DNA of 64,000 nt from Ahniella affigens (GTDB lineage Bacteria; Pseudomonadota; Gammaproteobacteria; Xanthomonadales; Ahniellaceae): assembly GCF_003015185.1 (NCBI RefSeq), contig NZ_CP027860.1, positions 5,115,001 to 5,179,000 on the forward strand, given 5' to 3'. A program made the translations under genes and the position numbers. Under the pieces are notes generated by a model, which saw nothing but the letters and a program-made list of their open reading frames with translations, ran no database searches and was not told where the DNA came from. This document shows, piece by piece, positions 1 through 64,000 of this stretch (its first letter is position 1; every line of letters starts with the position of its first letter).

Positions 1-469
<469 letters not shown>

Positions 470-543
470 CATTGTGACCGACAGGCGTTGCGAAACTCGA
501 ATCACGAGCCATCGCCTTGGATGCGGCGGAGCGGCACCTTTAG

Positions 544-677
544 GGAGGGTCTGAATAAGTCCATCCTGGACTTTCAGACCCGCACCGAGTCCGGCACTCA
601 AGCCTGCCCCGGCGAAGGCCGGGGTCCGGACTCGGTGCCCCAGGATCAAGCACTTGCGTGCTTGATCCTGGGCGGGG
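544..677 (+). repeat. Truncated MITE-like element (IS5-related), left end
   Basis: It begins with GGAGGGTCTGAATAAGTC directly after TTAG, which is 17/18 identical to the terminal repeat of the IS5-family element at 45144. It then carries the body seen at 9378-9529, with GC-rich inverted repeats around 600-670. The right end is missing: the body stops near 677 and runs straight into the broken gene at 646-843, so a deletion probably removed the right half together with the 3' part of that gene. Confidence 0.7.
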
Positions 678-843
678 CATTGATGCCGGGCACCAGAATC
701 GGCAGCGCCGCGTTGCGTGCCGCTTCATTGCAACTGGCCGCGCTGCCGGTACCCACCGTTACGTTGTCAGCCATCACGGGAGGCTCGGCAACGGCGAACG
801 CGAGCAGCATTGAAAAAAGCGAGCGGACAACAAAGCGCATGCC
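646..843 (-). pseudogene. Truncated exported protein, N-terminal remnant
   Basis: From an ATG at 843 the frame reads a clear signal peptide (MRFVVRSLFSMLLAFAVA) followed by DNVTVGTGSAASCNEAA. This resembles the start of exported beta-helix proteins with a CSLREA-like N-terminus. After about 55 codons the frame enters the MITE-like repeat and stops, so nearly all of the mature protein is missing. I infer that the gene was truncated by a deletion ending in the repeat. The family assignment is tentative. Confidence 0.5.
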
Positions 844-972
844 AAGGCTCCGGAGCGGGGACGGGATGGCAGACGCTGGATCCTGCACCGACTTGACATT
901 ACAGACCCGCTTGACGCGAGCCACGCGGCCTACCCGTCGTCTTCGCGGCGATTTGGTTCCGCAAGCGACTGA

Positions 973-1518
973 CTACTGCATCGGCTCCGCCGCGCGCATG
1001 GTGGTGCAGCCGGCGTTGTTCTGCGCCGCAGGTGTTGGTTGAATCGCAGTGCGCTTCGGCTCGATTTTGCCACCCGGAATAATGATCTGCCTGCCCACGC
1101 CAAGGTAGGTGCCGGTCAGAACGTCTTGCCGGAATACCGTTGCGCTGAAAATCTCCTCACCGATCTTGTATCCCCAACCGTCATCGCCACATGGGCTGGC
1201 GTCGTTAGGTTCCGGCGTGTGGCGGTTGACGGGCCGGTAGAATGTTCGGATTTGCCGTTGCGCTGCAGGTCGGTCTGCCGTCTCGTTTGACCAATCCGGT
1301 TCGTCGTGAAACAGGAAGTCTCTCTTACCCGTATTGTCGATCATCCACACAGCGACCAGGTCGTCGGTGACGACAGTCTCCAGACACAAGGGCGCGCACA
1401 TTTTTTTGAGGCCCTCCTTGGACGTCTCGGCACGATCTGCAACCAGGTTGGTGGCTGAGGCGGGCATTGCTGCGGATGCAGCCAGCAGCATCATTCCGAA
1501 TAAAGTGATGACGCGCAT
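973..1518 (-). CDS. Exported hypothetical protein
   Basis: The chosen ATG at 1518 starts a 181-residue protein with a standard signal peptide (MRVITLFGMMLLAASAA, cleavage after PASA). The frame is open further upstream, but that part is not signal-like. The mature part has four cysteines, two in the motif CAPLC, and no domain I recognise. It lies 70 bp downstream of the hypothetical gene at 1589-2209 on the same strand and may be cotranscribed with it and the TIM-barrel gene. The function is unknown; periplasmic or secreted location is inferred from the signal peptide. Confidence 0.65.
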   Translation of the reverse strand: MRVITLFGMMLLAASAAMPASATNLVADRAETSKEGLKKMCAPLCLETVVTDDLVAVWMIDNTGKRDFLFHDEPDWSNETADRPAAQRQIRTFYRPVNRHTPEPNDASPCGDDGWGYKIGEEIFSATVFRQDVLTGTYLGVGRQIIIPGGKIEPKRTAIQPTPAAQNNAGCTTMRAAEPMQ

Positions 1519-1588
1519 GCCTCGGTACCTTGTCGCTTGAAGCGGTGGCCGGTGACCTTCGGGACAGTGGTTCCCGTTCGTAGTCGGT

Positions 1589-2209
1589 TCACTCGTGTTC
1601 CTCAAACTCGGGCTTCACGCCATCGAGCCATGGCCGGACCATGACACCAACAATTTCGACTGTGACTTGTTCCGATTGACGCCGGAACACGGCGTAGGGC
1701 GTGTATGTTTCGCAGTCGTCCATCTCCTGATGGCAATCCTCTTTGCAGAAGGCGGCAAACAGTGAGATGGGTTCACCATTCGAGTCCCAAGGAATCCGAT
1801 GGGTGAATTCGTGTTGCAGCAGTTCTTCGTCGATTTGGCTGGGCAGGTTGATCGTGTCGCGCGAGGGCGGAAAGGTTGTCGGTGTCTCAGGCGTTTTCGG
1901 GCCACCAAGCCATGGAAACCAAGCACGCCAGCCAGATCGGGCGGGCGGTGCCTGAACGGGGCCGTTGTAGCGCTCGAGTCGGGCGCGATAGCCCGCCTCG
2001 ACATTCGGTGTGTCCAATTCGGAGAAGATGAGATCATGATGCACCGCGTCTGTGGCCTCATCGCACCAGAATTGCGCGACAAGCAATGTGGCGGACTGCA
2101 ATGCAGGATACGCATCAAAAGCGCGCCGAACCGTTGGAACGATGTCGTCGTGAATGATCTGGTCGCGCAGTCTTGCGGCTTCAAGTGGCGTGTATTTTTT
2201 TGCAGTCAT
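1589..2209 (-). CDS. Hypothetical cytoplasmic protein
   Basis: This 206-residue protein has no signal peptide. It has a helical N-terminal half, a Pro-rich segment near residues 95-115 and an acidic C-terminus ending FEEHE. Its ATG overlaps the stop of the upstream TIM-barrel gene by 4 bp (ATGA at 2206-2209), which strongly supports the start and indicates translational coupling. No family is recognised. It may work on the same substrate as the epimerase-like neighbour, but nothing in the sequence shows this directly. Confidence 0.7.
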   Translation of the reverse strand: MTAKKYTPLEAARLRDQIIHDDIVPTVRRAFDAYPALQSATLLVAQFWCDEATDAVHHDLIFSELDTPNVEAGYRARLERYNGPVQAPPARSGWRAWFPWLGGPKTPETPTTFPPSRDTINLPSQIDEELLQHEFTHRIPWDSNGEPISLFAAFCKEDCHQEMDDCETYTPYAVFRRQSEQVTVEIVGVMVRPWLDGVKPEFEEHE

Positions 2210-2871
2210 GAGGACAACAGCTCCACTTGGGCACGACGTTCGATGTCTGACAGTTTGTGCATATAGGCTTCCAGGACCAGCGGAATGCTAGAGCCAGCGC
2301 GTTCCTTCGCCCAACCAAGTCCGAAGGTGTTGAGCGTGAGCGGCCGGTGCGAGTCGATGCGCCCTTCATTGTCCGAGACATGGAGTTCGCTGATGCCTGC
2401 ATACTGCTGCAAGCGCCGCCACGTTTTTTCCGACAGCACGCCAGCACGACGCTGGATGTGAATATGGGAAACGTCCACGGCCAGGCGCAAGCCCATGTCC
2501 ATGGCGCGCTCGACTTCGTCGCCACAACCTAACCGATAGCCGGGATACATGGTTTCGTAGATCGCGGGTCGCGAGTCATCGCGTATCGCCTCCCACCAAA
2601 CGGCGAAGGCCGGATCGCGCTCCGTGGGTGGATGCACGGAATCGGAGCTGACGCGACAGCGCCCCGAATCCTCCCAAACGCGTTGCTTCATAGCGCTCCA
2701 GGAAAACCCATGGTGCGTGCGGACCTGAATCCCGGCAAGCGCATCAACAAGCGCTGGATCGGGCACATTGCCAGGTGTGAGTTGAATGCCCGTGACACCG
2801 AGTGATTTCAGATCACGGCACGCTTGCACGGCCGGTCGCCCTTGCAAACAGCTCAGCGCCAGATACAGCAT
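2206..2871 (-). CDS. Xylose isomerase-like TIM-barrel protein
   Basis: This 221-residue protein resembles sugar-phosphate isomerase/epimerase (AP endonuclease 2 fold) proteins. Visible signs are LKSLGVTGIQLTPG at the first strand, LAVDVSHIHIQ in the middle, and HVSDNEGRIDSHRPL near residue 170. The last block matches the family's metal-binding H-x-D-N-x-G-x-x-D-x-H segment. At about 220 residues it is shorter than the usual 250-300, so the barrel may be minimal. It is first in a set with 1589-2209 (4-bp overlap). Substrate unknown. Confidence 0.7.
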   Translation of the reverse strand: MLYLALSCLQGRPAVQACRDLKSLGVTGIQLTPGNVPDPALVDALAGIQVRTHHGFSWSAMKQRVWEDSGRCRVSSDSVHPPTERDPAFAVWWEAIRDDSRPAIYETMYPGYRLGCGDEVERAMDMGLRLAVDVSHIHIQRRAGVLSEKTWRRLQQYAGISELHVSDNEGRIDSHRPLTLNTFGLGWAKERAGSSIPLVLEAYMHKLSDIERRAQVELLSS

Positions 2872-3286
2872 GCGAGTAGAGAAACGCTCATGGATATGGA
2901 TAGCGAGAGTATATCGTCAAACAAGAGCGGCACACTTCGGGCGTGATCCCGGCCAAGGCCATGCTTTCTGATGTGCGCGGTCCCCTGCCCTTGCTACCCC
3001 GCCCGGTGATTTCCGAATGTTGGCACGGAGCTCTCGGGGCCCTTGGGCTCCCAAGGCTTGTCTTGCGGAAGTTCCTGAGGCTTTGCTACCTCAGGAGGCT
3101 CACTTTTTTAGACGATTTCGTGGCGCAGGTTTTCTGAGGTTTGTGGCTTCCTTGGCTTCGGTCTGGCTTACCGACCACAATCCTGCAGGATATTGCTCTG
3201 AGACCGCTCAGTGACACAGGTTCCCTCGGCTTGGTGCTCGGTCTACTGGGGGTCCTAGATCCCCCTGACTTATTGGTGTCTCCGAT
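2872..3286. other. Intergenic stretch with B-type repeat remnants
   Basis: No convincing gene. The segment holds degenerate copies of the B repeat, with TTTTCTGAGG near 3130, GCTCTGAGACCGCTCAG near 3194 and a decayed GGGTGTC-like end. Short self-complementary stretches (e.g. CTCGGGGCCCTTGGGCTCC near 3035) suggest hairpins between the two minus-strand units. Confidence 0.4.
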
Positions 3287-4315
3287 CTAGTGTGCGCCGA
3301 TCTCCGGTTGCATGCCGCTTCGCGCAGTCCATTCGGTCTCAAGTTGCCGAGCGAGTGCGCTATCCCTACCCGCATCCTTGAAGAATTCTATGGCGTGCGA
3401 GGTGACCGCTGAGCGTTCCTTTCGAAGTAGTTCGTGAAACCGCGCCTGCGCCGCTGCGCGTGCCTCCTCAGATGCTGAAGCTTCGCCCTTTCCCCGTAGC
3501 GCTACAGCGAGCAGCGCGAGGGCCTCAGGCTCACGACTGATGTGCAGCAAGCTTTGGAGCCGCGTTGCCGCGCGCGCATAATCGCCGCGAGCAACCTCCA
3601 ACTCGGCTTTGTGTATGCCGGCCGGGACAAAGCTTGGCAACAGGGCGATCGCCTCATCATAGAAATGTTCGCCCCGCTCAGGGTCACCACCTGCGCCGGG
3701 CTCAGCCCAAAGGCGCCCACGCGAAAACGCAATCCAGGCATACGGGAACGGATGCGTGGTGCGGAGTCGTGAGCGGGCTTCTTCATAGGCTGCATCGGCC
3801 TCCTCCCATCGCTCAAGTGCCGCGTATGCAGTGGCCAACGTGCAGTAGGTGGCGACATCGTGAGTAGATGCCGCACGGTGCTCAAGCTCCGATAGAACCC
3901 GCTGGGCACCACCGGTCGCGACCTCCAATGCGGCGCGTAGGAGCCAGAATCGCGCTTCCGTTGCTACGCGCGCAGCCATGCCATCAAGCAGGCGTCTGGC
4001 GTCGCGGAACTCGTGTGCGGCGAGTTGTACTCGGACAGCGAGCACAGCGTGTTCATTACCTTGGGCTTTTGGCAGCCACGCCCGCGCTGCGTGCAAGGCC
4101 TCGTAGTCACCGAGGTAGCGCGCGCGCTCCAACAGCAGGGCGACGCGGCGCTCGGGCGAATCTGACTGTCGCAGGTCATGGTCCAGGTTCTCCATGGCAA
4201 TCACGCCGGCAGTGGGAATGAGCGTTTGTGCCCTGGCAAATTCGCTCGCGAGGCCGAGGCCGAGGCTTGAGGCGAGTATCACGCTAAGCGTCATTGATGA
4301 AAGCCGAGTCGCCAT
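3287..4315 (-). CDS. Exported tetratricopeptide-repeat protein
   Basis: The protein has about 342 residues with a signal peptide (MTLSVILASSLGLGLASEF, cleavage after ARA). The rest is alpha-helical with TPR-like pairs, for example DVATYCTLATAYAALERW followed by EEADAAYEEA and, later, KAELEVARGDYARAATRL. It is the last gene of a minus-strand operon; the upstream stop TAA at 4319 directly abuts GTG-ATG. I chose the ATG at 4315, though GTG at 4318 is possible. TPR proteins of this kind are usually periplasmic scaffolds. In many bacteria a TPR gene follows a DUF4331 gene, but its role is not established. Confidence 0.8.
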   Translation of the reverse strand: MATRLSSMTLSVILASSLGLGLASEFARAQTLIPTAGVIAMENLDHDLRQSDSPERRVALLLERARYLGDYEALHAARAWLPKAQGNEHAVLAVRVQLAAHEFRDARRLLDGMAARVATEARFWLLRAALEVATGGAQRVLSELEHRAASTHDVATYCTLATAYAALERWEEADAAYEEARSRLRTTHPFPYAWIAFSRGRLWAEPGAGGDPERGEHFYDEAIALLPSFVPAGIHKAELEVARGDYARAATRLQSLLHISREPEALALLAVALRGKGEASASEEARAAAQARFHELLRKERSAVTSHAIEFFKDAGRDSALARQLETEWTARSGMQPEIGAH

Positions 4316-4318
4316 CAC

Positions 4319-5503
4319 TTAGGGCTTTGCCAGAAATGGGAAGCGAGTCGATGATGGCATCGGCGCGTCTTGACTGACGCCATCGCTGAAATCGGACGTA
4401 TTGCCATGAATCAGCAGCGATCGGAATGCATCAATGGTGTCGATACTCGGTGTTCTGCCGCCGCAATCATGAAACTTCTGACTGTGCCCCAGTTCGACTG
4501 CGAACGCGTGCTCACACCGTCCAAACCGACTGTCGATCCAAAGCCGATCGTCTGCGAGCAACGCTGCCAGTCTGGCATAACGGTCGGCGCCCGTTGACGC
4601 GTCGGCGAGCCACTGATTGCCGCAATGTCCGTCGAACGCGTCGTAGCGGGCCAGCCCGCGGGCGATTTCTGCCGTGAAGCCAGGCCATTCTTTCGGTGCT
4701 GCACGATTATATTGTTCCTTGAGTTGGTCGACGTCGATCTCAGCATTCAAGAGTCCGAGCAAGGCATTTCCAGTCAAGGTGCGTCCGACTCGGTCTACCT
4801 GAACCAACGTGTCAGCTTCGCCATTCGCAGTGGTTGCATGGGTACTCGCCCAAATCGACAACAGTGGCCCACCCTGATTGATCGACTTGACGCTCACTGA
4901 GAGGATCAACGCACTGACCGACCAACCGCTCAGGAAGTTCTGTGCCGGACCGCCATCCGTTTGTCGCCAGAGCGCCTTGATCTCGGACGCCGTATCGGCT
5001 CCGAATTGCGGACAGCCGGCGTCATCCATGGTGGCGCTCGCGAGTGCCATCGCCGCCACATCGTATGCTTGTCGTGTGCCGCGCACATTGTTGAAGAAGG
5101 GGTCATCGCGGAGCCCGGCGAAGACGTGGAACTGCCGATGCTGGCTCCACAGACCTTTGTTGCCAGAGGCGTCACCTGCTGCCACGTCGTTACCCATCGC
5201 GCAACGAACGCGCGCTTGTTGGTCAAATCGGCAGTCGATGGTGACCTCGGCTTGACTGCCGTGCAGATCGCGACTGCTGCCGACGTGAAGCGAATAGAGA
5301 ATGGTGTCGGAGAACCGTTTGCCACTGATATCCATCACCAGGTTCAGCTCACCACGATCAGGAGACATCCATCCGTACAGGTCGGCAATGTCGGCAGCAG
5401 GATCCGCCGTCACCGTTGGGCTGTCGAGATGGTCGGAGGCCGATAGGGTGTTGCTGCAACCGGCCAACACGCATGCAAGCACAAGGCTTTGAATCTGGTT
5501 CAT
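4319..5503 (-). CDS. DUF4331-family lipoprotein
   Basis: This protein of about 394 residues has a lipobox (VLACVLAGC) near residue 16. It then has SDHLDSPTVTADPAADIADLY, the N-terminal signature of DUF4331 (S-x-H-x-(D/E)-x-P, then DPxAD-x-x-D-x-Y). The ATG at 5503 overlaps the stop of the hydrolase by 4 bp; another ATG at 5512 adds three residues. It should be anchored in the envelope by a lipidated Cys. The family's biochemical role is not known. The gene sits between an alpha/beta hydrolase and a TPR protein in a tightly packed operon. Confidence 0.85.
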   Translation of the reverse strand: MNQIQSLVLACVLAGCSNTLSASDHLDSPTVTADPAADIADLYGWMSPDRGELNLVMDISGKRFSDTILYSLHVGSSRDLHGSQAEVTIDCRFDQQARVRCAMGNDVAAGDASGNKGLWSQHRQFHVFAGLRDDPFFNNVRGTRQAYDVAAMALASATMDDAGCPQFGADTASEIKALWRQTDGGPAQNFLSGWSVSALILSVSVKSINQGGPLLSIWASTHATTANGEADTLVQVDRVGRTLTGNALLGLLNAEIDVDQLKEQYNRAAPKEWPGFTAEIARGLARYDAFDGHCGNQWLADASTGADRYARLAALLADDRLWIDSRFGRCEHAFAVELGHSQKFHDCGGRTPSIDTIDAFRSLLIHGNTSDFSDGVSQDAPMPSSTRFPFLAKP

Positions 5504-6471
5504 TGTTGCCATAGCCAGCGAGCCTCCTCGGCGATGATGTCGGGATATTCTTCGGGCCAGAACAGCTTTGCGCCTTCCAGGCGCCGGACGCGCTTCACTG
5601 CGCCGACGGTGGCCGCCAGATAGTCAGGGCTTGTCTTCGCAAAGATCGTGTCTGCCATGCCCCACACGATGCTGACCGGCACCTTGTTCTGCTGCAGTCT
5701 TGGAGTAATCCCGGCCAAGACATTGACCTCAAGTCCTATCGCATATTGGTGGATCGCGGCACGTTTCTTGGCATCCGCACAGACGGGTGTGAAGTAGCAG
5801 TTGATCGCGTCGTCGCTTGGCTGGTCTGGCAAGCTGTAGCACATACCACCGATTCCGTTCGCTGAGCGCGCCAAAGTCTTGTCAGCGAGCCAGGGCGCCA
5901 GCCATTCGTTAGCAAATGTTCCTTGCTTGGCAAGTTCAATGACGGGCAGTAGTGCCGCTGGCGGGCTGTCAGTTTCTACGTCGCCATTGGTGAGCAGTAG
6001 GCTTCGCACATGACGCGGTTTTTGTGCCAACAACAACTGCGCGATCGCTGCACCGGAGTCGTTCGCGATCAAGTGGAACTGATCGATTTTCAACACGGCT
6101 AGCAGATAGTCCAGCATCTCAAGCTGTCCATGCGGACTGAGATCGGCGCCTTCGGCAACTCGGGTGTAGCCGAGCCCCAGAAAGTCTGGGGCAATGCAGC
6201 GATGGGTACCGCACAGTCGCGCGATCGCACCCCGCCATTGAAAACTGTTGAGCGGGAAACCGTGAAGGAACAGCACGACCGGCCCGTCTCCGCGATCCAG
6301 ATAGCTGATCTCGCCCATCGGCGTTGCCTGAACGCGCCGCGCCTGATGGAACTGCTCGAGGTTCAAGGCCAGCCCACTGGGCTCTCGCGGCCGCGATCGC
6401 GTCGTGATGCAAGCACTGAGCGGCGTGCAGGCGAGCGCGACTCCGCCTTTGAGTAGACTCCTACGATTCAT
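5500..6471 (-). CDS. Tat-exported alpha/beta hydrolase, dehalogenase/epoxide-hydrolase type
   Basis: This 323-residue protein has a twin-arginine signal (MNRRSLLKGG) running into a lipobox-like LSAC. Downstream are the oxyanion segment FLHGFP (about residue 70) and a nucleophile elbow A-N-D-S-G, which places Asp in the nucleophile position as in haloalkane dehalogenases and epoxide hydrolases. The lid domain follows, and WGMADTIF carries the acid-strand Asp. The expected G-A-G-H-F catalytic-His site reads GAKLFWPEE, so His appears replaced by Leu. The enzyme is therefore atypical or has its His elsewhere. It is cotranscribed with the small Cys-rich gene upstream and DUF4331 downstream. Confidence 0.8.
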   Translation of the reverse strand: MNRRSLLKGGVALACTPLSACITTRSRPREPSGLALNLEQFHQARRVQATPMGEISYLDRGDGPVVLFLHGFPLNSFQWRGAIARLCGTHRCIAPDFLGLGYTRVAEGADLSPHGQLEMLDYLLAVLKIDQFHLIANDSGAAIAQLLLAQKPRHVRSLLLTNGDVETDSPPAALLPVIELAKQGTFANEWLAPWLADKTLARSANGIGGMCYSLPDQPSDDAINCYFTPVCADAKKRAAIHQYAIGLEVNVLAGITPRLQQNKVPVSIVWGMADTIFAKTSPDYLAATVGAVKRVRRLEGAKLFWPEEYPDIIAEEARWLWQQ

Positions 6472-6493
6472 CGTCTATGGCCTCGGCACTTGT

Positions 6494-6649
6494 TCACTGA
6501 GATCCGGGGCTGGTGGCAACGTGCGCCTCCTTCAGTTTCCGTGCGCAGTCGTCGCAGCACACTTCCACGGTCTTGCCGCCAATTTTGATCTGGAATGCGT
6601 TGTCGTCGAGCTCGCAGTCGCAGGCCGCACAAGTCTTGGCTTCGCTCAT
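6494..6649 (-). CDS. Small Cys-rich metal-binding protein (TRASH/YHS-like)
   Basis: This gene encodes only 51 residues. It begins MSEAKTCAACDCELDD and continues with the pattern F-x-I-K-I-G-G-K-T-V-E-V-C-C-D-D-C-A, that is a C-x2-C-x-C set and a C-C-x2-C set. This spacing is typical of small TRASH/YHS-like zinc or heavy-metal-binding modules. A GGAG ribosome-binding site lies about 9 nt before the ATG. It is followed 22 bp later by the hydrolase gene and is the probable first gene of the operon 6649-3287. The ligand is inferred, not shown. Confidence 0.75.
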   Translation of the reverse strand: MSEAKTCAACDCELDDNAFQIKIGGKTVEVCCDDCARKLKEAHVATSPGSQ

Positions 6650-6729
6650 GTCACTGATCTCCATTCAACCCGCTATTGGGCGAAATCAGTATCCCGGTGC
6701 AGGCGGTTGGCCGCTATCAGAATATTTAG

Positions 6730-6802
6730 GGAGGATCAGAATCAGTCCGTCCTGAGCTTTCCGACCCATGCCCATGTCGCTATTGCCTTGGCCGGATGCT
6801 CG
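6730..6802 (+). repeat. Decayed MITE-like left end
   Basis: TTTAG followed by GGAGGATCAGAATCAGTCC matches the MITE terminus with several substitutions, and the next 20 bp also match. The body is then unrelated. A younger element (6807-6981) is inserted immediately downstream, so this looks like an older copy that decayed. Confidence 0.5.
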
Positions 6803-6806
6803 CTAA

Positions 6807-6981
6807 GGAGCCTCTGAACGAGTTCAGAGGCGATGCGGGCCAGGGATGGCCCGCCCAGAATCAAACACGCAAGTGGTTGATTCTGGAGCACTGAGTCCGG
6901 ACCCCGGCCTTCGCCGGGGCAGGCTATGTGCCGGACTCAGTGCGGGTCTGAAAGTCCAGGATGGACTTATTCAGACCCTCC
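6807..6981 (-). repeat. Complete MITE-like element, IS5-related
   Basis: The 175-bp element is flanked by CTAA on both sides (6803-6806 and 6982-6985). One end reads GGAGCCTCTGAACGAG; the other, read inward on the minus strand, is GGAGGGTCTGAATAAGTC, nearly the terminal repeat of the IS at 45144-46366. It has no coding capacity, and GC-rich inverted repeats fill its centre. The right-hand target duplication contains the TAG stop codon of the AraC-type gene, so the insertion sits exactly at the end of that gene without changing its protein. Confidence 0.75.
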
Positions 6982-7812
6982 CTAACGGCGCACGGCAGAA
7001 TCGCGGAATTCCGATGGCGTGCGACCGTAGAGTTGCACAAACGCAGCACTGAAGTGGCTGTGGCTTGAAAATCCCAGTTCGTTGCTGATCGCGGTCAAGT
7101 CGTCGACCGTTGCGATCAAATCCAGAGCCCGCGCAAGCCGCAGCCGCAGGTGGTATCGATACAGTGGGATCCGTTCGACTTGCTGAAACACTTGAGTGAG
7201 GTATACCGGCGACACACACATGGCCGCGCCGATCTCAGCTAACGACCAGCGCTTCGATAGGTCGCTGGCCAGCACGAGCTTTGTGCGATCGACCAGATTG
7301 CGTCGGCTTCGGGTCGCGTCAACGGCCAAGGAGGTCGCCGGCCCCAATGCGCGATGGACCAGTGTGAGTGAAAGACTCTCGGCTTCCAGGGGCTCGGCGA
7401 TCTGCTCTTTCAGACTATGGCGCAATAGCGATACGAGCACCTGTGTCCGCGGATCGATGCGCAGTCGCGGAATGCTGAAGTTCATCGAGTCTTGAACGCA
7501 TAGGTTCCTTGGCACCAGTTCCTGAAGCATCATCGGGGCGATCTGTAGCCAGAGCGTTCCGTCGCCGCCGGCGATCGGATGGCTGAAGCGGGTTGCTTCG
7601 TTTGGATTCTGAAACAACACTTGCCCCGCCTCAGCCACGACCGGGTCGTCGCCACAGTGACGCACATACATTCCCCGATACGGGAATAAGAACGCCGGTT
7701 CTGGGCTTGTGGGTTCCTGATGCGGCGCGCTGCCGTCACATTGCAAGTCGCAGACAACCACTGTTGCCGTTCGAAGTAGTTCCTCGCAGTGAAAGTGCGG
7801 CGCTGCGGACAT
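6982..7812 (-). CDS. AraC-family transcriptional regulator
   Basis: I chose the ATG at 7812 (MSAAPHFHCEELL); upstream sequence in frame is not protein-like. The 276-residue protein has an N-terminal cupin-like sensing domain (FLFPYRGMYVRHCG, AGQVLFQNP) and a C-terminal double helix-turn-helix of about 100 residues. The latter has WSLAEIGAAMCVSPVYLTQV and the diagnostic ISNELGFSSHSHFSAAF. A damaged paralogue that has lost the DNA-binding half lies at 12045-12590. The stop codon lies in the target duplication of a MITE. Regulated genes and ligand are unknown. Confidence 0.9.
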   Translation of the reverse strand: MSAAPHFHCEELLRTATVVVCDLQCDGSAPHQEPTSPEPAFLFPYRGMYVRHCGDDPVVAEAGQVLFQNPNEATRFSHPIAGGDGTLWLQIAPMMLQELVPRNLCVQDSMNFSIPRLRIDPRTQVLVSLLRHSLKEQIAEPLEAESLSLTLVHRALGPATSLAVDATRSRRNLVDRTKLVLASDLSKRWSLAEIGAAMCVSPVYLTQVFQQVERIPLYRYHLRLRLARALDLIATVDDLTAISNELGFSSHSHFSAAFVQLYGRTPSEFRDSAVRR

Positions 7813-8436
7813 CTTCTCAGGCCAATCAAGTGGGAGGCGTCGATGATACCCGGGCCGTGCGAGCGACGTGCCGGTTAAGCCCGCGCGAGCGCCAGGAACC
7901 GACCCTTGCTCCGATGTCGGCGGGCAGAATATGCGCGTGTTGATCGCCCACGATGCTTGACATCTCGTGCCGTCTCCCGAGAATGACTTGAATGAGATTT
8001 GGAAGCATTTCGTACCGAGGCAAGGCACGAGGACGAGACGTAGTGGTGAATGCGGCAACGACGCGCAACGCAGCATTGGCTTGATCGGCGAAAAATCTAT
8101 TCGAGTCATTTGCCGCACACGACGTTGGCAAGCCCCGGCCACACCGAGCGGGCACACATGATGTTGCTCGGAGACGCTTTAGTCACGCCGACGGCATCCA
8201 TATCTCGATCGAATGCCTCTCGACTAGTCTGGGGCGTCCACCGATGTTCTTGCTTCCAGTTTTGGTCCTAAGCCACACCACGCTAGCGGAAGCTCAGTGC
8301 TTTGATGCGGGCCGGTGGCGCGGTTTTCCTGGCACTTATGGGCGTCCTAGCTCCCCCACGAAAAGAAACGTGACGACCATCGTAGCCGAAACCACCGCTG
8401 GTAATCTGGACGCTTAGCAGGGGAGTTGGCGTAGCC
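7813..8436. other. Intergenic, no gene seen
   Basis: Open frames here are short and not protein-like on either strand. Near 8316-8355 there is a B-repeat end (GGCGCGGTTTTCCTGG followed by TTATGGGCGTC). The stretch separates divergent genes, so promoters of both the AraC gene and the exported protein at 8437 should lie here, but I could not assign -10/-35 boxes with confidence. Confidence 0.35.
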
Positions 8437-9183
8437 ATGAACATCATCGCATGGTTTTTCGGGCGGCCTTTTGGCCGCGCGCGGTTAGGGTTGGTTGCCG
8501 TAAATAAGTGTGTAACGTTTGTGGCTCGGTTGGTTGCGGTGGCTACCATATCGGCTGCTGCGTCGGTGCATGCGCAAACCGTTCTCTACTCGGAGACTTT
8601 TGAAGGCCAGCACGGCTGGACGTTGAACGTTCCGAGCGGGACCAATGGTTCCGACCCCAATTTCTGGCTGGTCAGCGACAACGAAGCGGGCCTGTCACCG
8701 CCGGCCTGCGGGACCACCTCCAATGGCAACAAGACGTTGCACGTCACGTCGGTGTTCAACCCGAATGCCGGTGCGGTCTATGACACGGGAGGACTATGCG
8801 GCATCCTGTTTTGTCCTCAAACAAATATGCGTGCCGAGTCGCCCGCGTTTACGACGGTTGGGTCGAGTGCTGTGTCGCTCTCGTTCGATTACATTGCCAA
8901 CGGCGACGCGTTGACTGACAACGCGAGCGTGCTTTACAACATTGGTGCCGGTTGGGTGGTAGTGACACCGAGCCTCAAGAGTCCGCTCTGCGGTACTGGT
9001 CATGGACAGTGGGCGCGCTTTGAGGCCTTGCTGCCGGCCGAAGCCGGCAACCAGCCCAACTTGCGGATTGGGATCAATTGGACCAACAACGACGACGGCG
9101 TTGGCACCGACCCTTCGGTCGCCATCAACAATGTGCAAGTCATCGACTCTCCCAGCATTTTGTTTGCCGACAGCTTCGAATAG
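8437..9183 (+). CDS. Secreted beta-sandwich protein with C-terminal ADSFE tail
   Basis: This 248-residue protein has an N-terminal hydrophobic stretch ending ASVHAQ, consistent with signal cleavage near residue 46. The true start may therefore be internal to the annotated ATG. The mature part begins TVLYSETFEGQHGW, typical of bacterial jelly-roll or MAM-like surface domains. It has many Asn/Thr/Gly residues, two CG motifs and the ending ILFADSFE. Short (F/L)-x-D-x-FE tails are frequent on exported proteins of this lineage and may act as a sorting signal; that is an inference. Ligand unknown. Confidence 0.75.
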   Translation: MNIIAWFFGRPFGRARLGLVAVNKCVTFVARLVAVATISAAASVHAQTVLYSETFEGQHGWTLNVPSGTNGSDPNFWLVSDNEAGLSPPACGTTSNGNKTLHVTSVFNPNAGAVYDTGGLCGILFCPQTNMRAESPAFTTVGSSAVSLSFDYIANGDALTDNASVLYNIGAGWVVVTPSLKSPLCGTGHGQWARFEALLPAEAGNQPNLRIGINWTNNDDGVGTDPSVAINNVQVIDSPSILFADSFE

Positions 9184-9261
9184 GAGGCGCTTCGTCTGCC
9201 AGTCTTGAGTCGACCGCGCAAGATGCGATGTCTGAGAGTGCCCCCATAGAGGACAGGTCTT

Positions 9262-9325
9262 GCGGGGAGGTGGCTCAGTGGCAAGGTTTCCGGGGATTTA
9301 TGGGTGTCTCGGCGGCCGGCATCTC
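9262..9325 (+). repeat. B-type repeat, right part
   Basis: GGTGGCTCAGTGGCAAGGTTTCC and TTATGGGTGTCTCGGC match the right half of the hairpin-bearing B repeats found upstream of RAYT genes, here without a RAYT gene. It lies just downstream of the exported protein gene. Confidence 0.5.
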
Positions 9326-9377
9326 GGCGGCCCTCCTCTCGTTTCCCGCAACCTCTTTAGGCTTCCCTTCTCTTTAG

Positions 9378-9529
9378 GGAGGGTCTGAATAAGTCCATCC
9401 TGGACTTTCAGACCCACAATGAGTCCGGCACATGTCCGGACTCATTGCTCCAGAATCAAGCACTTGCGTGCTCGATTCTGGGCGGGCCATCCATGGCCCG
9501 CATCGCCTCTGAACTTGTTCAGAGGCTCC
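9378..9529 (+). repeat. Complete MITE-like element with TTAG target duplication
   Basis: A 152-bp element bounded by TTAG at 9374-9377 and 9530-9533. The left end is GGAGGGTCTGAATAAGTC and the right end, read inward, is GGAGCCTCTGAACAAGTTC. Both resemble the 18-bp terminal repeat of the IS5-family element in this window, whose second copy also duplicated TTAG. The body contains nested inverted repeats and no gene. It is the cleanest copy for defining the family. Confidence 0.8.
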
Positions 9530-9562
9530 TTAGTTCTGCAGACTTCGAATAGGTACAGAGTC

Positions 9563-9606
9563 GATGCGGGTCTGAAAGTCCTGGGTGGACCTACTCGGAG
9601 CTTCCA
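9563..9606 (-). repeat. Decayed MITE-like end
   Basis: GATGCGGGTCTGAAAGTCC and the following GGTGGACCTACTCGGAG match the end of the complete element at 6807-6981 with substitutions. It overlaps the last codons of the gene at 9591-10253, so the present C-terminus of that protein may be repeat-derived. Confidence 0.5.
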
Positions 9607-10253
9607 TAGTCGATAACTTGACGATCCTTTGCTTCGTCAGGAAGCATTAAGTCGCGAATGGCGGCATCGCCCTTGTGCCGTTTCGGGGTGACGAACTTCC
9701 CTTCGCCCGCCTCAATGAGCAAATTGATGAGACCAAATGCAATGGCAGTCCCCACACCAGCAGCGACTGGCGATGCGCCGGGAACGGTGGTCGTTGCGAT
9801 ATTTGGATTCGTTTGAACTCTCGGTACTTCCCTTCCTGCTTCCCAGACCTGTACGACCTTCCCGTTCAACGTACGTACGGTGCGAGCCTTTGAACTCCGA
9901 ACATAGAACATCCTGGGGAGTTTGGCTTGATCATCGGGAAGGAATACGCCGCCAGTCATATAAGTTGTGTGCACATACTCGCCTTCCTCTCCCGTCCAAA
10001 GGAGTCGAATCTCGACGCTGGATTCACCGCCTACCAAGTACGTGCCATCTTTACTCCGATATCCTTCAACATAAGGGCCCGGCATCAGCACGTGCTGAAT
10101 TTTCTGTGCGTAGTATTTCGACTTGTAGACATAGGCCTCATGCAGACTGTAGAGGCCCCCAGATTCGATCTTCTGAAGTCGCTTCGGATTGATGTCCCTG
10201 CCGAGAGTGGTATGCGAGATGGCGATCAACGCCAGCAGAAGAAGGATGCGCAT
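9591..10253 (-). CDS. Exported hypothetical protein
   Basis: This 220-residue protein begins with a short signal peptide (MRILLLLALIAISHTTLG) and has a beta-rich central part (YVEGYRSKDGTYLVGG, VEIRLLWTGE). A Gly/Ala-rich hydrophobic stretch near residues 160-180 (AAGVGTAIAFGLINLLI) could be a second membrane segment or a glycine-zipper. The C-terminal tail is charged and its last residues overlap a decayed MITE end, so the tail may not be ancestral. No family recognised. It is monocistronic as far as the sequence shows. Confidence 0.65.
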   Translation of the reverse strand: MRILLLLALIAISHTTLGRDINPKRLQKIESGGLYSLHEAYVYKSKYYAQKIQHVLMPGPYVEGYRSKDGTYLVGGESSVEIRLLWTGEEGEYVHTTYMTGGVFLPDDQAKLPRMFYVRSSKARTVRTLNGKVVQVWEAGREVPRVQTNPNIATTTVPGASPVAAGVGTAIAFGLINLLIEAGEGKFVTPKRHKGDAAIRDLMLPDEAKDRQVIDYGSSE

Positions 10254-10403
10254 GGGTAATTTGGTTCTCAGGAATTGGGATAGGTCTGCGGCCTAGGCGC
10301 AGCGGGAACTGCCGCCCGAACCCTCGATTCGACAGATGCAACGAGGGATCGCATGATCTGATCCTGACAAGCTTGTGAGGCGTCCACGAGTCCGGAAAGC
10401 TGC

Positions 10404-10445
10404 GGAGGGTCTGAATAAGTCCATCCTGGACTTTCAGACTCACCT
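10404..10445 (+). repeat. Solo MITE-like left end
   Basis: GGAGGGTCTGAATAAGTCC and about 22 further bases are identical to the left end of the complete elements; then the sequence becomes unrelated. No target duplication is recognisable, so this is a fragment. Confidence 0.6.
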
Positions 10446-10734
10446 TAGACCGTCAACGAAAACAGAGTATAGCGAATCGGAGACATCCGCTTGGTCCGGT
10501 TGTCCGACCGTTTGCAACTGCGGTGTCGCTGGGTGTCCGATCCCTCGCCTCGGACGCGTTCAATACACATCGCAATTTTCCCCGGCATCGAGTCACTCCA
10601 CCAAACCCTCCGCGCCACCTATGTTGGACCCGCCGACGCAACGTGATCCAACCTGCGACACCCGGCAAGCCGTCGCCGTGATGCCCGAGAATCATGGGAT
10701 CGCTTGCGACCTGCTGAACGGCTCCGAGCAAGAC

Positions 10735-10866
10735 GAGTCGGAGACGCCCGTCTAGTTCGGGTTTCCTGCTGTTCGGATACGCCCGCCGTGCACCAGCTTA
10801 AACCCACCCCGGATCAAGTCCGGGGTGACGAGAGGTCAATTGCGGTTCCGCTGCGTGTCCGATCCT
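10735..10866 (+). repeat. A-family intergenic repeat
   Basis: About 130 bp running from GAGTCGGAGACGCCC to GCGTGTCCGATCC, with a strong central hairpin ACCCCGGATCAAGTCCGGGG. The two ends are imperfect inverted repeats of each other. At least seven other full or near-full copies occur in the window (11535, 14692, 18868, 21309, 29197 and partials). Confidence 0.75.
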
Positions 10867-10948
10867 CCGGCCCGTCCGAGTCGTATTGCTGCGGGGATTC
10901 GTCGTGGATCTTGCGGTTATCCAGAACCCGCGCCTACGACCCAGTGAC

Positions 10949-11431
10949 TCATAGCGGCTCGCACCACTCACCATCTTGAAAGAAGGGCGCCTTGTATTGT
11001 CGCCTTGTAATCTCTGTTACGGGAACCCAAGTTTCTGCGGAACCGTCGGTCTTGACGCTTTTTTCAACCACAAGCGCGCACTGCTCTGAGCCAGTGGTTG
11101 TCACGACTCGATAAGCCCCCTGATCAGGCGTAAACATGAATGTTTGTCTGCAATAGCGGCGTCCTGTCGAATGGTCGATTGTGAAGGTAAAAGGTTTTCC
11201 AGCTGAGACCGTCACCGAGCTTCCGGCAAAGTCCTGACTATAGAAAGAGGCTCTCACAAGGCCCTTGCACGTCACTCCATCCTCGTAAAAGAGCACTGTG
11301 ATCGGGAGGCCTCTGGCCTCATTCTTGAACTCAACTGTTGCCAGCGGCCCATCGCTGGGGGGCACGTAGAGCCTTTGTTGACCGCAGCCAACCAAAATCA
11401 ACGCAACGGTTGCCAAAACCACGAATCGCAT
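10949..11431 (-). CDS. Hypothetical lipoprotein
   Basis: From the ATG at 11431 the protein has 160 residues with a clear lipobox (VALILVGC) at residues 10-17. The mature part is beta-rich with four further cysteines (CKGL, YCRQ, EQCAL and the C-terminal EWCEPL), which could form disulfides. No known domain recognised. Upstream in-frame codons to 11476 are open but not signal-like. A-type repeats lie on both sides, so it appears to be an isolated gene. Confidence 0.7.
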   Translation of the reverse strand: MRFVVLATVALILVGCGQQRLYVPPSDGPLATVEFKNEARGLPITVLFYEDGVTCKGLVRASFYSQDFAGSSVTVSAGKPFTFTIDHSTGRRYCRQTFMFTPDQGAYRVVTTTGSEQCALVVEKSVKTDGSAETWVPVTEITRRQYKAPFFQDGEWCEPL

Positions 11432-11534
11432 GAGTTCATCCTCTGGTGTCTGACGTCTGAGCCAAGCGGCCCGCATGGACTAGGCTGCCGCTCGATTCTC
11501 GCAAAAAGCAACGCGCACTGCAGCGGGCCGGAGC

Positions 11535-11665
11535 GAGTCGGAGACACCCACCTAGTTCGGGTTTCCTGCGGTTTGGAGGCCCCTGCCGTGCGCAAGTTCA
11601 AACCCACCCCGGATCAAGTCCGGGGTGACGAGAGGTCGATTTCGGTTTCGCTGGGTGTCCGATCC
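11535..11665 (+). repeat. A-family intergenic repeat
   Basis: A full copy from GAGTCGGAGACACCCA to GCTGGGTGTCCGATCC with the central CCCCGGATCAAGTCCGGGG hairpin. It continues directly into a further 240 bp that is duplicated at about 14810-15410. Confidence 0.75.
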
Positions 11666-11723
11666 TTCGGCTGGCTGTATTCATGGCGCCTGACACCGTC
11701 GCAGGGCCGCCTACTCCGTTGTC

Positions 11724-11806
11724 GTCATCCCGACGAAAGTCGGGATCCAGAATACTTGCGGCACCGCGGCCAGATTGCCCTGGGTCCCGACTTTCGTCGG
11801 GATGAC
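11724..11806. repeat. C repeat: 22-bp inverted arms with GAAA hairpin loops
   Basis: The arms at 11724-11745 and 11785-11806 are perfect reverse complements. Each arm is itself a hairpin, with stem CCCGAC/GTCGGG and loop GAAA. This copy is intact and serves as the empty site for the insertion at 14896-15231, since the surrounding ~260 bp (11650-11910) are duplicated there. Confidence 0.75.
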
Positions 11807-11872
11807 GAATTGGGGGGTGACGCCGCAAATTCCTAGATGTCCGCTTTCCATCCGGTTTGCCGAGAGTCTGAA

Positions 11873-12044
11873 ACCCACCCCGGATCAAGTTCGGGGTGGC
11901 GAGAGGTGAATTGCGGCTTCGCTGGGCGTCCGATTCTTCGAAGTCCGGGGTGACGAGAGGTCGATTGCGGTTTCGCTGGGTATCCGATCCTTCGCTCTTA
12001 GAGGTCGATTGCGGCTTCGCTGGGTGTCCGATCCTTCGTCCGAT
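11873..12044 (+). repeat. Tandem partial A repeats
   Basis: Three nested right-hand parts of the A family follow each other (about 11873, 11941 and 12000), each ending TGGG(T/C)GTCCGAT or close to it. They replace the DNA-binding half of the AraC-type paralogue that begins at 12045. Confidence 0.65.
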
Positions 12045-12590
12045 CAGCACGAGCTTGGTGCGATCAACCAGTTTGCGTCGGCTTCGGGTCGCCTCAACGG
12101 CCAAAGAGGTTGCCGGCCCCAATGCGCGATGGACCAGCGTCAGTGAGAGACTCTCGGCTTCCAAGGGCTCGGCGATCTGCACTTTCAGACTGTGGCGCAA
12201 TAGCGATACCAGCACCTGTGTCCGCGGATCGATGCGCAGTCGCGGGATGCTGAAGTGCATTGAGTGTTGGACGCGCAAGTTGTTCGGTACCAGTTCCTGA
12301 AGCATTTCTGGGGCGATTTGCAGCCAGAGCGTTGCGTCGCCGCCGGCGATCGGATGACTGAAGCGAGTTGCTTCGTTCGGGTTCTGAAACAACACTTGCC
12401 CCGCCTCAGCCACGACCGCATCGTCACCACAGTGACGTACATACATCCCCCGATACGGGAACAAGAATGCCGGTTCTTGGCTTGTGGGCTCCTGATGCGG
12501 CAGGCCGCCGTCACATTGCAAGTCGCAGACAACCACCGTTGCTGTTCGGAGCAATTCTTCGCAATGAAAGTGCGGCGCAGCGGAGGTCAT
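12045..12590 (-). pseudogene. AraC-family regulator paralogue lacking its DNA-binding domain
   Basis: The first 182 or so codons from the ATG at 12590 (MTSAAPHFHCEELL) closely match the regulator at 6982-7812. Homology stops abruptly after KLVDRTKLVL, where the intact paralogue continues ASDLSKRWSLAEIG. From there the frame reads through tandem A repeats as far as 11598, giving a 330-codon open frame whose second half is repeat sequence. Without the helix-turn-helix it should not bind DNA as AraC proteins do. It could be inert or could interfere with the intact regulator. Confidence 0.85.
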
Positions 12591-12750
12591 CGCGGGTTCA
12601 CAAAGTCGGACGAGGCGATGATAGCCGGGCCTTGCGCGTCAGACGTCAGGTTAGCTCGCGCACTGAGAACAAGCTGTTCGCGCAACGCTCTTCGCATCCA
12701 GCAAGCCCCGGCGACTCCGATACGGACGCCGAAGTTTCGGCACTTGCACG

Positions 12751-12770
12751 CTATAACAGCGCTGTTATAG
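12751..12770. promoter_or_regulatory. Perfect palindromic operator upstream of the MarR-type gene
   Basis: CTATAACAGCGCTGTTATAG is a perfect 20-bp palindrome ending 7 bp before the ATG of the MarR-type regulator. MarR proteins commonly autoregulate by binding such sites. Its position, overlapping where the -10 box and ribosome-binding site would be, fits repression. No Shine-Dalgarno sequence is visible, so the transcript may be leaderless or nearly so. Confidence 0.8.
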
Positions 12771-12777
12771 TTTCCCA

Positions 12778-13263
12778 ATGACGACTCCCGCCTACGCCAC
12801 GCGTTCCCTCGGCACCAAACTACGCCACCTGTCTGATCTGCTCGATCAAGCCGTTGCCGCGCGCTATCACGACGACGGCATGGCCGATTACCGGCCGCGT
12901 TTCACGCCCATCATGCGCTGCCTGCTCGCCGAAGCGCCGCAGTCCATTGCCACGCTTGCCAGCAAAGCCGGACTGACCCATTCGGCGTGCAGTCAGACCG
13001 TGGCGCAGATGCGAAAGGCTGGGTTCGTAGCATCTGTACCAGGGAAGGATGCGCGCGAGCAGCTCGTTTCGCTCACACCTCGGGGCCGCAAGTTGCGCGG
13101 CAAGCTAGAAGCCCATTGGATCGCGAGTAAGCGCGCTGCCGACGCTTTGGACGCTGAATTGCCCTACCCACTCAGTCGCCTGCTTGACGAGGCAATCGCT
13201 GCGCTGGAACGCGAGCCGCACTCTAACCGCCTCGCTCATTACCACCCCAAATCTGCCCCGTGA
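12778..13263 (+). CDS. MarR-family transcriptional regulator
   Basis: This 161-residue protein has a central winged helix-turn-helix. TPIMRCLLAEAPQSIATLASKAGLTHSACSQ is the recognition segment (about residues 43-73), and GKDAREQLVSLTPRGRKL is the typical MarR wing and following strand (about 85-105). Helices on both sides should form the dimer. It overlaps the downstream S41 peptidase gene by 4 bp (ATGA at 13260-13263), so the two are cotranscribed. The palindrome at 12751-12770 is the likely autoregulatory site. Inducer unknown. Confidence 0.9.
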   Translation: MTTPAYATRSLGTKLRHLSDLLDQAVAARYHDDGMADYRPRFTPIMRCLLAEAPQSIATLASKAGLTHSACSQTVAQMRKAGFVASVPGKDAREQLVSLTPRGRKLRGKLEAHWIASKRAADALDAELPYPLSRLLDEAIAALEREPHSNRLAHYHPKSAP

Positions 13264-14591
13264 CCAAGCCAATCCTCCAACTTTTAGCCGCGCTAGTCTT
13301 CTGCGTAGTCTTCGCATCGCGTCCAAGCTTCGCTGAAAACTTGGGCGCGTCCGAGCGTTCCGCTGCATTGCTGCAGATTATCGATGAGATCAAGCAGCAC
13401 TATGTGGTTAAGGATCGTGTGGCGGCGATTGTCGACGTGCTGACCTCGCAGCACGCAGCAGGATTCTATGATGTCGAATCACCGGCAGAATTTGCGCGGC
13501 GCATCAGTCTAGACCTTGAGCGCGTATCTGCCGACGGGCACCTGTACCTGAAGCAGGATCCGGATCGTTATGCTGCGATGACCGAGCACGATGAAGCAGA
13601 TCAGGCATTGGCCGCCTTGCTCGAAAAGCAGGCCGTGTTGTCCAACAGTGGCATAGAGCAGTTGGAGATTCTTCCAGGAAACGTCCGCCTGATGCGGCTC
13701 AGTCAATTCCGATGGAGCCCGCGTCGCACACCCAGGGACCATGCCGATGCCGCGCGCTTTCTCGTTGAAGGTGACGCGCTGATTGTCGATCTGCGCGACA
13801 ACAGTGGTGGTTCCAGCGATGCAGCAGACAGCCTGCTCGAACGACTGTTGCCTCCCGACCCTCTGCGCCCTAGGAGCAAGCAGTCGCGTCAGCGCAACCG
13901 ACGCCTGATCGGTAAACCGATATTCGTGTTGATCAATGCTGGTACGGGCTCGGCGGCCGAAGCGTTTGCGTACCAAGCCCAGGCAGAACGCGTCGCCACG
14001 ATTGTGGGCATGCCCTCTTATGGTGCGGCGAACAATACGCGCTTTACGCCAATCCCACCGAGTTTTGTGCTGAGCGCGTCGTCGAATATTCCAATCAACC
14101 CAATTACTGGGACGAATTGGGAAGGCGTTGGTGTCAAACCGGATCTTTCAGTTTCGTCAGATCTGGCATTGCCAGCCGCGCATGCGAAGGCCATTGCGCT
14201 TTTGGCAGCCAAGCCTGGCCTGAGCGCTGCTCAAGCGGCGGCATACCAATGGGCGCTGGCGCCGCCTTCGGCGATCGTTGCAAAGGTCAGTGTCCCCGCC
14301 AGCAAACGCCGAAGGTATGCCGGATGCTTCGGCGTTATTGCGCTGCAACTGCGTGATGGCAAGCTCTACTTTTCGAGACACGACCGTCCTAAGCGCCCGC
14401 AACAGGTTGAGTTGGTGCCGCTTGATGCCAATGGGCAGTTTCTGGCGCCGGGCTACAAAGATCTTCGCGTCAAGGTTGAAGCCACTGGCATCACCCTAAT
14501 GCATGGCAGTGCGGATGCTGTTGAGCGATTCGAGCGCGGCACGTGCGATTCCGGAGACAGCGGGGGCGTACACAGCGGGCACGCACTCTGA
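13260..14591 (+). CDS. Exported S41-family peptidase
   Basis: This 443-residue protein has a signal peptide (LLAALVFCVVFASRPSFA). An N-terminal helical domain precedes the S41 catalytic core: ALIVDLRDNSGGSSDAADS (about residues 173-191), then FVLINAGTGSAAEAFAY, where the Ser near residue 230 matches the family nucleophile. NWEGVGVKPDLSV follows. A beta-rich C-terminal domain of about 100 residues has no name I know. Members without a PDZ domain, like this one, resemble interphotoreceptor-retinoid-binding-like S41 hydrolases. It is translationally coupled to the MarR regulator, which probably controls it. Confidence 0.88.
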   Translation: MTKPILQLLAALVFCVVFASRPSFAENLGASERSAALLQIIDEIKQHYVVKDRVAAIVDVLTSQHAAGFYDVESPAEFARRISLDLERVSADGHLYLKQDPDRYAAMTEHDEADQALAALLEKQAVLSNSGIEQLEILPGNVRLMRLSQFRWSPRRTPRDHADAARFLVEGDALIVDLRDNSGGSSDAADSLLERLLPPDPLRPRSKQSRQRNRRLIGKPIFVLINAGTGSAAEAFAYQAQAERVATIVGMPSYGAANNTRFTPIPPSFVLSASSNIPINPITGTNWEGVGVKPDLSVSSDLALPAAHAKAIALLAAKPGLSAAQAAAYQWALAPPSAIVAKVSVPASKRRRYAGCFGVIALQLRDGKLYFSRHDRPKRPQQVELVPLDANGQFLAPGYKDLRVKVEATGITLMHGSADAVERFERGTCDSGDSGGVHSGHAL

Positions 14592-14691
14592 CGAGTTGCG
14601 CGTCTGAATACAATTGCCGCGAGTCGGAGATGCCGCGAGTCGGAGACGAGTCGAAGACGAGACGAGTCGGAGACACCCACCCAGTTCAGAC

Positions 14692-14823
14692 GAGTCGGAG
14701 ACACCCACCCAGTTCGGGTTTCCTGCTGTTCGGGGGCCCACGCCGTGCACCAGTTCAAGCCCACCCCGGATCAAGTTCGGGGTGACGAGAGGTTGATTGC
14801 GGTTTCGCTGGGTGTCCGATCCT
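14692..14823 (+). repeat. A-family repeat with duplicated 5' ends
   Basis: A full A copy preceded by a second GACGAGTCGGAGACACCC start (about 14663) and shorter GAGTCG runs from 14620. The stutter of left ends suggests slippage or repeated insertion into the same site. Confidence 0.7.
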
Positions 14824-14895
14824 GCGGCCGGCTGTATTCATGGCGCCTGACACCGTCGCAGGGCCGCCTACTCCGTTGTCGTCATCCCGACGAAA

Positions 14896-15231
14896 CAGAC
14901 TGTGTGAAAACGCCCCCACGGTGGAATCAATTTGAAGTTAAGTGCATTGCAATCAGTCTGAAACTGCTTCAAGCATTGAGCGTCGCCCGGTCGGCGTCAG
15001 CCGCGCCTCGCAGTGACAGACCTTATTGTCGTCATCCTGGCGCAGCCGGGATCCAGGGCAATCTCGCGGTGTGCTCGCAACGATGGCGCACGGCGCGCCA
15101 GATCGATCGTCTGAGTCAAGATTGCCCTGGATCCCGGAATCCGCTGCGCGGCTTCCAGGATGACGGCAATAGTGGCAATGGCACTCGAACACATTTGGCT
15201 CGGGCAGATTGAGGTGTTTTCACACAGTCTG
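14896..15231. mobile_element. Non-autonomous element with 16-bp inverted ends in a C-repeat hairpin loop
   Basis: The 336-bp segment begins CAGACTGTGTGAAAAC and ends with its exact reverse complement. It is flanked by GAAA on both sides (14892-14895, 15232-15235). Removing the element and one GAAA restores the uninterrupted C repeat as seen at 11724-11745. It encodes no transposase; its interior has GC-rich inverted repeats, including TCATCCTGGCGCAGCCGGG. A second element with the same ends is at 55099-55421. The autonomous parent is not in the window and I cannot name its family. Confidence 0.85.
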
Positions 15232-15365
15232 GAAAGTCGGGATCCAGAGTATTTGCGGCACCGCGGCCAGATTGCCCCAGGTCCCGACTTTCGTCGGGAT
15301 GACGAATTGGGGGTGGCGCCGCAACCTCCTAGATGTCCGCTTTCCATCCGGTTTGCCGAGAGTCT

Positions 15366-15433
15366 AAAACCCACCCCGGATCAAGTCCGGGGTGACGAGA
15401 GGTGAATTGCGGTTTCGCTGGGTGTCCGATCCT
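15366..15433 (+). repeat. Partial A-family repeat
   Basis: The right half of an A repeat (ACCCCGGATCAAGTCCGGGG through GGGTGTCCGATCC), continuing the duplication of 11650-11910. Confidence 0.65.
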
Positions 15434-15463
15434 TTGCCTCTCCGATCCTTTGCCTTGGCATTG

Positions 15464-15522
15464 CGTAGAGACCGCTCAGTGACTAGGGTCTCCTGGGATT
15501 TGTGGGTGTCTCAGCGCCCCGG
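15464..15522 (+). repeat. B-type repeat, right part
   Basis: AGAGACCGCTCAGTGAC followed by TCCTGGGATTTGTGGGTGTCTC matches the right half of the B repeats. The following 96 bp up to the LytTR gene's stop show nothing else. Confidence 0.5.
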
Positions 15523-15618
15523 CTCTGTTCCTTCACTGCCCCGATCGTTCGATCTACCAATCGCTGCTTGGGGTATCCGCCCAGTTCAGCATCCGGCGCT
15601 GAACGTTCTCGCTGACCT

Positions 15619-16386
15619 TCAAAGCCCCAAGCGCGCGAAGACTTGCCGATACCGGCGACTGCCTGTGACCGTGGCGCCGTTGTTGAGAAGCAGTACATAG
15701 TCGCCATCAAACCCTTGCTGCAGCTCGCGAATGTGGCGCACCTGCACCAGCGCCGAGCGTGACACTTGAACGAAGCGCTCTGGGTCCAGGCGTGCGGTCA
15801 GATCAGTCAACGTGCTGCGCATCAGGATCACCTTGTTGGCGACGTGCAGTTCGACATAGTTGCCGGCCGCCTGCACCCATAGTATGTCGGCCACTTCGAG
15901 GATCCGCACGCGGTTGTCGGTGCGCACCGCCAAGCGGTCTGCGTAGGCGCGATGGCCGTCCTGTCGCAGTCTTGCCAGGGCGTGCTCGATTCGTCCGGCC
16001 AAGTCCTGATCTGGTTGCTTCCGCGCCAGTTGCTCACGGATTCGCATCAGCGTGCGCTCAAACCGTTCTCCGTCAATGGGCTTGAGCACGTAGTCCAAGG
16101 CCTGCACGTCGAAGGCTTTGATGGCGTATTGATCGAAGGCAGTGACAAACACGACGGCCGGCAGTTGTTCTGGCTTTAAGGCAGCGACCACCTCGAAGCC
16201 GTCGACCTCGGGCATTTTAACATCGAGAAACACGACGTCCGGCTTGAGTTCCAGAATCGACTCAATCGCCGCTGCGCCATCAGCGCACTCGCCAACCACC
16301 TCGAAATCATCTTGCGCTGCCAGCCGCGTACGCATGCCACGGCGGGCGATCGGTTCATCGTCGACAATCAGCGCGCGGTAGCTCAT
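15619..16386 (-). CDS. LytTR-family response regulator
   Basis: This 255-residue protein has an N-terminal receiver domain (acidic pair D9/D10, phosphoacceptor D55 in FLDVKMPE, conserved Lys in DYVLKPID). The C-terminal LytTR DNA-binding domain covers about residues 150-255 (ILWVQAAGNYVELH, FVQVSRSALV). Its ATG overlaps the stop of the sensor kinase by 4 bp, so the two form a coupled two-component system. Such pairs (AlgR/AlgZ or LytR/LytS type) usually act at imperfect direct repeats upstream of target promoters; the target here is not visible. Confidence 0.93.
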   Translation of the reverse strand: MSYRALIVDDEPIARRGMRTRLAAQDDFEVVGECADGAAAIESILELKPDVVFLDVKMPEVDGFEVVAALKPEQLPAVVFVTAFDQYAIKAFDVQALDYVLKPIDGERFERTLMRIREQLARKQPDQDLAGRIEHALARLRQDGHRAYADRLAVRTDNRVRILEVADILWVQAAGNYVELHVANKVILMRSTLTDLTARLDPERFVQVSRSALVQVRHIRELQQGFDGDYVLLLNNGATVTGSRRYRQVFARLGL

Positions 16387-17474
16387 GGTTCGGGCTCATT
16401 CGGCATGGGCAGGTCGATGCGGGCGACCAAGCCGCCTTCCGCAGCAGGTTGCAGCACCAATCGCTGCCGATCGCCATAGAGCAAGGCCAGGCGCGTTCGG
16501 ATGTTGCGAAGCCCAATGCCTTCCGATGTCTCATTGGCCAAGCCCAGGCCATTGTCGGAAACGATGAGACGAATGCCGGACTCCGTTTGCGTTGCCGTCA
16601 CCTCGATGCGACCGGGTGCTCGCCGTGGCGCGATCCCGTGTTCGACGGCGTTCTCCACCAGGGTTTGCAGCACCAGCGGTGGTACCTGCGCCGATAAGGT
16701 CTCGAGCTCGGCACTGACTTGGTAGGACAATCGCTCGCCGAGACGAAGCTGCTCGACCGACAGATACGCCTCGACCAGGGCGAGTTCGTCGCGCAGCAGA
16801 ATTTGGTGCGAGTCGTCAGCCGACAACGTTGATCGCAGGAGCTCACACACTCGCAGCAGCACATGCTCAGCTAGCGCGACATCTTCTTTCATCAGCACGG
16901 CCACGGTGTTCAACGCATTGAACAGAAAGTGAGGCTTGATCTGCGCGCGCAGTGCTTGCAGTCGCGCTTCCGCCAACTGTGCCTGCAGTGCCAGTGCTTG
17001 CTGTTGGCGTTCGCGTGCCACCTTGGCGGCGCGCACGGCCTGACTCGCGCCGATCATCAGCCAATACACGGGCAGATTGAGCAGAAAAGCAGTGCCCATC
17101 AATCGCGAGAACGTCGCCCACCAAGTGGCTTCGACATTCTGCGCGCCCACCCACGGGCCAACCACTGCGAACAGGGCGAGATTCAAGCTCGCCAGGACCA
17201 CGCTGGCGATGAGATGCACGATCAGGCGCCACCACCACATGGGTCGCTCAATCGGGAAGCGATCAACCAGTCGCAGCGCAATCGGCGTCAAAATGGCCCA
17301 GAAGCCAGCCCAACTCAGCCACACCGCGAGCGAACGCGTCCATGCGATTGGCTCGTTGCGAATCGAATAGGACAACCAAGCCTGAGCCGCGAGCAGCAGC
17401 CCGAGCAAGGCCCAGGCTCCTGCGATCCGAGCGATCCACGCGCGATGGGTGCCGCCTAGGCCGAGCAGTCTCAT
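16383..17474 (-). CDS. LytS/AlgZ-type sensor histidine kinase
   Basis: This 363-residue inner-membrane kinase has four N-terminal transmembrane segments (about residues 15-130), a short coiled segment, then the His_kinase motif IKPHFLFNALNT with phosphoacceptor H182. A HATPase domain follows, with LVENAVEHG (N box) and DNGLGLANE (G1). There is no periplasmic sensing domain of any size, so sensing is probably within the membrane. It is preceded by the ester-cyclase-like gene 9 bp upstream and coupled to the regulator downstream, giving a three-gene operon. Confidence 0.92.
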   Translation of the reverse strand: MRLLGLGGTHRAWIARIAGAWALLGLLLAAQAWLSYSIRNEPIAWTRSLAVWLSWAGFWAILTPIALRLVDRFPIERPMWWWRLIVHLIASVVLASLNLALFAVVGPWVGAQNVEATWWATFSRLMGTAFLLNLPVYWLMIGASQAVRAAKVARERQQQALALQAQLAEARLQALRAQIKPHFLFNALNTVAVLMKEDVALAEHVLLRVCELLRSTLSADDSHQILLRDELALVEAYLSVEQLRLGERLSYQVSAELETLSAQVPPLVLQTLVENAVEHGIAPRRAPGRIEVTATQTESGIRLIVSDNGLGLANETSEGIGLRNIRTRLALLYGDRQRLVLQPAAEGGLVARIDLPMPNEPEP

Positions 17475-17483
17475 CTGCTGATC

Positions 17484-18029
17484 CTATCGCTGCGCTGCTT
17501 CTTTCGGCGAGGGCGTTGTTAGCGCGGCTGGCAGCAAGCCCAATTGCCGCATCAGGCCGAGGTTGTCGCCAGAAGTCCACTCTTCGGCAATCGCGCCATC
17601 CTGAATCCGAAACACCGCCGTACCGCTGATCTGCACGCGCTTGCCCGTTGCCGGAATGCCCATGGCTGCACCGGTGTTGGTGCCGGTGGCGGTCCAGCGC
17701 GCCGAGACCAAGTCGCCTTCGGCCAGGATCAGATCGACGCGCGCTTCAAGATCTGGAAACGCCGTACGAAATCCCTTGGCTTCGGCCAGGCCCGCCGCGT
17801 GATCAAACGTTCTGTTGCCGCCGTGGCCGATGAAATCAGACGTGTACGGCACCTTGAATTCGCCGCGACTCAAACCCTGCTCATACACCTGCCGCACCAG
17901 GGCTTTGTTTTGTTCCAGAATGTGATCGCTGGCGCTGCCCGGACAAGGCATGCCCCCGATACCCAGAATGGCCAGACAAGTCGCCAGCATGCGTTTCAAG
18001 GTGTGACTCCATCGCGATTGAGTTTTCAT
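17484..18029 (-). CDS. Exported SnoaL-like ester cyclase family protein
   Basis: The ATG at 18029 gives 181 residues with an N-terminal signal peptide (MLATCLAILGIGGMPC). The rest is one SnoaL-like alpha+beta barrel: KALVRQVYEQGLSRGEF, GFRTAFPDLEARVDLI and the closing strand SGTAVFRIQDGAIAEEWTS. Proteins of this family range from polyketide cyclases to binding proteins of unknown ligand. It is the first gene of an operon with the LytS-type kinase and LytTR regulator, so it may be a periplasmic ligand-handling partner; that is inference. Confidence 0.8.
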   Translation of the reverse strand: MKTQSRWSHTLKRMLATCLAILGIGGMPCPGSASDHILEQNKALVRQVYEQGLSRGEFKVPYTSDFIGHGGNRTFDHAAGLAEAKGFRTAFPDLEARVDLILAEGDLVSARWTATGTNTGAAMGIPATGKRVQISGTAVFRIQDGAIAEEWTSGDNLGLMRQLGLLPAALTTPSPKEAAQR

Positions 18030-18307
18030 AGTAGCTGTTCCTGTTGGTTTGGCCGTCGAAGGTGGCCGCGCCCGAACAACACTATGGAGCCCATCCTGCC
18101 CCGACAACGGCTTTGGGATCAGTAGCGGCAGTACCGTGACGACTGGCGGCTGATTCGGCGAAACGACACCGCGGTTACGCGTGTGCCTCTCGCGTTGCAA
18201 ACTTGCTTTTAGCGAACAGTAGCAACGTTGGACGCCGGTTTCGTCGCCCACCTGCAGCAGGCAAGGCCGGAACACAACACGCGATCGATCCTCCGCAGGC
18301 GCAGGAA

Positions 18308-18772
18308 TCAGTCTTCCAACCGGCGCTTCCAAACCAACGGCACCTCGGCGAAACCGCTAAAGGTGCATGCACAGTAGCCGTTGGTCAGCGAAATGCATCC
18401 GTCATCGGTGAGTTCGTAGCGAAGCTGACCGCGAGACACCGAGGATAGCTGCTCTGGATAGCGCGCGACCAATGCTTCCATTGCTGCCAGAATGTTTCCT
18501 TCGCATTCTGCTTTCGCAGTGATTTCCGTGTGGTCAACAAAAGCTAAGTTGCAATCGATTTTTATGGCTGCCCCCCAATTCTTCAGGTCGTTCAGCGAAA
18601 GCTCGGGCAGCGTCTCCAGCCAACATACGCCCGTTGCAGCGAGGCATTCGTCACGCCGCTCTCGAAGCCATTCCTGATTCGCCAGTTCGAGCTCCCGCTC
18701 GATTTCTGCATCGCTTTTACGGATCGCGCATGCCGTCAGACAACCCAATATCAGCAGGAAGATTGCTCTCAT
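18308..18772 (-). CDS. Hypothetical lipoprotein
   Basis: The ATG at 18772 gives 154 residues starting MRAIFLLILGCLTAC, a signal with lipobox (LTAC). The mature part is helical at first (AEIERELELANQEWLRERRDE) and contains eight cysteines in total, several as possible pairs. No known domain. It stands alone between the cyclase operon and an A repeat. Confidence 0.7.
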   Translation of the reverse strand: MRAIFLLILGCLTACAIRKSDAEIERELELANQEWLRERRDECLAATGVCWLETLPELSLNDLKNWGAAIKIDCNLAFVDHTEITAKAECEGNILAAMEALVARYPEQLSSVSRGQLRYELTDDGCISLTNGYCACTFSGFAEVPLVWKRRLED

Positions 18773-18867
18773 GTTTGCGGCGAATGTGCGGTCGGTCACG
18801 GTTCGAGGATACACCGTTTTAGGCGCGTTTCCTTGGCCTCGGTCGGTGAGTGAATCGGCGCAGAGTG

Positions 18868-18996
18868 AATCGGAGACACCCACCTAGTTCGGGTCTTCAG
18901 CTGTTCGGGGTCTCCAGCTGTTCGCCTGCGTCAACTCACCCCGGATCGAGTCCGGTGTTTCGAGAGGTCAATTGCAGTATCGCTGGGTGTCCGATC
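18868..18996 (+). repeat. A-family repeat, diverged
   Basis: A full-length copy from GAATCGGAGACACCCA to GCTGGGTGTCCGATC. The central hairpin carries substitutions (CCCCGGATCGAGTCCGG), so it is older than other copies. Confidence 0.65.
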
Positions 18997-19126
18997 GTTC
19001 GGCGGCACGAAGATGCCCGAATGACGTGAGTCTTTTGGAACCTATGGCTGTCACAGCTGTCTCATTGGCCGCCGTAGGATTCAGACCGCTAGATCTGAGT
19101 TTCTTGCCATCAAACGGAGCGTCATC

Positions 19127-19477
19127 ATGCGGGTTGTCACTTCTGTTCTGCTGGCTCTGTGTCTCCTGATTGCGGCGTGGCTTTTGATGGTCACTAGGAT
19201 GGGGTTCGTGTTTAAGCCGCTTGGCTATGAGGTCGTTTTCCTGATCGCTTGTTTTCAAGCCATGGTAACTCTCTGGATGCTGTTTGCGGTCATGGTCCGG
19301 AGTGTCTCGCGATTGGCCATTCGAGGGCTGGGTTTGAGCGCGTTTACACTCGGCTTCCTGACCTTGCAGGTATCGAGCGGCAATATCTGTCCGAAATCGG
19401 AGCGATTCTGTTTGCCGCTTGACGATGCCTTCATGCAAGGCGCCATGCAAGTTCGACAGGACTGGCTCTGGGAGTAG
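19127..19477 (+). CDS. Small inner-membrane protein, unknown
   Basis: This 116-residue protein has three strongly hydrophobic segments (VVTSVLLALCLLIAAWLLM, YEVVFLIACFQAMVTLWML, AFTLGFLTLQV) and a short C-terminal tail with a Cys pair (NICPKSERFC). The ATG at 19127 is the first in frame. Function unknown. Confidence 0.65.
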   Translation: MRVVTSVLLALCLLIAAWLLMVTRMGFVFKPLGYEVVFLIACFQAMVTLWMLFAVMVRSVSRLAIRGLGLSAFTLGFLTLQVSSGNICPKSERFCLPLDDAFMQGAMQVRQDWLWE

Positions 19478-19694
19478 TTCGAATTCGAGACATATCGGGC
19501 GGCGGGTCGGGTCGGCTTTTTCTCACCGGCCGCACTTGGGCATTGGGCGATTTCTGATCATTCACTCAGAGAATGCTCAGATCGTGCCACTTCATGCGAG
19601 ACTCGGCGCTATGAGAAAGCTCAGTGGCTCGGGTTGTGTTTGATTTGTGGGTGTCGCGGCCTCTGTCTTGCGCAATACAGGAAGGAATGAAGAC

Positions 19695-20384
19695 GTGTTC
19701 GGAGACACAGCCATCAGCAAGAAGATCGGAGCGCTTGTTTGCTTGCTTATGCCTTTCTCAATGATGGGGTGCTCTCCAGTGAAGCTGTACTCACCGGACG
19801 GCGTTACATGTGATCGAGCGAGTATCGCGACCTACACATGTCGGTCTGATGCTGATCAACGCAACGGCTTTTCGGCTGAGTTTAAGAGAGTGCGCGGCCA
19901 CCTTGGAGACTGGACTGCTAGGACCTCGGTTGGGCTCCCGGAGGCTAGCGTGCTGGTCGCACAAGCTGCTGACATTCCTGACGCATTTTCGATTATCAAA
20001 GCGATTTCAGAGAACAATGCCGCCTTTGATCACGCCGCCTTCGATCGTCGCCTCAGTGCCGAACGGGAAGCTGATGAGCGGGAAAGTCGCGCGCACGATA
20101 CAAACGATTCTCCCAATCCTGACCGCAAACAGCTGACTTCGCTCGAAGGTGACCCGAGATTCGCATTGCTGTATCAACCACTGCAGTGGGTATCGCCTGC
20201 TGATGATATGCGCGAAGGGCTGGCAGACATCCGGTCGGGGGCTCAATGGGCTCTCGCGCCAAACGAGGGCGGCTGGTTGGTCCAGGTCATCAATAAACAG
20301 GAGCGACGCTATGTCCGGATGACATGCGAACTTTCTGATGGAGGGGTGAGGGTGATTGATATCCAGGGTGCTGCACTCGACTGA
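19695..20384 (+). CDS. Hypothetical lipoprotein
   Basis: I prefer GTG at 19695, which gives 229 residues with a basic start (SKKIG) and a lipobox (MPFSMMGC); the frame also allows an earlier start at 19647. The mature protein has a Cys pair (TCDRASIATYTC), a charged mid region with ERESRAHDTND and a beta-rich end (GGWLVQVINKQERRYVRM). The last 33 codons occur a second time at 34396-34494 as an isolated in-frame remnant. No family recognised. Confidence 0.65.
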   Translation: MFGDTAISKKIGALVCLLMPFSMMGCSPVKLYSPDGVTCDRASIATYTCRSDADQRNGFSAEFKRVRGHLGDWTARTSVGLPEASVLVAQAADIPDAFSIIKAISENNAAFDHAAFDRRLSAEREADERESRAHDTNDSPNPDRKQLTSLEGDPRFALLYQPLQWVSPADDMREGLADIRSGAQWALAPNEGGWLVQVINKQERRYVRMTCELSDGGVRVIDIQGAALD

Positions 20385-20520
20385 GTGGGCGATGACAATC
20401 CTCTAATGCCGAGACATGCTTGGTACCAGCGCAGGGATGCGGTTGCCAACTTCTGAGGCTTGGTTTGACGTTGGCTGGTATCTCGAATTCGTCTCGGAAC
20501 GCTGGTTGCGGCTCCCGCCC

Positions 20521-21000
20521 CTACAGATTGTTGCCCTGGGCGTCCCCATGTTGCTTCAGGATTGTCGGCTTTGCTGACCGGACTTGACGGTGCTCCATTC
20601 GCGACTTCGGCAAGAATCCGATGTGGCGATTGAACCAAGGCCTGTCTTCGCGACGGAATTGATAGGTCACTTCAATCGCGCGCCCGTCGATACACTCCAA
20701 ACGGATCTCCACACCCCCTTCTTTGACGCCTTGGGCTTCAAAAAATCCGGCACAACAGAAGGCAACGGCGACAACCTGGTGTTTCCGCATGAGCGATTGC
20801 TGCGACGACAATATGGCCTGCAAGTAGCTTGAGCCCGGCTCGGCGCTGCGCATTGGGTCAAGCATCATCATCACGTCGCCCGCGTCTGTGAGCAGCGCTG
20901 CGAATGCGGAAAGCGTGCCCGTCGAATCAAGCTCCGCCGTTACGTAGGGCTCCAAGACGCTCAAGAGCGCTTGAATCTCGGGAATGTGTTCGTCATTCAT
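20521..21000 (-). CDS. Hypothetical protein
   Basis: This 159-residue cytoplasmic protein from ATG 21000 (MNDEHIPEIQALLSVLEPYV) is mixed alpha/beta, with a hydrophobic core segment VVAVAFCCAGFFEAQG and a basic C-terminal tail. The tail may be extended by chance. No family recognised; no neighbours on the same strand nearby. Confidence 0.55.
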   Translation of the reverse strand: MNDEHIPEIQALLSVLEPYVTAELDSTGTLSAFAALLTDAGDVMMMLDPMRSAEPGSSYLQAILSSQQSLMRKHQVVAVAFCCAGFFEAQGVKEGGVEIRLECIDGRAIEVTYQFRREDRPWFNRHIGFLPKSRMEHRQVRSAKPTILKQHGDAQGNNL

Positions 21001-21308
21001 GAGTTGGGCGGAAAATTGAGCAGCAGAAAGGCGATTCGTTGCTTTTCGCTACGGGTTGCAACGAGGGAGTCGAATGACTGAGAGAGTCTGGAACTTCGAG
21101 AAAGTTCAGAACGCCTATGCAGCTCCGGGAACGGTGTTGCGGAATCTTACCCAGGCAACGCACTTCTCATTCCTTAGCCGACAACAGTGATCTTTAGCGA
21201 CGGCGCGTTCCATGCTCTGACAGCTGCAACATCTGAATCAGCTATTCTTTGAGACTTGGGAGCCACGCACATCGGACGCCTCGACTGAAAGATCGATACT
21301 GCCCAGTA

Positions 21309-21434
21309 ATCGGAGACACCTACCCAGTTCGGGTCTCCTGCTGATTGGAGGCGCCCGCCGTGCACCAGCTTAACCCCACCCCGGATCAAATCCGGGGTGA
21401 CGAGAGATTTATTTCGGTTTTGCTGGGTGTCCGA
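21309..21434 (+). repeat. A-family repeat
   Basis: A copy from AATCGGAGACACCTA to GCTGGGTGTCCGAT with the central hairpin. The flanking 21001-21308 and 21435-21590 show no gene. Confidence 0.7.
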
Positions 21435-21590
21435 TACTTCCGCACGACAGCACTTTGCTCTGGAACGGCTGAGCAGCGTGGGTTTGGCGTGGTTCATGGG
21501 TATCTGGATTCCCGTTGGATTCCCGCTACTGGATTCCCGCTTGAACCATAGCTCCCCCCGCCTTGGTCCGGCAGGTCATTCCAACGCAAG

Positions 21591-22148
21591 TCAGGGCAAT
21601 TGAACTTCGATTTGCTCAGCTTGTAGATCCACCAGCGCGTCGATCAGATCCAGGAAGCACTCAGGCGGCGCTGAACCAAAATCCACGACAAAGCTGTATC
21701 CGCCATCGGTCGGCTCGGGATCGGACATGAAATGCACAACCCCCAGCATCCCGTCTTCATCCTCTGAATTTTCGCTTTCGGCGTCGAACCACTGCCAAAA
21801 CCAATCCGCGAGTGGCGCCCAATCGACCACGCCGTTTCGTTGGATCAGGAACAGCGCGTTGTCCCACGAAAAGGGCCGCATGATGACCGGAACGCCTTCA
21901 CAATCGAGTTCGAGCGCCTCGAACTCAAGATGGGTCTCAGTGTCAACGGTAATCGGCTCCGCCTCATCGTCATCAGCGGGCACCAAATCCACACGGCAGG
22001 GCAAACCCAAGTCGCCGTCGCCAACGACATTGCCTTCGTCATCGCACAGCGCAGGCTCGAGAATGCAAGGTCCGTAAGCGACCGCTGCGTCCTTAAGGGC
22101 GTCCACATTGATCTGGCGGATGCGATTCAACAGTTCGGTGATGTCCAT
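21591..22148 (-). CDS. Acidic hypothetical protein
   Basis: This 185-residue, strongly acidic protein begins MDITELLNRIRQINVDALKD. It includes runs such as ADDDEAEP and ESENSEDEDG, with a Trp-rich segment WAPLADWFWQWFD near residue 120. There is no signal peptide. Acidic soluble proteins of this size are often immunity or inhibitor proteins, but no partner toxin is adjacent, so I make no functional claim. Confidence 0.65.
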   Translation of the reverse strand: MDITELLNRIRQINVDALKDAAVAYGPCILEPALCDDEGNVVGDGDLGLPCRVDLVPADDDEAEPITVDTETHLEFEALELDCEGVPVIMRPFSWDNALFLIQRNGVVDWAPLADWFWQWFDAESENSEDEDGMLGVVHFMSDPEPTDGGYSFVVDFGSAPPECFLDLIDALVDLQAEQIEVQLP

Positions 22149-23047
22149 TTGCCCTCAAGCAGTTCGGCACAGAAGCAGCGGGCCAGCGAGTTCAGCAGCT
22201 AATCCAAAACCGATGGGCTGGCGACAACGCCTTCGGCACCCGGGCGATTCTGACCTAAAGAGCCCCGAGAGGCAAAACCAAGCCGGTGAAGCGCCGGCTC
22301 AGGGTAGGCTGATCGCGCATTGTCGTTAGCATTGAGTGACACTTGCCATCGCGCGATTCTTTGCTGGAACGGGACACGCAACGATCGCAGTTGCCGCATT
22401 CCGACAAAGCCATCGACGTCGGACGGGTGCCCCGCAACATCGCGCGGATTCTTGAGATGCGGCTTGGGGAATTGAAGAGTAGTGGGGGTCTCGTACCCCT
22501 CCGCAAGGGAAGCTTGTCGCGATGTCGTTTGTCGCTAGAGGTCGCATTGAACGCGGTGGTACTTGAAGAGTCAAGCGATAGCGTTGACCTGCCGGCTGTC
22601 GGGCGGAATCGTCGATGAATTGTCGTCTCGAATTGGATACGACGCCTCAGTGCAGGCTCCCCATTTCTGCGGCGGCGCAGTGGCACGGATTTTGTGCGTT
22701 TCGTGGGTGTCTAGAATCGACCATAGGCGCGCGGTGTTCCAGGTGGGATGGCATTGGCCATGCGATCTATTGAACGGCTTCGGGACTTGGCTCTACGGGG
22801 CTGTCAGATGCATCTGTGAGGCGGGTTTGCCGGTGGTTTCGATGCGTGTTTGCTCTTCGCCGCAGCCGCTTCTGAGACCCGCCACCCTACTGAAGCAAGA
22901 GTCTCTGAGACGGCTCAGGGACGCCGGCACTCGGGCTTTCGTGGGCGTCTTAGCTTCCTCCAAGTACTGAGGTGCTGCGCTAAGCTTGGCTGCATTTGCC
23001 TTCGCGGCGTTTTGAACTTTCTTCGCTAGTGCTTACCAGATGAGTTT
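22149..23047. other. Intergenic, about 900 bp without a convincing gene
   Basis: Open frames on both strands here (up to about 140 codons) have no protein-like pattern and no good start context. B-repeat traces occur near 22695-22715 (GTTTCGTGGGTGTCTAG) and 22900-22965 (TCTGAGACGGCTCAGGGAC, then GTGGGCGTCTTAGC). The rest looks like decayed sequence. Confidence 0.4.
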
Positions 23048-24592
23048 GTGCGCAATGTCGTACTGATCCGATTGAGGCGAGTCTTGAACCAAATTGCATT
23101 CTGTCGAAGCGTTTCCTGGCTTGGGCCCTTGATCGGACTAAGTTTGATCTTGAGTCTCTGGACCATGAACGCCGTGGCCAGAAAATCCCAAACGCGTGTC
23201 GTTCCGGACGGTTACGGCGTCGTTGTGGTCGTCCACAACGAGCATCGACCCCCGCCAGACACACGCGCATTTCGGTACGCTTTCGAAGCCGAGTATTGGA
23301 TCGAGCTGGAGAATCTGGCGAATGGCAAGAACGAACGGTTGATGGGATACATGGTCGACGAAACGCATCGTCTTTACGCGGGCGCTGTACCGGCCGGCAC
23401 GTACCGCAACATTTCGGTGGGACGACTGGCCGACACCCCCGAGTCGCTGATCACGGTTGAGGCTGGCACCATTAGTGACGAAGGCACTGTGGTGTTTATG
23501 CTCAACTCGAAGGGTACAGCTACCGATGTGCACTGGCGGGCCAATGAACCGACCCTGACACGGATGCGACTAGCGGACTACGCGCCGGGTTTGGCGGTTG
23601 GCGATCTTCCGATTCGGTCCGCAGCTGGCACGATGGGTCCAAGGACACGGGCTGCTTACGTTGCCAGCGAGTATCTCAGTGCCATCTTGATGGACCGGAC
23701 GGTCTATATCGGTAGTTCGGCCGGCATGCTGTTCTCTTGGTCGATAGGGAGCGACCAGATCGAGGTCATCGATACCGGCCTCACCGCGCCGCTCGATATT
23801 CTTGAACGATTCCCCGATGGGACACTCCTCGTTGGCGGTGGGTTCATGCAAATGGCCAAGCGCGCATCGGGTGCAGATTCGTCCTGGCAATCGGCCACCT
23901 CTGGGCTGGGCGGAGGACGCACGCTGAGCGCGAAGCTGATGCCTGATGGGTTTGTTTATCTGCTGCATCGTGAAGGCAAGGAATTGGTTCTGTACCGCGC
24001 AACTGATTCGTCAGCGCGTTGGCAGGAAGTGCTGCGTCAGCCAGCTACCGAAGCGTGGCAAGGCAATCAATTGCAACGCTTTCAACCATCATCGCTCTAT
24101 GTCGCAGGCGATGAGTTGTTGTTCCCCACCGCAAAGAAAACACTTGGAGCCTATAACACGCGAAGCGGAACGTTCGAAGCGAGAGCACTGCCTGGACAAC
24201 CTCTGTCGTTTATTGGCCGTAACAACGGTCCGCTCATGGCGCTTGTCGGATTTGTCGCGTTTTGGCACGAGAGCACTGATCATGGGCGCAATTGGCGGAA
24301 GCTCCCTAGAGATGACGAGACCGCGTCCGCAAACCTAGCAATGAAGGTGGACAACACGCTGATCCGCTACGATTTTGTGCCCGGTACGAGTCAGATTCAG
24401 GGATTGGCTCGCAGCGTTGATCAGGGCAAGAGTTGGCAAACCGCGCTCAGCGGAGGCTTCCCTGTTCGGCAGATCCTCAATCCACCGTCGTCGAGTCTGG
24501 TCATTGTGATTGGCGACGTTGGGCAATTGCATTTCAGCGAGGATGCAGGGGAACACTGGCGCGAGGTCGGGGTGCAGAGGACGCTCCGTTGA
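23048..24592 (+). CDS. Exported beta-propeller protein with Asp-box repeats
   Basis: This 514-residue protein starts at GTG 23048 and has one N-terminal hydrophobic segment (LGPLIGLSLILSLWTMNAVA). The C-terminal two thirds show sialidase-like Asp-box (BNR) turns, S-x-D-x-G-x-x-W: STDHGRNW, SVDQGKSW and SEDAGEHW. These are the mark of sortilin/YCF48-like beta-propellers. The N-terminal 150 residues form a separate beta domain. It is probably a periplasmic or surface protein. No catalytic residues were recognised, and the partners are unknown. Confidence 0.75.
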   Translation: MRNVVLIRLRRVLNQIAFCRSVSWLGPLIGLSLILSLWTMNAVARKSQTRVVPDGYGVVVVVHNEHRPPPDTRAFRYAFEAEYWIELENLANGKNERLMGYMVDETHRLYAGAVPAGTYRNISVGRLADTPESLITVEAGTISDEGTVVFMLNSKGTATDVHWRANEPTLTRMRLADYAPGLAVGDLPIRSAAGTMGPRTRAAYVASEYLSAILMDRTVYIGSSAGMLFSWSIGSDQIEVIDTGLTAPLDILERFPDGTLLVGGGFMQMAKRASGADSSWQSATSGLGGGRTLSAKLMPDGFVYLLHREGKELVLYRATDSSARWQEVLRQPATEAWQGNQLQRFQPSSLYVAGDELLFPTAKKTLGAYNTRSGTFEARALPGQPLSFIGRNNGPLMALVGFVAFWHESTDHGRNWRKLPRDDETASANLAMKVDNTLIRYDFVPGTSQIQGLARSVDQGKSWQTALSGGFPVRQILNPPSSSLVIVIGDVGQLHFSEDAGEHWREVGVQRTLR

Positions 24593-24729
24593 GCCATCCC
24601 AAATAGATGAACTGAGTAACATGGGCAGCGCTCTGTTTGCCTGCGCGTGAAGCGTGCCTGAGCCGCTGTCGCTTCCATTGAGCGTAGTGGCTGTCCCGTT
24701 TCGGTGCTCGTTTCAGCCCTGGTCCCGTT

Positions 24730-24915
24730 TCAGCCCTGGGTCGTCCGTGGCCGGAAAATCTGAGCACCAGCGCCGCGCAACTGGCGTCGATAGTCAAAGC
24801 TTCTCCGCCTGACCTTTTCATAGCCACAGAGCCAAGCCCGCCGAACACAGCGGCTGACGCAGTGATAGCAGCCAGTGTAATTTGGTGGAACGGTTCGTTC
24901 GCGCGCTTGCGGCAA
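24730..24915 (-). pseudogene. RAYT transposase 5' fragment (copy 1)
   Basis: From the ATG at 24915 the frame reads MPQARERTVPPN and HCVSRCVRRAWLCGYEK, matching the first ~44 residues of the intact RAYT at 39863-41035. Homology then stops after DYRRQ. The catalytic HLH motif is absent. The leader upstream (24916-25105) is also conserved with other RAYT copies and ends in a B repeat. Confidence 0.8.
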
Positions 24916-24948
24916 GTTGTTCGCCTTCCGTGTCGGTGTGTCGAAGTG

Positions 24949-25105
24949 ATTTTCCGCGGCTCGCTACGCCCGCGCATTGGGGGATATCTGAAAAAAGTGA
25001 CCCGCGGAAATTTCTTGGACGACACTGCTTCAGCGGCGGCTCATTGCTCTGAGGCGTCTTAGTGGCGGGGATTTCGCGGGATTTTTGGGTGTCTTCGCTT
25101 CCGGA
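24949..25105. repeat. B-type repeat upstream of RAYT fragment 1
   Basis: GCGCATTGGGGGATATCTGAAAAAAG, then a CTCATTGCTCTGAGGCG segment and the right end GGGATTTTTGGGTGTCTTCGCTTCC. It has the same order as upstream of the other RAYT starts. Confidence 0.65.
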
Positions 25106-25368
25106 GACCGCATGACCCACCCGCATCGTGTCTGACGTCGTTCGTTCGCAGACGTTTGTAAGCCTCGTGGATATCTGCAAGTCCCCGCCAATCCAAACCA
25201 ATACAGAGATCGACTCGACAAAGACAGACTCATCACCCACTCTGCAGACAGCCCCCACCCACATGGCAGGTTCGCTCGCCTGCGGCACGATGCGCACCGG
25301 ATGGCTCAGCCGCGCGCTTCTTGCCGGGCCTATGGGTGTCTTGGCTCGCCTTCCATACGCTACGCGGC

Positions 25369-25887
25369 TCATTTCTTCGCGCTGTCTGGCGGCAATTGAC
25401 AAACGATGCCTCTGAGGTGTCTTTCCGTATGCCGGAGGAAAAATTCCGGGAACTCCGCCTCTCCGGAAATCATTTCTTTGACTTCCTTGGCTGTCGGTGC
25501 GCCTTCTTCGTAAAGCGGAAGCACATACAGTACATTGCCAATGCTCGCCCGAAGGGTCCCATCCTTGATGGAACCGAACCCGAAGTAGTATGCGCCAACA
25601 TCGAAGTGTTCGCCGCAGTGAGTCGAATTTCCAACGTATCTGATTCTCTTGAGGTCGCCTTCGCCACGGAGTACAGCGGCCACAGCTACATCGGCTACAA
25701 CGTCGTAGCCACGAGTACGTCCTTTCGCGTTTAGCGGGCTACCTTCAAGGTTCGCGGAGGTGATCTGGAACAGCACGACCGATTCAGCGTTTCTAGCCCC
25801 ATCGGCGTCAAATTCTCTTTCGATACACTGACTGGCTGAGCTGCTCGCACAGGTGAAGACAAGTACGGTGCCGATGAGTCGTTTCAT
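25369..25887 (-). CDS. Exported protein, possibly NTR/TIMP-like
   Basis: This 172-residue protein has a signal peptide (MKRLIGTVLVFTCASSSAS). The mature part starts Q-C-I-E-R-E-F, continues with a strand AESVVLFQITSA, then the pattern VLRGEGDLKRIRYVGNSTHCGEHFDVGAYYFGF. That C-G-x-x-F-x-V-G-x-x-Y block resembles bacterial netrin/TIMP-like (OB-fold) exported proteins, an assignment made from pattern only. Four Cys residues suggest disulfides. It is an isolated gene. Confidence 0.65.
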   Translation of the reverse strand: MKRLIGTVLVFTCASSSASQCIEREFDADGARNAESVVLFQITSANLEGSPLNAKGRTRGYDVVADVAVAAVLRGEGDLKRIRYVGNSTHCGEHFDVGAYYFGFGSIKDGTLRASIGNVLYVLPLYEEGAPTAKEVKEMISGEAEFPEFFLRHTERHLRGIVCQLPPDSAKK

Positions 25888-26114
25888 AGGGCTTGGTTCC
25901 TTTTGTTAGTGGCATTCGGCTGGCGATGGTTCTATCGACAGAGCTTACTCACGGGAGCTGGTACGCTCGAACGATTGAGCTGCAATTCGCCCGCGAAGAT
26001 TTCAGGGCTGAGCCAGTGGCCCGAGAGGCATCTGTGACGCGTTGTTCGTGGGTTGTGGGGGGATCTTGTTCCACGCCAGGCTATCTCAGCACGATTGGCT
26101 TACGCCAATCGGTT

Positions 26115-26921
26115 TCAAGGCGCGGATGTCTCGTCCAGCGGGCTCAGCAACCGAAGATCCGAGCGGCCGACGCTGCCATCCATTGTCACCAGGGTGGGAG
26201 GTGGCAGCACCGGCTGGTTGAGCCAATTGGCTCGTTTGACTGCCACGCTATACGAACGCCGCCACGGTGACTTGTTTTTGCCGGTTTTGGTTCGGAATTG
26301 AACCGGTATACGTACAAAGCGTACGCCGCGCGTCGCCAGCGGCGCCAGATCCCACTGATCAACCGCGCGATCGGTGGCATCCAAGAACAGTGACAGAAAC
26401 TCCTGCTGAGTGCTTTTCTGCGGAATCCGACCCTCGCCAGACACCCACGCACCGTCTCTCGCAGACTCCAACACCTTGCCGGATTGGTCCAGCATCAGCA
26501 ACAGTTCGAACTCCGCGCCAATGCCGGCGCGCGCCGCATCACGCGGGTAATCGGGCTCCTTGAGATTGATCATGCGTTGTTTCGACTTTTCCGCTGGCTG
26601 GCTGAGAAAATCGACCTGGATAATGCGAAGATAGTTCTTGCCCTCGATGCCAGCGTCGATCTGTGCGGTAATCGTAAATCGAGCCTTCGCGCGTACCGGT
26701 TTGCCGCCTTCCAGCAAGGGTTCGAAGCGCCACCCCTGGATGCGACCCCTGAGCACTTGATCCGCCTCGCTGCCAAAAGCCTGATTCAGGTGCACGTCGT
26801 CCACTCTGCCATCCGGCGCAATGACCAGATGACCGCTGCCGTGCGCGCGATAGACTTCAGGAGTCGCGGCCCACAAGCTGCCGGCGCACCACAACAACAG
26901 CCAGATTCCGTAACGTTTCAT
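26115..26921 (-). CDS. Exported protein with TonB-like C-terminal domains
   Basis: The ATG at 26921 gives 268 residues with a signal peptide (LLLWCAGSLWA). Two regions follow the TonB C-terminal pattern. One is HGSGHLVIAPDGRVDDVHL ending in GRIQGWRFEPLLEGGKPV; the other is EPDYPRDAARAGIGAEFELL with LDQSGKVLESA. Proteins like this lack the TonB transmembrane energiser part and are common, poorly understood periplasmic proteins in this lineage. A paralogue is at 59255-60022 and a short relative at 34700-35164. Confidence 0.7.
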   Translation of the reverse strand: MKRYGIWLLLWCAGSLWAATPEVYRAHGSGHLVIAPDGRVDDVHLNQAFGSEADQVLRGRIQGWRFEPLLEGGKPVRAKARFTITAQIDAGIEGKNYLRIIQVDFLSQPAEKSKQRMINLKEPDYPRDAARAGIGAEFELLLMLDQSGKVLESARDGAWVSGEGRIPQKSTQQEFLSLFLDATDRAVDQWDLAPLATRGVRFVRIPVQFRTKTGKNKSPWRRSYSVAVKRANWLNQPVLPPPTLVTMDGSVGRSDLRLLSPLDETSAP

Positions 26922-27197
26922 GAGTCCACGCGACCGCAGCAACTAGACGAGATGGCGTAACACGATACTGGCTGTTGTCAGACTTGTCGCGTGCTTCTGG
27001 GACTTATGCGTCTTAGTTGGCTCTCCTTAGCGCGGTGTCCGTGGGACTTGTGGGTGTTTTGCGCTCTCCAATCGGTCACGCAATCTCCAACAGTGCCACT
27101 CGACCTCAGATCAGTACGAATGCGCGGATGTCGGATCGGTCAATCTAACGGCACTCGGACTTCGGTCATACTTGCAAAAGAGTTCCGAGGGACGACC

Positions 27198-29180
27198 ATG
27201 CACTATCTACTACGAATCGCCTTGATCTGCGGAATTGTATACCTGGTCAACGGCTTGGCCAAAGCCAGCGAGCAGCCCCACGGTGAACGCTGCGAGAAGG
27301 GTGAACGCTGCGCCGATGATCGCCTGGCCGACTCCTTCTGCTCAGCCTTCTCGAACGTCCAGTTGGCATTTCTTGGCGACGCTTGGTCATCCTCGAATGC
27401 GGCCGAGTCGATTGCCGCGCGAGAACTGGGTTGGCAAGTCATTTCAGAGACACAGCAGGTCGATTCGTTACTGCGTGTGCGAACGGCTCAGGCGCTAATT
27501 GATTCCTACCTGGAGGCTGGGTTCAATGATGAGGCGCTGCGCTTGTTCCGATCGTTGTCTTCCGGTGACCGCACCCTGCTGACTTCCGGCGCGATTCTCG
27601 AGGGTGAGTGTGAGAAGGGTGATGTTAGTCTCTTTCTGGAGGCGAGCCCGCAATTGACCGCGGCCGGTCTGGCGATGGCTTGCGCGGACATCGGCGATGA
27701 CGCATGCGTACAGTCGATGCTCGCTGCCGCCGCACAGCCGGTTGATCCAGGCCCGCCCGACACCTATGCCGGCGACGACGTGGGTCGCTCCCGCTATGCT
27801 GCGCAATGCACACGATCCCTGCTCGCAGGCGATATCGCCCGGAATCCGTTTGCGTGGCTCTTTGGTACGCCTCCCGCCGAAGTCGGGTGCAGTTACATGT
27901 TGCGAGCTCGAAGCTACCAGCGACGCGTTGCCCAACAGTACCGCGATGCCGCATTGCCGAAGGACTGGCTTCCCGGGATTCCGGCGCAGTGGCAAGCGAG
28001 TCTGAGCAAACGTGATCAGAGGATGGCGGCGCGGCTTTTGAAGAAGCTACCAGCGGTTCGGACCCGAATCGCCGAATTGAACAAGCTCGTGGCGCACATC
28101 GAGACCGATGATGGTCCATGGCTCATTGATACGTTCGCGGCGGAAGATCGCTGGTTTGGAGACCAAGAGGAAGGCAACGCGAGCGACCAGGATCGCGCTT
28201 TGGCAGCGCGCATCAGTACGCAACTGCAGGCTGACCGGTTTAATCCATATACGCAGTCGCCGATCGACGCGCAGCTTAGTCTTGAAACCGACCAAACCGG
28301 AACTTGCGCAACATCTGCTCTGCGCTGCACAGAAACGGACGACGCCAGCTGGGCACTGATGCTGTCACAAGACTACGACCCATCCGGAGAGCTGCCTGCA
28401 GCCGGCTTTTGGCTGCAGCGAACTGCCAAACCTGAAGGCGCGGTTACGCGGTACTACCTCGGGTTGAAGGAACATCTGCCATTCGAGTTGGCAGAACAAC
28501 AAGGCCCCATGATTGCTGACGGGCAATTGTCTCTATCAGTGCGGGTTGCGGAACTGAAGTCTGAGAGCATCAGCTTTCCGCCAGTGACATTGGAGTTTCA
28601 GCGCAGTCGGGCAGTCTTGCAACTGCGAGCATCGCTGGAAGCGATCATGCAGGACCAAGACCAGGATGGCCTGACTGATCTCGCCGAGCAACAACTGCTT
28701 CTCGACCCACTTTCTGCCGACACTGATGGTGACTCCATTCCGGATGCCGACGATTCGTTTCCGAACGTGGCGTTCAACAACGGTCGAGGTAAGCGCAGTA
28801 TGGCCTTGGCGAGTGCGCTTAGCCTTATACAAGAGGGCGAGGATCAAGCGATTTCTGTGTTGGTCCCCGAGAGCGAACAGTTCGTCAAGCGCCATCGCAG
28901 CAGTGAGCAGACCTTGTTCTTGATTGTCGATCCCGAAGACGTCTCGGCGTTGAGCAGTCAGAAACGTGTGATTGTTATTCCCAGATCACTCGATCCGGGT
29001 GTCTTTGAACCACACGGTGCGTTTGCAACCTTGATGCCCATGACGATCTCCGTCGAGTTCGACCCGGATGGGATCCATGCAGTGGTTCATTTCAACGATC
29101 GATGGTCAGGGGGCGCATTCGCTTTGGAATGGCAGCAGGATCACTGGGTCGTTGGCGTTCTGAGCTCCTGGGTCAGCTAG
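27198..29180 (+). CDS. Large exported protein with a calcium-binding type-3-like motif
   Basis: I chose ATG 27198 (MHYLLRIALICGIVYLV, a signal peptide); in-frame codons upstream are not protein-like. The 660-residue protein has a helical TPR-like first half (AGFNDEALRLFRSLS). Near residues 487-515 it has a segment with the Asp spacing of thrombospondin type-3/EF-like calcium sites (DQDQDGLTDLAE, then DTDGDSIPDADDSFP). A beta-rich end follows. Proteins with these motifs are usually surface exposed. No enzyme motif recognised. Confidence 0.75.
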   Translation: MHYLLRIALICGIVYLVNGLAKASEQPHGERCEKGERCADDRLADSFCSAFSNVQLAFLGDAWSSSNAAESIAARELGWQVISETQQVDSLLRVRTAQALIDSYLEAGFNDEALRLFRSLSSGDRTLLTSGAILEGECEKGDVSLFLEASPQLTAAGLAMACADIGDDACVQSMLAAAAQPVDPGPPDTYAGDDVGRSRYAAQCTRSLLAGDIARNPFAWLFGTPPAEVGCSYMLRARSYQRRVAQQYRDAALPKDWLPGIPAQWQASLSKRDQRMAARLLKKLPAVRTRIAELNKLVAHIETDDGPWLIDTFAAEDRWFGDQEEGNASDQDRALAARISTQLQADRFNPYTQSPIDAQLSLETDQTGTCATSALRCTETDDASWALMLSQDYDPSGELPAAGFWLQRTAKPEGAVTRYYLGLKEHLPFELAEQQGPMIADGQLSLSVRVAELKSESISFPPVTLEFQRSRAVLQLRASLEAIMQDQDQDGLTDLAEQQLLLDPLSADTDGDSIPDADDSFPNVAFNNGRGKRSMALASALSLIQEGEDQAISVLVPESEQFVKRHRSSEQTLFLIVDPEDVSALSSQKRVIVIPRSLDPGVFEPHGAFATLMPMTISVEFDPDGIHAVVHFNDRWSGGAFALEWQQDHWVVGVLSSWVS

Positions 29181-29196
29181 TGACTCGGATGAGTGA

Positions 29197-29324
29197 CTCG
29201 GAGACACCCACCTAGTTTGGGTCTCCAGCTGTTCGGATACGCCCGCCGTTCGGCTGTTTAAACTCGCCCCGGATCAAGTCCGGGGTGACGAGAGGTCAAT
29301 TGCGGCAGCGCTGGGTGTCTGATC
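29197..29324 (+). repeat. A-family repeat
   Basis: A full copy just after the stop of the large exported gene, from GACTCGGAGACACCCA to GCTGGGTGTCTGATCC. Its hairpin could serve as a terminator-like structure, though no T-run follows. Confidence 0.7.
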
Positions 29325-30084
29325 CTTCTATCGGCCCTCCTCCACTGGAGATTCGAACTGCGAACGCATTCGGCCAAAGCCGCACCAGCCAAAGGTATCG
29401 AACTTCAGGTTTGCGTGCGACCATCAGCTTTCGCTGCCACAGAATCAAGTCCGCCGGACCATTCGGATGACACAGTGGTCGTAGCGCATCGGCTTTGACT
29501 GAACCGTTGGTTCGCACGCTTGCAGTACGTTGATCGCCTTCGTTCGCGAGTTGTCGAATCAATCTTTGCTTATCGACGCCGCCGCCGTATTCGGCGACAT
29601 CTGAGAGTGCGCTCAGGAATTTCGGTCATGTCGCGATGTTAGGGAAGAATACTTGCTTTCGGACAGCTTAGTGGCGCGATTTTTCTTAGCTTGCTGGGTG
29701 TCTCGGCTTTCGGCCACTGAGCCGCGGAACAAGTTTAGAGGCTCCCCAAGCAACTTATGAAACTCAGCCCACGCGCTCGCACACTGCCAGGGTCAGACGC
29801 GTCCGCCCCAATGCCATCGCTCCGGGATACCGAGGCTGCCAAAGGTGCAGCGCCAGAGAGTTACCACGCTGGGGAGACAGACTTGACACCCACTGTACAA
29901 AGAGACCGGTACCCCATTCACATGACGAGTCCTTAGGTCTGGGGTGTGGTGCGCACGTCGGGTTGCTAGGAGTTACTTGCAGTTTCGTCTGCATATTGCT
30001 GGATGCGTTTGGCGAATTCTACGATTCGGCTCGGATGCTTCGGGTCGGGCGACCCTCCCAGGCAGATCGTCGACCAAGCCGTAG
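29325..30084. other. Intergenic with a degenerate RAYT leader
   Basis: No convincing gene. At about 29500-29545 GGTTCGCACGCTTGCAGTACG and GATCGCCTTCG recall the RAYT start region (GGTTCGTTCGCGCGCTTGCGGCATG, GATCGCCTTCC) in badly decayed form. B-repeat ends follow near 29670-29720 (GCTGGGTGTCTCGGC). Confidence 0.45.
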
Positions 30085-30681
30085 TTAGTTTGGGCCACTT
30101 GACAAGAACTTGGGCCGACCTGACTCGATCACGAATCGTGTGACCATCGGCCCGCGAACCCTGAAGGCAACCTCGTCCCACAGCGCGGTTAGAATGACCT
30201 GCTGGCCGCCTTCGTTAACGATGCTACTCGGGCTGTATCGAACCAGCCACTCCCACTCGGAAACGAGCATGAAAGGACAGAGTCGCTTACTGCCAACGGG
30301 GCTGAACGCTAGGATTTTGACGAAGTCGACCGGCTCTGAGAAGGTGATCAAGATTTCAGAAATCTTGATCCCATCGATACTGCCGAGTGACTGGAGCTTG
30401 GCATTGCGCTGCTGTTGCTTGGCCGCGACATAGTTCCAATAGTAGTTGCGTGCAGTGCCGACTGGAAAGTTCTTGAGCAAATCGCTCTTTTTCAAACAGG
30501 TATTCATCCGCAGCTCCGATACCACACCCTTATGTTCAATTTCGCTGTAATAGTCCCAGCTATAGGGAAGCCGCTCCGCCGACCGCAGGTCTGAAAAGTC
30601 CATGGCCAATACCTCTGCCGACGCCGAGTTTGTCAATGCAAACAGCGCGACAAGCCAAACCCGAAATGAGCGGCATTTCAT
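30085..30681 (-). CDS. Exported hypothetical protein
   Basis: The ATG at 30681 gives 198 residues with a signal peptide (FRVWLVALFALTNSASA). The mature protein is mixed, with a Cys in RMNTCLKKSD and another in KRLCPFMLV, and a beta-rich C-terminal half. No family recognised. Downstream sequence to 29966 holds another short frame that I do not regard as a gene. Confidence 0.65.
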   Translation of the reverse strand: MKCRSFRVWLVALFALTNSASAEVLAMDFSDLRSAERLPYSWDYYSEIEHKGVVSELRMNTCLKKSDLLKNFPVGTARNYYWNYVAAKQQQRNAKLQSLGSIDGIKISEILITFSEPVDFVKILAFSPVGSKRLCPFMLVSEWEWLVRYSPSSIVNEGGQQVILTALWDEVAFRVRGPMVTRFVIESGRPKFLSSGPN

Positions 30682-30927
30682 GCGATGCTCCGATGCAGAA
30701 CAATTAGTACGGGACACGATACAAGAACACTGGGTTGTGCGTCGCCCTCGCTACGGTAGGAAACGCTGCCAGTGTTGGCAATTTGAGTATCGTTGATCCA
30801 GACGGCCCTAACGACATTGCCACCGACACTGCCCCCTTTCATCCCCATCGATCTCTTAGCGGATGGCCTATAAGCAGACAATCTCACTGCAGACTGATCA
30901 AGCGCGCCGCGACTTCGACATCCCCAT

Positions 30928-30972
30928 TGGTAGGGACTGAATTCGTGCATCCTGGACCTTCAGTCCCGCCAT
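30928..30972 (+). repeat. Decayed MITE-like end
   Basis: TAGGGACTGAATTCGTGCA and TCCTGGACCTTCAGTCCCGCC align with TAGGGAGGGTCTGAATAAGTC and TCCTGGACTTTCAGACCCGC of the complete elements, with a three-base gap and substitutions. Confidence 0.45.
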
Positions 30973-31339
30973 CAGTCTACCTGCGCAACAGGCGCAAGGC
31001 GCTCAATGTGGGATGGCTTGAGGGTTGCGAGCAATTTGACCTGCGCATAACGCTGCTCCCGGGGTCTTGAGGCGCACCTGTGAGGCGGGCTTTCTGAGGG
31101 ATTTTGGGCGCCTTGGCTTCTTTTCCAGAATTCACTGAATCCGGACCAGCACCAGCTGTAGCAAGCTGCACTGAGACGGTTCACTTGTGAGGGTTTATCG
31201 GACTTATGGGTGTCATACCGCTCTGGCCGATTTGGGCCTCAGAATTTTCTGAGGCCACGCCGTCTTGGCGGCGGCTCATTTCTCTGAGACGGCATAGCGG
31301 CAAGGGTTTTCTGGGATTCATGGGTGTTTCAGCTTCCGC

Positions 31340-31498
31340 TGCTAGCAGACGCGCCTCGACCCACTCGCGGCGGTAGTCGAAGTTCTTCTGCCTGACTTTG
31401 TCATAACCACAGAGCCATGCCCGACGGACACAGCGGCTGACGCAGTGATAGTAGCCCGTGCAGTTTGGTGGAGCGGTTCGTTCGCGCGCTTGTGGCAT
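31340..31498 (-). pseudogene. RAYT transposase 5' fragment (copy 2)
   Basis: From ATG 31498 the frame matches the intact RAYT for about 52 residues (MPQARERTAPP, RAWLCGYDKV, YRREWVEARLL). It then breaks directly into a B repeat whose right end (ATGGGTGTTTCAGCTTCC) abuts codon 53. No catalytic motif remains. The leader and a second B repeat lie upstream (31556-31690). Confidence 0.8.
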
Positions 31499-31555
31499 GT
31501 TGACCTCCTTCCTTGGCGGGGTGTCGAGGCGATCTTCCCTGACTGGCCACACCCG

Positions 31556-31690
31556 CGCATTGGGCGATTTCTGAAACTGCGCTCAGAAATTTCTGAGGTC
31601 ACGCCGTCTCAGCGGAGACTCATTGTTCTGAGACGGCTTAATGGCGCGCGTTTCCTTGGATCTGTGGGTGTCTTGCTTCTCCGTCTTGCT
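31556..31690. repeat. B-type repeat, best preserved copy
   Basis: It contains a perfect 16-bp palindrome CTCAGAAATTTCTGAG (31582-31597). Next is a hairpin with a perfect 10-bp stem, GCCGTCTCAG (31603-31612) and CTGAGACGGC (31628-31637), then the right end TGTGGGTGTCTTGC. The paired hairpins recall REP doublets, which RAYT transposases are known to act on in other bacteria. Confidence 0.75.
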
Positions 31691-31829
31691 CCGCACCTAT
31701 CAAGCCCCGGCGCCACCGGTCCGGCACGGATGGATTTGCTCAGAAACACCGAAGTTACCTCAAGAAGGCGCATTTTCTCGGCAAGAAGCCTCTTTACTAG
31801 ACCGGGGCGTCCATCGTCGTCTTGGCTTC

Positions 31830-32807
31830 CTATTCGCACTTGGCTATTCCAGGCGTCGGAATGCCCACTAAGAGCTTGCTATCTCGTGGATAGATAGAAA
31901 TGGCTTCTGGAGGAATTGCGGCACGAACTTCAGCATCAAGCGTCGAAACGTTTTCTGGCCCGAGTCGAGACTCTAGATTTTGCTGCAGCTTGCCGATCCG
32001 ATCCGAGTCCTGCCAGTCATCGAACGAGAGCTGCGCTAGCCGAAGCGCTCGAAATAGGTCTCGATCAGATACGCTTCCAAGACCGGTCTCGCCCTTTGGC
32101 AGAAGTGACTTCTTTACTAAGTACCACGCGGCGCGGGGATCGTTCCGGTTTGACCAACGCACCAACGCTTCTGAACGCTGCTCCGGAGAGATACCAGTTG
32201 GCAGTCTGAGAACCGCATCAACCTGTGACGAGTATCGATCATCGTTCGCTGCTGCCCGAAGCAGGTCTAGTTCAATACCCTTATCTGACATTGAACTATC
32301 GTATCCGACACAGAATAGTTGTGTGTTTGCGATGGAGTCACCAAAGAGCAATCGCTCCGCGCTTGCCAGCTCTGTCTCTGATTTTGCATGCACGAGAGCG
32401 CCAATACCCTTTTCGCTCTCAGTAAACATCTGCAAGGACTTGCAACGTTGGAGATCGCGTTGCAATAGGCATGCTTCATGGGCATTTCCAGACTTTGCTG
32501 TCGCCAAACGATCAGAAAACGTGCTCCACGCGTCATTGGTTTGACCTGACCCTTCGGTCTTGCCCTTGCGCAATGCTGAGGCGTCGTTGAATCCTGGATT
32601 GGGCTTGGCCGCGTCGATGGGGCGTGCCGAATCCGAAGGTTCACTATTCGTCTGGCCTGTTGGTTGCTTTGGTACCAGCGTGATCGGAGCTGTCGGTGAG
32701 ACTTCTGGCTCCATCTCAGGGATGGTATCCGGCGAACGGCGCAAGTGCAGAAGGACGATTGCGACCGCTAGCGCGGGCAAAGTGATGATTAAAACACGCT
32801 TCTTCAC
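31830..32807 (-). CDS. Membrane-anchored hypothetical protein (paralogue family, copy 1)
   Basis: This 325-residue protein has a single N-terminal transmembrane segment (VLIITLPALAVAIVLLHL), then a Pro/Ser/Thr-rich linker of about 70 residues, then an alpha-helical domain with three of its four cysteines close together (EACLLQRDLQRC, FCVGYD). Two other genes in the window have the same plan and length: 37671-38651 and 49565-50494. The domain should lie in the periplasm. No known family; each copy stands beside different genes and repeats. Confidence 0.7.
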   Translation of the reverse strand: MKKRVLIITLPALAVAIVLLHLRRSPDTIPEMEPEVSPTAPITLVPKQPTGQTNSEPSDSARPIDAAKPNPGFNDASALRKGKTEGSGQTNDAWSTFSDRLATAKSGNAHEACLLQRDLQRCKSLQMFTESEKGIGALVHAKSETELASAERLLFGDSIANTQLFCVGYDSSMSDKGIELDLLRAAANDDRYSSQVDAVLRLPTGISPEQRSEALVRWSNRNDPRAAWYLVKKSLLPKGETGLGSVSDRDLFRALRLAQLSFDDWQDSDRIGKLQQNLESRLGPENVSTLDAEVRAAIPPEAISIYPRDSKLLVGIPTPGIAKCE

Positions 32808-33176
32808 TTTCGATAGGCTCGTTCTTGTTCAGAGCGCATCGTATGAGGGCGTCCGATTCGATGCAATCGTACTTGTGCGCGGAATTGTGTGAATCCCCGG
32901 CGGACCAATCGAAGGACCACTCGGAGACTCACACAACTCCGAAGAAGTGCTCGCACAACTGGGCCGATGCATCCAGGTGGCAGCGGAACTTGCTAAGTTC
33001 ATTGCGGTATTCCAAAACAATGTCCGACCGATCGGGCGCGTGGAAAGAGCTCTTCCAGCAAAGTGAGGAAGGGCTGCCAACGCTTTAGCCTCGCTTGTTT
33101 TCGCCTCGTTTGATATTGGCGTTTCACCGGGCAGGCGACTGGGGCGATTGGCACTAAGCGCTCCGGTCTGCGCAGA

Positions 33177-34192
33177 TCACGAGGAACGCCATTGCGCGGG
33201 TTGGTCGTAGCACTTCCAGCGGTCAGAACACAGCGCAGCCCGGTAGACTTTTCTCGCAAGGCTATAGCCAGCCGACCAGTGCCGACCTTTATCGAAGGCA
33301 ATTAGCACCAGTCGGTCCAAGGGACCCACGGTGGCGACATTGCTCTTGCTGAATACTCGTACTTGCTCCTGCCATTGGTTTGGATCGACCTTCAGTTCGG
33401 TGATGATGGATCGCACCTTCGGAGAGATTCGGCCGAGCTTGCGGCGTGGCCATTGCCGACCGGTGTCGTCGGCCAGGGCCAAGTATTCCTTGTTGCTGAG
33501 GCTCAAGCCATTTTGTTTCACGCCGGCGATCGGGGTTAGCGGTGTGGTGCCGCGAGCTTCTTGGCCTGGATCAGCACAATACGCTTTTGCGCACCGGTGT
33601 GGTTTGAGCTTGGCAGGTCCTTGGCGATCTTGGCGCGGACCGGATTTAGGTCGGAATAGACCATCGCGGCCAGCAGGGCCCGCTCGTCGACCAACGCTTG
33701 CGCTTTGAAGCGGCCGTCCCAAAAGCGACCGGTACAATCGTCCTCGGCGTTGGCTTGCCTTGCGATTGGCTCAGCCAGGCTGCGCATAAATCAACTCAGA
33801 TTGCGTAGGCGGTCTCGATATAGCGCCACCTGCTCTGGCGCAGGGGCAATGTTGGCGATCCGCTTCTTGACCGCTTCTGGGTTGTCCGAGCCTGGGAACA
33901 CCAAGCACCAGCGGCGCGCGACCTCCTCGTCGGACCAACCCGCCGCCGCTTGCGCATCAATCTTCAGAACGACGTGCAGATGGTTGCTCATCACCGCATA
34001 AGCGTAGATCGAGACCGAGTAAGCTTCGGCTAGTTCCAACAGACGTTCCTCGACCCACTCTCGTCGATAGTCGAAATTCTTCCGCCTGACTTTGTCATAA
34101 CCACAGAGCCATGCCCGACGAACACAGCGGCTCACGCAGTGGTAATAGCCCGTGCAATTTGATGGAACGGTTCGTTCGCGCGCTTGCGGCAT
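33177..34192 (-). pseudogene. RAYT transposase, full-length but inactivated (copy 3)
   Basis: From ATG 34192 it matches the intact copy along nearly its whole length, including the HUH motif NHLHVVLKID. The codon for the Trp of LSWFMRSL is a stop (TGA at 33791-33793). A frameshift near 33540 then moves the reading frame after AKKLAA. The rest (KQNGLSLSNKEYLALADDTG to about 33240) is still recognisable. One nonsense change and one frameshift make it a recent pseudogene. Confidence 0.85.
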
Positions 34193-34249
34193 GTTGATCG
34201 CCTTCCTTGGCGGTGGGTTTAGGGAATCTTCCCTGACCGGCGACTCCTG

Positions 34250-34378
34250 CGCATTGGGCGATTTCTGAAAAGTCCCTCAGAACTTTCTGAGGCCGCGCCA
34301 ACTTCGAGGCAGCACATTGCTCTGATGCGGCTCAGTGGCGCGGCTTTCCTAGGATTTATGGGTGTCTCGGCTTCCTCG
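34250..34378. repeat. B-type repeat upstream of RAYT copy 3
   Basis: GCGCATTGGGCGATTTCTGAAAAG, the imperfect palindrome CTCAGAACTTTCTGAG, the GCTCTGATGCGGCTCAG arm and the right end TTATGGGTGTCTCGGC occur in the standard order. Confidence 0.7.
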
Positions 34379-34395
34379 CATCGGCTTCCTCGCAG

Positions 34396-34494
34396 GTCAT
34401 CAGTAAACAGGAGCGACGCTATGTACGGATGACGTGCGAACTTTCTGGTGAAGGGTTGAGGGTGTTTGATATCCAGGGTGCTGCACTCGACTGA
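34396..34494 (+). pseudogene. Orphan 3' end of the lipoprotein gene at 19695-20384
   Basis: Thirty-two codons and a stop (VISKQERRYVRMTCELSGEG to DIQGAALD) match the end of that gene. The frame is kept, with only a handful of amino-acid changes. Homology continues about 20 bp past the stop. There is no start and no upstream part: a B-repeat end (TCGGCTTCC, repeated) abuts the first matching codon. Confidence 0.8.
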
Positions 34495-34699
34495 GTAGTT
34501 GATGACGCTCCTCTGTTGCCGAGCCTTGCTTGGCGGCACTGCCTCGGCGTCTGCCTCACCGGAAGCACTTGCGCAGTCGTAGATGTCTGAAGTTCGGTTC
34601 AGGATGACTTGATCTCATGCGTGTCGCAGTTTCTGCGCTAGCGCGGTTTCTCCTGGGACTCATCGGTGTCTAAACCTTTCCCGCTTTCACACCCTTTCC

Positions 34700-35164
34700 T
34701 TACTCTGCCGAAAGGGCCGAGGGGAGCACCTCTGCGAGGTTTACTGGCATTTGAGCATAACGAGTCCGATACAACGTGCAGCGGTCTGACTGAAACTTGA
34801 TTCGGCGAGCCCAGGACACCAACAGCTTGTCCACCGACGCGTTACCTGTCCCGTCCTTGATCATCGCGGCGGCTACCTCACCGCTCTTAAGAATGGACAG
34901 CGTCAGAACTGGCAGGGTGTTTGTGATCGACGAATGCTCGGGTTCAGTGCCCACGCCGTAAAGCGGGTCGGAAGTCGTTGACTGAACCTGAGCAAAGAGA
35001 TCCTTCGTGCTGGGAGCATAGGTTTGCACGAGGTGGCGGTCTGGGCAGAGCCGATCTGCCTCTTCAAACGGATAAGCCGGCGCGGGTGGTTCTGGTGAGG
35101 CTACGGTTGTGTCCGACGTTGCCAATAGCAAGGTCAATGCAATCGTCGTCAGGGCATGTCTCAT
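34700..35164 (-). CDS. Exported TonB C-terminal-like small protein
   Basis: This 154-residue protein has a signal peptide (MRHALTTIALTLLLATS, TVA-S). The C-terminal part follows the TonB CTD pattern: LTLSILKSGEVAAAMIKDGTG, then KLLVSWARRIKFQSD. It is shorter than its relatives at 26115 and 59255 and holds one such domain. No neighbours on the same strand. Role unknown. Confidence 0.65.
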   Translation of the reverse strand: MRHALTTIALTLLLATSDTTVASPEPPAPAYPFEEADRLCPDRHLVQTYAPSTKDLFAQVQSTTSDPLYGVGTEPEHSSITNTLPVLTLSILKSGEVAAAMIKDGTGNASVDKLLVSWARRIKFQSDRCTLYRTRYAQMPVNLAEVLPSALSAE

Positions 35165-35448
35165 ATGACTTATTCCGCGGGAGAATTGACGTTACCACAC
35201 CCTTTTCGAGTGGTGGACCACTTGGTGTCGGGGAACGACTTGGCGCGTCGGGCGCCATGCTCTGAGACGCATCAGCAGCGCGGTTTTCCTGGGGCCTATG
35301 GGTGTCTTATCTTTCTGGTGTCTTATCTTTCTCTCGGCGCATTGGCTGAAATCTGAGATCGGGGCCAGAAACTTCTGAATTGTTGGGTGTCCCAAGTTGC
35401 GCCTCCAATCGATCCAAGCATGCATCGACCAGGAGGCAATAATACACT

Positions 35449-35634
35449 GAACTCGAAAATTCCTGTCTCAAAGCTATTGACGCGTTCCGCAGCAAGCAGC
35501 TTGAATTGAACGGATACACGAGTAGGGTTGAGGTCCACTTCGATGGTGGACGCGAGCCTCGTGCGTTTATCTATGACCACACGGGCAGTGAAGCTGATGA
35601 AGTGATCTTGTCCGCGGGTGGGGCCATTAGGTGA
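35449..35634 (+). pseudogene. C-terminal gene remnant downstream of IS3 debris
   Basis: About 61 codons of protein-like frame (LENSCLKAIDAFRSKQ, YTSRVEVHFDGGREP, EVILSAGGAIR) end at TGA 35634, but there is no start codon upstream before a stop. The preceding bases (35396-35448) are the 3' end of an IS3-type transposase also found, reversed, at 39548-39600. There the same LENxCLKAIDAFR codons follow it. So the transposase tail and this gene piece were duplicated as one unit. Confidence 0.55.
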
Positions 35635-35810
35635 CCGTAAAGTGCCGGTTGATGGTCAGTTCGTTGGATTGTTCCCCCACGGGCCCATGGGGGAGCAAAT
35701 CAAACCGTCCCAGTGAAGTCCTTCAACATGCGAGTCCAAGTCGGGCACACGCTGAGCGAGAGCCGGGCAGGACGTCAAGACTAAGGCCTTCAGGAAACGT
35801 GATGAGCGAT

Positions 35811-36743
35811 CTAGTTATTCGTGCAGCCGTTTCGCGCCAAGTCGTCAAAATAGGATTGGCATTCGGCCTTATGTTCAATCGCATTCTGTAGCTCTCGAAT
35901 TGAGTTCTGTTGGGACGAACCCAATACTGCGGAAGTGAGCCCGCCAACGCCTGCGCCCTCAAGAACGATACTTCGAGATTGAAGGTATTCGGTCATCCGC
36001 GAGTACCAGTTGTTGATACCAAGCTCATTTCCAAGCACCTGAACGCCGACATAGCAATTGAACGCATCGACGGAAAGGCCAACTATCGACCAGAATGATG
36101 TTCCAATCTGCATGCACTCTTGCGACGCTTCGGCAAGGAGCTCAACGCCAATCTGCTCGAAGTACATGTCCGGGAGCGGATGGTCTCCAACGTTGGCGTA
36201 TCGCTCCATGTAGTTCGAAAGAGCTCCATTTGCGCCTGCCGACATCAACCTACCAACCCCGGACGTAGGATCAAAGTCGGGTGTGTCATTTCCAAGCGCA
36301 GTTGCCACCCCAAGACTAGGCATAAAATAGGTGTCATCGTTATCGCATCCGCTTGGGCCATCAGCCCTCATTGCTGAACACAGCGTGTCGTCGCCATTAG
36401 GCCCCGACGTATCACCGAGGGTCGGTCCTTCCCAATCGTTTGAGCCATTGTCATCCCACCAACCCGTCCAAGAGAAATGGTCATGATCCCAAGAGGGGGT
36501 ACGAAATTCCACGATGGATTGAATGCCGGGCACCCAAAACCCAATAACATTGCAATGCGTAGAGTTACTGTCTGGAACTCCAACGCACTCCGGCATGTCC
36601 TGCCACTCGCCGCAAGTATAGTCTCCTGGTTGGCAAATCAGGCTCGAGGGGCTCGCACTTGCATAATTGGAGTGCAAGCCGCCATAAGAACCAAGGCCAA
36701 ATAAAAGACCGATTTTCACTAACCTAGGCAAATCAACTTCCAT
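35811..36743 (-). CDS. Exported Cys-rich hypothetical protein in the Fic operon
   Basis: The ATG at 36743 has a strong GAGGAGG ribosome-binding site and gives 310 residues. An N-terminal hydrophobic stretch (LVKIGLLFGLGSYGGL) serves as a signal peptide. The mature part has ten or so cysteines (LICQPGDYTC, THCNVIG, TLCSAM, SGCDNDD, QECMQ, AECQSY, GCTNN) and an Asp/Trp/Gly-rich centre. Two small-residue hydrophobic stretches in the C-terminal half (FWSIVGLSVDAF, GVGGLTSAVLG) could insert in membranes. Its start overlaps the end of the Fic gene by 11 bp. No family recognised. Confidence 0.7.
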   Translation of the reverse strand: MEVDLPRLVKIGLLFGLGSYGGLHSNYASASPSSLICQPGDYTCGEWQDMPECVGVPDSNSTHCNVIGFWVPGIQSIVEFRTPSWDHDHFSWTGWWDDNGSNDWEGPTLGDTSGPNGDDTLCSAMRADGPSGCDNDDTYFMPSLGVATALGNDTPDFDPTSGVGRLMSAGANGALSNYMERYANVGDHPLPDMYFEQIGVELLAEASQECMQIGTSFWSIVGLSVDAFNCYVGVQVLGNELGINNWYSRMTEYLQSRSIVLEGAGVGGLTSAVLGSSQQNSIRELQNAIEHKAECQSYFDDLARNGCTNN

Positions 36744-37641
36744 TAAAAACCTCCTCAACGTCAAGATATAAAAGCCCATTAGAAATTCCGACAGGCATTG
36801 AACTACGGCGTAACAAACAGCCAAAACGTGTCTCCGATAGGCGCTCCTTTGTCAAAAATTCCCCAACATCTACGTTGCCTGATACTCGCAAACGACGCAC
36901 AAGCGTTCTCATAGCAGGATCCTTCGGTTCTGGAATCTGCAATGTTCGTTCATCAATCCCCTTAAGCGCCGTTCTATGTGCGAAACTAGAAAGATCGGAC
37001 GTTCCCTTTGGTCGGAGAAAGACGTCAGTGTGGTCAAACGACGCAAAAGCATTCCCAAGAGCAAACACGTTCGATGGGCGGTAGCCTCTGTCGAATAGGT
37101 GCTTCATTGCTGCCAATCGAGCAAAGCGGCCGTTTCCGTCGGTCAGAAAATGGAATGCAACGACCCAAAGGTAGATTTGAACCGATTGACAGACTGCGCA
37201 TCCGGTCGAGTCTGACTGCATTTGCTCCCAATCTTGGAAGCCGACTTCGAACGTTTCCGGGCCAGGAAAGACGTGTGCTGAATCGGACTCAGGAACCGCT
37301 GCGCCTATCCAAAGCGGGTAGTCTCTCACCCGCGCTCCAATAGAACTTGCAAACTCCAGGGCGAGTTCGATTACGCTCTTGCCCGAACGAATCTGCGCTA
37401 ATGCCCTTGCAAACGAAAGAAGCCTCTGAGCCGACCGAAAGCTGCCACGGGTCTCAAGTTGCCGCCGGGAGAACGCGACATCAAACGCGCTACCAATTGC
37501 TGACCAGTCGACAATAGAACAACACGATTGAGTGTCGAACTCGCAAGGCGCTCGCGTGAAACCCTCGGGCAGCCAGCCAAACAGGTGCGTTCCCGCTACT
37601 GGAACTCGGACAAAGCGAATCCCTACCGAATCCGGCAACAT
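36733..37641 (-). CDS. Fic-domain protein (probable AMP-transferase)
   Basis: The ATG at 37641 (GGGTG six nt upstream) gives 302 residues; a TTG at 37653 is possible. The core motif HFLTDGNGRFAR starts at H164 and fits the Fic signature H-x-F-x-(D/E)-G-N-G-R-x-x-R, except that Phe at the third position is Leu. Catalytic His, the acidic residue, Asn and both Arg are present, so nucleotide transfer is plausible. No inhibitory (S/T)-x-x-x-E-(G/N) helix was recognised in the N-terminal part. It lies between a membrane-anchored protein and a Cys-rich exported protein in one operon. Target unknown. Confidence 0.8.
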   Translation of the reverse strand: MLPDSVGIRFVRVPVAGTHLFGWLPEGFTRAPCEFDTQSCCSIVDWSAIGSAFDVAFSRRQLETRGSFRSAQRLLSFARALAQIRSGKSVIELALEFASSIGARVRDYPLWIGAAVPESDSAHVFPGPETFEVGFQDWEQMQSDSTGCAVCQSVQIYLWVVAFHFLTDGNGRFARLAAMKHLFDRGYRPSNVFALGNAFASFDHTDVFLRPKGTSDLSSFAHRTALKGIDERTLQIPEPKDPAMRTLVRRLRVSGNVDVGEFLTKERLSETRFGCLLRRSSMPVGISNGLLYLDVEEVFNGS

Positions 37642-37670
37642 ACGTTCACCCAAGGTTGTACTGGAAGGAT

Positions 37671-38651
37671 TTAAGGCCTGGACTTACAGGAAGCTCGATC
37701 CAGACGAGTGCGCAAAATGTGCTTCGGGTCTGGCTGGGATCGACTCTCATACATCCGCACATAAACGCCGTCAGCATCGGCATTCAGTTGTGAAAGCTGA
37801 CTATCAGTAAGCGAGCCCTTGAGAGTTTTGTCGCCGACGCTAAAGTCCAAAACAGCGCCCGAGGGCTTTGAAACCTTCGCCACAACCCGTCGCCAGAAGT
37901 ACATCTTTGCTCTGCCTTCCTCACTCGCCTGTAACAGCGTCCTAATAGAGGATACTTCTCCAGAGAGTAGAAACGCGGCCACGAGGTCACCGCCTTGTGC
38001 ACGGTCTTCGAGTAGATTTAGGTCTTCAGGATGCCCGGGATCGATGGCCGTATTCAGGTAGGCCGCATAACTCGCAATCGGCGAGTCAACACGATCCCGA
38101 ACGATTCGCCATACGTTTGACATGCGACCGTCGGTCAAGTTCTTAAAGCCGTCACACAATCTCTTAGTGTTCTCAAATGTAGCGCCGTACATCTCAAAAT
38201 CCGCGCGGTCAATATCCTCCACAGAAGTAGCGCGATTGTATTGCGTGAGCCTGGGTTTCTCTGTTGAGCCAACGTACTTAGCGTTTTCGCGATAAACACG
38301 GCAACGCTCGACATCGGAGAGCAGCTGGCATGCGGTCAAGGGATCGTGCATTGCCTGTTCTAGTCGGCTTTCAAATGATTCGGCCAAAGGGGCGTAATCG
38401 AAAACTGGGGCATCGCGAGTTGGCGTTGCGCTCTTACTCGGAACAATCGCCTTCTCGAACTGGTGACTTTCGAGAAGCGCTTCCGAATCCGGGTCCGAGT
38501 CGGCCTGGGAGGGTAACTGCGGTTGATTTTTTTGATCACTCTGCGGTTGATTGCCCTCATCACTACGAAAGAAGGCTAGAGCAATCGCGATCGCTGCGAT
38601 TGCAGCGACGCAGAGCGAGATAAGAAGTGTAGTGCGCGCTTTTACATTCAT
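37671..38651 (-). CDS. Membrane-anchored hypothetical protein (paralogue family, copy 2)
   Basis: This 326-residue protein has an N-terminal transmembrane segment (LLISLCVAAIAAIAIALAFF), a Gln/Pro/Ser-rich linker and a helical domain with Cys residues (TACQLLSDVERCRVYR, KRLCDGFK, ASCKSRP). It has the same plan as 31830-32807 and 49565-50494. It is the first gene of an operon: the Fic gene starts 29 bp downstream. A periplasmic domain seems likely, since the N-terminal charge pattern (NVKARTT before the segment) favours N-in. Confidence 0.7.
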   Translation of the reverse strand: MNVKARTTLLISLCVAAIAAIAIALAFFRSDEGNQPQSDQKNQPQLPSQADSDPDSEALLESHQFEKAIVPSKSATPTRDAPVFDYAPLAESFESRLEQAMHDPLTACQLLSDVERCRVYRENAKYVGSTEKPRLTQYNRATSVEDIDRADFEMYGATFENTKRLCDGFKNLTDGRMSNVWRIVRDRVDSPIASYAAYLNTAIDPGHPEDLNLLEDRAQGGDLVAAFLLSGEVSSIRTLLQASEEGRAKMYFWRRVVAKVSKPSGAVLDFSVGDKTLKGSLTDSQLSQLNADADGVYVRMYESRSQPDPKHILRTRLDRASCKSRP

Positions 38652-38862
38652 TGAATGGACACTGTTTGTGACAGACGGCCAGTATGCTAGGCGCCGTAAC
38701 GAAATGGGTCAATTGAAATACGCTGGCAGTAGAGCCGTGATTTGCGCGGATTTCTCGAGTTTGAATATAGACACCTATTTAACCAAGCGGTTGAGCTTCT
38801 TCTAGGGCGAGAGATTCCAACAGACCGGCTCGTCTCAAGGATTTCTGTGGGTCCTTCAGAAA

Positions 38863-39060
38863 TCACCCAATGCACGGGAATCTGTGATCAAGGAACATCG
38901 CCTCTGTAGCCCGTCTCAGAAGCCGATGAACATCCCGCCAGCGCGCGATCGTTCGTGAGGCCAACATCGCAATTCCCCTCTCAATCATCCACCCAAGCTC
39001 CAAATGAAGCGCACTGAACGCTGATGCGTTCGTCCATGCCATTCGGTCGGCAATCGTCAA
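38863..39060 (-). pseudogene. Decayed coding repeat (third copy, inverted)
   Basis: The minus-strand frame LTIADRMAWTNASAFSALH, followed by LELGWMIERG, matches plus-strand frames within the two direct repeats at 39191-39490 and 39797-40075. All three copies lack starts or carry stops. It is a remnant of a protein family I cannot name. Confidence 0.5.
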
Positions 39061-39183
39061 GTCCTACTTCGCTGACAGCTCCGCTTGGAACTCTTCGCTC
39101 AAACCCTATTCTGGAAAGTCCTCGCCATCCTTGGCAGGTGCGAAGTTGAGCAAGCCCTCATCGGGGTGATTAGCGGAAGGGGT

Positions 39184-39231
39184 GATTAGCGGACATCCAT
39201 GTGTTTCGATTAGCGGACATCCATGTGTTTC
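39184..39231 (+). repeat. Perfect tandem repeat, 2 x 24 bp
   Basis: GATTAGCGGACATCCATGTG plus TTTC occurs twice in a row without mismatch. The unit resembles the end of the IS3 debris (TGGACATCCATGTAG at 39797), so it may be a duplicated IS terminus. Confidence 0.7.
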
Positions 39232-39490
39232 GCCGGTCCAGCTAGGTGCGGCGCTGTTCCCGTGTTCGGGAGTCTAGTGAAAGGACCTGCGGTCGAGTCT
39301 GCAGTGAGCGCTTGCAAAAAGGGGCAGAAACGCTCCCGATTAGGGTTACCGTGCAATGCCACACGCGCTGCCGCCACCGGAGCTGGACTTGAAGATTACC
39401 CACCTAAAGGCGTGGTCCAACGCAACACCGCTCAGTGCGCTCCAATTGGAGGTTGGTTAGATGATCGCGCCGGGGTCGGTGCGGGTCAGA
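39191..39490 (+). repeat. Diverged ~290-bp direct repeat, left copy
   Basis: This segment aligns along its length with 39797-40075, from GGACATCCATGT through CTTGCGGTCGAGTC-like and GCGCTCCAATT blocks. It contains a frame with WSNATPLSALQLEVG, interrupted by a stop. The two copies enclose the IS3 transposase remnant. Confidence 0.6.
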
Positions 39491-39547
39491 CCGCCACAGC
39501 TCGCCAATCGGAACGCGTCAATAGCTTTGAGACAGTAATTTTCGAGT

Positions 39548-39802
39548 TCAGTGTATTTTTGCCTCCTGGTCGATGCATGCTTGGATCGATTGGCGCGTAG
39601 TGACTTCGACTTCGATTTGCTGCGGCACGGGCGGGACAGTCACCACGGACGCAGCGAGTGGGTTGATGTAAACGATGTCGGGCGCCGCCTTGGCCTTCGG
39701 CGCACCGTTGACGAGGCGCTCTGGATATTCGCGGTAGGCGTCATCGAGAGCAGCATGCGTGGTGGCTTTGACCGCTTCGCTTCGGGAGGTATTGGTGGAC
39801 AT
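39548..39802 (-). pseudogene. IS3-family transposase C-terminal remnant
   Basis: The frame reads HAALDDAYREYPERLVNG, then KAAPDIVYINPLA. This corresponds to the end of IS3-group OrfB integrases, which typically finish H-x-x-L-x-x-A-Y-x-x-x-P-E-R-F-x-x-G-x-P and W-I-N-P-P. Only the last ~85 residues remain; the DDE catalytic core is missing. The family call is by pattern. Confidence 0.65.
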
Positions 39803-40075
39803 CCATGTAGTTCGCCGGACCGGCGTCGCGAGGCGATGTTCCCGCGATCGGGATTCGAGTGATTAGACTTGCGGTCGAGTCGGCAGGGCGCGCTTGCTAC
39901 ACGGGGCGAAGACGTGCCAGATGAGGGTTAAAGTGCAATGCCCCTCGCAGCTGCCAGCGACGTGGGATTTGACGATGACCCACCGACTGGTCTGGTCGAA
40001 CGCAGCAGCGCTCAGCGCGCTCCAATTTGAGATTGCGTGGGTGATCGAGAGGGGACCGGTGAAAGTCAGAACGCC
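39797..40075 (+). repeat. Diverged ~290-bp direct repeat, right copy
   Basis: Matches 39191-39490. Its plus-strand frame includes WSNAAALSALQFEIAWVIERG-like coding. On the minus strand the last ~70 codons of the intact RAYT gene run across it, which suggests that the RAYT C-terminal tail is read-through into this repeat. Confidence 0.6.
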
Positions 40076-41035
40076 ATAGCTAGCCAATATGCCCGGCGCG
40101 CTAGTTCGTATCCCACCAGCCAGTGCCGCTGCGTGTCGCGCGAACTGAATCAGTCGGTCCAGCGCACCCATCGCGGTGACGCGGCGCGTTCCGAAGCCAC
40201 GGACTTGGTTATCCCATTGTTGGGGGTCTATCTTAAGTTCAGCCAGGATGGATCGCGTGCTGGCGGCGATTCGGCCAGACTTGCCTCGGTGCCGTTGGCG
40301 GCCGGTGTCGTCCACCAGTTGCAGGTAGGCTTTGTTGCTGAGACTCAACGCCTCCTGCGGCATGCCGGCAATCGGCCGAACGGGTCGGAATCGCAGCAAC
40401 TCTTTCGCACGAATCTTGACGATGCGTTGGTAAACGCCGGTGTGCTTCGACTCGACGGTCTTTTCGGTCATCTTCGCCCGAATCGGGTTCAAGTCGGTGT
40501 AGACCATGGCCGCCAGCAACGCGCGTTCGTCAACTAAGGCCTGGGCTTTGAATCGGCCTTCCCAGAACCGCCCGGTACAGTCGTCCTCCCGGTTGGCCTG
40601 CCGCGCAATCGGCTCGGCGAGGCTGCGCATAAACCAGCTTAAACTGCGCAGCCGATCCCGATACGTTGCCACCCGCTCTGGCGCCGCAGCGATGTTGGAG
40701 ATACGCGCCTTCTGTGCCTCCGGATCGTCGGAACCCGGGAACATCAGGCACCACCGCCGAGCCACTTCTTCATCCGACCATTCCTGTGCGGCCACCGCAT
40801 CGACCTTCACCACCACATGCAGATGATTGCTCATGACGGCATAGGCGTAGATCGAGACTGAATAGGCTTCGGCCAACGCCATCAGCCGGTCCTCGACCCA
40901 CTGGCGGCGGTAGTCGTAATTCTTGTCGTGTACCTTGTCATAGCCACATAGCCAGGCCCGCCGGACACAGCGACTGACGCAGTGGTAATAGCCTGAGCAG
41001 TTGGTCGGAACGGTTCGTTCGCGCGCTTGCGGCAT
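39863..41035 (-). CDS. REP-associated tyrosine transposase (RAYT), intact
   Basis: This 390-residue Y1/HUH single-strand transposase has the HUH pair at H71/H73 in SNHLHVVVKVD. Downstream are the RAYT-typical blocks [28 protein letters not shown] and AAMVYTDLNPIRAKM. RAYTs are domesticated IS200-like enzymes that cleave single-stranded REP hairpins. The last ~70 residues extend into a decayed repeat and are probably not part of the ancestral protein. Four 5'-fragment or broken copies lie in the window, and hairpin-bearing B repeats stand upstream of each. Confidence 0.88.
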   Translation of the reverse strand: MPQARERTVPTNCSGYYHCVSRCVRRAWLCGYDKVHDKNYDYRRQWVEDRLMALAEAYSVSIYAYAVMSNHLHVVVKVDAVAAQEWSDEEVARRWCLMFPGSDDPEAQKARISNIAAAPERVATYRDRLRSLSWFMRSLAEPIARQANREDDCTGRFWEGRFKAQALVDERALLAAMVYTDLNPIRAKMTEKTVESKHTGVYQRIVKIRAKELLRFRPVRPIAGMPQEALSLSNKAYLQLVDDTGRQRHRGKSGRIAASTRSILAELKIDPQQWDNQVRGFGTRRVTAMGALDRLIQFARHAAALAGGIRTSAPGILASYGVLTFTGPLSITHAISNWSALSAAAFDQTSRWVIVKSHVAGSCEGHCTLTLIWHVFAPCSKRALPTRPQV

Positions 41036-41089
41036 GCTGATCGCCTTCCTTGGCGGGGAGTTGAGGGGATCTTGCCATTCCGCCAGAGC

Positions 41090-41475
41090 CGACGCATTGG
41101 CGGAAATCTGAGATTGGGGTCAGAAATTTCTGAGTTGTTGGGTGTCCGGTATGGTCCCTGAGATTTGGGTCAGAAATTTCTGAATTGTTGGGTGTCCGGG
41201 ATTGTCGTCGGACACAGCGACTGACGCAGTGGTAATAGCCTGAGCAGTCGGTCGGAACGGTTCGTTCGCGGGCTTGCGGCTTGCTGATCGCCTTCCTTGG
41301 CGGGGAGTTCAGGTGATCTTGCCATTCCGCCAGACCCGGCGCATTGGCCGAAATCTGAGATTGGGGTCAGAAAATTCTGAATTGTCGGGTTTCCAGTATT
41401 ATTGGCGACTCATTGCTCTGAGACGGCTCAGTGGCGAAGGTTTCCTGGAATCGTTGGGTGTCTTACCTCCCTCAC
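41090..41475. repeat. Tandem B-type repeats upstream of intact RAYT
   Basis: GGTCAGAAATTTCTGAGTTG with GGGTGTCCGG occurs twice (about 41126 and 41166), then again in altered form near 41365, and the segment ends with TTGCTCTGAGACGGCTCAGTGG and TGGGTGTCTTACC. The unit GAAATCTGAGATT...GGGTGTC is a variant of the B repeat. Confidence 0.65.
41213..41285 (-). pseudogene. RAYT 5' fragment (copy 5), start codon lost
   Basis: The first ~24 codons and the leader of the intact RAYT are duplicated here as a tandem copy about 245 bp upstream (compare 40970-41040). The ATG reads AAG, so it cannot start. It ends within HCVSRC at 41213. Confidence 0.75.
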
Positions 41476-41597
41476 TGTGTGAAGGGGTACTTGCAGCAGG
41501 CAGCCAGAGCCCACTATAAACAGGTTAGGCCCTTTAAACCGTGGCGACTTCGCAGCCCGGATCGATCTGGGCAGTCGCAGCGAGTTTGGGGAATCAA

Positions 41598-42629
41598 ATG
41601 GCGTTTGTGTGTGTAACACTCTACAAGATTCGGAAGTGTGGATACTTCGAGAGTCTGATTCATCAGGCTCCCGCGATCGATTCCAGCTCTTCGGTGTGGA
41701 CGGACATCGTGGATTGGGTAAAAGGCCTCAAGTCTGTCGGTGAATCAAGCACGTACTCCGCAACTGAAGATGATGGATTTCATCGTGCATTCTGTGTTGA
41801 CGCCGTTCGTTTGAAGAAGCACGACGCCTATCTATTTTTCATGTGGAATGAGCTCGCAACGCAAGACAAGGGTGTGAGCGTCTTGCCAATGGGATCACCT
41901 ATCGGACGGGCCAAGATTGCACCGGTCAAAATTGATGCGATGGACATGCCGGGATACCCCTCGTATTTTTGTGTTGTCCCTGCCAGTGGACATGTAGTCA
42001 ATTTTCGCTACAGCGATCGGCTAAACGGCAGTCCCGCTTTTCAGCGCTACGTCACCGGCTTCCTTTCTGGATTCTCGCCGATGGTTGTTCGGGACAGCGC
42101 GGAGCAGACACTCATCCTCGGATATGGTATTGGCGGGACTGTGAATCCAAAGGCTGCTTTCCCACTTTTCGCGACAGGGGAAGTTCGAAATCCTGCAAAC
42201 ATCGAGTTGTTGCGAAATCGTTGTGCGGATATTCGGAAGGTTGTTGCAAAGGTACCCATTCGGCCGGTTATCGCTGGACAAAAGACCTTTCTCGACGCTG
42301 CCAGGGAGTTCGTGTTCCTTCCAGTAAACAATCGACTGAAGGCGAGCATTCCGTTCCGGTACGAATTTAAGACTAAGCTAACATTGGCCCAGCTGAACAC
42401 AATTATTTCTGGCCACCTTCAAGATGGGGATAAACATGTCGCGACTGACATCGGGTTCACGTTTGCCAAGGAGTCTCAGAGTGTGAAATGGCTAAGTGGC
42501 GGGCTCGCGCGAGACGAGATTGATTTGAATATCCAATTTGACAAGCATGACAGATTGGATTTCCCTACACTTGCAAAAGCAATTGACGGTTCGCTTGACT
42601 CTTTGATTAAGGGGCTTCAAGAGAAATGA
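41598..42629 (+). CDS. Unknown protein, first gene of the KAP locus
   Basis: The ATG at 41598 gives 343 residues (MAFVCVTLYKIRKCGYFES). There is no signal peptide or membrane segment; it is mixed alpha/beta, with strands such as FVCVTLYKI, AYLFFMWNEL and SYFCVVPASGHVVNF. No catalytic motif recognised. Its stop overlaps the next start by 4 bp (ATGA at 42626-42629), so it is translationally coupled to a membrane protein. The KAP NTPase follows 450 bp later. Location with a KAP NTPase and lower-GC base usage than the conserved genes suggest a mobile defence or stress cassette, which is inference. Confidence 0.7.
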   Translation: MAFVCVTLYKIRKCGYFESLIHQAPAIDSSSSVWTDIVDWVKGLKSVGESSTYSATEDDGFHRAFCVDAVRLKKHDAYLFFMWNELATQDKGVSVLPMGSPIGRAKIAPVKIDAMDMPGYPSYFCVVPASGHVVNFRYSDRLNGSPAFQRYVTGFLSGFSPMVVRDSAEQTLILGYGIGGTVNPKAAFPLFATGEVRNPANIELLRNRCADIRKVVAKVPIRPVIAGQKTFLDAAREFVFLPVNNRLKASIPFRYEFKTKLTLAQLNTIISGHLQDGDKHVATDIGFTFAKESQSVKWLSGGLARDEIDLNIQFDKHDRLDFPTLAKAIDGSLDSLIKGLQEK

Positions 42630-43117
42630 AGTGGTCCATTCCAACGATCGTGTTTTCAGTGATTGGCTGCCTCTTGGGCTTGCTCACGCCTGTAGCTGCG
42701 TCTTCACGCATGACTGGAATCTTGGTTGCACTGATTTCGCTTTCCGGCGTTACGGTCACAGTCTTTGGAATCTGGGTCGCCATAATCTTCCCGAAGCTTG
42801 TTTCTGAAGTCGAATCGGGTGGAAAGACATCCGGTGATGCCGAACGGCAAAAGTATGATGCGCTTATCGACTCATTGTACAGCGCATGCCTGACTATGTG
42901 CGCCGGAATGATCGTCCTCATGGTGCATGCATTCTTCCGGAATGAATCTCAGTGGCTGCTTCGGGCGCTGGGAATTTTCTGCTGGTTGTCACTTTTCTCA
43001 ATGATTCGGTCGCTTTGGATCTCCGTGATGAGCGGGGAAGTACTTCTGGCGAACGAAGTGAACAGAGGTTTATTGGCAGGGCTGACGCGGCGATTGATTC
43101 GGGATAAGTCTCAATAG
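42626..43117 (+). CDS. Four-helix membrane protein of the KAP locus
   Basis: This 163-residue protein has four predicted transmembrane segments: IPTIVFSVIGCLLGLLTPVA, ILVALISLSGVTVTVFGIW, SACLTMCAGMIVLMVHAFF and LLRALGIFCWLSLFSM. A charged loop lies between the second and third. Start ATG 42626 overlaps the upstream stop (4 bp). In defence cassettes small multi-pass proteins beside an NTPase often act as membrane effectors; nothing here proves that role. It could equally be a structural partner. Confidence 0.7.
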   Translation: MKWSIPTIVFSVIGCLLGLLTPVAASSRMTGILVALISLSGVTVTVFGIWVAIIFPKLVSEVESGGKTSGDAERQKYDALIDSLYSACLTMCAGMIVLMVHAFFRNESQWLLRALGIFCWLSLFSMIRSLWISVMSGEVLLANEVNRGLLAGLTRRLIRDKSQ

Positions 43118-43567
43118 GGCCCTCCGTCCGAAATCATAGCCTCGAATCCTTCAAGCTTCTCTGGTTGTGCGATTTGGGGCCTAATTGATGATATTTTGAT
43201 TTGACGTTTTTCCGAGTGTGTTGCCGCACGGCGCGGCGTTGTCGGCTAGCTCAGTTAGCTCGGAACTCCCGGCTAAATGAAAGGCTGCTGCCCCTTTGGC
43301 TCGACGAGCAGTTCCGTGAAAGCGGCTGACTGCCATCCAGCCAAATTTCGCGACGCTCGGCGAAGCGCGCGAGCAACGGGCAGGTTGTAATGACTTAGTG
43401 AATTCCTTTGCATTGGCGAATTTCTGAGGTTTTGCAGAGAGACTTCTGAATGGCTCTGTGTCGAGTGGGTAAGGGTGCTCTGCCGTCGAGAATGAGTGCG
43501 TCGAATGGTCTATTGACAATCTGCAGTAGCTAAGAAGTACGCTAGGTCTGCCAGCCGGCACGCTACT
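43118..43567. other. Intergenic within the KAP locus
   Basis: No gene recognised. B-like debris occurs near 43405-43465 (GCATTGGCGAATTTCTGAGG, then ACTTCTGAATGG). A complementary stretch lies at 43210-43260 (CGGCGTTGTCGGCTAGC). The KAP gene's promoter may lie after 43480. Confidence 0.4.
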
Positions 43568-45143
43568 TTGGAAGCCAACTTGGAACGTTCGTCAGAAGGT
43601 AGTTTGAGGACAACGCGGCGCGTGTCAGGTCACGACGCGCCTGTTTCTGCCCGCGAGGATGATGACCTTGGTCGCTGGTCGGTTGCTAGATCGATCCATA
43701 GAGTGATCAATTCTGCACCGGCTGGCTGGTCGACGCGAATTGGCATCTACGGTCGTTGGGGCACCGGCAAGACGAGCGTTCTCAATTTTCTCCGGCAGAT
43801 GCAAGAGGAATGCAAGAATCTTGTAGTGAGCCTATCTGCATGGAATGCTGACGGCAGTCTTGGAGTTATTGACCTTCTCTATGAGAGCCTTCGGGACTCT
43901 CTTACCGAGAAGAACATTGATGCAGAGTCACTTGGTCTAATCAAGAGTTTTGTTCAACAGCTAGCAAAGGTAGCAAGGGGTGCCGGCGCCGACCGTGCCC
44001 TTGTTACCGGATTGAATGTAGCTGCCCCGGGAGTGGGGAGTTCAGCTCAAGCACTCGGAAGTTTGGCACTTTCAAGCCTTAGAATCAGCAGAAAAGACGT
44101 CGATGAGTTGGTGGGCGTCATCCACAAGAATGGATTTCAAAGGGTCGTCGTATTCATTGACGACCTCGATCGCGCCGACCCAAGGCTTTTGCCTAAAGCG
44201 CTCCTTTCTCTTCGTGAACTTCTTGACTGGCCTGACTTTGTATTCGTTCTGTCGTTCGACAAGGACATAGTCGCAAACGCCCTTGGGGAATACTCAAAAT
44301 CTTACGGAGAGGCTGCTGATCGCTTCATCGAGAAGATTGTCGATGTGTCATTTCTGCTACCAACCCCTTCGCAACGTCAGATGAGACAGCTGTCAAGTCG
44401 TATTCTTGCGGAATGCTGTAGCTTTATTCCCGAGGAAACAAGAGACCTGATATGCGGTCGGATGCCACCAAACCCCAGGACTGCCAAGCTTATCGCAAGG
44501 ACGCTAGGCTCAGTTCGAGAGGTAGCAACGCGTCACGGCCCTGATGAGATCGACTGGTATGCTTTAGCGATCCAATGCGTTCTGAGGATCGTCGCGCCCA
44601 GACTTTCCTTGGCAATAGAACGTGAATTCCTGGGGCAAGACTTCGTAGTCTTCAAAAGCCTTGGCACCAGTTTTCTGGACAATGACCAAGTGAATTTGAG
44701 AATCCAGGGATTAGTAGACTCGCTTTCGCCTTCAGATTCCAGTAGCGAGTTCAAGTCTTGGCTTACTGAGCTAGTTGGAGCAGTGAGAGAAGCTAGGCTT
44801 CACCACAGTGACGAACGCATTTCTTACGAGATGGGCCTCCTGACTACTGAGCCTGCATTTACTTACAGAGAGCTGCGGTCTTTGATTGAGCGCTGGGACT
44901 CAGACAGGATCTCGCAGAATATTGCAGAAGAGATCCGCGCTGCCTCGGAACGTGGTCACTGTGATGTAGGAGACGCAGCCGAGAGCCTCATAGTGATGTC
45001 CCTTAAGGCTTACAGTCAGTCCTTAGGCAACCTCGCGCACTCGCTCGACACCGTTCAGTACGAGGCATGCCTATACATTGCTAAGAGGACTCTGTCTTTC
45101 TTGTGCTATCTCTTCGATCAAGACACTCACCTTCATTTGCTAG
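43568..45143 (+). pseudogene. KAP-family P-loop NTPase, 5' part (interrupted by IS)
   Basis: TTG at 43568 is the most upstream start; GTG at 43622 is possible. Residues ~62-70 are Walker A (GRWGTGKTS) and ~196-202 Walker B (FIDDLDR). LLDWPDFVFVLSFDKDIV follows, a KAP hallmark. Unlike many KAP members it has no transmembrane pair inside the NTPase domain. The IS5-family element at 45144 interrupts codon ~526; removing the element and one CTAG joins this exactly in frame to 46371-47107, giving about 770 residues. KAP NTPases often occur in membrane-linked phage-defence systems. As it stands the protein is truncated after the NTPase domain. Confidence 0.85.
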
Positions 45144-46366
45144 GGAGGGTCTGAACAAGTCGGTTTTTGGCGATGGATTCCGTCCTCCGGATTCTCAGGC
45201 GGGTTTCGGTCGGTGATCCGTTAAGTATCCTTCCTAATCGGTATCGTTCTTCACTTGGGAAAGCGGTTCTGGCGCTACTTTGCCCCTCTTTCGTGATCAG
45301 CTCGCGAACTTCGGGCGCAACTCCCCTGCAGTTTCAAGTAGCACTTTTCTGACACGATGCAAATTGGCCAGCGCGAACAGGGTGACGATGTGACTGGTGT
45401 TCTTGGCCAATCCCTTGAAGCGCGCCTTGTTGTACCCAAAGAAGCACTTCACCTTCTGAAACGCATGCTCGACTCGCGCGCGAACCTGCGCCTTCCTACG
45501 CTCGATCTTCACGATATTGCTCTTTGCCCGACCTTCTTCCATCGCCTTGATCGCGCTTCGGCGCATCGCAATCCTCCACTCAGGGAAGCGCTGCTTGCGC
45601 GGATGGTTCTCGCGCATGTTTTTGTCGGCGCCCTGGTAGCCCGCATCTGCCCATACTGTCTCTTCCTTGCCGTGCAGCAGGCTTTCAACGTGATCAACAT
45701 CGGCATCATTGGCTGCCGACGTCACCACTGTGTGGACCAGACCACTGTCAGCATCCACGCCAATATGCGCCTTCATGCCGAAGTACCACTGGTTGCCCTT
45801 CTTCGTCTGGTGCATCTCAGGATCCCGCTCACCGTCTGAGTTCTTCGTCGAACTCGGTGCCGCGATGATCGTCGCATCGACGATCGTGCCACGCTTCAGC
45901 AGCAAGCCCTTGCGCGACAAATGACCGTTGATCCGCTCCAGTATCGACGAAGCCAAATCATTCGTCTCAATCAGACGCCGAAAGTTCAGGATCGTCGTCT
46001 CGTCTGGAATGCTGCCGCTCAGCGTCAGACCGGCAAAGTTCCGAATCGACACGATCTCATACAGCGCTTCTTCCATCGCCGGATCGCTCAACCCAAACCA
46101 GTTCTGCATCAGGTGAACCCGGAGCATCACTTCAACGGGGTACGGGCGACGGCCGCGACCGGCGACCGGATAAACCGACTCAATGTCCTTCAGCAATGCT
46201 GCCCACGGCACGACTTGCTCCATCTCGGCTAGGAATACCTCCCGACGCGTCTGCTTCTTCTTAGCCGCATATTCCGCGTCACCGAAACTCATCTGGTCCA
46301 TGCTGAAATAACCTCGCCGCAACACCTGTATCTAACCAGAAATTGCGGGACTTGTTCAGACCCTCC
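45144..46366 (-). mobile_element. IS5-family insertion sequence, copy 1
   Basis: A 1223-bp element with perfect 18-bp terminal inverted repeats (GGAGGGTCTGAACAAGTC) and CTAG target duplications at 45140-45143 and 46367-46370. It carries one transposase gene on the minus strand. Its transposase is identical to that of copy 2 at 48261-49483. Insertion is inside the KAP NTPase gene and looks recent, since the target duplication and flanking frame are intact. Confidence 0.93.
45297..46325 (-). CDS. IS5-family DDE transposase
   Basis: This 342-residue protein begins at GTG 46325 (ATG at 46301 is an alternative). The N-terminal region has the IS5-type DUF772 block (RPYPVEVMLRVHLMQNWFGL). The DDE core shows GTIVDATIIAAP (first Asp), ETVWADAGYQGADK (second Asp) and a Glu in RVEHAFQKVKCFFGYN. 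The protein is full length and probably active. It is identical to the product at 48302-49330. Confidence 0.93.
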   Translation of the reverse strand: MLRRGYFSMDQMSFGDAEYAAKKKQTRREVFLAEMEQVVPWAALLKDIESVYPVAGRGRRPYPVEVMLRVHLMQNWFGLSDPAMEEALYEIVSIRNFAGLTLSGSIPDETTILNFRRLIETNDLASSILERINGHLSRKGLLLKRGTIVDATIIAAPSSTKNSDGERDPEMHQTKKGNQWYFGMKAHIGVDADSGLVHTVVTSAANDADVDHVESLLHGKEETVWADAGYQGADKNMRENHPRKQRFPEWRIAMRRSAIKAMEEGRAKSNIVKIERRKAQVRARVEHAFQKVKCFFGYNKARFKGLAKNTSHIVTLFALANLHRVRKVLLETAGELRPKFAS

Positions 46367-46370
46367 CTAG

Positions 46371-47107
46371 GGGCTTCGCGGAGATCTTCAAGTTGCGTCG
46401 CGCTAATCAGCACATTTGGTGAGTGGAGTCATTTCGATTCCAATTTTGGCGATATTCAGCTACGAGAAGTCGAGGCACGGCTCGCTGAACGAGTGATTCC
46501 AGCCTGCAGTGACCCTTTAACTGTCTTCGCTGCATTGGACATTAAGCGCTTGGGAGCGGAGCTGGGCCTAGGCCATAAGTCTTTGCACGGTGGCGCTAGA
46601 TGGCGTCTGCAGGTCATTAAGTTGCTTGAAGCTCCAGTTTTCGAAAGGGTTGTTCGCCTATTCTCCGAGCGAGGCGGACTCCTAACTGCTTCATCTACAG
46701 ATACCTTCGACGGCTTGCTGCCGTGGCTCATTGAGAGTCCGCTCTCGCCGCTTTATGTTCACGCGAACGCATCTAGTCGGTTGTCAGCGATCTTTGTAGA
46801 GTCTTCAAAGTTGCCTGATAGCCAAGAGTCAGCTGCTGTGCGTAGTAACGCTTATCTGTTCCTTGAGCAACTGACTGGGGGACGCCGTTCCTCATCTTGG
46901 ATTACTCAAGCCGAGAAACCGGAATTTTTCGAAAGGAATCGCGATATCATTGCCAGCGCATGGCTTTGTGCGGTCTCGGTGCCCTATCAGTATCGAGCAC
47001 TGAATTCTCTACGCACGATCCATCAGTCGTTATTGAGTTGTGGGTTGCCGCTGGCATCGATACCTTTGCCGGTTTGGCTGGAAACAAAGCGAGACGAGTC
47101 AATTTAG
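46371..47107 (+). pseudogene. KAP-family NTPase, 3' part
   Basis: In frame with the 5' part after removal of the IS: the joined reading gives HLHLL-GASRRSSSCVAL. About 245 residues, helical, ending PVWLETKRDESI at TAG 47107. No catalytic motif; presumably the C-terminal sensor or partner-binding part. It has no start of its own and should not be translated unless transcription and initiation occur from the IS end. Confidence 0.85.
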
Positions 47108-47310
47108 CGACTGCTCCGAATAGCATGATGGCGCTTGTTGAGTCACGCCTCGTGTCTTTCGTTGGAAGTTTTGCGCTTGGATTGAATTTTCATGGTGAGC
47201 ATGTGATTGCACGAGAAGGCGCGATACGGGTACGCACCAACTCAGTGATTCCAAAGAGCCGCTGTCCTGGAGATTACACTAGCGGTTCATGGGAACCCTC
47301 GGATTACAAC
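47108..47310 (+). other. Possible broken small gene between KAP and the oleC fragment
   Basis: From ATG 47126 the frame reads MMALVESRLVSFVGSFALGL and continues protein-like to DYTSGSWEPSD, then runs into the oleC fragment at 47311. It could be the start of a gene cut by that duplication. Too short to identify. Confidence 0.3.
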
Positions 47311-48162
47311 GGCCTCACACCCTCTTCGCCACCCACTCCCCCAACTTCACGCGATCAATCTTCGCGTTATGGCGGATATCTACGGGGAACCCAGGATGGG
47401 GGTAGAAGTGGCGAATCGGCGATGTCACGGCGAATCTCGCACCAATCGCGCGCAATTCATCCTTGATCCGGGCCCATTGTTGTTTGGGCACGTGGGGGAT
47501 CAGTTCGACGCAGATGGCGGGGGTGCGGAAGCCGTTGATTTGGACGCCGACTAGGGCGGTGCGTTTGACTTTGGGGTGTTGGTTGAACACGCCTTCGACT
47601 TGTTCGGGGTAGAACACGCCGTTGCCGGTTTCGATGCGGTGCACGCTTCGGCCGACGTACCAGAGGCGGCCCTGGTTGTCGAAATAGCCTAAATCGCCCA
47701 TGCGGTGCCAGAGTTTGTCGCCTTCGACGATCTTGGCTTTGCGGGTGGCTTCGGGGCGGCGGAAGTACGAGAGAGTGGTCGTGGGGCCCAACACGACGAT
47801 CTCGCCGATCTGGCCGGGTTGGACTTCGTTCTGGGTGCTGATGGTGGACACGGTCGCATCGCTCGCGCGGAGGATGCGGACGCGGTTTGCGGCGAGCGGT
47901 TTGCCGACGCAGATGCCGGCGCCTTCGCGGGTGCGTTCGGCCACATCGAGGATCTCGCGGCCTTCGATCGCGCACACGGGCAGGCATTCGGTGGCGCCGT
48001 AAGGGGTGTAGATCTTGGCGTCTTCCGGCAGCATGCGGTACAGGCGGGCGACGACGTCGGGCGATACGGGCGCGCCGGCCGAGATCACGCGCTTTAGGGT
48101 GCGGAGCTTGGTGCCGTGTTGTTCGCCGTAGCGGGCCAGGCGGTCGACCAGGGCGGGCGAGG
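47311..48162 (-). pseudogene. oleC 3' duplicate (recent)
   Basis: About 852 bp nearly identical to 52548-53399, covering the last ~280 codons of oleC (ISAGAPVSPDVVARLY to the stop after VAKRV). The N-terminal half with the AMP-binding signature is missing, so it cannot be active. Homology begins at GGCCTCACACCC downstream of the stop and ends at GGGCGGGCGAG. A B repeat and then IS copy 2 follow. Confidence 0.9.
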
Positions 48163-48260
48163 CTGGTCATGCAGGCGCATCGGGGATTTCTGATTTGGGC
48201 CTCAGAAATTCCTGAGTCTGAGCGACCGCAAGGGTGACGGATTGCGCTGAGACGGCTTAG

Positions 48261-49483
48261 GGAGGGTCTGAACAAGTCCCGCAATTTCTGGTTAGATACA
48301 GGTGTTGCGGCGAGGTTATTTCAGCATGGACCAGATGAGTTTCGGTGACGCGGAATATGCGGCTAAGAAGAAGCAGACGCGTCGGGAGGTATTCCTAGCC
48401 GAGATGGAGCAAGTCGTGCCGTGGGCAGCATTGCTGAAGGACATTGAGTCGGTTTATCCGGTCGCCGGTCGCGGCCGTCGCCCGTACCCCGTTGAAGTGA
48501 TGCTCCGGGTTCACCTGATGCAGAACTGGTTTGGGTTGAGCGATCCGGCGATGGAAGAAGCGCTGTATGAGATCGTGTCGATTCGGAACTTTGCCGGTCT
48601 GACGCTGAGCGGCAGCATTCCAGACGAGACGACGATCCTGAACTTTCGGCGTCTGATTGAGACGAATGATTTGGCTTCGTCGATACTGGAGCGGATCAAC
48701 GGTCATTTGTCGCGCAAGGGCTTGCTGCTGAAGCGTGGCACGATCGTCGATGCGACGATCATCGCGGCACCGAGTTCGACGAAGAACTCAGACGGTGAGC
48801 GGGATCCTGAGATGCACCAGACGAAGAAGGGCAACCAGTGGTACTTCGGCATGAAGGCGCATATTGGCGTGGATGCTGACAGTGGTCTGGTCCACACAGT
48901 GGTGACGTCGGCAGCCAATGATGCCGATGTTGATCACGTTGAAAGCCTGCTGCACGGCAAGGAAGAGACAGTATGGGCAGATGCGGGCTACCAGGGCGCC
49001 GACAAAAACATGCGCGAGAACCATCCGCGCAAGCAGCGCTTCCCTGAGTGGAGGATTGCGATGCGCCGAAGCGCGATCAAGGCGATGGAAGAAGGTCGGG
49101 CAAAGAGCAATATCGTGAAGATCGAGCGTAGGAAGGCGCAGGTTCGCGCGCGAGTCGAGCATGCGTTTCAGAAGGTGAAGTGCTTCTTTGGGTACAACAA
49201 GGCGCGCTTCAAGGGATTGGCCAAGAACACCAGTCACATCGTCACCCTGTTCGCGCTGGCCAATTTGCATCGTGTCAGAAAAGTGCTACTTGAAACTGCA
49301 GGGGAGTTGCGCCCGAAGTTCGCGAGCTGATCACGAAAGAGGGGCAAAGTAGCGCCAGAACCGCTTTCCCAAGTGAAGAACGATACCGATTAGGAAGGAT
49401 ACTTAACGGATCACCGACCGAAACCCGCCTGAGAATCCGGAGGACGGAATCCATCGCCAAAAACCGACTTGTTCAGACCCTCC
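48261..49483 (+). mobile_element. IS5-family insertion sequence, copy 2
   Basis: A 1223-bp element with the same 18-bp ends and length as copy 1 but in opposite orientation, flanked by TTAG (48257-48260, 49484-49487). It is inserted in a B repeat: the left flank ends CTGAGACGGCTTAG and the right flank resumes TTAGTGGCTCAGGC. With copy 1 it brackets a 1.9-kb segment in inverted arrangement. Confidence 0.93.
48302..49330 (+). CDS. IS5-family DDE transposase
   Basis: Identical in amino-acid sequence to 45297-46325: DUF772 block, DDE residues and full 342-residue length, with GTG start (ATG eight codons later possible). The presence of two identical copies argues for recent transposition. Confidence 0.93.
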   Translation: MLRRGYFSMDQMSFGDAEYAAKKKQTRREVFLAEMEQVVPWAALLKDIESVYPVAGRGRRPYPVEVMLRVHLMQNWFGLSDPAMEEALYEIVSIRNFAGLTLSGSIPDETTILNFRRLIETNDLASSILERINGHLSRKGLLLKRGTIVDATIIAAPSSTKNSDGERDPEMHQTKKGNQWYFGMKAHIGVDADSGLVHTVVTSAANDADVDHVESLLHGKEETVWADAGYQGADKNMRENHPRKQRFPEWRIAMRRSAIKAMEEGRAKSNIVKIERRKAQVRARVEHAFQKVKCFFGYNKARFKGLAKNTSHIVTLFALANLHRVRKVLLETAGELRPKFAS

Positions 49484-49564
49484 TTAGTGGCTCAGGCTTC
49501 GTAGGACTTATGGGTGTCTTAGCTTGCTTAGCTTCCAGCGCTCATAGCTTCCCCACAGTGCCCT

Positions 49565-50494
49565 CTAGATCTTCGGTGGCTCAAGGCTCATCAAATACTG
49601 CGCCATCTCGCGGATTGCCGCAACTTCTTCCGGCGCGTAGCGGCGAACAATAAATTGATCAAGACCCTCTCCTGGTCGGCAGTTCTGCGCTTCGAGGCAT
49701 CTCGATATCGCCCAAACGCCGGCAGCGCCGCACTCATTGTGGTATCGACACTGCGCCAACCCTATTGCTGTTTGCTGCAGGTCTCTACCACGCTCTGAGT
49801 TGGGGTCGGCAACTTCCCTGACGCGGTGTGCCAATGGATTCTGTTCGAACCCCCCGCCTGCTAATGACTCGGCGGCGAGTGCGCGTACCTCTGGGTTGGC
49901 GCTTGATAGCATGGACTGAAGGGACGCTGCCTTCTCAGGGCTGTAGCCAGGCTGCGAGATAATCTGCTGCAACAGGGCAAAGTCAGGGTCTTCCGTCCTG
50001 ACCCGATCAGCCGCCTCTGTCGCCAGATCGGCATCCAGTTCAGATACACCCGCACAACGCTTGGAAGTGAACTGCTCAAGTGTTGAACGAACTCCTTGGC
50101 GCTGCGTCTCGGAAAGTGAGGGCTCGATGCTCGGGTAGCTTTCCCGCAGAAACACGCAAAGTCGAGAAGCTGAGGCCATTGCACTTGCTTCAGCCGAAGG
50201 ATGCAGATTTCTACTTCGAATGTCGTCAATGACCGATTGACTTGCGCCTCTGTCGTCTGCTTCGAGTGAGTCCACGCCGGTCACCGGAACTAGCTCGTCC
50301 CCGCTGATTTTTGGCATCTTGGCCTTGTCTTCGTTGTCAGCCACTTTGAGCGCATCCGGCGAACCGTTGCTGAGACTGGGCGGTGCTTCTGTCGTGATGA
50401 GTCCCGACTGGTCGCCAGCCGAACGGTTCAGGACAATGCCACCCACTATCACTGTCAACGTCACGATTGAAATTGAGATCCAACGCCACTTCAC
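49565..50494 (-). CDS. Membrane-anchored hypothetical protein (paralogue family, copy 3)
   Basis: GTG at 50494, with GGGAGG eight nt upstream, is the best start and gives about 309 residues (VKWRWISISIVTLTVIVGG); the frame is open further upstream. It has one N-terminal transmembrane segment, a Ser/Pro/Asp linker of about 80 residues and a helical domain with Cys residues (SRLCVFLRE, SKRCAGVSE, QCRYHNECG, SRCLEAQNC). Its architecture matches 31830-32807 and 37671-38651. The helical part with PEVRALAAESL suggests short HEAT-like repeats. Confidence 0.7.
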   Translation of the reverse strand: MKWRWISISIVTLTVIVGGIVLNRSAGDQSGLITTEAPPSLSNGSPDALKVADNEDKAKMPKISGDELVPVTGVDSLEADDRGASQSVIDDIRSRNLHPSAEASAMASASRLCVFLRESYPSIEPSLSETQRQGVRSTLEQFTSKRCAGVSELDADLATEAADRVRTEDPDFALLQQIISQPGYSPEKAASLQSMLSSANPEVRALAAESLAGGGFEQNPLAHRVREVADPNSERGRDLQQTAIGLAQCRYHNECGAAGVWAISRCLEAQNCRPGEGLDQFIVRRYAPEEVAAIREMAQYLMSLEPPKI

Positions 50495-50662
50495 TTTCAA
50501 GCCTCCCGTAATGCCGGGCGAGTTATGCCCGGCATATCTCATCGCCCTTAGCTCATCTGCGGCTCACGACTTTAAAGGTATCAAGACAGCGCGGTAATCT
50601 GCGATGTCATGTAAGCCGGCAGAGCGAGTTGTCTTCTACTGATCCTCACTGCCTCGTACAGG

Positions 50663-51154
50663 TTAGCAGGGACCACCGTCGTACTTGTAGCTGCCACTGA
50701 GGATGTACGCGTTTCCAAGCCTCGTGAACTGTCGATAGCCATCGTCAACTGAGTACAGGATCGTTGAACCTGAGGCAGGCGCCGAGACACCAGCAGACGT
50801 CCAGATTTGGGGCATTCGTGACGTCATGTCTTGCGACGTTATGCTAGAGCAACTGTCTGCGTCGCTGTAGATCCGCTTGCCATCCAAGCTCACCTTTGTT
50901 CCAAAAGCGCCCAATCGGAGGTTGGTCTCTCCCAGAGCCGTCTCCCCATCGGCAATTCGAACTTCCCGCATGCCACGCGGCGGTCCCAATGCGGGTATGC
51001 CCTCGATCCAACAGGTCGCATAGGGCGTGCTGGTTCCGCCACCACTCACCGAACCCGTAACGCACACGAGCGTTGATGCGTCTGCGGCAACTGTACTTCC
51101 GGCGAGAACCACGACGACTGCAGCCATTTTTGCATGAAAATGAATCATATCCAT
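50663..51154 (-). CDS. Exported hypothetical protein
   Basis: This 163-residue protein from ATG 51154 (MDMIHFHAKMAAVVVVLAGS) has a signal peptide likely cleaved after VAADA. The mature part is beta-rich with Cys residues (LVCVTGS, ATCWIEG, DSCSSIT, GGPC). No family recognised. Confidence 0.6.
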   Translation of the reverse strand: MDMIHFHAKMAAVVVVLAGSTVAADASTLVCVTGSVSGGGTSTPYATCWIEGIPALGPPRGMREVRIADGETALGETNLRLGAFGTKVSLDGKRIYSDADSCSSITSQDMTSRMPQIWTSAGVSAPASGSTILYSVDDGYRQFTRLGNAYILSGSYKYDGGPC

Positions 51155-51599
51155 TGACTCCTAGCGCGACACGAACTTCCATGTTCGATGATCGCAGTTT
51201 GGTGACCGCAACGTCCGTATGTCGCAGCCTTGTTGTGATCAAATGCGAAGTGCAGACGGCAATCGCTGGGCGCTCTATCATTGTGTTTGTAACGCACTGC
51301 TTCCGCTCTGCGCGATAACGTTATGTCAAACAACCGCCTCCATCTAGGTTTGTCTCGAACAAGCGCGCACATCTGCCGTTCCAGCTTTTTAAGGGGGTCA
51401 GAGTGAACGGCTTCGAACCTATCTTGGCTCGGCTTCCGCTTATGGCTTGCAACTGACCGATTAATCGAGACAGAGCGGCTGCGCGACTCAGCCGCTATCA
51501 CGCGAGACGCCGCTTTTGATGGCTGCGCATGACACCGCACCACGGCACTTTACTCTGGGACGGCTCTGGGGCAGTGGCTTCATGGGATTTACGGGTGTC
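51155..51599. other. Intergenic with B-repeat end
   Basis: No gene recognised. Near 51553-51605 there is a B-type right part (TTTACTCTGGGACGGCTCTGG, then TTTACGGGTGTCTTAGCTCC), directly abutting the oleC relic at 51600. Confidence 0.4.
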
Positions 51600-51836
51600 T
51601 TAGCTCCGGTACTCCCCCAACTTCGCCCGATCTATCTTCGCGTTATGGCAGAAATCCGCTGGGAAGCCGGAATGGGGGTAGAAGTGCCAAATCGGTGAGG
51701 TAACGGCAAACTGGGCACCAGTCGCGCGTAGTTCATGCTTGATACCGTGCCACTGTTGTCTTGGCACACGGGTGGTCAGTTCGACGCACTTGGCGGGAGC
51801 GGAACCCTTTGATTTGGTGGGTTGTCGGCCCGGCAC
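51600..51836 (-). pseudogene. oleC 3' relic (old)
   Basis: About 70 codons corresponding to the end of oleC (CVELTTRVPRQQWHGIKHEL, TSPIWHFYPHSGFP, HNAKIDRAKLGE), clearly diverged from the functional gene. It is therefore older than the copy at 47311-48162. No start, and truncated upstream. Confidence 0.8.
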
Positions 51837-51871
51837 GGCTGACGATCCGCGTCTATCGATTCATTGATGCG

Positions 51872-52099
51872 TCAGCGCTTTTCCGTTTTCCAAACGTGCA
51901 ATCGCAACTTTGCCAGGAGGCCCAAAGGGCCTTGCTTGAATGCCCCGATCTTCCATAATTCAAATCGCGCGCGGAGGCTGCCGGTCGGCAGCATTGCGCT
52001 CGCTGCTGCCAGTTTTATGCGGGAGTCTTTGTCTCGCATCATTGCGTGCAGCGCGCTTCGTCCAATTTCGTCATTCAGCAGGCGCCTTTCTGCCTGCAC
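51872..52099 (-). pseudogene. Possible remnant of a helical-repeat gene
   Basis: A short frame with a pattern like one or two HEAT/armadillo helices (EIGRSALHAMMRDKDSRIKL, AAASAMLPTGSLRARFELW). It lacks a clear start and neighbours, and may be the end of a lost gene. Confidence 0.35.
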
Positions 52100-52415
52100 T
52101 AAATGATCTTAGCTGTTGACCGTCGCTTCGGAGCGGCCATCGATGCTGGCCTGACATGTGCGAGTTTGCGGCCTCTCGGAAGCCTTGGATGCGTTTGGCG
52201 AGGTCGGTCACAATGGGCTTAGTCAAGATCGGCTTTTTTGATGGCTTGTGGGCTTGGGAGTTCATCATGTGGCGACGACTGTGATGCTTCATTCTTGCGA
52301 CTGGGTGTAGGCGTTGTGCGCGCATGTTCTGTGCGCATTTTTTGTGCAGAGGACAGTGAGTGGCGATGCGCGATTTTGTGCGACGGGGCGGTGTCGCAAG
52401 CAGCCCTCTCCCCGG

Positions 52416-52441
52416 CCCTCTCCCACTCGCGTGGGAGAGGG
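52416..52441. repeat. Strong GC hairpin downstream of oleC
   Basis: CCCTCTCCCA and TGGGAGAGGG form a perfect 10-bp stem around CTCGCG. There is no T-run on either side, so it resembles a REP-type hairpin rather than a classic terminator, although it lies about 110 bp past the oleC stop. The rest of 52100-52547 holds no gene that I can support. Confidence 0.6.
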
Positions 52442-52551
52442 AGTTTGGTCTCGCGCTTTGCGTTTTGTTCGCTAGGGCGAATTGGCGATCGTGGTGTTGA
52501 ACACCGGGTGTGGCGGATCGGGGACTTGATTCAGACAGCTGGGCAGCGGCC

Positions 52552-54201
52552 TCACACCCTCTTCGCCACCCACTCCCCCAACTTCACGCGATCAATCTTC
52601 GCGTTATGGCGGATATCCACCGGAAAACCTGGATGTGGGTAGAAGTGGCGGATCGGTGAGGTCACGGCGAATCTCGCACCAATCGCACGCAATTCATCCT
52701 TGATCCGGGCCCATTGTTGTTTGGGCACATGGGGAATCAGTTCGACGCAGATGGCGGGGGTGCGGAAGCCGTTGATTTGGACGCCGACTAGGGCGGTGCG
52801 TTTGACTTTGGGGTGTTGGTTGAACACGCCTTCGACTTGTTCGGGGTAGAACACGCCGTTGCCGGTTTCGATGCGGTGCACGCTTCTACCGACGTACCAG
52901 AGGCGGCCTTGGTTGTCGAAGTAGCCTAGGTCGCCCATGCGGTGCCAGAGCTTGTCGGCTTCGACGATCTTGGCTTTGCGGGTGGCTTCGGGGCGGCGGA
53001 AATAAGACTGGGTGGTGGTCGGGCCCAATACGACGATCTCGCCGATCTGGCCGGGTTGGACTTCGTTTTGGGTGCTGATGGTGGACACGGTCGCATCGCT
53101 CGCGCGGAGGATGCGGACGCGGTTCGCGGCCAGGGGCTTACCGACGCAGATGCCGGCGCCTTCGCGGGTGCGTTCGGCCACATCGAGGATCTCGCGGCCT
53201 TCGATCGCGCACACGGGCAGGCACTCGGTGGCGCCGTATGGGGTGTAAATCTTGGCGTCGTCGGGCAGCATGCGGTACAGGCGGGCGACGACATCGGGTG
53301 ATACGGGCGCGCCGGCCGAAATCACGCGCTTTAGCGTACGGAGCTTGGTGCCGTGTTGTTCGCCATAACGGGCCAGGCGGTCGACCAGGGCGGGCGAGCC
53401 AAACAGGCTCGTGACGCCGAACTGGTTGATCGCCTCGACCAGGCGCTCGGCGTTGACACTGCCGGGCTTGGTCGGGTCCATGTCGGGGATCACGCTGGTC
53501 ATGCCGAGTGCGGGGTCGAACAACGCAAACGGCGGGAACGTGGGCAGGCTGATCTCGCCGGGCGAGATGCCGAACGTTGCGCGGATCATCACGACCTGGG
53601 CCAGGAAATGGCGGTGCAGGTACTCCACGCCCTTCGGGATACCGGTGGCGCCCGACGTGAACAGGATGGCGGCGAGTTCGTTCTGCTCGGTTTCGGCGAT
53701 CGGGAAATCGACTTGATCGAAGCCGAGTTGGCGGACGTGGTCGTACGTCTTGCCACCCCAGAACCAGCGGCGACCGACGGTGATGTGGATGCGGATGGTC
53801 TCTTTGCCCCAGCCGAGCACAATGCGCGCGGCATGGGCCAAGGGGATGCCGATGAAGGCCTCGGGCGCGGCTTCGGCAAGGCAGGCTTTGAGGGCTTTTT
53901 TGTCGATTCCCGGGTCGATCAGCACTGGCACGGCGCCGAGCTTGAACAGGGCGAACATCAGGATGTAGAGCTCGATCGACGGGCGCACCATCAGCGCGGT
54001 GCGCATGCCGCGCTTCAGGCCGGAGGCTTTGAGGCCGGCAGCGATGCGGTTGGTCTCGGCTTCGAGCTCGGCGTACGTGAGGTTTTGGTACTCGATGACG
54101 CCGCGGCCGCCAAAGGCCTTGGGGCAGCGAATGGCAATGCGCTCGGGCGATTCTTTCGCGCGCCGCTTCAGCACTGCCGCAATGTTACAGAGCTCCGTCA
54201 T
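52552..54201 (-). CDS. oleC: OleC-type fatty-acid AMP ligase/beta-lactone synthetase
   Basis: This 549-residue member of the ANL superfamily has the AMP-binding P-loop-like motif ILFTSGATGIPKG (about residues 178-190), the adenylate motif YTPYGATECLP, the hinge region MGDLGYFDNQGRLW and the C-terminal Lys in HNAKIDR. The PDIRHNAKI-like end and LPTFPPFALFDPALGM are typical of OleC, which converts beta-hydroxy acids to beta-lactones in olefin biosynthesis. oleA, oleB and oleD are not in the window. The start is ATG 54201. Two partial 3' copies lie 0.7 and 4.4 kb away. Confidence 0.88.
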   Translation of the reverse strand: MTELCNIAAVLKRRAKESPERIAIRCPKAFGGRGVIEYQNLTYAELEAETNRIAAGLKASGLKRGMRTALMVRPSIELYILMFALFKLGAVPVLIDPGIDKKALKACLAEAAPEAFIGIPLAHAARIVLGWGKETIRIHITVGRRWFWGGKTYDHVRQLGFDQVDFPIAETEQNELAAILFTSGATGIPKGVEYLHRHFLAQVVMIRATFGISPGEISLPTFPPFALFDPALGMTSVIPDMDPTKPGSVNAERLVEAINQFGVTSLFGSPALVDRLARYGEQHGTKLRTLKRVISAGAPVSPDVVARLYRMLPDDAKIYTPYGATECLPVCAIEGREILDVAERTREGAGICVGKPLAANRVRILRASDATVSTISTQNEVQPGQIGEIVVLGPTTTQSYFRRPEATRKAKIVEADKLWHRMGDLGYFDNQGRLWYVGRSVHRIETGNGVFYPEQVEGVFNQHPKVKRTALVGVQINGFRTPAICVELIPHVPKQQWARIKDELRAIGARFAVTSPIRHFYPHPGFPVDIRHNAKIDRVKLGEWVAKRV

Positions 54202-54408
54202 GCCGCCATTGTCTCAGTGTTGACAGGGCCTTGGCGAGCGGGCGTGGCATGCTTGTTTGCCTTGGACCAGGCAAAACGGCAGGAGCGGGCAATGGGCACG
54301 TGAAATGCGGGCATGTCCGGTCTGGTCTCTGAATCCACGCTGCGGGCTAGAATCCGCACCATACGCAATTTGCGTCAACCATTCCAGCCATTGACAAAGG
54401 TGAAACCC

Positions 54409-55020
54409 ATGAGCAGCCGGAAAGCGGGCAAGTCCAAGGCCCCAAAGATCAGTCGCGCCGAGGCCGAAGCGGCCGTGCGCACCCTGCTGGCTTATGCCGG
54501 CGAAGACCCGTCCCGCGAGGGGCTGTTGGAGACGCCACGGCGGGTGGTGGAAGCGTATTCGGACTGGTTTAGCGGGTACAAGGAAGACCCGGAGGTGTAT
54601 TTGGCCCGGACGTTCGAGGAGGTCGAGGGCTACGACGAGATGATCGTGCTGCGCGATATCGAGTTCGAGAGCCATTGCGAGCACCACATGGCGCCGATCA
54701 TTGGCAAGGCCCATATCGGGTATGTGCCGAATGGGAAGGTGGTGGGGATTTCGAAGCTGGCGCGGGTCGTTGAGGCGTATGCGCGACGGTTTCAGGTGCA
54801 GGAGAAGATGACGGCGCAGATTGCGCGCTGCATTCAGGATGTGCTGAAGCCGATTGGTGTGGGTGTGGTGGTTGAGGGTGCCCATGAGTGCATGACGACG
54901 CGCGGGATTCATAAGCGTGGGGTGAGTATGGTGACCTCGAAGATGCTCGGGTCGTTCCACGATGACGCGCGGACGCGAGCGGAGTTCTTGGCGTTTATTG
55001 ATGTGGGGTCTGGGCGGTAG
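54409..55020 (+). CDS. folE: GTP cyclohydrolase I
   Basis: This 203-residue enzyme makes 7,8-dihydroneopterin triphosphate, the first step of folate and tetrahydropterin synthesis. It shows [26 protein letters not shown] (zinc ligands near C90 and H93, catalytic His), [15 protein letters not shown] and CMTTRGI, which holds the third zinc ligand near C161. I chose ATG 54409 (preceded by AAAGGTGAAA) rather than the longer frame from 54313. It is divergent from oleC; promoters of both should lie in 54202-54408. Full length for the family. Confidence 0.95.
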
Positions 55021-55098
55021 GGTCTTGCGTTGGTGGTGCGCCGTTTTGGTTAGGTCGGATGGCGGCGCGTCGCAAGATTGCCCTGGGTCCCGACTTTC

Positions 55099-55421
55099 CA
55101 GACTGTGTGAAAACCTTTGGGCAGCACAAAATTTGGCGCTTCAACATAGCCTCGGTGCGGCTGCAAGACCTTCAAACCCACCCCGGATCAAGTCCGGGGT
55201 GACGAGAGGTGGATTGGAACTCCTTGGGGAACCGATCCTTTCTAGCGTCTGAAGCAACGACTTTGCCTCGACGGACACTCTCGAGATTCGTCACCCCGGA
55301 CTTGATCCGGGGTGGGTTTCAGGCTCGCGGCAAACTGACCCATCATTTGCACTCATCATCGCTTCCGAACCCGATCGGCTAGGTTGCTCGAACCAGCCCT
55401 TTGTTGTTTTCACACAGTCTG
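55099..55421. mobile_element. Second element with 16-bp CAGACTG ends in a C-repeat loop
   Basis: The ends CAGACTGTGTGAAAAC and GTTTTCACACAGTCTG are exact inverted repeats, flanked by TTTC on both sides (55095-55098, 55422-55425). Removing the element and one TTTC restores CCCGACTTTCGTCGGG, the other arm of a C repeat. The 323-bp interior differs from that of 14896-15231 and holds two A-repeat cores in inverted orientation. No coding capacity. Confidence 0.85.
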
Positions 55422-55563
55422 TTTCGTCGGGATGACGGGTAGGGGGCTGTGGTGCGGCACGTGTCTTGATGACAACTTTGGGGCCTTGGCAGACGGCCGC
55501 GAGGATTGATCGGCAATCAGTGTAGGATGCGGCGCGATTCGGCTTTCTCTGGCAGGTGGTCCG

Positions 55564-57330
55564 GTGTCTGCTCACCCTCATCCGTTGCAGCGTCTCTTTC
55601 AGTTCGCCAGGCCTTACCGGGCCAAGGCGATTTGGGCGACGGTTTTTTCGGTCCTGAATAAGTTTTTCGACGTGCTCCCTGAGTTGTTGATCGGGGTCGC
55701 GGTTGATGTGGTCGTCAATCAGCAGGATTCGTTTCTGGCCAAGTTCGGGCTCGTCGATCCGTATGAGCAACTCATGTGGTTGACGGTGCTGACGGCCTTC
55801 ATCTGGATCTTCGAGTCGGTTTTTGAGTATCTCTATGCGCTGCGTTGGCGTGGGCTGGCGCAGGACATGCAGCATGAGCTCCGGCAGGCGGCTTACGGGC
55901 ATGTGCAGAAGATGGCGCCGGACTACATCACGAACGCGCGCTCGGGGCGGCTGATGGCGCTCCTCAATGAGGACGTGAATCAGATCGAGCGGTTCCTCAA
56001 TACGGGCGCGAATGATCTGATCCAGGTAGCGTGCTCGTCGATCATGGTCGGTGCGATCTTCTTTGCGCTGACGAAGTCGCTGGCGGTATTGGCGATGTTG
56101 CCGATTCCGTTGATTCTGGTCGGCGCGTTCTGGTTTCAGAAGCGGCTGTATCCGCGCTATGTCGCGGCGCGCGAGGCGGCTGCCACGGTGTCGACTCGGT
56201 TGAACAACAACCTGTACGGCATGGCGACGATTCAGGCTTACACGGCCGAGGCGCACGAGCAGTTGCAGGTCCAGGCCGCATCGGATGATTTTCGTGCGCG
56301 CAATGCCGATGCGATTCGCTTTTCGGCGGCGATCACGCCCGTCATTCGCATGGCCATTCTGTGCGGATTCGTTGCCACCCTGCTCTATGGTGGTTGGTTG
56401 ACGCTGCGCGGCGAGTTGGGTGTCGGCGCGTATTCGGCATTGGTCTATTTGACGCAGCGGCTGTTGTGGCCGATGACGCGTCTGGCCGACATGACCGATT
56501 TGTATCAGCGCAGCATGGCGTCGGTGGCGCGCATTATGGACTTGTTGGAGTCGCCGGTGCCGCCCGATGGTGCGAAGCGCATCGAGCAGGCGCGTGGCGC
56601 GCTTCAGTTTGAAGCGATCCGCTTTGGCTATGAACCGGGTCAACCGATTCTGCATGGCATCGACTTGGCCGTGCCCGCCGGTAAAACCGTGGCATTGGTC
56701 GGTGGTACGGGCAGTGGCAAGAGCACGCTGGTCAAACTTCTGCTCGGGTTTCATGCGCCCGAGCACGGGCGGATTCTGCTCGACGGCGAGTCGATTGCGG
56801 ACTTGAGCAAGCAGAGTCTGCGGCAGCAGCTGGCGTATGTGGCACAGGACCCGTTTCTGACTGACGGGACGGTCGCAGAGAACATCGCGTATGGTGATGC
56901 GCAACCCGATCGGGCGCGCATTCAAGCCTCAGCCGAAGCGGCGGAAGCGCATGAGTTCATCGCAGCACTGCCGAATGGTTACGACACGCCCGTCGGCGAA
57001 CGCGGCAGCAAGTTGTCGGGCGGACAGCGGCAGCGTATTGCGTTGGCACGCGCGTTGTATCGACAGGCGCCGGTGTTGATTCTCGATGAGGCCACGTCGG
57101 CCGTCGATAACGAAACCGAAGCCGCGATTCAGCGGTCGCTCGCGCGCTTGCATGCAGCGCGGACGATGCTCGTCATTGCCCATCGCTTGTCGACGGTGCG
57201 ACAGGCGGATCAGATTCATGTGCTGGATCAAGGTCGGATCATCGAATCCGGCACGCACGATGCGTTGCTCGTCGCGAACGGCGCGTACGCCGCGCTGTGG
57301 CGCTTGCAAACCGGCGAGTCGACTGCATGA
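55564..57330 (+). CDS. ABC exporter, fused permease and ATPase
   Basis: This 588-residue protein starts at GTG 55564. Six transmembrane helices (about residues 20-320) precede an ATPase domain with Walker A GGTGSGKST (~380), signature LSGGQRQR (~484), Walker B LILDEATSA (~506) and the H-loop IAHRLST (~540). This half-transporter layout works as a homodimer and resembles MsbA/lipid or peptide exporters. Its stop overlaps the sensor kinase start by 4 bp. Substrate unknown. Confidence 0.93.
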   Translation: MSAHPHPLQRLFQFARPYRAKAIWATVFSVLNKFFDVLPELLIGVAVDVVVNQQDSFLAKFGLVDPYEQLMWLTVLTAFIWIFESVFEYLYALRWRGLAQDMQHELRQAAYGHVQKMAPDYITNARSGRLMALLNEDVNQIERFLNTGANDLIQVACSSIMVGAIFFALTKSLAVLAMLPIPLILVGAFWFQKRLYPRYVAAREAAATVSTRLNNNLYGMATIQAYTAEAHEQLQVQAASDDFRARNADAIRFSAAITPVIRMAILCGFVATLLYGGWLTLRGELGVGAYSALVYLTQRLLWPMTRLADMTDLYQRSMASVARIMDLLESPVPPDGAKRIEQARGALQFEAIRFGYEPGQPILHGIDLAVPAGKTVALVGGTGSGKSTLVKLLLGFHAPEHGRILLDGESIADLSKQSLRQQLAYVAQDPFLTDGTVAENIAYGDAQPDRARIQASAEAAEAHEFIAALPNGYDTPVGERGSKLSGGQRQRIALARALYRQAPVLILDEATSAVDNETEAAIQRSLARLHAARTMLVIAHRLSTVRQADQIHVLDQGRIIESGTHDALLVANGAYAALWRLQTGESTA

Positions 57331-59249
57331 CCGACCTCGCCCACCACGCGCTGCCCAACCGCACCGCCCCAAACTGGTGGCGGTCGCTGGGAGCAGCGTT
57401 GGTGGTGCAGGCGGCATTCTGGTTGGTGCTGTATCCCATTTTGTACCGGGCAACCGATCGCCCGGAGACCTTGGCGATCGAGGCACCCGAGGTTGCGCGC
57501 CTCTCGTCAGCCAGCCTCCAGGATCTTGCGGCGGCAACCTTCGAGCCCGTCACCCTGCCCCACACCGAATGCTGCGAGCCCGGGTACCGGGCATTTCGCT
57601 TTGCAGTGACTCTGGACGACGTACCCGAACAAGGTCTGGACCTGGTGCCGCTGATCAGCAACGACAATCTGATGACTGTCGTCAACGGCACGGTGCTGCG
57701 GCTCGATGGGCGGATGGACTGGGACCACCTCACGTATCACGGCAACAACCGATCCATCACGCAAGTGCCCGCAGGCATGCTGCGACCGGGCGCGAACACG
57801 TTTGTGCTGGTGGCCGTGCGCAAGTTTGTGCCGTACATCGACATGAATCCGCCGCTGGTAGGCGAGCATGTGCTCCTGCGACCGATCCTGAGTAAGCGCG
57901 CCTACATGCTCGGGCCGTATCAGGATCAGAGCATTGCGGTGGGCGTGGTCTGCGCGGTCTTGGCGTTGTTGTTGCTCTTCCGCACCGATCAGCGACGGTT
58001 CGCGCTGTGGGTGTTTCTGCTCGTGCTCAGTTGGACGCTGCGCAATCTGTACTACCGCTGGGTCGACCCGCCCTATGACGGCACCACGCGCGTGTTTTTG
58101 TACTTTGTGCTGACCAGCTTTCTGCCGGTGGCGTGGCTCAATCTGGCCAACGAGTGGACCCCCAAACCCTGGCCCGGCGTTCACCGTGTCTCCGTGTTGT
58201 TGATGACGCTCGCGACGCTCGCGTTTGCATGGTTGCTCTACGGCATTGGTCCGGCGGGCTACGACCCGAGCGGCGTGATCTCGGACACGCTCGGCCTGAC
58301 GCTCGGTGCGTTGGCCATGCTGCGCCTCGTTGTGCACTTGGCGCGCGAGGCCGACCCACGCTATTGGGAAGCGGCGTTGTTTGGTCTGATTCTCGTGTTG
58401 ATGGCCATTGAGTTCTATCAGCAGTGGCGCTTCGATCGCAGCACCGGGCACTTGCAGATGTCGTTGCCGTTCCTGCTCGTGGCGTTTGTGGCGGCGTTTA
58501 TCGGCCGCAATATTCGGCTGTTTCGGTCCATGAACGAGATCAACCAGTTGCTGCGCGAGCAACTGACCGCACGTGAGAACGAGCTGGCCGCGCAATATGC
58601 GCGTCAAGGCGAATTGCTCAGGCGGGAGACCCTGCTCGACGAACGCCGTCGGGTGATGGGTGAGATGCACGATGGCATTGGCGGGCAGCTACTGAGCTTG
58701 CTGCATGCGAGTCGCCATCAGGCGCTGGCGCCTGAGGCGCTGCACGACGGCTTGAGTGAAGTGGTCGATGAGCTGCGCCTGGTGATCGACTCATTGGACG
58801 CGGTGGGTAGTTCAATTAACGTCGCAATCGGCAATTTTCGCCAGCGCATGACGCCGCGGCTAAAGGCTGCGGGCATCACGCTGCGCTATCGGAATGATCT
58901 GATCAACGAACCGACGCATTTGGGGCCGCGGGAAGTGTTGCACGTGTGCCGCATTGTCCAGGAAGCAGTCACCAATGCCCTGAAGCATGCGCACTGCGAC
59001 GAGATTGAATTGACAGTCGCCCCTAGCGACGATGGTTCGCAGTTGGAGATTGTGGTGCGCGACAACGGTCGCGGGCTCGATCACACCGCGGGTCTGGGTC
59101 ACGGGCAAGACAACATGCGCCGTCGGGCCGCCGCGGTGGGCGCCGTGTTGACGGTGGATGCGGCGTATCCAGACCGCGCGGCGCCCGGCACGGCCGTGCG
59201 GCTGTGTCTGCCCATGCAGGCCGATCCGGCCGCACCGGTATCAGGTTGA
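57327..59249 (+). CDS. Membrane sensor histidine kinase, NarX/DesK type
   Basis: This 640-residue protein starts at ATG 57327, overlapping the transporter stop. One transmembrane helix near residue 25 is followed by a ~170-residue periplasmic beta domain (TLPHTECCEPGYRAF, LISNDNLMTVVNG), then seven or so membrane helices as in 7TMR-DISM sensors. A coiled coil and a HisKA_3 motif follow (MGEMHDGIGGQLL, phosphoacceptor near H448). The HATPase shows VQEAVTNALKHA and VVRDNGRGLD. No response regulator is adjacent. Being coupled to an ABC exporter suggests sensing of its substrate or of envelope stress. Confidence 0.9.
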   Translation: MTDLAHHALPNRTAPNWWRSLGAALVVQAAFWLVLYPILYRATDRPETLAIEAPEVARLSSASLQDLAAATFEPVTLPHTECCEPGYRAFRFAVTLDDVPEQGLDLVPLISNDNLMTVVNGTVLRLDGRMDWDHLTYHGNNRSITQVPAGMLRPGANTFVLVAVRKFVPYIDMNPPLVGEHVLLRPILSKRAYMLGPYQDQSIAVGVVCAVLALLLLFRTDQRRFALWVFLLVLSWTLRNLYYRWVDPPYDGTTRVFLYFVLTSFLPVAWLNLANEWTPKPWPGVHRVSVLLMTLATLAFAWLLYGIGPAGYDPSGVISDTLGLTLGALAMLRLVVHLAREADPRYWEAALFGLILVLMAIEFYQQWRFDRSTGHLQMSLPFLLVAFVAAFIGRNIRLFRSMNEINQLLREQLTARENELAAQYARQGELLRRETLLDERRRVMGEMHDGIGGQLLSLLHASRHQALAPEALHDGLSEVVDELRLVIDSLDAVGSSINVAIGNFRQRMTPRLKAAGITLRYRNDLINEPTHLGPREVLHVCRIVQEAVTNALKHAHCDEIELTVAPSDDGSQLEIVVRDNGRGLDHTAGLGHGQDNMRRRAAAVGAVLTVDAAYPDRAAPGTAVRLCLPMQADPAAPVSG

Positions 59250-59254
59250 TTGGG

Positions 59255-60022
59255 TCAGGGCCGCGCGTTCGCCGCGGCCAGCGACTTCGCGTTGAGGAAT
59301 CGCGGCCCTTCGACGTTCGACAGCACGCCCATCTGCAGGCGATCGGCATCGAAGTCGGCCGCCGTGCCGACGTGATAGGCCCATTGCGATGGCGAGACGT
59401 AACTCCGGGGTCGAATGCCAATGGGCACCAGCACGCGACTCGCAATCGCCTGACCATCGCGCTTTTCGGGATCAAACTGCCACGCCTTAACCGCCAGTTC
59501 GGCGGCGGCGGCCATCGCGAGCGCCATGTCGCGATGATCCGGATACGACGATACGGCAATCACGCGTGTGCTGCTGACTCGGCCATCCGCACCCACTTCG
59601 GCTTCGATCAAAGTACGCGTGTTGATCTGCATGCCCAAACTGCTCTTCGGATAGCGCGGTGGTGTGCTTACCAGCGGCCTTGGGCCATGGCGGAAATAAT
59701 TGGGCCAGCCCCCTTGCGGCGGCACGTTGCCAAATAGCGTGGTGGACCAGGAGACGGGTTTGCCCGCTTGCATCGCGGGCTCGAACCGCCATTGCCGGAT
59801 CTGGTCACTAAGCGTGCCTTGCAGCGTCGGGGAGATGGGGCTGCTGATCTGGCTGACTGCTTTGACAGCGCCGGTCTCGTCGATCTGCACACTCGCAGCA
59901 AACGGCGCGGGTTCGATCGCCATGGCCGGTGCGCTCAACGCGGCCAACAGCAATCCGAGCAGCCTCGCGACCATAGGCGACGCAACAGACTGCGATGCAA
60001 AAAAAGAATTGGTCTGCGTCAT
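59255..60022 (-). CDS. Exported protein with TonB-like C-terminal domains
   Basis: ATG 60022 is preferred, as GGGGTGAG lies six nt upstream, giving 255 residues with an N-terminal signal region (LLGLLLAALSAPAMA). It has two TonB CTD-like parts: VQIDETGAVKAVSQI ending in IRQWRFEPAMQAGKPV, then PPRYPKSSLGMQI with VGADGRVSSTRVI and VKAWQFDPEKRDG. It is a paralogue of 26115-26921. It converges on the kinase gene, with only five bases between the stops, so the transcripts probably overlap. Confidence 0.75.
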   Translation of the reverse strand: MTQTNSFFASQSVASPMVARLLGLLLAALSAPAMAIEPAPFAASVQIDETGAVKAVSQISSPISPTLQGTLSDQIRQWRFEPAMQAGKPVSWSTTLFGNVPPQGGWPNYFRHGPRPLVSTPPRYPKSSLGMQINTRTLIEAEVGADGRVSSTRVIAVSSYPDHRDMALAMAAAAELAVKAWQFDPEKRDGQAIASRVLVPIGIRPRSYVSPSQWAYHVGTAADFDADRLQMGVLSNVEGPRFLNAKSLAAANARP

Positions 60023-60299
60023 GCGACTCACCCCAAGCGGTGCAGAAACGTTGTGCATCGTAGCAAATACTTCCGGGCCACGCTATGTGCCGGTTTTCGG
60101 TATTGCCAAATACGCGGTGCGCACGCCTATTGGATGCACTTAAGGCCGCTCAACAGCAGCTCAGGGTTGCTGCCACCCGAGGCGCTTCAGCGCCAAGTGA
60201 GACTGCGCCAGCGCTGGCGTCGGGTCGTGTGCGCTCGCGGTGACGGGTGATACCGAATGCGCGTCTCGTTCAGCAGTGCGTCAACCGCGTTGGCCGAAC

Positions 60300-61475
60300 T
60301 CAATCGCCGCGATGAAACTGGCCAATGCCTTCGATGATGCGCGTCATGGCGAGCCGCTCTTCGGGCCGCAGATCGGGGTGCCACGTGTCCATCAGCAAAA
60401 TGATGCGCGTGTCGGGGCTCTTGTTCCAGGCTTCATGCTCGAACGTGTCGTCGAACACCATTACCTGATCGGGCTCCCACGTATGTCGCTCGCCCGCCAC
60501 GCTCAATGCGCAGTCTTTCGGGATCAGCAGCGGCAAATGCACCACCAGGCGGATGTTGGTGACGCCGGTATGCGGCAGGATGTGCGTGCCGGGAGCAAGA
60601 ATCGAAAAGCACACTTCGGGTGCGTGCCCGCCGATGTGGACCAAGTCGCACGCGGCCAGCGCTGCGCTGGTTTGCGGGCAGGCATCGTGATTGCGATGAA
60701 AGCGCGTACCCCCGCGATAGAAGAACAGCGCGTTCCAGGCGGCACCCGGCGCCTTGCCGAGATAGTTGCCGGCCTCGCTCGGATCATTGAATTCGAGAAA
60801 CGGCTGCAAGTCCTCGCCAGCATGCCATTGAGCCAATGCCTCGGCGCGAATGGCGGGTGCGGCAGCCTCAAGCCCTGACACCCAGGCGAAGTCCTTGGGC
60901 GGGTAATAATGCTGTTCGCGCAGGCCCGGGAAATAGAGGAACCTTGGGCGTTGATTTGCCGAGGCCGGATACGCCGGTTGTTGCCCCAGATAACCGTGAA
61001 GCGCACGCGCCACGCGCGCCATGGCGGATTGACCGTATTGCGCGATTTCGGGCTCCAAAAGCCCCATCAGGATTTCCTGCCGGCCAGGACCCGCCACGGC
61101 CGCAGCATGCTGGACCAGCGGCCATAGCGCCGGGGGGGTGCTGGCCTGATCGAGCCATTGCTCGCGCAATTGCGCCTTGACCAACGCGCGGAAGTAGTGC
61201 CGGACCGCAAGCTGGCGATCGCCACGGGACTCGTAGGCGCGGCCCAATTGCAGCCGGATGGCGGGCACTTCGGGCGACAATTCGGCGGCTAGTTCAAGCT
61301 GGTCGATCGCACTGTCCAGGTCGCCCTGCTTCAGCAGCAGGACGCCGATGTTGCGGCGCAAATTCCCGTCCTCAGGAGCCAGCTCGGCGGCTTCCTGGTA
61401 ATGCTCGATGGCATCGTCGATCTGGCCGCGGCGAGCGGCCTCTCGGGCAGCTTGAATGAGATCAGCCAAGTTCAT
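60300..61475 (-). CDS. TPR-fused aspartyl/asparaginyl beta-hydroxylase family dioxygenase
   Basis: The ATG at 61475 gives 391 residues. The N-terminal ~120 residues are TPRs (IEHYQEAAELAPEDG, AIDQLELAAELSPEVPAI). The C-terminal ~200 form an AspH/LpxO-like 2-oxoglutarate Fe(II) domain. HTGVTNIRLVVHLPLLIPK carries the first iron His and the following basic residue, and FDDTFEHEAWN the second His. The stop is at 60300 and the start overlaps the methyltransferase stop by 4 bp, so the operon reads dioxygenase, methyltransferase, AspH. It would hydroxylate a protein or lipid substrate; the substrate is unknown. Confidence 0.85.
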   Translation of the reverse strand: MNLADLIQAAREAARRGQIDDAIEHYQEAAELAPEDGNLRRNIGVLLLKQGDLDSAIDQLELAAELSPEVPAIRLQLGRAYESRGDRQLAVRHYFRALVKAQLREQWLDQASTPPALWPLVQHAAAVAGPGRQEILMGLLEPEIAQYGQSAMARVARALHGYLGQQPAYPASANQRPRFLYFPGLREQHYYPPKDFAWVSGLEAAAPAIRAEALAQWHAGEDLQPFLEFNDPSEAGNYLGKAPGAAWNALFFYRGGTRFHRNHDACPQTSAALAACDLVHIGGHAPEVCFSILAPGTHILPHTGVTNIRLVVHLPLLIPKDCALSVAGERHTWEPDQVMVFDDTFEHEAWNKSPDTRIILLMDTWHPDLRPEERLAMTRIIEGIGQFHRGD

Positions 61476-62611
61476 GACACCCGCACGGCCTCCATGAACA
61501 GAGCATAGAACCGATTGCCGTGGCGTGCACTCGCCACCGCACTGGCCGTATCGACCTGCAGCAGCGGGTCTGGGCTGCCCATGTGGGTGGACAGGACGAT
61601 TTCCTGGAAGCCGGCGGCGCGCAGTGCCTTGCCCAGCGTCTCGGCGTCGTAGCCGAACTTGTGCGATTCGAGCAGGTAGGACGGTTCCGGACTCGCACCG
61701 GCATAGGCGAGGAAGCTTTCGAGCGGCGTCAGGTCTTTCGGCCACCAGTCCCAGGTCTCGTGGCGCGACTGGAAGAACTGGGTGTCCTGTTGCTGGTACG
61801 CGTCGATGCAGCCGGCAATGTCGGGCACCGCGAGACGCAGTCGGCCACCCGGGGCCAGTACGCGGAACATCTCGCGCAGGAAGGTGCCGACATCCTGCGG
61901 GTAGTAGAGATGCTCCAACATGTGCGACACGTAGATGCGTGCCACGCTGCCGTCGGCGAAGGGCAGCCCCCACGCAAGATTCAAGTTCAACGGGGCGCCC
62001 TGGATGTCGATGTTCACGAATCCATCAATGCGGGTGGGCCCCGCGCCCAGGTGCAGATTCAGACCCTGCGACTGCGCCGTGAGCGCTAACGCGGCGAGTT
62101 GGGGCGACACGAATTCGCCGCGCAGCGCTGCGAGTTCGGTCTTGAGCTCATCGACCGCGGCCAGCAGCGCCATCAGCCGACGTTCCAAGCCGGCGCCCGT
62201 GCGCTCGCGCAACGCGCTTTCGGCAAACGCACCGAGGCACTGCACATCGGCGCCCAGGTCATAAACCGAGCGCGCCAGAAAGCGCAGGTGCTTTTGGGCG
62301 CGATCGGCGGACCACGCAGCGTCGGGCTCGTTGGCGGCGGGGCTTTCGGCATCAACGAGGACGCCGATCTCGTAGAGATGGGACAGGATTTCCTGCACCG
62401 TGCCGCGATGCGGCGGCGGCACTTGCGCGAGCGCCTGCATCAGCCCGCACGGTCGAACGAACAGGCCGAGCAGCGCGACGATCTGCGGATTGTCGATCGC
62501 GAAGGCTGGGTGTCGGCTTTGGGTAGTGTGGACCCACCAACGGCCGCCTCGGGCACGGATCAGGGCATCGGCAGCAAGTAACCAGTGGTTGGCAGTCATG
62601 GTGTTGAACAC
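61472..62611 (-). CDS. Class I SAM methyltransferase with N-terminal winged-helix-like part
   Basis: This protein has 379 residues. The start is GTG 62611 (next to the upstream TGA) or ATG 62599. Residues ~10-90 look like a small winged helix (PQIVALLGLFVRPCGLMQAL, EILSHLYEIGVLVD). The core has motif I LHLGAGPTRIDGFVNID near residue 195, an acidic loop, SHMLEHLYYPQDVG and the motif FRVLAPGGRLRLAVPD, all typical of methyltransferase type 11. It is coupled to both dioxygenases. The N-terminal part recalls PqqD/RRE-type peptide-binding winged helices, but this is inference. Confidence 0.85.
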   Translation of the reverse strand: MFNTMTANHWLLAADALIRARGGRWWVHTTQSRHPAFAIDNPQIVALLGLFVRPCGLMQALAQVPPPHRGTVQEILSHLYEIGVLVDAESPAANEPDAAWSADRAQKHLRFLARSVYDLGADVQCLGAFAESALRERTGAGLERRLMALLAAVDELKTELAALRGEFVSPQLAALALTAQSQGLNLHLGAGPTRIDGFVNIDIQGAPLNLNLAWGLPFADGSVARIYVSHMLEHLYYPQDVGTFLREMFRVLAPGGRLRLAVPDIAGCIDAYQQQDTQFFQSRHETWDWWPKDLTPLESFLAYAGASPEPSYLLESHKFGYDAETLGKALRAAGFQEIVLSTHMGSPDPLLQVDTASAVASARHGNRFYALFMEAVRVS

Positions 62612-63193
62612 TCAGAACAGAAAGTACGTGGACAAAATGAACTTGTCGTTGGAGACCGGCGCACAGCCTTGGTGCTGATACATCCAATACGGCGGAAACA
62701 TCAGCAGCCGTCCAGCCTTCGGCGCCACCTTCATGCCGAGGTCGACGAACTCGGTTTCGCCCCCGACCTCAACATCGTTCAGATACCAAAGAAACACGAG
62801 ATAGCGATTGGCCACCGGACCAATTGAGTCGAAATGTGGCTGAAACTTTTCGCCGCCGCCCACGCGATAGCGCTTGACGATCAATTCGCTGACCTTGGGG
62901 CTCGGTGGCACGGGCAGGTGGAGCTTCAACGCTGCGTTGTAGCGTGCCAGGTGCTGCAGCATGTTGTGACCGATGTGCTGGCGGAAACCGGCGTCGGACA
63001 AGGGGCCGATGTCGAGCTCCGTCCAGGCGCTGTCGTCGTGGCCCTCACGAACCCCGCGGCCGTTGACCTTCTGGAAGCGCCTCAGGGCATCAAAGCTCTG
63101 CACCATGCGCGCGCAGAAGGCGGGGTCAAGCGCGTCGTCAAACACCTGAATGGCGGTGGCCAGATCACGTTGGGCAGGCAGGAGGTCGGTCAT
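62612..63193 (-). CDS. Prolyl-4-hydroxylase-like 2-oxoglutarate Fe(II) dioxygenase
   Basis: ATG 63193 (MTDLLPAQRDLATAI) gives 193 residues. The double-stranded beta-helix core has VKRYRVGGGEKFQPHFD with H120 and D122 as iron ligands, VFLWYLNDVEVGGETEF, and a distal His in YQHQG. The Lys in NDKFILSTYFLF binds 2-oxoglutarate in this family. It is the first gene of the minus-strand operon to 60300, divergent from a TPR gene starting at 63253; the 59 bp between hold both promoters. Confidence 0.88.
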   Translation of the reverse strand: MTDLLPAQRDLATAIQVFDDALDPAFCARMVQSFDALRRFQKVNGRGVREGHDDSAWTELDIGPLSDAGFRQHIGHNMLQHLARYNAALKLHLPVPPSPKVSELIVKRYRVGGGEKFQPHFDSIGPVANRYLVFLWYLNDVEVGGETEFVDLGMKVAPKAGRLLMFPPYWMYQHQGCAPVSNDKFILSTYFLF

Positions 63194-63252
63194 AGGCTTG
63201 CCAAGGAGACTCCGAAACCGACATAGTCGCACGATTCCAAGCCGAGTGTTTC

Positions 63253-64000
63253 ATGTCCAATCAAGACGCTTCTTCCGGTTCTGTGCTGACGCATGCGTTT
63301 ACCTTGCTCCAACAGGGCGAAGGCGCGGCGGCAGAGCGGCTGGTCCGGGCCATTCTGCAGGCGCAGCCGCAACACGCTGGTGCCGCGACCGTGCTGGCCT
63401 TGGCGTGTCTACAGCAGGGGCGGCCACAAGACGCCTTGCCCATTTTCGACCGCTTGTGTGTGCTTGAGCCCAATGAGCCCACGCACTGGGCGAATCTTGC
63501 CAATTGCATGTGCGAAATGGGCCGCGATGCCGACGCGCTGATTCCGATGCAGCAGGCGTTCAAGCTCGGCGCCAACGATCCGGGCAGCTACTTCGCTTAT
63601 GCGCGCACCCTGATTGCGCATCGCCGTTTGCCCGAAGCGTTGCAAGCGATCGATGCGGCGATTCGGCATCAAGGATTTGATGCCGACCTCCGATTGACGC
63701 GCGCTAGGATCTTGACCAGCCTCGATCGGTGGCCGGATGCGAATGCCGAGATCGAGTTGCTCGCACGCCTGCCGATGTCGGCAGCGCAACGGGCGGAAGC
63801 CGGACATGTCCTGCTGCAAACGGGGCTATATGCCGACGCCGAACGGCTGTTCGCGATGGCGTTGCAGCAGGACCCGGAGCTGCTGGATGCCCGCATTGGC
63901 TTGGCACTGACCCAGGAGCGGACGAATCAAGTCCCAGCCGCAGAGCAGACTGCGCTTTTGCTTCCTGAAATCACGATGGATTCGCGCTTGCAGCAGAAGA
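63253..64000 (+). CDS. TPR protein, N-terminal part (runs off the window)
   Basis: From ATG 63253 the frame stays open to the end of the window (249 codons). It shows successive TPR units (AFTLLQQGEGAAAERLVRAI, ALPIFDRLCVLEPNEPTHW, ALIPMQQAFKLGANDPGSY). There is no signal peptide. In this lineage such N-terminal TPR arrays often precede a sulfotransferase domain, but that part would lie beyond 64000. It is divergent from the dioxygenase operon. Confidence 0.85.
   Translation, partial: MSNQDASSGSVLTHAFTLLQQGEGAAAERLVRAILQAQPQHAGAATVLALACLQQGRPQDALPIFDRLCVLEPNEPTHWANLANCMCEMGRDADALIPMQQAFKLGANDPGSYFAYARTLIAHRRLPEALQAIDAAIRHQGFDADLRLTRARILTSLDRWPDANAEIELLARLPMSAAQRAEAGHVLLQTGLYADAERLFAMALQQDPELLDARIGLALTQERTNQVPAAEQTALLLPEITMDSRLQQK

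Follow-up and report, generated by a model that had tools for sequence, protein, structure and literature searches.

A 336-bp element at positions 14896-15231 separates the two arms of a hairpin in the stretch of Ahniella affigens DNA analysed here (the window; 64 kb, C1:5115001-5179000 of the 6.12-Mb genome), which raises the question of whether the element chose the hairpin itself as its target. We conclude that it is likely to be a non-autonomous member of an IS1182-type group that inserts in hairpin loops; transposition was not observed. The element has exact 16-bp terminal inverted repeats (TIRs), with CAGACTGTGTGAAAAC on the plus strand spanning 14896-14911 and an exact reverse complement of it spanning 15216-15231. 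As listed in Table 1, it interrupts the hairpin CCCGAC-GAAA-GTCGGG, and the break falls exactly at the 4-base loop. With up to two mismatches allowed, the 16-mer end occurred four times in the window, compared to 0.01 occurrences expected from shuffled sequences.

Table 1. Coordinates of the two elements in the window, their target hairpins and the corresponding empty site
Feature	Position	Strand	Description
MITE, 336 bp	14896..15231	.	16-bp TIRs CAGACTGTGTGAAAAC; centre is a long inverted repeat
Target duplication, left copy	14892..14895	+	GAAA, hairpin loop
Target duplication, right copy	15232..15235	+	GAAA
Split target hairpin, left arm	14881..14891	+	GTCATCCCGAC
Split target hairpin, right arm	15236..15247	+	GTCGGGATCCAG
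Second hairpin of the doublet	15283..15298	-	intact, beside the 336-bp element
Paralogous block	11534..11938	+	carries the empty site; 93% identity to the occupied block
Intact target hairpin	11729..11744	+	CCCGAC-GAAA-GTCGGG
Second hairpin of the empty doublet	11786..11801	-	
Second MITE, 323-bp class	55099..55421	.	identical exact ends
Target duplication of second MITE, left copy	55095..55098	+	TTTC, loop of CCCGAC-TTTC-GTCGGG
Target duplication of second MITE, right copy	55422..55425	+	TTTC
Left hairpin arm of second MITE	55085..55094	+	GGGTCCCGAC
Right hairpin arm of second MITE	55426..55436	+	GTCGGGATGAC

The intact sequence CCCGACGAAAGTCGGG is present in the window at 11729-11744, 11786-11801, and 15283-15298. 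After the element and one GAAA had been removed by script, the occupied and the empty block aligned over 405 columns with 93% identity, and the single gap of this alignment fell away from the insertion site. The unjoined halves of the occupied block overlapped on the empty block in exactly four bases, GAAA. These results show that the occupied block equals the empty block with the 336-bp element and an additional GAAA inserted. A preliminary description of the locus, made from sequence alone, had reported the 16-bp inverted ends, the GAAA flanks, the split hairpin, and the empty site at 11729-11744, all of which held. Its length of ~260 bp for the duplicated block failed, the block being about 405 bp, and the second copy of the window at 55099-55421 was absent from it.

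This second element (323 bp) is flanked by a duplicated TTTC and lies in the loop of the same hairpin in the opposite strand. Eleven further copies of the 323-bp class showed 81-98% identity to it, and since five of them reached at least 96%, we infer that some copies of this class are fairly young. Throughout the host genome the end was matched 90 times with up to two mismatches, compared to zero matches for the reversed control. For a set of 27 paired copies, chosen by size class and ends alone, the sizes fell into classes of 148, 204-205, 322-323, and 336-345 bp. The flanking tetramers formed a perfect 4-bp direct repeat in 13 copies and matched at three of four positions in seven; they were inverted, such as GAAA..TTTC, in four (1838906, 3056547, 3346493, and 4441089), and three copies showed no duplication. 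Directly outside the tetramer, 14 of the 27 copies had a perfect stem of at least 5 bp. Its arms were CCCGAC/GTCGGG in seven cases (226700, 4141392, 4143808, 4165105, 5129896, 5170099, and 5339452) and different in the other seven, for example TTCCAGC-GAAA-GCTGGAA (3795987), CGCCGGC-CTGC-GCCGGCG (1097477), and CCCGC-CTTA-GCGGG (2301686). The remaining 13 copies had an imperfect (interrupted) stem or none. Copies 1001636 and 5722211 showed a perfect duplication yet carried arms from two different hairpins. Recombination among the many hairpin repeats would fit these mixed-arm copies and the inverted tetramers alike. The inverted tetramers would also be consistent with a loss of the DNA that separates the paired hairpins of a doublet, but both ideas are conjecture only. 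It is also possible that the four copies with inverted tetramers represent stem-loop replacements.

Two further observations concern the repeats of this genome. Copies of the end at C1:5572149, 5572402, and 5572655 are exactly 253 bp apart, in direct orientation and with near-identical neighbouring bases, and thus form a tandem array. By eye, the duplicated block of the window looks like the inner part of a 205-bp element, with the ends missing.

One alternative is that the arms are not a target hairpin at all, the element simply having a longer inverted repeat of its own. In its favor, the two arms have the same sequence when read away from the element, and the tetramers of four of the 27 copies are inverted, which a longer TIR would produce. 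Against it stand the 38 uninterrupted CCCGACGAAAGTCGGG sites in the host genome, the natural empty plasmid alleles described below, the direct tetramers in 13 and near-direct tetramers in seven of the 27 copies, and the variation of the arms within the 323-bp class. This alternative is ruled out wherever a copy has an empty counterpart and is otherwise all but excluded.

A second alternative is that the transposase reads a specific palindromic sequence, such as a REP repeat, and that the 4-bp duplication reflects a fixed stagger. The host-genome target hairpins indeed have a common GTCAT..CC..GC core. We set against this alternative a co-variation test, in which Watson-Crick pairs were counted over the eight positions outside the 4-bp duplication and the right flanks were permuted among sites. 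In 24 paired host copies, picked because their tetramers matched at three or four of the 4 positions, 6.5 of the 8 arm positions were paired, compared to 5.06 after permutation (P ≤ 5e-5). The host stems thus co-vary, and the tetramers vary as well (GAAA, CTTC, CTGC, CTTA, TTTG), both of which argue against a specific sequence; on this and the further evidence given below we regard this alternative as unlikely.

As their ends match the ends of IS1182 elements, we assign the 336- and 323-bp elements to the IS1182-type MITEs. CAGACTGTGTGAAAAC is found exactly at both ends of the elements L160 and L179, whose transposases were tested, and L358, which has an annotated IS1182 transposase. Five of five transposases tested from ~1.5-1.7-kb elements that have one or both ends exact matched NCBIfam IS1182 (417-463 bits, cut-off 270), and both transposases tested against Pfam matched DUF772 and DDE_Tnp_1. 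At least 120 stretches from public genomes carry the exact end. The R variant of the end was found in 58 stretches of viral contigs, in one of ten genomes of the family (A. affigens itself), and in 11 of 398 genomes of the order, including A. affigens. In the host genome, no IS1182 transposase gene scored above the cut-off (best NF033551 match, 94.9 bits), no IS1182 transposase match was obtained at E ≤ 1e-60, and no end within three mismatches was present in the three stretches checked around fragments. The host MITEs (148-345 bp) lack an IS1182 DDE transposase and are thus not autonomous IS1182 elements, which does not exclude MITE status; insertion in palindromic targets is met by at least some IS1182 members. 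Mobilisation in trans by an IS1182 transposase, none having been found in the host genome, is an inference.

Two candidates for a parent were rejected. One is an IS5-like element of ~1.2 kb with a 344-aa frame, which has 13 genome copies, two of them in the window at ~45144-46369 and ~48258-49483; it has the ends GGAGGGTCTGAACAAGTC and CTAG/CTAA-like flanks. For the broken IS1182 frame at C1:1620219-1620950, the closest end-like 16-mer alongside has five mismatches, and its protein groups with a distant IS1182 row in a tree that carries a long-branch warning. Separately, an IS1182-like element with the same end and a frame in two pieces was seen at 610-2245 of L201, a contig labelled Candidatus Lokiarchaeota (MAG), possibly by a binning error.

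Full-length relatives were gathered from Pseudomonas genomes and plasmids, 23 of 398 Pseudomonas genomes having a relative at E ≤ 1e-180 (up to four candidates scored per genome). The 100 loci scanned yielded 87 with an end pair and 78 unique sites, of which 63 held elements of 1580-1610 bp and 14 elements >1640 bp; one element of 1554 bp belongs to neither group. In the 1580-1610-bp group, the ISPpu20-like clade, a perfect stem of at least 6 bp flanked the duplication at 52 of the 63 sites, examples being AAAAAGGGGCC-TTCG-GGCCCCTTTTT and AAAAACCCGCC-TTAAT-GGCGGGTTTTT. When the right flanks were permuted 1000 times with the positional consensus kept, such stems occurred at a mean of 4.9 and a maximum of 12 sites. 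No perfect 6-bp stem was present at 11 of the 63 sites. The arm-closing base was C on the left in 54 and G on the right in 53 of the 60 sites with a duplication of at least 4 bp, arm positions 2-6 were mixed C/G, and an A4 or T4 tract, as in terminators, lay on at least one side of 62 of the 63 sites and on both sides of 37. The pairing is far above permutation despite the closing C-G pair and the A/T tract, both of which the permutation keeps.

The duplication was 4 bp long at 39 of these 63 sites, 5 bp at 18, 6 bp at three, and 0-1 bp at three. It coincided exactly with the loop at 32 of the 52 stem sites (25 loops of 4 nt and seven of 5 nt). Among 4- and 5-bp duplications, length followed the loop: 27 sites combined a 4-bp duplication with a 4-nt loop and seven a 5-bp duplication with a 5-nt loop, compared to one site with 4 bp and 5 nt and three with 5 bp and 4 nt (Fisher P = 7e-5). 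When all 51 hairpin sites that have a duplication were taken together, duplication and loop length showed only a weak rank correlation (rho 0.19, P 0.19); loops defined as 3, 6, 7, or 9 nt likewise accompany 4- to 6-bp duplications, and where the duplication was 5-6 bp the loop itself measured 5 or 7 nt at eight of 16 hairpin sites. The common closing C-G pair of the Pseudomonas sites is a further point in favor of the specific-sequence alternative. Against it are the 46 different duplicated words in the 60 sites, combined with pairing far above permutation, and the tracking of loop length by 4- and 5-bp duplications.

These data also bear on what the preliminary description had inferred. Targeting of hairpin loops, with the loop becoming the duplication, held and is extended by the further host copies and by 52 of 63 Pseudomonas sites. 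CCCGAC-GAAA-GTCGGG as the target held only in part, as seven of 27 copies have such arms, seven another perfect stem, and 13 an imperfect one or none. Flanks without hairpins or duplications of other lengths had been named as refuting this reading, and such exceptions exist: four of 27 copies have inverted tetramers, three have no duplication, and relatives show 5-6 bp. The full-length parent with a transposase that was to be sought was not found in the host genome, only elsewhere, and the suggested likeness to IS1397 was corrected, the element being an IS1182-type MITE and not an IS1397 relative.

Natural empty alleles were identified for three sites. pND6-1 shares the uninterrupted ACCCGCC-TTAAT-GGCGGGT with a P. 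veronii plasmid, compared to the occupied site in pPHE24; GGAGCC-GGTA-GGCTCC is empty in a P. mosselii plasmid and occupied in a CIP-10 plasmid; and GGGCGCCATGGGCGCCC is empty in pPp1290 (flanks 94-95% identical) and occupied in pL4046hy, with the tetramer CATG. The occupied plasmid records carry TTAAT, GGTA, or CATG twice.

For a wider comparison, 94 cross-species pairs, including pairs from the public-genome and viral-contig stretches mentioned above, were reduced to 89 after removal of repeats and then grouped by the presence of a box, not of a hairpin. The box is the motif GNCNGC at a distance of four bases from the duplication, on one side or both. A few group-A pairs in this set are doubtful, two of them being 61 bp, and the duplication was below 3/4 in eight of the 44 pairs without and six of the 45 pairs with the box. 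In the 44 unique sites without the box, pairing was 4.55 compared to 2.27 after permutation (P ≤ 5e-5), and 4.57 compared to 2.38 (n = 30) when Pseudomonas, near kin, and one viral contig were left out. The 45 unique box sites (GNCNGC....TSD....GCNGNC) showed no stem co-variation (4.07 versus 4.32 permuted, P = 0.97). Elements >1640 bp, including ISPa7/ISPmo1-like ones, had a 6-bp stem at none of 14 Pseudomonas-side sites. Both results support the specific-sequence alternative as far as these elements are concerned, and the sister clade probably does use a fixed palindrome without hairpins. As a separate observation, viral contigs (L311, L314, L321, L329, L348, and others in L300-L357) contain elements of 1677-1679 bp and ~159-bp MITEs, mostly at GNCNGC....NNNN....GCNGNC palindromic sites.

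A transposase tree was built from 87 frames, one being kept per near-identical group. Distant rows distorted the first tree of 44 rows, and seven rows were left out when it was built again. In the resulting 37-row tree, 14 hairpin- and 14 box-labelled rows lay on opposite sides of one branch with 100/100 support, nine rows being unlabelled. As the hairpin rows are all from Pseudomonas and were mostly obtained via one query, the tree supports a single origin for the labelled set only and does not extend this to every occurrence of the trait.

A third alternative is that the choice is indirect, insertion being broad and selection sparing only insertions in terminators or REPs. The terminator-like A/T tracts at 62 of 63 Pseudomonas sites speak for it. 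However, selection for intergenic positions would not account for insertions that hit the loop with single-base precision, and the elements >1640 bp, some of them in the same genomes (G626 and G629 hold both kinds), are without A4/T4 at 13 of 14 sites, such a tract being present at only one. We consider this alternative very unlikely.

The preferred reading, insertion in hairpin loops, also bears on how these elements are arranged. In the 205-bp class, the centre holds a doublet of the exact target hairpin in five of six elements folded. As some of the landing pads thus lie inside other MITEs with the same ends, elements nest. Three composites of 531-532 bp (226552, 4143690, and 5339361) have the size of a 205-bp plus a 322-323-bp element plus four bases; their inner ends are in place, and 5339361 was read through. 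At C1:4440967-4441236 (L124), two 61-bp left parts of the 148-bp MITE stand head to tail, each ending in a GAAA loop, and are followed by a whole one. This array might have arisen by serial self-insertion and later loss of the right halves, which is an inference.

The ends, the duplications, the co-varying stems, the empty alleles, and the presence of IS1182 transposases in longer elements that share the end are shown, and a hairpin-loop-targeting IS1182-type MITE is likely to be real and is well supported. In the mechanism we propose, an IS1182-type DDE transposase would insert into a DNA hairpin (palindrome) at its loop and join each 3′ end of the element at the stem-loop junction. The loop, usually 4-5 nt, would become the target duplication, and both hairpin arms would remain outside the element. 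The feature recognised would be an extruded hairpin or cruciform, not one sequence, and REP-like hairpins would serve as landing pads in the host genome. Unrelated palindromes share little as B-form DNA, and the shared dyad and exact loop placement therefore point to an extruded structure; cruciform extrusion and junction cleavage, like mobilisation by an IS1182 transposase, are nevertheless inferred. We lean, with reservation, towards a bolder reading, according to which one IS1182 clade reads hairpin shape, cuts the cruciform at the stem-loop junction, and duplicates a loop of any sequence or length. The sister clade would read a fixed palindrome, the family keeping both states of a sequence/structure switch, and the host MITEs would carry their own landing pads, giving nested, telescoped self-insertions.

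With natural empty alleles and duplications following 4- and 5-nt loops, structure-guided transposition becomes directly testable; intact parents are named (ISPpu20-like, Pseudomonas), and the sister clade provides a control. Terminators and REPs as landing pads bear on gene avoidance and on the mutual build-up of hairpin repeats and MITEs.

Several known systems resemble the elements described here. REP-targeting insertion sequences (Tobes and Pareja 2006, PMC1525189; ISPpu9) likewise insert in repetitive extragenic palindromes. They belong to other transposase families and are bound to particular REP sequences; IS1397, which inserts in such palindromes, is a member of the IS3 family. In REPIN/RAYT systems, REP ends are mobilised by a RAYT (Y1) transposase, whereas the window ends are DDE-type TIRs with duplications. 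Other MITEs have been described (PMC3189936 and PMC6382973). ISPa7/ISPmo1 share the IS1182 family, a similar TIR, and a 4-bp duplication, GGCC, but have no hairpin at the site (L366), and L366 falls in the box group, split from the hairpin group by the 100/100 branch. ISPpu20 and the ISPpu20-like Pseudomonas elements (~1.6 kb) have the same TIR type and an annotated IS1182 transposase and lie in terminator loops; they are autonomous, whereas the 336- and 323-bp elements of the window have no transposase. ISPpu20 was named in no paper of the literature searched.

The closest precedent in target choice is IS1272/TnSha1 of Staphylococcus, which likewise belongs to the IS1182 family and targets hairpins. 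Its targets are inverted-repeat structures that share no sequence, and several are terminators (Furi 2016, PMC4923244; Wan 2017, PMC5678879). Partial deletion of the target hairpin was described by Furi 2016 (PMC4923244), and according to Wan 2017 (PMC5678879) IS1272 replaces the stem-loop, duplication of the loop only being a possibility in their model (pathway c, Fig 13). Beyond that model, no earlier report of loop duplication was found in the literature searched, which did not cover ISfinder/TnPedia and most subscription papers. In IS1272/TnSha1 the hairpin is partly or wholly lost without a duplication, whereas elements of the window type keep the arms and duplicate the loop. Replacement of the IS1272 type does not fit the window copy, 60 of the 63 Pseudomonas sites (4-6-bp duplication), or the three sites for which an empty allele was identified. 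That IS1182 elements can target hairpins is already known; what is surprising is the loop-sized duplication and the split of structure- and sequence-reading clades.
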